This document shows, piece by piece, positions 1 through 21,828 of a stretch of DNA of 21,828 bases (its first letter is position 1; each line of letters begins with the position of its first letter). The position numbers were made by a program, and so were the translations under genes. Below the pieces are notes generated by a model. That model was not told the DNA's origin. It was given only the letters and a program-made list of their open reading frames with translations, and made no database searches. Origin of the DNA: a virus; the IMG/VR virus record IMGVR_UViG_3300042319_001382, positions 1-21,828 of that record; one strand, written 5' to 3'.

Positions 1-104
1 GTTGCAGCTTCGATGTCTTGAGGGTGCAGGTCAAGCACCCCGGCAAGGGCATCCGCCATGTTTGCCAGGGTATTTGCGCAGTGGTTTTCTTGGTTTTCAG
101 TCAT
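1..104 (-). CDS. Partial small leftward ORF, N-terminus only, unknown function
   Basis: An ATG at 104 on the minus strand opens a frame that stays open to the window edge, giving 34 codons that begin MTENQENHCANTLANMADAL and end in DLHPQDIEAAT. No Shine-Dalgarno sequence is visible before the ATG. A TATGCT hexamer lies only 6 nt upstream, so a leaderless transcript is possible (inference). A TAGGG/CCCTA palindrome sits 33 bp upstream. The frame is divergent from the late operon, where phage head genes would normally continue rightward, so it may be a moron or accessory gene inserted in the head module. The family is not recognised. Confidence 0.5.
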   Translation of the reverse strand, partial: MTENQENHCANTLANMADALAGVLDLHPQDIEAA

Positions 105-137
105 GTCCAAAGCATAGCCACAATTTTTTCGATGTGT

Positions 138-155
138 ATTAGGGAAAACCCCTAG
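138..155. promoter_or_regulatory. TAGGG/CCCTA palindrome, copy A
   Basis: ATTAGGGAAAACCCCTAG is an imperfect dyad of TAGGG and CCCTA arms. It lies in the divergent intergenic region 33 bp upstream of the leftward ATG at 104. Related dyads occur at 16948-16965 and 17234-17250, also upstream of leftward small genes. An operator or promoter-associated site is inferred. The binding protein is unknown. Confidence 0.5.
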
Positions 156-170
156 ACAGCCATAAAAAAA

Positions 171-209
171 AGCTATACCCTATGCAAACCTGATAGTCAG
201 TGACTATCA
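171..209 (+). promoter_or_regulatory. Possible late promoter with operator-like perfect inverted repeat
   Basis: TGATAGTCA-G-TGACTATCA at 191-209 is a perfect 9-bp inverted repeat with a 1-nt centre. An AT-rich stretch just upstream contains TATACC (174-179), which could act as a -10 element. That would place the dyad at the start of the transcript, as expected for a repressor operator or a 5' mRNA hairpin. This is the only sizeable gap ahead of the rightward genes. The promoter is an inference; the dyad is directly seen. Confidence 0.45.
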
Positions 210-250
210 ATCCCGGCCAGTGGCCTTTAACGCTCTGTGAGCAAACACCA

Positions 251-844
251 ATGAAAACACCTGAAGAACTGCAAGCCGAACTCGAAACCGTCAAGGCGCA
301 CAACGCGAAGTTGCTGGGCGAATTGAAAGTGGCCAAGGCGAAAGCCCAAGGCGCTGAAATCGACCCTGGAGAACATGCGCGACTGCAAACTGAGGTGGAG
401 ACTTTGACCGGCAAACTGAGCGCGGCTGAAAAGTCTGGCAAAACCGAGATTGACAGGCTCAAAGCGGCCCTGACTGAAAAAGACGGGGCGCTGCAAAGCT
501 ATTTGATCGAAGGCGGATTGTCTGACGCGCTGGCGAAAGCTGGCGTGAAGCCTGAGTTCATGGATGCGGCCAAAGCACTGTTGAAATCGCAAGCCGCGAT
601 TAAGGCAGAGGGCGGGCAGTATCAGGCGCTGATTGGTGACAAGCCACTGGCCGAAGCGGTCAAGGGATGGGCGACTGAAGGCGGTAAGCACTTCATCGCG
701 GCCACCCAAAACAGCGGCGGCGGTGCAACTGGTGGCGGACAGAACGGCAATGCCAAGAAGTTCGCCGAAATGACCTCCGAGGAGCGCGTGGCGCTCTACC
801 GTACCGACCCCAAAGCCTACGAAGCGGCAAAAACCGCAGGCTAA
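251..844 (+). CDS. Putative capsid scaffolding protein
   Basis: This 197-aa protein lies directly upstream of the major capsid gene. Residues 1-75 are rich in charged and heptad-like residues (EELQAELETVKAHNAKLLGE), predicting a coiled coil. A middle helical part follows, then a Gly/Asn-rich linker (GGGATGGGQNGNAKK). The C-terminus, MTSEERVALYRTDPKAYEAA, resembles the capsid-binding tail of phage scaffolds. The ATG at 251 is preferred over an in-frame GTG at 200, because the earlier start would lie inside the 191-209 palindrome and add residues without scaffold character. Assignment rests on position, length and composition; a minor head protein is the alternative. Confidence 0.65.
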   Translation: MKTPEELQAELETVKAHNAKLLGELKVAKAKAQGAEIDPGEHARLQTEVETLTGKLSAAEKSGKTEIDRLKAALTEKDGALQSYLIEGGLSDALAKAGVKPEFMDAAKALLKSQAAIKAEGGQYQALIGDKPLAEAVKGWATEGGKHFIAATQNSGGGATGGGQNGNAKKFAEMTSEERVALYRTDPKAYEAAKTAG

Positions 845-864
845 TTTTTTGAAAGATCATCATC
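842..864 (+). promoter_or_regulatory. Translation initiation leader shared with the tail tube gene
   Basis: The 14-mer TAATTTTTTGAAAG (842-855) lies 9 nt before the capsid ATG. The identical 14-mer at 4210-4223 lies exactly 9 nt before the major tail protein ATG, and both leaders end in CATC. A U-rich stretch followed by GAAAG could recruit ribosomal protein S1 and act as a weak Shine-Dalgarno (inference). Confidence 0.45.
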
Positions 865-1875
865 ATGGCAACCGTTCGCCTTTCTGACATCATCGAGCCC
901 GCAGTGTTCTTGGACTACATGGCCCAAGACACCATGGAAAAATCCGCCTTTTGGCAGTCCGGCGTTATCGCCACAAACCCCCTGCTGGTGGCAAAGGCCA
1001 ATAGCGGCGGAAAAATTGTGGACGTGCCATTTTGGAAAGACCTCGCCAACAACGAGCCAAACATCTCCAATGATGACCCAGACGTAAAGTCGACCCCCGA
1101 CAAGATCGACACTGGAAAGCAAGTCGCCCGCATCGCGTACCTGAACAAATCTTGGAGCGCGACCGACTTGGCCTCTGAAGTTGCCGGGTCCAACGCCATG
1201 GAGCGCATTGCGGCCCGTGTGTCTCGCTACTGGGAGCGTGCCTATCAATCGCGCCTGTTGAGCATGACTCGTGGATTGCTGGCTGACAACATCGCGGCGA
1301 ACTCGGGCGACATGCGCTTCAACGCCGCACGCACCACATCTGGCGCTGCTGCAGCTGAGAACGGCTTCACCCGTGCCAACTTCACCAGCGCTGCCTTCAC
1401 CTTGGGCGATGCGTTCGAAAACACTGGCGCGATTGCCGTTCACTCGGTGATTTACAAGCGCATGGTGGACAACAACGATATCGACTTTGTGAAAGACAGC
1501 GATGGCCTGTTGACCATCCCGACCTACTTGGGAAAGCGAATCGTCATTGATGACGGCATGCCTGCTGTGCTCAATTCCACAAGCGGCCTGATCGAATACA
1601 CCTCGGTGTTGTTTGGTGCTGGCGCTATTGGTTTGGGCGAGGGCACCCCGTTGACCCCCGTGGAAGTGGAGCGCAAAGCAGACCAAGGCAATGGCGCAGG
1701 CGTGGAGATCCTCTACAACCGCAAGACCTTGCTCATGCACCCCATGGGTTACGCCTTCACCAGCGCCGCCGTGGCTACCGAGTCGCCCACCTTGGCTGAG
1801 CTGCGAGACGTGACCAACTGGACCCGCGTTTACGAGCGCAAGGCGGTTTCTATCGCCTTCCTAGTCACAAACTGA
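865..1875 (+). CDS. Major capsid protein, Gp13-like family
   Basis: This 336-aa protein would form the icosahedral shell. It has an N-terminal arm (MATVRLSDIIEP), a central stretch with WSATDLASEVAGSNAMERIA, and a C-terminal region with TYLGKRIVIDDGMP, then SVLFGAGAIGLGEG and LLMHPMGYAFT. This order (dominant beta-strand core, GAGAIG loop, HP-G motif) is typical of the HK97-fold 'major capsid protein 13-like' family. Length fits that family. It follows the putative scaffold by 20 bp and is followed by a strong terminator. No head protease is seen in the window, so maturation by cleavage is not supported here. Confidence 0.9.
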   Translation: MATVRLSDIIEPAVFLDYMAQDTMEKSAFWQSGVIATNPLLVAKANSGGKIVDVPFWKDLANNEPNISNDDPDVKSTPDKIDTGKQVARIAYLNKSWSATDLASEVAGSNAMERIAARVSRYWERAYQSRLLSMTRGLLADNIAANSGDMRFNAARTTSGAAAAENGFTRANFTSAAFTLGDAFENTGAIAVHSVIYKRMVDNNDIDFVKDSDGLLTIPTYLGKRIVIDDGMPAVLNSTSGLIEYTSVLFGAGAIGLGEGTPLTPVEVERKADQGNGAGVEILYNRKTLLMHPMGYAFTSAAVATESPTLAELRDVTNWTRVYERKAVSIAFLVTN

Positions 1876-1893
1876 TCGGACATTGATCGAACT

Positions 1894-1919
1894 GGCGGGG
1901 CTTCGGCCCTGCCTTTTTT
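1894..1919 (+). terminator. Rho-independent terminator with UUCG tetraloop after the capsid gene
   Basis: GGCGGGGC (1894-1901), a TTCG loop and GCCCTGCC (1906-1913) form an 8-bp stem with one G-U pair. Six T residues follow. It starts 18 bp past the capsid stop codon. It probably lowers expression of downstream head-tail genes relative to capsid, with readthrough allowing late transcription to continue (inference). Confidence 0.85.
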
Positions 1920-1928
1920 GGGGTACAC

Positions 1929-2150
1929 ATGAACGAAGAAAAACGCCGTGGGCGACCACCCAAGCTACCTGAAGCGCCTGAAGCGACTGAAGTCCCTGAA
2001 GTCGCCACTGAAGAGCAAACCGAAGCGCCGACAGAAAACCGGGAAATGACATTTGCCGAAGTGATGGCGTGGAACGATGCCAACCGCGACAAGCTGCCAC
2101 CTGCCCCCGTTTTGCCTGCGAAGGTGAAGCCCAAACTGACGAGGTTCTGA
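1929..2150 (+). CDS. Small acidic/basic protein with RGRPPK motif, unknown function
   Basis: This 73-aa protein begins MNEEKRRGRPPKLPEAPEA. RGRPPK matches the core of an AT-hook DNA-binding motif. A Pro/Glu/Thr-rich disordered segment with APEATEVPEVATEE follows, and then a short helical part (MTFAEVMAWNDANRDKLP). A GGGG run just upstream may serve as ribosome binding site. It sits between capsid and connector genes, where many phages encode a small accessory head protein. The DNA-binding role is inferred from the motif alone. Confidence 0.75.
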   Translation: MNEEKRRGRPPKLPEAPEATEVPEVATEEQTEAPTENREMTFAEVMAWNDANRDKLPPAPVLPAKVKPKLTRF

Positions 2151-2151
2151 C

Positions 2152-2658
2152 ATGATCGTTGAAGATGGAACCGGGAAATCTGACGCGAACAGCTACGCAT
2201 CCGTGGCCTTTGCCGATGCTTACTTTGCAGCACGCAACGGCGCGGCATGGGCATTGCTTGGAACACCTGCCAAACAAGCCAACCTGATCCAGGCGACCGA
2301 CTACATCGAGGCGACCTACGGGCAGAGCTTCAAGGGTCAAAAAGCCACGGCTGTGCAGGCGCTTGCATGGCCGCGCAAGTACGTGGTGATCGACGGGTTT
2401 GATGTTGCATCGAACCACATTCCCCCTGTGCTGATGAACGCCGTATGCGAACTCGCATTGAAGGTGCAAGACGGGCCATTGGTGGAAGACCAGAAACAGC
2501 GTGTCGCCAAGAAAAAGGTGGACGTGCTCGAAGTCACCTATGCCGACAACAGCGACCCAGCAAAGCGGTTCCCGATGGTGGCGCGTATGTTGTCCATCCT
2601 GACCACTTCGGCCAGTGATGGCGGCGGTTTTCAATCGGTGAAAGTGGTGCGCGTGTGA
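2152..2658 (+). CDS. DnaT-like head-tail adaptor protein
   Basis: This 168-aa protein begins with the hallmark MIVEDGTGKSDANSYASVAFADAY and carries QALAWPRK at residues 69-76. This pattern is typical of the phage family annotated 'putative DnaT-like ssDNA-binding protein' (DnaT_2). That family occupies the gp6-like head-tail connector slot. The gene begins 1 bp after the preceding stop, and its stop overlaps the GTG start of the next gene. The structural adaptor role is inferred from gene order; the DnaT label is historical. Confidence 0.75.
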   Translation: MIVEDGTGKSDANSYASVAFADAYFAARNGAAWALLGTPAKQANLIQATDYIEATYGQSFKGQKATAVQALAWPRKYVVIDGFDVASNHIPPVLMNAVCELALKVQDGPLVEDQKQRVAKKKVDVLEVTYADNSDPAKRFPMVARMLSILTTSASDGGGFQSVKVVRV

Positions 2659-3017
2659 CCGAAGCCGACCAAGACGCAGCGGACGCATCCGCCATGCTTG
2701 CCGAGTTCGGCGAGGCGGTGGTGGTGACGTTCCCGGGCTCACCGAGTTTCGACCCGGTGACTGGTGCGCCTGTGCCTGGTTCGGGCGGTGCGCAATACAC
2801 CGCAAAAGGCTACCCCGGTCAATACGGGGCCGACGAGGTGGATGACAGCCTCATCAAGTCCGGTGACATTCGCCTGATTCTGGAGCGGATAGCCCAACGA
2901 CCTGAAGCAAGCTGCACGGCATTGATTGACGGCGTGACGTACCGCGTCATGACCGTGCGACCCGTGCGCAAAGCGGGTCAGGACGTTATTTACATCTGCC
3001 AACTGAGGCGTAATTAA
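2655..3017 (+). CDS. Putative head closure / head-tail stopper protein
   Basis: This 120-aa protein starts at GTG 2655, overlapping the upstream stop by 4 nt (GTGA). It contains FDPVTGAPVPGSGGAQYTAKGYPGQYG and a C-terminal beta segment ALIDGVTYRVMTVRPVRKAG. That layout is common in small stopper-type phage neck proteins, where a DNA-retaining loop precedes a beta-barrel. It lies between the adaptor and the tail terminator, the expected place. The assignment is by context and size rather than a diagnostic motif. Confidence 0.6.
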   Translation: MTEADQDAADASAMLAEFGEAVVVTFPGSPSFDPVTGAPVPGSGGAQYTAKGYPGQYGADEVDDSLIKSGDIRLILERIAQRPEASCTALIDGVTYRVMTVRPVRKAGQDVIYICQLRRN

Positions 3018-3412
3018 TGGCCCCCATTGATAAAATCGCGGCGGCGCTGGCAACAAGGCTCAACACCTTGAACCTGCCTACACATTGGGAAAATGGCCCG
3101 TCATTCACCCCGCCTGCCACGGGCGCGTATCTCAAAGAATCATTCATGCCGGGCGAGGCCCTGCCCTTTGGCGTGTTTCAGGCCGACATCCTTGGCGGCA
3201 TTTACCAAGTCACCGTGATGGCGCGTAAAGGCTCGACCAAGGGCGGGTCAATCGCTGAGGTCAGTGCTGTGCTCAATGCTTTCCCGCGCGGCCTGCGACT
3301 GGATTATCTCGGGCAAAGAGTCACCATTTTGACAACGTGGCGAAGTGGTGGTTTTGAATCCGGCGACCGCTGGGCTGTGCCTGTCTCGATTCGGTTTAGG
3401 GGCGTGGCATGA
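3017..3412 (+). CDS. Tail terminator protein (DUF4128 / lambda gpU-like)
   Basis: This 131-aa protein begins MAPIDKIAAALATRLNTLNL. Its middle part reads LPFGVFQADILGGIYQVTVMARKG, and it ends with WAVPVSIRFRGVA. The N-terminal helix followed by a four-strand sheet matches the DUF4128 group of tail terminators, which cap the tail tube and join it to the head. It starts 1 nt inside the upstream TAA stop (TAATG) and its own stop overlaps the next start (ATGA). Confidence 0.75.
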   Translation: MAPIDKIAAALATRLNTLNLPTHWENGPSFTPPATGAYLKESFMPGEALPFGVFQADILGGIYQVTVMARKGSTKGGSIAEVSAVLNAFPRGLRLDYLGQRVTILTTWRSGGFESGDRWAVPVSIRFRGVA

Positions 3413-3807
3413 CTTTTGCATTGGACATTTCCAAGCTGGTCAAAAAATACAACGGCAACGTGGACAAGGCCGTTAGAACCACTGGTTTTGAGCTTGTCCG
3501 GCGCGTGGTCAACAACACCCCCGTGGACACCGGGCTGCTGCGCGGAAACTGGCAGGCAACGGTTGACGCGCCTGCAACGGGCACGATTGAGCGCGAAGAC
3601 AAATCAGGCCAAGCCACGATCCAAGCGGCCATGCCTGCCATTAAGCAAATGACCGGGCGCGTGTTTTGGCTGTCCAACAATTTGCCCTACGCATACCGCA
3701 TCGAGTACGAGGGCCATTCGAGCATCAAAGCCCCCGCCGGGATGGTGCGCGTATCAATCGCCGAACTGCAAGATAGTTTGGCCCTATCGCAAATCAGAAG
3801 CCGATAG
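3409..3807 (+). CDS. HK97 gp10-like tail completion protein
   Basis: This 132-aa protein contains the family signature NNTPVDTGLLRGNWQA near residues 37-52 and ends with SNNLPYAYRIEYEGHSS plus a helical C-terminus. TPVDTG-L-R-W is the recognised core of HK97 gp10/minor tail component proteins of the head-tail junction. The start overlaps the upstream stop (ATGA). Order relative to the terminator is swapped compared with HK97, which is common in betaproteobacterial phages. Confidence 0.82.
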   Translation: MTFALDISKLVKKYNGNVDKAVRTTGFELVRRVVNNTPVDTGLLRGNWQATVDAPATGTIEREDKSGQATIQAAMPAIKQMTGRVFWLSNNLPYAYRIEYEGHSSIKAPAGMVRVSIAELQDSLALSQIRSR

Positions 3808-3858
3808 TAAAATTAAATCCGCCCAATTCCGGGCAATCTTTTTGCAAAGAGGTTTTTC

Positions 3859-4212
3859 ATGGCATTAATCACCCCAACCACGGCAAGCGCTGTGGGGGCC
3901 ACGGTAGTCAATACGACCACCATGACCGCCGCTGACACGCTTACCTATGACAAGGCGCTGAATCAAATTTTGATTTTGCGCAACGGCACCGCTGGCCCGC
4001 TTACGGTCAACATCAAAGGCAACACGGCAACGTCTGCAAGCGTCAGCGGTATCGGCCCCGTGTCGCTGACTGGTGGATTTTCCACTGGTGCTATCGCGGC
4101 TGGTGCCACCGTGGCAATCCCGCTGAACACCATCGAGCGATGGCTTGAAGGCTCAGTCGTCAACCTCACGGGCGGCACTGGCATTTCTGCCCAACTCATC
4201 CAACCCGTTTAA
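3859..4212 (+). CDS. Unknown phage structural-type protein
   Basis: This 117-aa protein is rich in Thr, Ala, Gly and Val, with a repeated beta-strand character (ILRNGTAGPLTVNIKGN and GFSTGAIAAGATVAIPLNTIERW). AGAGG lies about 8 nt before the ATG. It is placed between the tail completion and tail tube genes. Composition suggests a small beta-sandwich, possibly a decoration or tail accessory protein. The family is not recognised, and role is inferred only from position. Confidence 0.75.
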   Translation: MALITPTTASAVGATVVNTTTMTAADTLTYDKALNQILILRNGTAGPLTVNIKGNTATSASVSGIGPVSLTGGFSTGAIAAGATVAIPLNTIERWLEGSVVNLTGGTGISAQLIQPV

Positions 4213-4232
4213 TTTTTTGAAAGCGATTCATC
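4210..4232 (+). promoter_or_regulatory. Second copy of the TAATTTTTTGAAAG leader
   Basis: The 14-mer at 4210-4223 is identical to 842-855 and has the same 9-nt distance to the start codon. It includes the last bases of the preceding gene (TAA stop). See the copy before the capsid gene. Confidence 0.45.
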
Positions 4233-4694
4233 ATGTCCAATGACGTTTTTTCCTCCGTTGGTACGGTTCTTGCCGTTTCCGCATCCCTCCCGACCACTGA
4301 AAACTTGACGGGCTTTGAAGCCCTGACATACACGGCAGTTGGCCTTGCCTCCGAAGTGCCCGAGTTCGGCGTGCAGCAAGCCATTGCAACATTCGTGCCA
4401 TTGTCCACTGGCATCACGATCAAGCGCGGCGGCTCGATTGACAATGGCGAATTGACCGTGCCGCTGGCCTTGACCGGCTCAGACGCTGGTGAGGGCATTT
4501 TGCGCACCAAGGCCGAAGGCACGCCAACGAGCGACAAGCGCGTGAGCGTGCGCGTGGCCTTTGCCAATGGCGACTTTGCCTACTTCGTGGCCTTCGTCAA
4601 CGCATTTCGCTACACCCCCGGCAATGCTGATGCAATCGCTCAAGCCTCTGTCGGTTTGGCCGTGACATCGACCGTTGTTTACGACGCAAACTGA
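4233..4694 (+). CDS. Major tail (tube) protein
   Basis: This 153-aa protein contains TGFEALTYTAVGLASEVPEFG, IKRGGSIDNGELTVPLALTG and a C-terminal FRYTPGNADAIAQASVGLAV stretch. These are characteristic of siphophage tail tube subunits that stack as hexamers. It lies immediately before the tail assembly chaperones and tape measure, the canonical place. It shares the TAATTTTTTGAAAG leader with the capsid gene. A structured intergenic region follows. Confidence 0.82.
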   Translation: MSNDVFSSVGTVLAVSASLPTTENLTGFEALTYTAVGLASEVPEFGVQQAIATFVPLSTGITIKRGGSIDNGELTVPLALTGSDAGEGILRTKAEGTPTSDKRVSVRVAFANGDFAYFVAFVNAFRYTPGNADAIAQASVGLAVTSTVVYDAN

Positions 4695-4700
4695 CCCCAT

Positions 4701-4755
4701 TGATGCGCCTAGGGTAGCCCCCGAACGCCGACCTAACCCACCGGCTGGCGCATCA
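4701..4755 (+). terminator. Long-loop inverted repeat after the tail tube gene
   Basis: TGATGCGCC (4701-4709) and GGCGCATCA (4747-4755) are perfect 9-bp arms separated by 37 nt. Internal GGGT and ACCC could pair and extend the stem, and CCTTTTCC follows. It may be a processing or partial termination structure that separates abundant tube mRNA from the chaperone genes. The short T tract makes terminator strength uncertain. Confidence 0.4.
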
Positions 4756-4788
4756 CCTTTTCCGGGTTGAAACTTTGAGGGACAAAGC

Positions 4789-5190
4789 ATGTCTATTTTT
4801 CAACTGAAAACCGTTGCCGCTGACGATGGTGTCGTTATGACCATTCGCCACCCCGAGTCCAGCCTGCCCATGGAAGGCCAGACAATCACCCTGCTGGGCA
4901 CTGATTCTCGGATCTACCGAGAGCACATCGCCAAGCGTGAGCGGGCCATGATCGAGCACGTCAATGCAACGCACAAACCGCCAAAACTGGTTCACGAACA
5001 AACTAAGCAACGGGCGCTGGATGACTTGGTGCTGTTGACCGTGGGTTGGACCCTTGACGGCATCGACGGCAATCCCGTCGAGTTCTCGAAAGAAGCGGCC
5101 CGCGATATGTACGCAGACGCTGGCATGGCATGGCTTCGTGAGCAAGTTGAGTCGTTCGTTCAGGATCGCTCAAATTTTTTGCAGAAGTAA
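4789..5190 (+). CDS. Tail assembly chaperone, short (G-type) form
   Basis: This 133-aa protein contains LKTVAADDGVVMTIRHPESS and a helical C-terminal half ending RSNFLQK. A GAGGG site precedes the ATG by about 7 nt. Position between tail tube and tape measure is the standard site of lambda gpG-type chaperones, which keep the tape measure soluble and recruit tail tube subunits. The last codons TCA AAT TTT TTG form two canonical -1 slippery heptamers, allowing a minority of ribosomes to make a longer G-T fusion. Confidence 0.8.
   Translation: MSIFQLKTVAADDGVVMTIRHPESSLPMEGQTITLLGTDSRIYREHIAKRERAMIEHVNATHKPPKLVHEQTKQRALDDLVLLTVGWTLDGIDGNPVEFSKEAARDMYADAGMAWLREQVESFVQDRSNFLQK
5172..5181 (+). promoter_or_regulatory. 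Programmed -1 ribosomal frameshift site
   Basis: In the zero frame the sequence reads TCA AAT TTT TTG, so A_AAT_TTT (5172-5178) and T_TTT_TTG (5175-5181) both fit the X_XXY_YYZ rule. The -1 frame is open across this site up to the stop at 5598-5600. CAGGCAC (5213-5219) and GTGCCTG (5238-5244) form a 7-bp stem about 32 nt downstream that may stimulate shifting. Lambda-type tails use this arrangement for G/GT. Confidence 0.85.
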
Positions 5191-5600
5191 GCGCGGCTCT
5201 GGATCTTTACGTCAGGCACGCAGCGTTTTTGCATGCGGTGCCTGAAAAGTCCAAGAAGTCACGCTTAGAGCAAAACCCGCAAAGCAGATTTCCGCCTCTT
5301 GATTGGGGCGGGCATTTGATCGAATGGCTTTTTGAGGCTGGCCCCGTGCTGTCAAGTGGCATGGGGCTGGCCCCATTGTGTGATCGTGACTTGGTGGCGT
5401 GGCAGGAAAACCAGGGCTTGCTTTTGACGGGCTGGGAGTGCAGCACTTTGGTTCGGCTATCGCGCATCTACGCCAACGGCATAAGCCAATACACGGATCC
5501 GAGAAGCATACCGCCATGGTCACCAGATGTCCGTGAGGAATCCGTCAAGGCGGCAACTGAGGCAATGCAGGGCTGGCTAAAGAAAATGGCGTCCAGGTAG
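5181..5600 (+). CDS. Frameshift-encoded T domain of tail assembly chaperone (GT)
   Basis: The -1 frame adds about 139 residues beginning AEVSAALDLYVRHAAFLHA and ending WLKKMASR, giving a fusion of about 270 aa with the upstream chaperone. It contains WQENQGLLLTGWECSTLVRLS, similar in style to DUF1799-type phage proteins found as GT extensions. The only candidate start of its own is a TTG at 5229 without a convincing ribosome binding site, so expression as a fusion is favoured. The T domain would bind the tail tube protein in the lambda model. Confidence 0.8.
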   Translation, partial: AEVSAALDLYVRHAAFLHAVPEKSKKSRLEQNPQSRFPPLDWGGHLIEWLFEAGPVLSSGMGLAPLCDRDLVAWQENQGLLLTGWECSTLVRLSRIYANGISQYTDPRSIPPWSPDVREESVKAATEAMQGWLKKMASR

Positions 5601-5637
5601 GCTACCACTTTTTAACCGCACCCGATAAAATCAAGCC

Positions 5638-8600
5638 ATGGACATCGCCACGCTCAAAATCGCAATAGACACGCGGGAGGCATTGACCGCCCGGCGTGTG
5701 CTTATAAGCATCGAAGACCAAGCGGGCAAGACCGAGAAAGCCACCATAAGGATGGCGAAGCAAAGCACCCATGCGCTCGGCGATATGTCGGGCTTTATCG
5801 GGCGAGTTGCTGGCGCTTTGGCCGCGGCAAACTTGGCCCAGCAATTTATCAGAGTGGCCGATTCGGTGACGGTGCTCAACAACCAGTTGAAGCTGGCCAT
5901 GGGCACCGCTCAGGCGGCTGGGCAAGCCTACAAAGATCTCTACATCATCGCCCAGCAATCGCGGGTTTCGTTCACCAGTCTGGGCGGCACGTTTGCGCAA
6001 ATCCGCAGGGCGACCGAGGATACGGGACTGAGCTATGGCCGCTTGCTGACAGTGACCGAGGCCATTGGTAACGCCATGGCGGTGTCAGGTGGAGCTGCGC
6101 ACAGTATGAACGCGGCGCTGATCCAGTTACAACAGGGCTTGGCATCTGGCACATTGCGCGGCGAAGAACTGAACAGCGTCATGGAGCAGACGCCACGACT
6201 GGCCCAAGCCATTGCAGACGGTTTGGGCATCACCCGTGGACAGCTTCGCGCAATGGGTCAAGACGGCAAGCTGACGAGCGATGCCGTCATTCGCGCGCTG
6301 GAATCGCAAGCTGGCGTACTCAAGGGCGAGGTGGCCAACTCCACACTGACAGCTGGGCAGGCTTACACGGTCATGGCAAACGCCACGACAAAGATGATCG
6401 GGCAATTTGACCAATTGACGGGCGCAAGTGCTGGAGTCGCTTCGGCCATGAAGTCTATCGGTTCGGCCATGGATGGTCTGGGCGTTTTCATCGAAAACAA
6501 CAAGGAGGGAATTTTGGCGATTACGGGCGCTCTGGCTGGCGCGGCGGTCGTTGCGGGCATTGTGAAAATGGCGGGCGCTATCGGGCTTGTGACTGCGGCG
6601 TTTACGGCGCTGACTGCGGTTATTGCGGCCAACCCCGTGGGCCTTGTCTTGCTTGGCATTGGTGCAGTTGGTGGGGCTATTGCTGGCATGAATGCGTATA
6701 ACAACGCCTTCGCAAAGACCCGCGAGGGCATGGTTGAGACAATCAAGCGACTGGAAGAAACCAACAAGTCAGTCGAGAAAAGCATTTATGGGCCACCAAA
6801 AGCGGCGGCGATGCAGCACGTAGAGGCGCGCCGGAAACAAATCGAAGGCTTGCGCAAAGAGATCGAAAAGCTGGACGCAGCGGCAATCAAGGCGGGCGGC
6901 GGATCCGGCTCAATTGGCAGCGGCGACACCGCATTGATGCGAGAGCAGGGCAAGGCTTATGCGGCCATGGCCGGGGAGCGTCAGAAATTCATTGATGGGG
7001 CAATGACGGCCACTCAAAAAATGAATGCAGAGCTTGAAAAGGCTCGCAAGGCATTTGGCGGCATGATCCCTCAAAACGTGGAAGAGGCCATCAGGGGGAA
7101 ATATGCGGGGGCAATTGAAAAGGCCACAGACGAAACAAGAAAGCTGATCGATGCCGGTATTGAACTTCAAAAATCGCTCACTGCAAAAGATTCCGGGCTT
7201 TCGCCGGAATTTGCAAAGCAGTTGGAATCGCTTGATGCGGCATACAAGTCCGGGAAATTAAGCACTGACCAACTGCTGGAATCTCAGCGCCTATTGCTTG
7301 AGCAACAGCCATTTATGATTGACGCGGCGAAACGTGAGGCCGATGCTATCAAGGAAGCGGCAAAGGCCCAAGAGGCCATGACCAAGCTGCACGAAGACAG
7401 CCTAGAAGCTCAAATCAGGCGCGTCGAATCGCTGCAAACAGAGGAAGCGGCGGTAAAAATGGCGCGTGAGTTGAATGTCTCACTCGCCCAAGCGGTCGAG
7501 ATGGTCAACATCGCCAAGCTCAAAGAGCAGCAAATCGCGGCCATGAGAAATCCCGAAGCGGTGGCGGCTATTGAGCGCGAGATTGAAGAGCGAAAAAAGC
7601 TGATCGACCTGATCGGCAGTAAAGAGGCGCGCGAGGCTTCAACCAGGGCGGCGGAAAAATCGGCGGCTGACTGGAAGCGCACGGCTGAAAAGATTGAGGA
7701 CGCGCTGACTGATTCATTGATGCGCGGCTTTGAAAGAGGCAAGGACTTCGGGCAGAACCTCAAGGACACGCTGGAAAACATGTTTAAGACCATGGTTTTG
7801 CGCCCGGTTATTCAGGCGGCCATTGGCGGCATTGGCTTGGGCGGTGGTAATGCGTCGGCTGGTGGTGTTGAAGGAATGATTACTAGGGGGGTTGGGAAAA
7901 TCCTAAATGGCGGCGGCAGTGGCGATCTTGTTTCGAGTTTGCGTGGGCTCATGAGTGGCCCGGCTAACTTTTTGACCGGGAAAACCATAAGCGCAGGCAT
8001 GGCTGGCGGGTGGACGCGGGTCGGGGATTGGCTGTCCACAAGCTCGAACAACACAATGGCCAATGCTGGATCTTGGATGCAGAACAACCCGCAGGCGGGG
8101 GCATACCTTGGCATGGCTGGTAATGCGATGGCTGGTTATGGCATAAGCAGATCGTTGTCGGGCGGATACAAAGTTGGAAACAAAGATTATGTTTCCGCAA
8201 TAGCCGGAATTGCGTCTGCAATCCCTAGCATCGGGCCAATCGCGGGGCTTGTTGGGGCGGCTGTAAACCGGGCATTTGGCATGAAGGCAAAACAAGTCAC
8301 AGGCGAATCATTGCGCGGTTCTTTCAGTGAATCAGGGGCCGACACATCTTCGGTGCAAAGCTGGTCTCAAAAAGGCGGATGGTTTAGACGCGGCAGAAGC
8401 GGCACAAACATCACGGCGGTGACTGGCGAGCTTGACGCTTACATGGATTCGACCATTGGAAGCATGTTTTCTGCTGCGCGTGAGGCGGCGCAAATTTTGC
8501 GAATGAATGCCGATGCGATCAATGGCTTCAGTCAGTCGATTGACCTGAATTTGATCGGCCTGAACGAAGAGCAGCGAAACAAGGCCATCAATGACGCCTT

Positions 8601-9609
8601 GGGGGGCTTTGGTGATGCACTTGCTCAAAAGCTAGGCGCGGAATCAATGGACGCGCTTGTTAAGTTTGCCCAGCAAGTCATGCAGCAGCGCACTCAGCTT
8701 GAGAATCAGTTGTTGCAGCTTCAGGGCAACACCACCGAGCTACGCAGGCGTGAGCGCGACTCCCTGCACGAATCTAACCGAGCCATATACGACCAGATCA
8801 AGGCTCTGCAAGACCAGGCCGCCGCAAACGAAAAAGCAGCCCAAGCCCAAGCCGAAGCCAACGCCAAGCTGCAAGCCATCGCGACAGAGCGCGCAAGCCT
8901 GCAAGACCAGCTTGACCAACTGCTGGGCAACACCGAAATTTTGCGAGCCCGTGAGCGCGCAGCCTTGCACGAATCTAACCGAGCCATATACGACCAGATT
9001 AAAGCCTTGGAAGATTCCAATGCAGCGGCAAAGGTGGCCGAGCAAATCGCCAGAGAACAGCAGCAAGCAGCAGAGCAAATCCGAAGCGCATGGAAATCCA
9101 TTGGGGATGGTTTGATGGACGAAGTAAACCGTATTCGAGGCATGGTTGCAAGCGAATCCGGGTACAGCTTGGCCTACCTGCAAAGCGAGTTCGCCATTCT
9201 CACGGCGGCAACACGGGCTGGCGACCAAGTGGCTGGCGGCAAGCTATCCGGCGTGGCGAGTGCCATCAGCGAAGCGGCAGCTATGGAGGCGAGAAGTGCA
9301 CTTGAGCTTGCAGTCATGCGCTCGAATGTCGCCAACTCACTTGAGCGCACGAATCAGATTGTGACGGGTGCACCAGTAAGCGTAAACACGCCCATATTGA
9401 CCTCAAACGCAGCCGAGGACACTAAGGCCATGCGCTCGCAAATCGAGGCCCTAAACGCCCGTATCAACGAACTGACCACAAACAGCAAGGCGGAGAATCA
9501 GGCGCAATTCAATGCCCTAAATCGCTTGGTGTCGATCATGGACAACGCAACGCAGGGCGGCTCAATGGCGGTGCGAACAATCAACGGCGAGACGGTCAAA
9601 ACATCATGA
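5638..9609 (+). CDS. Tail tape measure protein
   Basis: This 1323-aa protein sets tail length and would be ejected with the DNA. Residues about 60-240 form the tape-measure N-terminal domain, with VADSVTVLNNQLKLAMGT, LGGTFAQIRRATEDTG and GLASGTLRGEELNSVMEQTP. Residues about 290-352 are strongly hydrophobic membrane-type segments (ILAITGALAGAAVVAGIVKM and onward). Around 676-735 a lambda-tape-like C-terminal segment (RGFERGKDFGQNLKDTLENM) is seen. Residues about 1020-1140 hold two coiled-coil units with ESNRAIYDQIKAL. At about 0.15 nm per residue the tail would be near 200 nm. No clear ribosome binding site is visible; the stop overlaps the next start (ATGA). Confidence 0.93.
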   Translation: MDIATLKIAIDTREALTARRVLISIEDQAGKTEKATIRMAKQSTHALGDMSGFIGRVAGALAAANLAQQFIRVADSVTVLNNQLKLAMGTAQAAGQAYKDLYIIAQQSRVSFTSLGGTFAQIRRATEDTGLSYGRLLTVTEAIGNAMAVSGGAAHSMNAALIQLQQGLASGTLRGEELNSVMEQTPRLAQAIADGLGITRGQLRAMGQDGKLTSDAVIRALESQAGVLKGEVANSTLTAGQAYTVMANATTKMIGQFDQLTGASAGVASAMKSIGSAMDGLGVFIENNKEGILAITGALAGAAVVAGIVKMAGAIGLVTAAFTALTAVIAANPVGLVLLGIGAVGGAIAGMNAYNNAFAKTREGMVETIKRLEETNKSVEKSIYGPPKAAAMQHVEARRKQIEGLRKEIEKLDAAAIKAGGGSGSIGSGDTALMREQGKAYAAMAGERQKFIDGAMTATQKMNAELEKARKAFGGMIPQNVEEAIRGKYAGAIEKATDETRKLIDAGIELQKSLTAKDSGLSPEFAKQLESLDAAYKSGKLSTDQLLESQRLLLEQQPFMIDAAKREADAIKEAAKAQEAMTKLHEDSLEAQIRRVESLQTEEAAVKMARELNVSLAQAVEMVNIAKLKEQQIAAMRNPEAVAAIEREIEERKKLIDLIGSKEAREASTRAAEKSAADWKRTAEKIEDALTDSLMRGFERGKDFGQNLKDTLENMFKTMVLRPVIQAAIGGIGLGGGNASAGGVEGMITRGVGKILNGGGSGDLVSSLRGLMSGPANFLTGKTISAGMAGGWTRVGDWLSTSSNNTMANAGSWMQNNPQAGAYLGMAGNAMAGYGISRSLSGGYKVGNKDYVSAIAGIASAIPSIGPIAGLVGAAVNRAFGMKAKQVTGESLRGSFSESGADTSSVQSWSQKGGWFRRGRSGTNITAVTGELDAYMDSTIGSMFSAAREAAQILRMNADAINGFSQSIDLNLIGLNEEQRNKAINDALGGFGDALAQKLGAESMDALVKFAQQVMQQRTQLENQLLQLQGNTTELRRRERDSLHESNRAIYDQIKALQDQAAANEKAAQAQAEANAKLQAIATERASLQDQLDQLLGNTEILRARERAALHESNRAIYDQIKALEDSNAAAKVAEQIAREQQQAAEQIRSAWKSIGDGLMDEVNRIRGMVASESGYSLAYLQSEFAILTAATRAGDQVAGGKLSGVASAISEAAAMEARSALELAVMRSNVANSLERTNQIVTGAPVSVNTPILTSNAAEDTKAMRSQIEALNARINELTTNSKAENQAQFNALNRLVSIMDNATQGGSMAVRTINGETVKTS
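8765..8798 (+). repeat. 34-bp direct repeat in the tape measure gene, copy 1
   Basis: A 34-bp stretch starting TGCACGAATCTAACCG and ending ACGACCAGAT is identical at 8966-8999. The copies are 201 bp (67 codons) apart and in frame. They encode the HESNRAIYDQIK segment of two homologous coiled-coil units. Confidence 0.9.
8966..8999 (+). repeat. 34-bp direct repeat in the tape measure gene, copy 2
   Basis: This is the second identical copy of the stretch at 8765-8798. Flanking bases have diverged while the protein pattern (LGNTEILRARERAALHESNR against LQGNTTELRRRERDSLHESN) is kept, which suggests an older module duplication. Local conversion or selection may keep the core identical. Confidence 0.9.
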
Positions 9610-11393
9610 AATTCATCAAGCGCATCCCGATAACGGCGGGCATGATAAGCAACGAACAGGCGCAACAAACGGACCTTTGGTACACCAACGAATCCGGGGC
9701 ATTGGTTGCCGTTGCCCCATGGGTGTCCGGTCAAAACGTGGCAACTGGCGACCGCAGATCACACGATCAAAAGGTGTGGCAAGCACTCAACACGCACGCA
9801 AGCACGGCAGAGCCTGACTTATCACCGACACTGTGGGCATTTGTCGCACCGACAAACCGATGGGCGGCTTTTGATGATGCCGTTGGAAGTGCCACGCAGG
9901 AAACGGGGTCAATATCGTTCACCCTTACGCCGGGCGAGAGGTTTGATTCTTTTGGGTGCTTGGGAATGCAGGGAAGTAGTTTGATCGTGGATGTTGAAGA
10001 TCCGAATGCTAACTTCTTCACGGATTTTGTTAGCAGGACATTACCATCAGCGCGATTTTGGTCTTCTGTTACTTACGGCGGCGGTTTATTTATTGCTGTG
10101 GCAGTTAACTCAGACTTAGCCGCCACATCAACCGATGGAATTAATTGGATACAAACAACATTACCATCAGCGCAACCTTGGCGTTCAGTAACCTACGGAA
10201 ACGGGTTATTTGTTGCTGTGGCAGATGGAAACGTAGCCGCCACATCAACCGATGGGATTAATTGGACAAGCAGGACATTACCATCAGAGCAAAATTGGCG
10301 TTCAGTAACCTACGGCGGCGGTTTATTTGTTGCTGTGCAATCTTCTACAAGCGTAGCCGCTACATCAACCGACGGGATCAATTGGACAAGCAGAACATTA
10401 CCATCATCGCAAACTTGGTATTCTGTCACTTACGGCAGCGGTTTATTTGTTGCTGTGGCGATTGGCTCAAACGTAGCCGCCACATCAACCGATGGGATTA
10501 ATTGGACACAAAGAACATTACCATCAGCGCGATTTTGGTCTTCTGTTACTTACGGCGGCGGTTTATTTGTTGCTGTGGCAGTTAACTCAGACTTAGCCGC
10601 CACATCAACCGATGGAATTAATTGGATACAAACAACATTACCATCAGCGCAACCTTGGCGTTCAGTAACCTACGGAAACGGGTTATTTGTTGCTGTGGCA
10701 GATGGAAACGTAGCCGCCACATCAACCGATGGGATTAATTGGACAAGCAGGACATTACCATCAGAGCAAACTTGGTATTCTGTCACTTACGGCAGCGGTT
10801 TATTTGTTGCTGTGGCGATTGGCTCAAACGTAGCCGCTACCGCCACATACAGCGGCACGTTTTACACCACCACCATCCCCTTGATTGAGGACGAAGAGCC
10901 CGTTATTGATTTTTGGACGTATTGCTTTGCCGGATTCAAGCAAAAAGAAAACATCCTCGTCACTGGCCTGAACAGTGCAAGCTATACCACCGCCCGAATC
11001 AAAATCACAATCAGCGGTGCAACAACAACCGACCCCGTGAAACTTGGGACGTTCAATTTCGGCATGGTGCAAGTATTGGGCATTACTGAGATGGGCATGA
11101 AAACGGGCATCACGAATTACTCGTCCTACAATGTTGACCAATTCGGCGTGACTCGAATCATTCCCCAAACATTTGCAAAAAAAATCAATGCCAACGTGAT
11201 GGTTGACCGTGCGGGCTACAACACGGTGTTTCAATCATTGGTGGACTACAAAGACACAGCCGTGATTGTGTTCCCGAGCGATTCGGAGGACTACTCAAAA
11301 GCAATTACTTACGGCCATATCCGTGAATGGTCATTGTCGATTGACTACCCGACTTATACAATGCTGCCCATTGAAGTGCGCGGCCTAACCTGA
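9606..11393 (+). CDS. Tail tip/fibre protein with seven tandem propeller-type repeats
   Basis: This 595-aa protein starts on the ATGA overlap with the tape measure stop. Residues 1-142 form an N-terminal domain beginning MKFIKRIPITAGMISNEQ. Residues 143 to about 414 hold seven repeats of 39-40 aa with the pattern LPS-x-W-SVTYG-GLFVAVA followed by VAATSTDGINW. Seven units of this size with an Asp-box-like STDGxxW turn suggest a seven-bladed beta-propeller. The last unit lacks the STDGINW closing. Residues about 415-595 form a separate C-terminal domain ending TYTMLPIEVRGLT, of a type common in betaproteobacterial phage tail proteins. A role at the tail tip in receptor contact is inferred from position and fold. 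Confidence 0.75.
   Translation: MKFIKRIPITAGMISNEQAQQTDLWYTNESGALVAVAPWVSGQNVATGDRRSHDQKVWQALNTHASTAEPDLSPTLWAFVAPTNRWAAFDDAVGSATQETGSISFTLTPGERFDSFGCLGMQGSSLIVDVEDPNANFFTDFVSRTLPSARFWSSVTYGGGLFIAVAVNSDLAATSTDGINWIQTTLPSAQPWRSVTYGNGLFVAVADGNVAATSTDGINWTSRTLPSEQNWRSVTYGGGLFVAVQSSTSVAATSTDGINWTSRTLPSSQTWYSVTYGSGLFVAVAIGSNVAATSTDGINWTQRTLPSARFWSSVTYGGGLFVAVAVNSDLAATSTDGINWIQTTLPSAQPWRSVTYGNGLFVAVADGNVAATSTDGINWTSRTLPSEQTWYSVTYGSGLFVAVAIGSNVAATATYSGTFYTTTIPLIEDEEPVIDFWTYCFAGFKQKENILVTGLNSASYTTARIKITISGATTTDPVKLGTFNFGMVQVLGITEMGMKTGITNYSSYNVDQFGVTRIIPQTFAKKINANVMVDRAGYNTVFQSLVDYKDTAVIVFPSDSEDYSKAITYGHIREWSLSIDYPTYTMLPIEVRGLT
10032..10845 (+). repeat. Seven in-frame tandem repeats (117-120 bp units)
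   Basis: Units begin at 10032, 10152, 10269, 10389, 10509, 10629 and 10746. Units 2 and 6 are 117 bp and the others are 120 bp, except the last, which is incomplete. Units 5 and 6 (10509-10745) are nearly identical to units 1 and 2 (10032-10268): they differ in the first two codons and one internal base (ATT/GTT). Unit 7 starts like unit 3 and continues like unit 4. This shows a block duplication followed by loss of about one unit. Confidence 0.95.
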
Positions 11394-11403
11394 GAGAAAG
11401 CCC

Positions 11404-12117
11404 ATGCCAGTACCAATTCCACCAACAACACCCGGCGCACCGCCAGCAGCGCCACAGCGAAGCGAGCCGTCCACGTTTTCGGCAAGAATGGATGCTTGGC
11501 TTCTTTGGTTCGCGTCATTCTGGACTTGGCTTTTCGATCTCGTTCCATGGATTCAAGCCCGGGCGAATGACACCGAATCATGGGCGAATCAGGCAAGCCA
11601 AAGCGCAACCACGGCTGGCTTGACGGCCAATGCTTCGATGTGGAATCCGTCCACCAACTATGCCCTTGGTCAAAACGCAATCAGCCCGACCAATTTCCAG
11701 ACGTACCGTAGGCGGGTTGCCGGGGTAAGTGCCACTGACCCGGTAAGTGATGCAACGAATTGGGCGGCGGTGGCGGCGGTTCCTGACGAGAGCGTGACCG
11801 CAGCCAAACTTGCAAATGGGCTTTTTGCTTGCCGTGCATGGGTGAACTTCAACGGCACTGGCACTGTGGCGATTCGTGCTAGTGGGAACGTGTCGAGTAT
11901 TACGGACCAGGGAACGGGAGCATTCGTCATCAACTTCACGACTGCGATGCCTGACTCTGCCTACGCTGCTGTGGGAACTGCTGTTAACTCGGAAAACTTT
12001 TTTACTGGCATCACTTCTTCCATTCCCACGCAATTGTCGGGCTGCGAAATAAGGGTGACGACTGATGCTGGCTCTTTAAATGACCCAAATTTTTGCTCTT
12101 ACGCATTCTTTCGTTAA
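11404..12117 (+). CDS. Tail fibre-like protein
   Basis: This 237-aa protein begins with a Pro-rich segment (MPVPIPPTTPGAPPAAP). An aromatic-rich stretch follows at about 28-50 (MDAWLLWFASFWTWLFDLVP), then a helical linker ANDTESWANQASQSATTAG. The C-terminal half, from CRAWVNFNGTGTVAIRASGN to the FFR end, is a widespread phage fibre tip-type domain. This domain is often exchanged between phages and contacts receptors. It lies directly after the propeller tail protein. No separate chaperone of the lambda Tfa type is recognised, although the next genes may serve it. Confidence 0.75.
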   Translation: MPVPIPPTTPGAPPAAPQRSEPSTFSARMDAWLLWFASFWTWLFDLVPWIQARANDTESWANQASQSATTAGLTANASMWNPSTNYALGQNAISPTNFQTYRRRVAGVSATDPVSDATNWAAVAAVPDESVTAAKLANGLFACRAWVNFNGTGTVAIRASGNVSSITDQGTGAFVINFTTAMPDSAYAAVGTAVNSENFFTGITSSIPTQLSGCEIRVTTDAGSLNDPNFCSYAFFR

Positions 12118-12126
12118 GGACTCCCC

Positions 12127-12468
12127 ATGACCCAAGTAATCATCTACAACCAAGACAACGGCGTAGTCGCTGTCATCATCCCAACACCAGAAGCCCTTGC
12201 ACTGTACGGCATCCAAGCCATTGCAATCAAGGATGTTCCTGCTGGCAAGCCATTCAAGATCGTGGACGCTGCTGACATCCCATCGGATCGCTCTGAGCGC
12301 AATGCGTGGACGGTTGACGAAGCAGACCTGACTGACGGCATCGGCGGCGAATCAAACGAATTTGAGGAGGCGGCAGATATTCCATTCAGCCCAATCGTGG
12401 ACGCAAACGGAAACCAGTTCATCAGCACCACGTCGCTGTTATCGCATTGTGTTCAGGAGGCGGCATGA
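12127..12468 (+). CDS. Small phage tail-associated protein, unknown function
   Basis: This 113-aa protein begins MTQVIIYNQDNGVVAVIIPT and contains ALYGIQAIAIKDVPAGKPFKI. AAGGA lies 6-7 nt upstream of the ATG. Proteins with this opening usually follow fibre genes in betaproteobacterial phages, so an accessory or assembly role in the tail is possible. Function is not known. Its stop overlaps the next start by 4 nt. Confidence 0.75.
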   Translation: MTQVIIYNQDNGVVAVIIPTPEALALYGIQAIAIKDVPAGKPFKIVDAADIPSDRSERNAWTVDEADLTDGIGGESNEFEEAADIPFSPIVDANGNQFISTTSLLSHCVQEAA

Positions 12469-12650
12469 TCATCAAAATCGACCCAGCAAAACTTTTGCCA
12501 AATGCAGAGCAAATCGAAGCCCTACGCAAAATTGCATACCGCGAAGAAAGCGACCCACTGTTTTTCAAGTGGCAGCGCGGCGAAGCAACCGAAGCCGAAT
12601 GGATTGCGGCTGTAAACGCCATCAAAGCGCGATACCCTGAGCCAACCTGA
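12465..12650 (+). CDS. Small conserved phage protein, unknown function
   Basis: This 61-aa protein begins MIIKIDPAKLLPNAEQIEAL and ends AIKARYPEPT. The ATG at 12465 is chosen because it overlaps the upstream stop (ATGA) and has a perfect AGGAGG at 12455-12460. An in-frame GTG at 12447 would place that site inside the coding region. It has a helical, acidic-basic composition with FFKWQRGEATEAEW. It sits between the fibre accessory gene and the holin. Confidence 0.75.
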   Translation: MIIKIDPAKLLPNAEQIEALRKIAYREESDPLFFKWQRGEATEAEWIAAVNAIKARYPEPT

Positions 12651-12677
12651 CCCACCGGGAAACACTGCTGAAAGAAA

Positions 12678-13052
12678 ATGAACATGGCCGAACCTTCATC
12701 CTCTGCTGTTGGCGGATATGCCGCCTACAAACTCGCCCTTGCCTTGGGCCTACCTGCTGGCATTGCCGCTGTCGTGGTCATGCTCTGGGTGCAACCCAAA
12801 AGCCCGCGAGAATGGACGCTTGCCCTGATATGCACCATCGCCGGGAGCTTGTACGGCGGCGCTTATGCCGTGCGACACTTCGGCTTGCAAGATTGGGGCC
12901 AGACTTTCGAGGGTGAACTGGCCTTGGGCGGCATCCGCTTGTTGTGCGGCCTGCCCGCATGGGTCATTATTCGGGCCGCTTTTTTGTGGGTTGAAAAGCG
13001 CAATGGAAAAGACATTGTTGAACTGTTGACTGATGCGAAGGAAAAGAAATGA
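12678..13052 (+). CDS. Holin
   Basis: This 124-aa protein has three predicted membrane segments: about residues 17-41 (LALALGLPAGIAAVVVMLWV), 47-66 (LALICTIAGSLYGGAYAV) and 82-104 (LGGIRLLCGLPAWVIIRAAF). A charged C-terminal tail ending DAKEKK follows. Three segments plus the position before the endolysin fit a class I-type holin that forms membrane holes at lysis. A second ATG six bases in (12684) could be a dual start, as in lambda S, but this is speculative. It overlaps the endolysin start by 4 nt. Confidence 0.78.
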   Translation: MNMAEPSSSAVGGYAAYKLALALGLPAGIAAVVVMLWVQPKSPREWTLALICTIAGSLYGGAYAVRHFGLQDWGQTFEGELALGGIRLLCGLPAWVIIRAAFLWVEKRNGKDIVELLTDAKEKK

Positions 13053-13546
13053 CAAAGCTGATCGAGGCTGGCCGCAAATACTTAGGCCAACGCGAAGTGC
13101 CCGGCCCCGGCGTGAGTGCATGGATTCAAAAGCTGTGGGCAGACTTGCCCGGTGGCAAGTGGTTCTGGACGCATTACGGTGAGGATGATTCCAAACTGCC
13201 TTGGTGCGGCGCATTTATGGCCCGTGTGTGCAAAGACGTAGGGCTTGACCATCCAAAACAATACGCGAGCGCGGCATCATGGGGGGCATGGGGCGAAAAG
13301 GTAAGCGGGCCACACATGGGCGCTGTCGCTGTGCTGACCCGTGCGGGCGGTGGCCATGTGGGGATCGTCACGGGCGTAACCGCAAAGGGCGACATGGTGC
13401 GCCTGCTGGGGGGCAACCAAGGCGATGCAGTGAGTGAAGTGTGGTTCCCGGTCGGTCGCATTACGCACTATCGCAAACCCGCTGGGGCAACCCTCCCATT
13501 GGCCGAAGTTGCCACCGTCACCGCCATGAGCAGGTCCGAAGCATGA
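13049..13546 (+). CDS. Endolysin, CHAP/NlpC-P60-like peptidase (TIGR02594 type)
   Basis: This 165-aa protein cleaves peptide links in peptidoglycan after holin triggering. Catalytic-type residues are Cys53 in PWCGAFMARV, His103 in GGHVGIVTG and Asn123 in LLGGNQGD. The N-terminus EAGRKYLGQREVPGPG matches the TIGR02594 opening. No signal peptide or cell-wall binding domain is seen, so export would depend on the holin. Start and stop overlap the holin and Rz genes by ATGA. Confidence 0.88.
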   Translation: MTKLIEAGRKYLGQREVPGPGVSAWIQKLWADLPGGKWFWTHYGEDDSKLPWCGAFMARVCKDVGLDHPKQYASAASWGAWGEKVSGPHMGAVAVLTRAGGGHVGIVTGVTAKGDMVRLLGGNQGDAVSEVWFPVGRITHYRKPAGATLPLAEVATVTAMSRSEA

Positions 13547-13974
13547 GCCCGTTCAAAATTTCCATGTGGCTTGCTGGGGGTGCGTTCGTAGCTTGGACAC
13601 ACTTCACGGCTTACCGCTTCGGTGGCGACGCGGTAAAAATGGAGGTCTTGGCTCAGTCGCTGAAAAGCATCGAGCAAGCCCGCGCACAAACTCAGGAATG
13701 GGCCGACAAAGCCACCAAAGCACAAAACGAGTACCAACATGCAACACACAAAAATCAGCTTCTGGATCGTCGTATTCGCGGCCTTGTTGACGGGATGCGC
13801 AGCGCCCCAACATCCAGCGAGCTTGCCCAGCAACCCAGCGCCGCCCTCGTTGACTATGCCGCCGAAGTCGAACGAGATTTTGCAGAGTGTCGAGCAGCAG
13901 TTGCAGACTTGGGATCAACGGCAGCAAGCGCGTCGGCAGCGGCTTGGGCTTTGAATGACGCTTGGCCGGATTGA
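13543..13974 (+). CDS. Rz: Rz-like inner-membrane spanin
   Basis: The start at 13543 overlaps the endolysin stop (ATGA), giving a 143-aa protein. Residues about 5-24 (KISMWLAGGAFVAWTHFTAY) form a single N-terminal membrane segment. A long charged coiled coil follows, with EVLAQSLKSIEQARAQTQEW and QHATHKNQLLDRRIRGLVDG. This is the layout of i-spanins, which fuse inner and outer membranes in the last step of lysis. An Rz1 lipoprotein frame is nested inside. The 3' 121 bp overlap a convergent leftward gene. Confidence 0.82.
   Translation: MSPFKISMWLAGGAFVAWTHFTAYRFGGDAVKMEVLAQSLKSIEQARAQTQEWADKATKAQNEYQHATHKNQLLDRRIRGLVDGMRSAPTSSELAQQPSAALVDYAAEVERDFAECRAAVADLGSTAASASAAAWALNDAWPD
13739..13954 (+). 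CDS. Rz1: Rz1-like outer-membrane spanin lipoprotein, nested in Rz
   Basis: The +1 frame inside Rz encodes 71 aa. A signal peptide ends in the lipobox LLTGC with Cys20 as the lipidation site. A proline-rich stretch follows (APQHPASLPSNPAPPSLTMP), and then a helical end. Signal, lipobox and proline-rich mature part are the defining features of Rz1. The gene lies entirely within the Rz frame, as in lambda. The lipoprotein would pair with the Rz C-terminus across the periplasm. Confidence 0.88.
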   Translation: MQHTKISFWIVVFAALLTGCAAPQHPASLPSNPAPPSLTMPPKSNEILQSVEQQLQTWDQRQQARRQRLGL

Positions 13975-14132
13975 TTGTTGACATCGATCCGAGCCTGATC
14001 TTCGATTTCCTTTTGCGCCATCATCAAGCGTGAGCAAAGGCCCAGCGCCTTCGACGCCAGCGTGAGCATCTGAGCTTGCTGGCGCTCGATTTTTGCGGAC
14101 GCATGAAGGCGGGTGGGTCTGTTTCGTTTCAT
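13854..14132 (-). CDS. Small leftward protein, unknown, overlapping Rz and Rz1
   Basis: The start at 14132 lies 1 bp past the upstream stop, with AAAGGTG about 8 nt before the ATG. The 92-aa product begins MKRNRPTRLHASAKIERQQA and has a helical, charged middle (LMMAQKEIEDQARIDVNN). The C-terminal 40 codons overlap the end of Rz on the other strand, so its alanine/serine-rich end may be constrained by Rz. Function is unknown. Coupling and the ribosome site support it; the overlap lowers confidence. Confidence 0.6.
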   Translation of the reverse strand: MKRNRPTRLHASAKIERQQAQMLTLASKALGLCSRLMMAQKEIEDQARIDVNNQSGQASFKAQAAADALAAVDPKSATAARHSAKSRSTSAA

Positions 14133-14133
14133 G

Positions 14134-14532
14134 TCAATCACCTTTCTCTGTGATGGCGTGGGCGGCTTCGATGGCACGGGCGAAGTCATAGTATCTGTTC
14201 GCCGCAAGACCTCCGCCATTCAAGAGCCAAGCGCTATCAATCTGCTCATCCGTCAGCGGCACGGGTGCTGGTGCTGGTGGGGTGGTGTAGATTTTTGAGC
14301 CGACTGGTGGGATTTCTTTATAGAAGTGCATCCGAACCCGCATGGCATCAGACCCACGCACGCCCATACTTTCAATGACAACTTCGCCTACAGGCTCCTG
14401 CACAGATGCCGCCCTCTCATCAGCACGAACAAGGGCAACAAGGTGTTCGATTCGAGTAAAAAACTGGCCGTGAGCGGCTACAAGGTCGGGTGTTACTTTG
14501 GCCTCACGGGCCATATCAATCGTGTCTCTCAT
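14134..14532 (-). CDS. Accessory phage protein with shared linker modules
   Basis: This 132-aa protein starts on an ATGA overlap, with AAAGG 7 nt upstream. Residues 1-40 are helical (TPDLVAAHGQFFTRIEHLVA). Residues 44-52 read VQEPVGEVV, and 81-98 read IYTTPPAPAPVPLTDEQI; the rest is a helical end with RYYDFARAIEAAHAI. The linkers recur in neighbouring proteins and at DNA level at 17592-17610. Proteins of this style are common in betaproteobacterial phages as Ea22-like accessory genes. The precise function is unknown. Confidence 0.72.
   Translation of the reverse strand: MRDTIDMAREAKVTPDLVAAHGQFFTRIEHLVALVRADERAASVQEPVGEVVIESMGVRGSDAMRVRMHFYKEIPPVGSKIYTTPPAPAPVPLTDEQIDSAWLLNGGGLAANRYYDFARAIEAAHAITEKGD
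14387..14405. repeat. Dispersed 19-bp repeat encoding VQEPVG, copy 1
   Basis: CCTACAGGCTCCTGCACAG is identical at 17592-17610. Both encode VQEPVG on the minus strand, in two different accessory genes. Confidence 0.9.
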
Positions 14533-14861
14533 GGCATGGCCTTTCCAATTTCTGCTGCTGCACGGGTAATGGCTCGGCGGGTGGCTGCGTAGGGGTCTTT
14601 GCCGTATGGAATTGGCGACCCATTACGACCAGCACTCACTCGATCTGGCCCTTTTGATGTGACTGAATAATGCACAATCTGAAGCCCCAGCTTTACCGCC
14701 AGTCGTTGCGCATCGCCATCGTCTGTGAGGGGCGACCAAATTCCCGTGAAATCCGCCTCTTGCAAATACAGAGATGGCGAACCACCGCATAGCTCACCAT
14801 ATCCGTGACTCACATATCCCGCCGCCTTTGCAGCCAGTTCCAATAGCTCTCTGTCAGTCAT
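14529..14861 (-). CDS. Small phage protein (MTDRELLELAAKAAG type), unknown function
   Basis: The ATG at 14861 overlaps the upstream stop (ATGA) and has GGAG 8 nt upstream, so it is preferred over an ATG at 14891. The 110-aa product begins MTDRELLELAAKAAGYVSHG. It contains the recurrent motif IWSPLTDDGDAQRLAVKLGL and ends with a helical AATRRAITRAAAEIGKAMP segment. This is a widespread small phage protein of unknown role, found among early accessory genes. Confidence 0.75.
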   Translation of the reverse strand: MTDRELLELAAKAAGYVSHGYGELCGGSPSLYLQEADFTGIWSPLTDDGDAQRLAVKLGLQIVHYSVTSKGPDRVSAGRNGSPIPYGKDPYAATRRAITRAAAEIGKAMP

Positions 14862-15118
14862 TTCATCATCTCCAACATTGTTTCCCTGCACTCATTCCAG
14901 CCCGCCCGATAGTCGGGGTTTTCGCCGATATCGGTGATGGCATCGGGCACGGCTTGCTGTGCTGGTGGGGTGGCAAGTCTTGCAACCAACTGAGCCACCT
15001 TTTCCTCGCTCATTTCATTCCACTGGTGAGCAGGAATTAAAGGCCCATAAATCCACCCAAAACCCAAGGCCTCACGGAAAAGTGATGCTGCATCACAGGC
15101 TCGTTCTAAGTGGCTCAT
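14858..15118 (-). CDS. Small accessory protein, unknown function
   Basis: The ATG at 15118 overlaps the upstream stop (ATGA); an in-frame ATG at 15163 would lie inside the neighbour. The 86-aa product begins MSHLERACDAASLFREALGF. It has a TPPAQQAVPD linker like those of its neighbours and ends with DYRAGWNECRETMLEMMK. The YRAGWNECRE motif recurs in phage accessory proteins. Function is unknown. Confidence 0.68.
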   Translation of the reverse strand: MSHLERACDAASLFREALGFGWIYGPLIPAHQWNEMSEEKVAQLVARLATPPAQQAVPDAITDIGENPDYRAGWNECRETMLEMMK

Positions 15119-15873
15119 AGCTGGCCTTTCTTTGGTGCGGCGGCAAGCAGTTCGGCAATGCACTGGTGGATTTCCACAAACGGGACTTCCTCAAGATTGC
15201 CCGTCTGCATCTTTGCGAGGTTGTTGACCCACTCGTTTGTAGGCACGGCTGGAACCAGCTTCCACCCTTCGGGCACGGCTGGCTGTGCTGCGGGTTTGGT
15301 GGTGTGTAACCAATGCTGCCCTGCTCCGACTTTATAGTCTGAACATTGCATTTTGAGCGTGATGGTGTCTTGCTCAAAGTCAGCCTCAGCAATCACACAA
15401 GGCCATGCATCAACCTGAACAGGTGCTGGCTCCATCACGCATTCAATGCAACTGCAATATCCTGTCCCGCAGTTCTGCGGTCGTTTCTGCACAGGTGCTG
15501 CGGGCGGCTGTGCTGTCCACGTAAAACCATCGACGCTGACGGCGCGAGACCCGTCGGAAAACACGGCGGACACCGGGATACCGTCCTTCATGGCGAAACC
15601 TGCTAATTCCCGCTCCTGCACTGGTGCTTCGGGTGGGTTGCTTACATCTTGATGCTTGACGTATGCACCGAGGCTGTCCACTTTCATGCCCCCCTCACCG
15701 TTGGGTGAATATCGTTGCAGCTCCTGCACAGGTGCTGCGGGTTTGGTGGTGCGTGGCTTGATAAGCGCGTCGATGGCCTTCAAGGCTGCGCCAATGATCT
15801 CTTGGTCTTCATCCTCAAGGCCAGTCGCGGCGCTCAGGATGGTCCTAATTTTTTTTAATTCTTCAAGTGTCAT
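15115..15873 (-). CDS. Modular accessory protein with repeated APVQE/TTKPAA linkers
   Basis: The start at 15873 has GGGAG 8 nt upstream and overlaps the previous stop. The 252-aa product looks like short domains on repeated linkers. Linkers are TTKPAAPVQE (42-51), PEAPVQER (81-88), PPAAPVQK (123-130), PAPVQ (149-153) and TTKPAAQPAVPEGW (191-204). Between them lie a helical N-terminus (MTLEELKKIRTILSAATG), a beta segment with VFSDGSRAVSVDGFTW, and a Cys cluster at 135, 140, 142 and 145 that could bind a metal. The composition resembles phage accessory proteins assembled by module exchange. No enzyme motif is recognised. Confidence 0.75.
   Translation of the reverse strand: MTLEELKKIRTILSAATGLEDEDQEIIGAALKAIDALIKPRTTKPAAPVQELQRYSPNGEGGMKVDSLGAYVKHQDVSNPPEAPVQERELAGFAMKDGIPVSAVFSDGSRAVSVDGFTWTAQPPAAPVQKRPQNCGTGYCSCIECVMEPAPVQVDAWPCVIAEADFEQDTITLKMQCSDYKVGAGQHWLHTTKPAAQPAVPEGWKLVPAVPTNEWVNNLAKMQTGNLEEVPFVEIHQCIAELLAAAPKKGQL
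15286..15304. repeat. Dispersed 19-bp module repeat encoding TTKPAA, copy 1
   Basis: TGCTGCGGGTTTGGTGGTG is identical at 15733-15751 and 17384-17402. On the minus strand it encodes TTKPAA linkers, twice within the 252-aa protein and once within the 170-aa protein. Confidence 0.9.
15733..15751. repeat. Dispersed 19-bp module repeat encoding TTKPAA, copy 2
   Basis: This is the identical copy of 15286-15304, encoding the first TTKPAA linker of the 252-aa protein. Confidence 0.9.
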
Positions 15874-16184
15874 GTCAAAAACTCCCGGCATTTGATGGTG
15901 ATATGGGCAGGCAAGCCCGTGGCTTGGTGTCGCTTAATCAGCTCAGGACAGATGCTTGGCGGTGGCTTCGGCTGGTGATCCAACATCATCACGACCAACC
16001 CGCTTACAGCCATAACGGCAAAGGTCAGCAGCATGGCAGAAGCCAAGTAACTGAGATATGCCCGCCAAGATGTGGCGGGCAAAGGCTCGGGGCCTGGCAA
16101 GCGTTGGCCGATCTTGGCCACTGTCACGGGCTTGCGGGCGGGGCAGTCACGCCCTTGGGTGCAGTCGTAGTCGCAGCAGTTCAT
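15870..16184 (-). CDS. Cys-rich single-pass membrane protein, unknown function
   Basis: This 104-aa protein begins MNCCDYDCTQGRDCPARKP, with five cysteines in the first 14 residues. One hydrophobic segment lies at about residues 46-68 (YLASAMLLTFAVMAVSGLVV), followed by a short tail with KPPPSICPELIKRH. The start directly follows the upstream TAA stop and the stop overlaps the next start. Similar short proteins are frequent in betaproteobacterial phages. A role in the inner membrane, such as superinfection exclusion, is possible but unsupported. Confidence 0.72.
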   Translation of the reverse strand: MNCCDYDCTQGRDCPARKPVTVAKIGQRLPGPEPLPATSWRAYLSYLASAMLLTFAVMAVSGLVVMMLDHQPKPPPSICPELIKRHQATGLPAHITIKCREFLT

Positions 16185-16364
16185 TTATGAACTCCACCAA
16201 GCGATCAACAGAACGGCAATGCCGACGCCAATGGCGAAGGCCAAGACGTAACCGGCGATGATCTCGCCGATGGTTTCATTCTTGTCTGACGACAGGCTCT
16301 GGTATCCCGGCGTCCAGTGGCACTCATTAAGAGTGCGGGGGGTAACGAGGTTTGAGGGTTTCAT
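16185..16364 (-). CDS. Small membrane protein with C-terminal helix
   Basis: The ATG at 16364 has AAGGA about 9 nt upstream and is preferred over one at 16397. The 59-aa product begins MKPSNLVTPRTLNECHWTPG and ends in a hydrophobic helix (IIAGYVLAFAIGVGIAVLLI) before AWWSS. The stop abuts the next ATG. PRTLNExHxTPGYQS is a motif seen in small phage proteins. Function is unknown. Confidence 0.7.
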   Translation of the reverse strand: MKPSNLVTPRTLNECHWTPGYQSLSSDKNETIGEIIAGYVLAFAIGVGIAVLLIAWWSS

Positions 16365-16406
16365 TTTCTTTCTTCCTTGATTGGTGGTCCGGGACAATCC
16401 CCGTCA

Positions 16407-16427
16407 CTGCCCGCTGTCACCGGGCAG
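16407..16427. other. Perfect 7-bp hairpin between small leftward genes
   Basis: CTGCCCG (16407-16413) and CGGGCAG (16421-16427) flank a 7-nt loop in the 82-bp gap between genes ending at 16447 and starting at 16364. No T tract follows on either strand, so an intrinsic terminator is not supported. It may affect mRNA stability or be an operator. Confidence 0.4.
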
Positions 16428-16446
16428 GGGCTGGTGCTGTCAGTGC

Positions 16447-16671
16447 TTATCGGCGGGCGTGCTCAATCACTGGGTGCTGCTTCCCACCTCGAATGCCTCG
16501 ATTTGAGACTGACCCTGTAGCAATAAATTCTGGCGCATCAATTGGACCCCCAGACATCCCGCAAATAAAGGACCAACCGTCATTTGTGCAAACTTCCAAG
16601 CATTGACGCGACCAGTGATCCGATGTGAGAGTCCCGATTTGAATTGGGCCTTTTTCAAAATTTGTAAGCAT
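16447..16671 (-). CDS. Small protein, unknown function
   Basis: This 74-aa protein begins MLTNFEKGPIQIGTLTSDHW and has AAGGA 6 nt before its ATG, a strong start signal. It contains CLEVCTNDGWSFICGMSGG, with three cysteines, and ends IRGGKQHPVIEHARR. A shorter alternative frame overlaps it but lacks a good start. It lies at the edge of an AT-rich patch and may belong to the same acquired segment. The family is not recognised. Confidence 0.65.
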   Translation of the reverse strand: MLTNFEKGPIQIGTLTSDHWSRQCLEVCTNDGWSFICGMSGGPIDAPEFIATGSVSNRGIRGGKQHPVIEHARR

Positions 16672-16712
16672 GTTTTTCCTTAAAACTTTATTTTGCTTGC
16701 CTAACCTTGCAA

Positions 16713-16889
16713 TTAATCGTATTTTTCAATTAAGTTAAAAAACTCCATTGCTTGCGCTTTTGTAATAATGATTGGTGCTTCATCTGCACAAATTGCCATA
16801 GACCCATTGAAATCAATAACATCAATTAGTTTGTTATCGTCTAAATTGGCACACAAGGCTATTGCCGTAAAAGTTTTTTTATCATTCAT
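16713..16889 (-). CDS. Small AT-rich gene, 58 aa, unknown function
   Basis: An ATG at 16889 with AGGA about 8 nt upstream opens a 58-codon frame: MNDKKTFTAIALCANLDDNK, then a beta-type segment LIDVIDFNGSMAICADEAP, and the end AMEFFNLIEKYD. Base composition is visibly lower in GC than the surrounding genes. The leader shares a 15-bp core with that of the gene at 17155, and palindrome copy B lies 58 bp upstream. Size, separate control and composition suit a recently acquired accessory gene, for example an anti-defence protein, but no family is recognised. Confidence 0.68.
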   Translation of the reverse strand: MNDKKTFTAIALCANLDDNKLIDVIDFNGSMAICADEAPIIITKAQAMEFFNLIEKYD

Positions 16890-16900
16890 AATTTTTTCCT

Positions 16901-16915
16901 GTTGCGTTGTTGATG
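16901..16915 (-). repeat. Shared leader element, copy 1
   Basis: GTTGCGTTGTTGATG on the plus strand (16901-16915) is identical to 17166-17180. Similarity continues for a few bases (CTC-n-ATT). In both cases it lies about 11-12 bp upstream of a leftward ATG, just before the ribosome binding site. It may be a duplicated 5' UTR or regulatory site. Confidence 0.6.
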
Positions 16916-16947
16916 GCTCTATTGTCTACTTGTCCACAAAAAAATCT

Positions 16948-16965
16948 ATTAGGACAAACCCTAAT
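16948..16965. promoter_or_regulatory. TAGGG/CCCTA palindrome, copy B
   Basis: ATTAGGACAAACCCTAAT has perfect 6-bp ATTAGG/CCTAAT arms. It lies between the terminator of the 55-aa gene and the start of the 58-aa gene, in the position of a promoter or operator for the latter. Confidence 0.5.
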
Positions 16966-16966
16966 A

Positions 16967-16982
16967 CGGGGCCGAAGCCCCG
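16967..16982 (-). terminator. UUCG hairpin after the 55-aa gene
   Basis: On the minus strand CGGGGC-TTCG-GCCCCG forms a perfect 6-bp stem with a UUCG tetraloop, 5 bp past the stop codon. The following TATTAGGGTTTGTCC is only weakly T-rich. The hairpin is strong; terminator efficiency is uncertain. Confidence 0.6.
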
Positions 16983-16987
16983 GTTGA

Positions 16988-17155
16988 TTAAGCAAAGTTT
17001 TTGTCAACAATTGCCCAGCATTTAGCGCCTGCGCAAGATTCGATTTGGACGCAGGCTTTTGCTTTTTCGTAGCTGTCACCAAAATTATCCATTCTGAATT
17101 TGATGCGCTTAGTCAAATCTGCTGCAAATTTTTCAATCATTTCTGCGTTTGTCAT
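16988..17155 (-). CDS. Small AT-rich gene, 55 aa, unknown function
   Basis: An ATG at 17155 with GGAG about 7 nt upstream opens a 55-codon frame. It begins MTNAEMIEKFAADLTKRIKF, continues RMDNFGDSYEKAKACVQIES and ends CAGAKCWAIVDKNFA. Three cysteines (35, 41, 46) lie near the C-terminus. Its own hairpin terminator, a 78-bp leader with palindrome copy C upstream, and low GC compared with its neighbours suggest an independently controlled cassette. It is not recognised as a known family. Confidence 0.7.
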   Translation of the reverse strand: MTNAEMIEKFAADLTKRIKFRMDNFGDSYEKAKACVQIESCAGAKCWAIVDKNFA

Positions 17156-17165
17156 GTTTAGCTCC

Positions 17166-17180
17166 GTTGCGTTGTTGATG
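17166..17180 (-). repeat. Shared leader element, copy 2
   Basis: This is the identical 15-mer to 16901-16915, placed just before the ribosome binding site of the 55-aa gene. Confidence 0.6.
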
Positions 17181-17233
17181 CCTCAATTATTAGTCCTCAA
17201 CCCTTCCTGAAACTTACAAACAAGGCTTTTTTT

Positions 17234-17250
17234 CTAGGGACTTTCCCTAG
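17234..17250. promoter_or_regulatory. TAGGG/CCCTA palindrome, copy C
   Basis: CTAGGGA-CTT-TCCCTAG is a perfect 7-bp dyad. Its first three bases supply the TAG stop of the leftward gene ending at 17234. It precedes the leftward 55-aa gene by 78 bp. No T tract follows in the leftward direction (the next bases are A-rich), so an operator is more likely than a terminator. Confidence 0.5.
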
Positions 17251-17746
17251 GTTGAGATCCGCCATTGTTCTTTTCCTTGAGTTTGGCTTCGATGGCTTTC
17301 CATAGCGCTACATTTTCAGCATATCCAACAGAGAAATATAAATCCGAATATTCCTCATCCGTCAGCCCAACCCATGTGCGCTGTGCTGCGGGTTTGGTGG
17401 TGTCCATCGTGTAGGTCTGCTCAAAGATCGCGCGACCGATGGGGTATTCCTCGCCTGATACGCCACGCATGATGAGGTCGTCAGGCTTCACGGGCGTGAT
17501 GCCTTCGCGGGTGCTTACATGTGACTCACCGGGGCGCTGTTTGCGTACATGCACAACAACGGGCAGCTTCATGCAAGGTGTCCACTCATCCCCTACAGGC
17601 TCCTGCACAGGAGCCGAACGGGCTTTCCTGATAGCGGTGATAGCTGCATTTGCTTTGTCTACACCAGCACCCGCCCAATTTGGTGTGCTAAACGGCTCCA
17701 ACGCTTCCAGCGCCAAGTCCAATGCCAATGCTTCATCTTTGGTCAT
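17234..17746 (-). CDS. Accessory protein with PGDYG-like domain and shared linkers
   Basis: This 170-aa protein begins MTKDEALALDLALEALEPFS, a very common opening for betaproteobacterial phage accessory proteins. SAPVQEPVGDEW (44-55) is a linker shared with the gene at 14134. Residues about 62-112, with HVRKQRPGESHVSTREG and GVSGEEYPIGRAIFEQTY, resemble the PGDYG family of unknown function. TTKPAAQ (116-122) is a second linker, followed by LTDEEYSDLYFSVGYAEN. The start overlaps the upstream stop (ATGA), with GGAG about 9 nt before it. PGDYG assignment is from memory of the motif. Confidence 0.7.
   Translation of the reverse strand: MTKDEALALDLALEALEPFSTPNWAGAGVDKANAAITAIRKARSAPVQEPVGDEWTPCMKLPVVVHVRKQRPGESHVSTREGITPVKPDDLIMRGVSGEEYPIGRAIFEQTYTMDTTKPAAQRTWVGLTDEEYSDLYFSVGYAENVALWKAIEAKLKEKNNGGSQPRESP
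17384..17402. repeat. Dispersed 19-bp module repeat encoding TTKPAA, copy 3
   Basis: This is the identical copy in a different gene, the 170-aa PGDYG-like protein, about 1.6-2.1 kb from the other two. Confidence 0.9.
17592..17610. repeat. Dispersed 19-bp repeat encoding VQEPVG, copy 2
   Basis: This is the second copy of 14387-14405, in the 170-aa PGDYG-like gene. Confidence 0.9.
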
Positions 17747-18234
17747 GCTGCGTGCTCCATTTCAAATTCTGGGTGGTCGAGTCCTTGCCCATCGCGTTCA
17801 CGGCGCATGGCTTCGGCAAGGTCATCTTGGATTTGGTGGGGTTTGAGCAGGCCCGCCATTTGCTCGTACACATCGAGCATGTCGGTGATGGCGCTCAGGG
17901 CGGGGCCGTCAAAGCCCCATCGGCCAGTTTTGTAGAACCGGGATTTGCAGCGCAGCAATGCGTCACGGGCGACAAGGCAAACCGATTCAACCAGCGGGCT
18001 GATTTTTTCGGCGCGCACCATCGACACATTGCAGGCATCGGAGAGGCAAATAAAGTCGTTGCTCTTGCCTTCACCAAGGCGGATGCGCTCAAAGGCCAAG
18101 CGACAGGGGGCAACAATTTGCCCCTTTTCTTCGGGCGTGAAGTCTTGAAACTTGCCCATGGTCCGGTAGATAGTGGAGGGGTCGGCCTGCCATTTGCGCT
18201 TGGCTTTTGAGGCGTTGCGGTGATTGGACTTCAT
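17743..18234 (-). CDS. Conserved phage protein, unknown function
   Basis: The ATG at 18234 has GGAG about 7 nt upstream, so it is preferred over one at 18288 that lies before the terminator hairpin. The 163-aa product begins MKSNHRNASKAKRKWQADPS. It has FTPEEKGQIVAPCRLAFERI and NDFICLSDACNVSMVRAEKI, and is mostly helical and charged. It follows the exonuclease in the leftward operon, so a link to replication or recombination is possible. No catalytic motif is seen. Confidence 0.72.
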   Translation of the reverse strand: MKSNHRNASKAKRKWQADPSTIYRTMGKFQDFTPEEKGQIVAPCRLAFERIRLGEGKSNDFICLSDACNVSMVRAEKISPLVESVCLVARDALLRCKSRFYKTGRWGFDGPALSAITDMLDVYEQMAGLLKPHQIQDDLAEAMRRERDGQGLDHPEFEMEHAA

Positions 18235-18247
18235 TTTGTGTCTCCAG

Positions 18248-18270
18248 AAAAAACCCCGCACGGTGGCGGG
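18248..18270 (-). terminator. Intrinsic terminator or attenuator after the exonuclease gene
   Basis: On the minus strand CCCGC-CACCGT-GCGGG forms a 5-bp stem with a 6-nt loop, then G and six T residues. It starts 14 bp past the exonuclease stop and ends just before the GGAG of the next gene. The same element with small changes lies before the exonuclease itself (18981-19000). Confidence 0.7.
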
Positions 18271-18277
18271 CTGGGGT
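18258..18277. repeat. 20-bp repeat of hairpin leader, copy 1
   Basis: GCACGGTGGCGGGCTGGGGT is identical at 18986-19005. Both copies form the upstream part of a hairpin directly before a leftward ribosome binding site. Confidence 0.85.
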
Positions 18278-18284
18278 GAATGGA

Positions 18285-18962
18285 TCATGCCGCTTTGTGC
18301 AGCATGTCGGCGTTGGCGGCGCTGCCTTTGCGGCGCAGCGTCGATTCGTATTGCAAGACCAGGGCTCGGAAAGCGATCAGGTCACGCTCCATCGCTTCGA
18401 TGTAGTCGTCGTCGCGGTCGATGTGCTTCCAGTACAAATCCAGCTTGGCGGACTCCAGCGCGGGGCAGTACAGGCCGAAGTGCCACCACTTGCGCCCGGT
18501 GATCCACATGCACCCCTGAATCTGGTCGATGTACTCGGCAATGTCGTTTTCAAGCAAAACGGGCATGAGGCTGTCTGGAGACACCAAGCACTTATATTCG
18601 GACCCGCCATCGTTGCCGATCAGGCCGTCAGCGCTGGCACCAAAACATGAATCGTCGGTTTTCACAAACCCGGCTGTCTCCACGATCACCCCGGCTTCTT
18701 CTTCGTGGCGGGCACGGGCCATGGGTTCAAGTTCGTGGCCGCGCTTCATTTGCCATGTCTCAAAGCCTTCATCCAGCGGCCTTCCACTGATTCGCTCAAT
18801 GGCCAACTTGAAGGCGTACTTTTTGGCGGCTTGGGTGAAGTCGCCTTTGTTCGGGCCGGACTTGAGGCGTTCGCGGGCTACCTTGAACATGCTGGCGGTG
18901 ATCACCCCTGCACGGGCGGCGTGCCATTCTTCGCTGCCCTGGGTGCATTGAATGAGGATCAT
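18285..18962 (-). CDS. YqaJ/lambda Exo-type 5'-3' exonuclease
   Basis: The ATG at 18962 has GGAG 6 nt upstream and gives 225 aa. The N-terminal motif QGSEEWHAARAGVITAS is the hallmark of the YqaJ viral recombinase family. Catalytic-type residues appear as MKRGHELEP (Glu77), FGASADG (Asp112), SEYK (Glu122 and Lys124) and Gln149 in IDQIQGCMW. The enzyme would resect duplex DNA to give single-stranded 3' ends for the RecT annealing protein encoded just upstream. Both form the phage recombination module. Confidence 0.92.
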   Translation of the reverse strand: MILIQCTQGSEEWHAARAGVITASMFKVARERLKSGPNKGDFTQAAKKYAFKLAIERISGRPLDEGFETWQMKRGHELEPMARARHEEEAGVIVETAGFVKTDDSCFGASADGLIGNDGGSEYKCLVSPDSLMPVLLENDIAEYIDQIQGCMWITGRKWWHFGLYCPALESAKLDLYWKHIDRDDDYIEAMERDLIAFRALVLQYESTLRRKGSAANADMLHKAA

Positions 18963-18980
18963 GTCGTTCTCCAAATGAAA

Positions 18981-19000
18981 AGCCTGCACGGTGGCGGGCT
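18981..19000 (-). terminator. Attenuator-like hairpin before the exonuclease gene
   Basis: On the minus strand AGCCCGC-CACCGT-GCAGGCT has 7-bp arms with one mismatch, followed by TTTC. It lies in the 125-bp gap between RecT and the exonuclease, 9 bp before the GGAG of the exonuclease. The second repeat copy (18986-19005) contributes one arm. Terminator strength is probably low. Confidence 0.5.
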
Positions 19001-19005
19001 GGGGT
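18986..19005. repeat. 20-bp repeat of hairpin leader, copy 2
   Basis: This is the identical copy of 18258-18277, located before the exonuclease gene. Confidence 0.85.
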
Positions 19006-19087
19006 TGGTGGTGGGCCTACTTACTGAGTCTGGTGTTACGTATGGACGAGATACATACCGCCAGCATCCGCTTTCGGCCCGTAATCG

Positions 19088-20167
19088 TCAGCCGCGAAGC
19101 TCGGCCAGTCGCTCGTCAAAGCGTGCGTTCAGGTTCTTCACTGCCTCGTTGTCGGTGATAGCGTTGATCCAGTCAGCGGCTACGTAAAGCGCATCCTCGT
19201 TCGTGGCTGCATTGATCTTGGCCAGCACCTGTTCGACTGTGACTTCGCCCGTAGTCTCGGCTGCTTTCGCCTCCGGCTCAACCGTTCTGGACTTGTCCAC
19301 ATCTGAGGCTGCGGCTTTCAAGCGTTCATGTTCCCCGGCCAGCAGTTTACGGTCTTCTTTGCTTGCCGTCTTCCAAAATTCCTGATAACCGGCCATGCCC
19401 TTGGATGCGGCGGCTTCGGCGGTGGCGATCAGGGCAGGGCTGGCGGTTGGCTCAAGCACATCGGCGGTGCCCATATCCACCGGCACCGAAAATTCCTGCA
19501 ACTCGTCCGGGGTGTAAACGCCCAGGATCACATCGGGGGCATACAACCGCGCCCAACGCTTTTGCGCCAGATAGGCCAGTTGCTGCTTGGGGTCTTCCGT
19601 CCACAGCGTTGAGTTGCGGGTGCGGGCTTGGGTCATCAGCAATTCCAGCATTCGCGGCCCTGCCTCACCCTTGATCGTGGCCCACACTCGCACGCCAAGG
19701 CCGTGCTCGTCGTTTGTGTTCCAGTCCGGCATCATGTATTTCTTGGGGTAGCCGTTGTCGTCCTTCTTGGTCTTGCTTTCAACCATCTTAAATTTGCCGA
19801 CGATTTTTTCCCATGGACCAAACCACTCAAAGTTGAAGCGGTCGGCCAACAAACTGCTGGAGTTGATCACGCTGGCCACAAGCTGGGCCTCGTAGCCCAA
19901 GACCCCGTTAATCGGGTAAGTCTTCTGTGCCACTGCAAATGGGTTCATTCCCCATGTGGTGGCCTGCATGACCACTGCCAGGCAGTCGCCGGGTTTGCCA
20001 TGGAAGTGCTGAGGCACCGTGCTGCGGGCGGTAGCCATGAGGTTGGCGAAGCGCTCCATGCGCGCCAGCGCGTTCATGTCCATCATCAGCGCGGCGCTGC
20101 TGGTGTTGAAGGCGGGGGCAGGTGGTGTCTGCACTGCTGCGATTTCGGTGTTTGTGGTGGCGTTCAT
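19088..20167 (-). CDS. recT: RecT-family single-strand annealing protein
   Basis: The start at 20167 overlaps the upstream stop (ATGA), giving 359 aa. The RecT core spans about residues 30-240: DCLAVVMQATTWGMNPFAVA, QKTYPINGVLGYEAQLVASV, then GVRVWATIKGE and a WARLYAPDVILGVYTPDEL segment. The C-terminus (VEQVLAKINAATNEDALYVA) is an acidic-helical extension that may contact partners. RecT binds ssDNA ends made by the adjacent exonuclease and anneals homologous strands. Gene order is RecT first, exonuclease second. Confidence 0.92.
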   Translation of the reverse strand: MNATTNTEIAAVQTPPAPAFNTSSAALMMDMNALARMERFANLMATARSTVPQHFHGKPGDCLAVVMQATTWGMNPFAVAQKTYPINGVLGYEAQLVASVINSSSLLADRFNFEWFGPWEKIVGKFKMVESKTKKDDNGYPKKYMMPDWNTNDEHGLGVRVWATIKGEAGPRMLELLMTQARTRNSTLWTEDPKQQLAYLAQKRWARLYAPDVILGVYTPDELQEFSVPVDMGTADVLEPTASPALIATAEAAASKGMAGYQEFWKTASKEDRKLLAGEHERLKAAASDVDKSRTVEPEAKAAETTGEVTVEQVLAKINAATNEDALYVAADWINAITDNEAVKNLNARFDERLAELRG

Positions 20168-20556
20168 TTTTGGCTTTCTGCAAGGGTTTTGAATTCGTCG
20201 GCACGCTCTGCAAGCCAACGGATGGCTGTCGCCAGTGGTACATCGCGAATGTCGGCGATGGTCTGCGCCAGATCTTCGGCGCATGGTGTCTCATCCAGCG
20301 GCGCAGGCTCGTCAATGACAGGCGCGTCAAGGGCTGTGGCAAGGGCAGTGTATGCGGCCAAGCCCGTGGGCATGATCTGCCCCAATGCTTCGCGGGGATC
20401 GTCGGCCAGCACTTGGGCGGGCTTTTCTGGCTTGTAAATGGATGGAAACCCAAGCCCCCCCATGATGGCGTTGATAGCCTGCCGTTCGTCTTGGGGAGGT
20501 CTGTTTGCTTTGCTTGGCGGCATGCCAAAAATGTTGGCGACAAAATCATTTGTCAT
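20164..20556 (-). CDS. Unknown protein upstream of RecT
   Basis: This 130-aa protein has a strong GGAG 6 nt before its ATG and a stop overlapping the RecT start. It begins MTNDFVANIFGMPPSKANRP, with IMGGLGFPSIYKPEKPAQVL in the middle and a helical end, IRWLAERADEFKTLAESQK. The close coupling to RecT suggests a role in the recombination module, but no domain is recognised. Confidence 0.75.
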   Translation of the reverse strand: MTNDFVANIFGMPPSKANRPPQDERQAINAIMGGLGFPSIYKPEKPAQVLADDPREALGQIMPTGLAAYTALATALDAPVIDEPAPLDETPCAEDLAQTIADIRDVPLATAIRWLAERADEFKTLAESQK

Positions 20557-20586
20557 GGCTTCTCCTTCGAGTTGGTGGGGTTGGGT

Positions 20587-20640
20587 TTAGGGTTGCAGGG
20601 CCGTTTTGACGGCTTTCTTATCGGTGTCTTTTTTGCTCAT
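20587..20640 (-). CDS. Possible 17-aa basic peptide
   Basis: An ATG at 20640 overlaps the upstream stop (ATGA) and has GGAGG about 10 nt before it. It encodes MSKKDTDKKAVKTALQP. It is very short, so it may be a coupling peptide or chance. Coupling and ribosome site are the only support. Confidence 0.3.
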   Translation of the reverse strand: MSKKDTDKKAVKTALQP

Positions 20641-20786
20641 ATCGGCTTGACCTCCACCCGGCCATTCGGGTCTGATTCGTTGAGTTGATCCATGCCCGCC
20701 AGAGTGGCGTCGATGGCGCTTTTGAAAATGCCGGTGAATTGGGTTTGAACCCGGGCAGATATCACGGTTATGCGGTAGATCCTCAT
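20637..20786 (-). CDS. Small protein, 49 aa, unknown function
   Basis: The ATG at 20786 overlaps the upstream stop (ATGA) and has GGAG 8 nt upstream. The product begins MRIYRITVISARVQTQFTGI and ends DPNGRVEVKPI, with a predicted strand-helix-strand pattern. Longer start choices lack such signals. No family is recognised. Confidence 0.65.
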   Translation of the reverse strand: MRIYRITVISARVQTQFTGIFKSAIDATLAGMDQLNESDPNGRVEVKPI

Positions 20787-21391
20787 GCTGGTTGCTCCAA
20801 GCGTTTGAATTCGACCACCCAGACCCATGGGTTGGCGTCCCACGATCCGGGGCCGTTGATGGATTCCCAAAGCGCCTGATAGTCTTGCCTGACCGACCCG
20901 CGCAATTCGCCGTTTTCATCACCGGCATCGCGCATTTCTTGGATTCCCTCTGCCCAGCAGTCTTCAGGGCTTATGTCCTGCAACCGCTCCACGCGCACGC
21001 CGGTGATTTCCAGCGTGATGCGGCTGGCGGCACGAGGCATGTGGATGGCGGGACGCCAGGGCTGGCGCGGGGCTACGATGGCTCGCTCTTGCTCGGCTGC
21101 GGCGTCTGCGCGGTACAGGTAGCACGCGCCCAAGTCCATGTGCGTTTCCCTCACCCAAAGCCGGTCGGCGGGCTTTCCGTATGGGCAGGCAATTTCATTG
21201 TGAGAACCACTGCGGATTGGGTCTGTGCAGCCGCGCGCGCGCCAAGCTCTGTAGCCCCCGACAAACCAGTAAGGCTCGCCGCCGTGCTCAGCTTCTGGCT
21301 GGGGCTTCACCACCCGTCTCGTCTGCGTCTTACTGCCATCCAGCAGAGCGCGCACCATGGGCGCACTAAACAAAATTGGATGCTCTTTCAT
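20783..21391 (-). CDS. ASCH-domain-like phage protein
   Basis: The ATG at 21391 gives 202 aa. It begins MKEHPILFSAPMVRALLDGS with KTQTRRVVKP, followed by PADRLWVRET and then IHMPRAASRITLEITGVRVE, and ends WDANPWVWVVEFKRL. This series is a familiar phage family with an ASCH-type (RNA-binding-like) fold. The role during infection is not established; RNA or nucleotide binding is inferred from the fold. A GGAG lies about 11 nt upstream. The start overlaps the upstream gene by 26 bp in another frame. Confidence 0.82.
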   Translation of the reverse strand: MKEHPILFSAPMVRALLDGSKTQTRRVVKPQPEAEHGGEPYWFVGGYRAWRARGCTDPIRSGSHNEIACPYGKPADRLWVRETHMDLGACYLYRADAAAEQERAIVAPRQPWRPAIHMPRAASRITLEITGVRVERLQDISPEDCWAEGIQEMRDAGDENGELRGSVRQDYQALWESINGPGSWDANPWVWVVEFKRLEQPA

Positions 21392-21725
21392 TGGTGTAAA
21401 ACTCCATGATCTTGTTGACAAAAAAGGCTTTCACCTTGTCCAGCGCTTCAACTGCTTCAACTTGACCATTGGCCGCGCAATGGACAAGGGCTTGCATCAG
21501 CGCCCGGTTGATTGTTTGGTCGCCGCCTGAGCAGGCATCGTCCAAGACTTCGATCAGATCACCGTAATAGCCGCCGCCGATTTCGGCGTCAATGTCTCGG
21601 GCCTTCAGGCATTCGTCCCATGCTTCGCGCAGTTGTTGGGCTTGCTGTTCATCGCGCTTGTCTGCGGCTTCGGCTTGGCGCTCTTGCCAGTCGGCGTGCG
21701 CGTCAAGTTGCTCAACCATGTTCAT
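21366..21725 (-). CDS. Helical acidic protein, unknown function
   Basis: The ATG at 21725 overlaps the upstream stop (ATGA) and has GGAG 7 nt upstream; a second ATG lies two codons in. The 119-aa product begins MNMVEQLDAHADWQERQAEA, a charged coiled-coil-like segment. It continues IGGGYYGDLIEVLDDACSGG and ends EFYTNERASNFV. Function is unknown. Confidence 0.72.
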   Translation of the reverse strand: MNMVEQLDAHADWQERQAEAADKRDEQQAQQLREAWDECLKARDIDAEIGGGYYGDLIEVLDDACSGGDQTINRALMQALVHCAANGQVEAVEALDKVKAFFVNKIMEFYTNERASNFV

Positions 21726-21828
21726 GTTTGCTCTCCGGTTTTGGGGTAAACACAACGGTGGATTTCAACCGAATTTGAGTATCGCGGACGGATGCTTAGG
21801 CTCTCAGAATACAAAACACCATCGCGCC
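21722..21828 (-). CDS. Partial leftward gene, C-terminus only
   Basis: A frame open from the window edge ends at TGA 21722-21724, which overlaps the next ATG (ATGA). The visible 34 residues read RDGVLYSESLSIRPRYSNSV, then EIHRCVYPKTGEQT. The coupling matches the pattern of this operon. Too little is visible to name the product. Confidence 0.5.
   Translation of the reverse strand, partial: RDGVLYSESLSIRPRYSNSVEIHRCVYPKTGEQT

Follow-up and report, generated by a model that had tools for sequence, protein, structure and literature searches.

The window analysed here, i.e. the entire 21,828-nucleotide stretch of viral DNA (IMG/VR record IMGVR_UViG_3300042319_001382, a linear fragment of 21.8 kb), contains a gene in which almost identical repeat units lie among units that are considerably more diverged, and it raises the question as to how such an array came about and what role it may play in a phage tail. 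The reading which we favour, and which as a whole we would put at roughly two chances in three, is that the gene product carries an optional tail-tip propeller which would contact the host through one face, and whose blades would be copied by recombination while their number is held at seven.

The gene in question (9606–11393, plus strand, as are all features below unless otherwise indicated) encodes a protein of 595 aa according to the open reading frame list and lies directly 3′ of the tape-measure gene (5638–9609; TMP_3 match, E = 4e-56), the 3′ end of which it overlaps. The protein matches phrog_6278 with E = 3e-46 with the propeller present, and its counterpart in relative L007, which is devoid of the propeller, matches the same family over its whole length (E = 1e-49). 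Members of phrog_6278 are approximately 300 aa in length, and their gene immediately follows that of the tape measure in phages of Vibrio, Caulobacter, Salicola, Synechococcus and Limnohabitans. As judged from both the profile match and the gene order, the window protein is a phrog_6278 tail-tip-like protein, and it would form part of the tail tip of a siphovirus-like virion. Domain-family matches of its propeller were limited to EPTP and DUF6242, and an NCBIfam search gave no useful match. A megablast of the whole window against phage records found nothing and a contig search employing the propeller-less protein as query found no relative; the distant core proteins are so diverged that their alignment was of no use as a search query.

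The host protein comprises an N-terminal part (residues 1–133; 9606–10004), which is near-identical in the propeller-less relatives L007 and L008 and gives a weak CBM_5_12-like match below the cut-off, and a C-terminal part with a predicted tail-tip tube-like fold (10854–11390), the phrog_6278 match covering residues 412–594. In L007 and L008, which are 96% identical to the window protein outside the propeller, these two parts are joined directly, the join reading '...VIDP-IIGTFYTTT...' as against '...VEDP-[propeller]-SGTFYTTT...' in the window. A linker (NANFFTDFVS; 10005–10034), delimited by the L007 alignment and the strands of the L007 model, leads into the propeller from a hairpin turn after D132-P133. 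In the L007 model (pLDDT 86) the insertion point is the turn between strands 125–132 and 136–144, and Foldseek relates this model to tail-tip and baseplate proteins of lambda, T1, monocin and diffocin by partial matches that cover about one third of the protein. The propeller is present or absent as a cassette, situated where the phrog_6278 core makes a beta-hairpin turn. Since most members of the family are without the insert, it is likelier that the propeller was gained in the clade of the window than that it was lost elsewhere.

Elsewhere in phrog_6278, unrelated inserts are located at residues 7, 39 and 51. In Vibrio phage K73 (L028 4053–5828), residues 40–325 constitute a seven-repeat, NHL-propeller-like insert whose insertion site is residue 39; it contains seven DGxxY repeats, matches the NHL propeller of PknD (E = 2e-6) and is a second, unrelated propeller, gained independently at another loop of the phrog_6278 protein. 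The phrog_6278 protein takes accessory modules at at least four sites, inclusive of this unrelated second propeller in Vibrio phages. In Limnohabitans phage DC31 (L021 7467–9257), a propeller with blades of the family found in the window (DUF6242 match) is not inserted in the phrog_6278 gene but encoded two genes further downstream.

The array consists of seven in-frame units of 40, 39, 40, 40, 40 and 39 aa followed by the terminal unit, in agreement with the original prediction of seven units of 39–40 aa, except that the first unit starts at 10035 rather than at 10032; Tandem Repeats Finder places the array at 10032–10837. Units 1 to 4 occupy 10035–10154, 10155–10271, 10272–10391 and 10392–10511, respectively. 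Unit 5 (10512–10631) is a copy of unit 1 (118/120) and unit 6 (10632–10748) a copy of unit 2 (117/117), so that units 1–2 (10035–10271) and units 5–6 (10512–10748) are identical at 235 of 237 bp, as had been noticed beforehand, while other pairs of units exhibit approximately 70–88% DNA identity. The duplicated tract as a whole measures 256 bp (10038–10293 and 10515–10770; 255/256 identical, at a lag of 477), extends 22 bp into units 3 and 7, and includes one exact run of 201 bp that begins at 10093. Unit 7 (10749–10841) is indeed a chimera of units 3 and 4: its first 22 bp are those of unit 3, with a GAG codon exclusive to units 3 and 7, and its remainder is the body of unit 4, 72 bp of which (10409–10480) recur exactly at 10766–10837 (+357). 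According to the unit profile, closing half-blades are located at both ends of the array, unit 7 closing the ring with the N-terminal strand. In 29 further viral propeller arrays with blades of this family, near-identical internal blocks reach at most 77 bp, on account of which the 256-bp copy is not attributed to chance and the array stands out from its family.

Structure prediction, which had been proposed for residues 143–414 as a check of the propeller, indeed returned one: the AlphaFold model, based on 18 aligned rows, shows the regular strands of seven blades at residues 141–414 with a pLDDT of approximately 97. The N- and C-terminal flanks are modelled at low confidence owing to little alignment depth, and the L007 model covers both. 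The best PDB matches obtained with Foldseek were the photosystem II assembly factor YCF48 and virginiamycin B lyase, both of which are seven-bladed (TM 0.73–0.86 depending on the target), while matches to viral structures reached a TM of 0.93. As modelled, the domain is therefore a closed seven-bladed beta-propeller, as originally predicted. The blade number is also usual for the family, as 18 of the 24 complete, well-scoring viral arrays in our IMG/VR survey, retrieved by means of the blade sequence, span seven blades, being built of six whole units plus one blade that is split between both ends.

The age of the copying may be deduced from a comparison of unit number and order in relatives, as had been suggested at the outset. 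Relative L003 possesses seven blades, as does the L005/L004 array, which was merged from two contigs of one metagenome that are broken inside the array. The repeat of the window is absent from both of these arrays, the blade sequences of which differ from those of the window, and the copying therefore took place after the window phage and these relatives had diverged; blade order and content thus bear out the recent event that the original prediction had assumed. L003 and L005/L004 have most of their blades in common by position. Blades 3 and 4 of L005/L004 are identical in their first half (54/54), the second half of blade 4 has its nearest counterpart in blade 4 of L003 (61/66), and the first half of blade 4 of L003 is identical to that of blade 5 of L005/L004 (54/54). 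Half-blade exchange thus occurs in the relatives, and the event in the window is the largest of several such events. Blade 2 of L003 (6352–6489) additionally harbours an extra in-frame 18-bp copy in the B-C region (AGSNVA repeated), a small tandem duplication.

An array of this kind could be a product of assembly, either because two strain variants were joined or because a repeat longer than the reads was misresolved, in which case the true array would differ. In keeping with this possibility, the exact repeat exceeds usual k-mers and short reads, and the contigs of three relatives (L004, L005 and L006) end inside the array. However, the reading frame is open, the junctions are in register and there are exactly seven blades; a graph in which the loop was followed zero times or twice would yield 3 or 11 blades, while the path with single-copy edges (one loop) gives seven, the number of the family. 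Moreover, L006, which derives from another metagenome, is identical to the window at 564/564 positions from the gene start to the end of its contig, and its last base corresponds to window position 10169, so that it covers exactly the first 77 bp of the 201-bp exact repeat. An assembler that builds a de Bruijn graph at k = 77 halts in this manner at a true branch point, and the end of L006 would reflect such a real branch point in the assembly graph of the other sample. Given this break in a contig from a second sample, the array is probably real, its copy number being that of the assembled contig; assembly error, which the original prediction had itself raised, is, in view of the L006 break and the seven-blade path, very unlikely. 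With regard to the history of a real array, the original prediction had envisaged that a block of four units was duplicated to eight and that one unit was then lost through fusion of units 3 and 4. One duplication and one in-register deletion would cover both the 256-bp and the 72-bp tracts, but this history presupposes an ancestor with four units, a state seen in no relative, and since the close relatives and most of the distant arrays have seven blades, it is not favoured and we regard it as unlikely. Unit 5 begins with AGA, like unit 4, and not with AGG, like unit 1; this single base hints faintly at a unit that already resided after unit 4, and would be explained by a junction that fell within the shared ACATTACCATCA of that unit. 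A better fit than duplication and loss is that blades 5–7 were overwritten inside an existing seven-blade array.

In such overwriting, a copy of a tract of approximately 256 bp that takes in blades 1 and 2 and the beginning of blade 3 would have replaced blades 5 and 6 and the beginning of blade 7, while a second tract would link blades 4 and 7, the body of blade 7 being common to blade 4, with seven blades kept throughout. More generally, homologous recombination between near-identical blades may move whole blades and half-blades within the gene, the alike conserved strands would hold the copying in register, and only those arrays that have seven blades would close into a working ring, with the consequence that sequence changes while number holds. 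The route may have been unequal recombination or gene conversion, with slippage as a further candidate, and its direction as given here and the selection on closure are likewise inferred. The window also encodes a YqaJ/RecE-like exonuclease (18285–18989, minus strand) and a RecT annealase (19088–20284, minus strand), and that either takes part in the copying of blades is a guess.

The variability of the blades was assessed by simple counting in 18 inner units of three arrays, the loops being defined from the structural model. The D-A and B-C loops of a propeller lie on one face, the face assignment in the present case having been derived from strand order. For these loops pN was 0.39 and pS 0.21, as compared to 0.07 and 0.31 for the A-B and C-D loops and 0.09 and 0.24 for the strands; amino acid change in the D-A and B-C loops is thus about five times that of the other face at a lower level of synonymous change. 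None of 39 circular shifts of the loop mask reached the observed pN. The pN/pS above 1 in the loops is derived from few synonymous sites and from units that recombine, and the values for loop codons chosen from the data (3.1 overall and 11.6 within the window) are biased upward, the structure-defined set being the one to trust. One face of the propeller is hypervariable. This hypervariability, in combination with the dispensability of the domain and its tail-tip position, points to an optional adhesion module, of which one face, made up of the D-A and B-C loops that each blade contributes, would contact a variable structure on the host surface. The earlier description of the array as a fast-evolving, likely receptor-contact module is thereby upheld, host binding itself being presumed. 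It may be tentatively suggested, as a possible rather than a probable extension, that number-locked shuffling of blades, perhaps aided by RecT and the exonuclease, generates new combinations of loops on this face, such that relatives from the same habitat differ in host contact while the scaffold is unchanged.

The propeller might instead have a structural or enzymatic role, for example in glycan cleavage or stabilisation, with its identical blades the result of neutral homogenisation that involves no host contact. Propellers are often enzymes, and one of the best fold matches is to virginiamycin B lyase. Against such a role, pN exceeds pS in the loops of one face, with conservation of the strands and of the opposite face, close relatives dispense with the domain, and no conserved polar site that would set a single blade apart stands out in the unit alignment, which in our opinion makes it distinctly unlikely. 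It was also considered whether a diversity-generating retroelement (DGR) mutates the loop codons, as position 8 is always NNT, encoding seven amino acids with an invariable third-base T, and position 25 is mostly NNC. Third-base change is, however, missing from other conserved codons too, no template-like copy was found outside the gene, and neither the window nor the records of close relatives contain a reverse transcriptase; a search of 37 different records found none in this phage group, the relatives' records being fragments. In G009, a propeller-bearing record that does possess a DGR, the variable repeat is located in a separate, non-propeller frame. With neither a reverse transcriptase nor a template found in these fragmentary records of the phage group, DGR mutagenesis is regarded as extremely improbable. 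If the favoured reading of an optional, host-contacting propeller is correct, the phage varies its host contact without a DGR by means of an optional cassette in which the number of blades is fixed and one face is hypervariable, a proposition that is testable as the alleles of close relatives include some that lack the propeller, some that have it and some in which it is shuffled differently. Taken together, the original interpretation stands with respect to the propeller, the recency of the copying and the fast-evolving, likely contact module, whereas the duplication of four units and loss of one is not favoured; it had overlooked that the whole propeller is a cassette and that half-blades are exchanged in the relatives.

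The closest parallel in mode of working is provided by the HNWD genes of Podospora anserina, in which WD40 repeat exchange is combined with positive selection at codons 7, 9 and 25, 27 on the top face (PMC2873952, PMC1805685). As in HNWD, near-identical repeats, intragenic exchange and groups of variable codons (here 6–8, 10 and 24, 25) are observed: concerted evolution is evident from the 256-bp and 72-bp tracts and from the half-blade copies in relatives, and diversifying selection on top-face loop codons from pN/pS by loop class as obtained by simple counting. In contrast to the NLR-type allorecognition proteins of fungi, which are composed of WD40 repeats in variable number, the present protein belongs to a phage tail and has seven Asp-box-like blades; no WD40 or NACHT family match was found in the 595-aa protein, which is not a member of HNWD but represents an HNWD-like mode of working in a different protein family.

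Among highly repetitive beta-propellers, Pereira and Lupas (2022) attributed 92% to global amplification of a single blade, one case to a two-blade fragment and the rest to local events (PMC9218822). The window shares with these propellers, which include viral members, a recent amplification of blades in a closed propeller, but differs in that two blades and the start of a third were recopied within an otherwise diverged seven-blade array; its unit pairs exhibit approximately 70–100% identity at the DNA level, which is to be read against the defining criterion of those authors, a median blade-to-blade identity of >60% as computed by their protein-based method. Beta-propellers are also found in host-recognition or peripheral baseplate proteins of other phages, namely the five-bladed propellers of phi11 Gp45 and PRD1 P2 and the seven-bladed propeller of phiKZ gp131C (PMC4901313), although the proteins that carry them are different and recent blade copying is not described in that work. 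YCF48 (PDB 5OJR), the best PDB fold match, is seven-bladed and shares approximately 15% identity with the propeller. The phrog_6278 proteins have the core and the position after the tape measure in common with the window protein, but most lack a propeller and others bear different inserts elsewhere. Re-amplification of propellers from single blades and diversification of fungal recognition proteins by blade exchange are thus known, and the present case concerns a phage tail protein; a non-exhaustive search of the literature turned up no phrog_6278 protein with an optional propeller that is locked in blade number and diversified on one face.

Some further observations were made at this locus and in the surveyed records. 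The 152-kb record G009 encodes a reverse transcriptase and contains a 134-bp repeat pair (L198 723–856 and 985–1118), the copies of which differ at 12 positions, all at adenines of one copy. The gene that follows the propeller gene (11404–12117; phrog_11355 tail fiber) is tail-fibre-like; its first approximately 130 residues are kept in L003, L004, L007 and L009 while the C-termini differ, as is typical of a swapped tail-fibre module. Finally, the tape-measure gene contains an in-frame internal duplication (8749–8813 and 8950–9014), HESNRAIYDQIKAL occurring twice at a distance of 67 residues, which is also present in L006 and of which L003, L005, L007 and L008 have a single copy.
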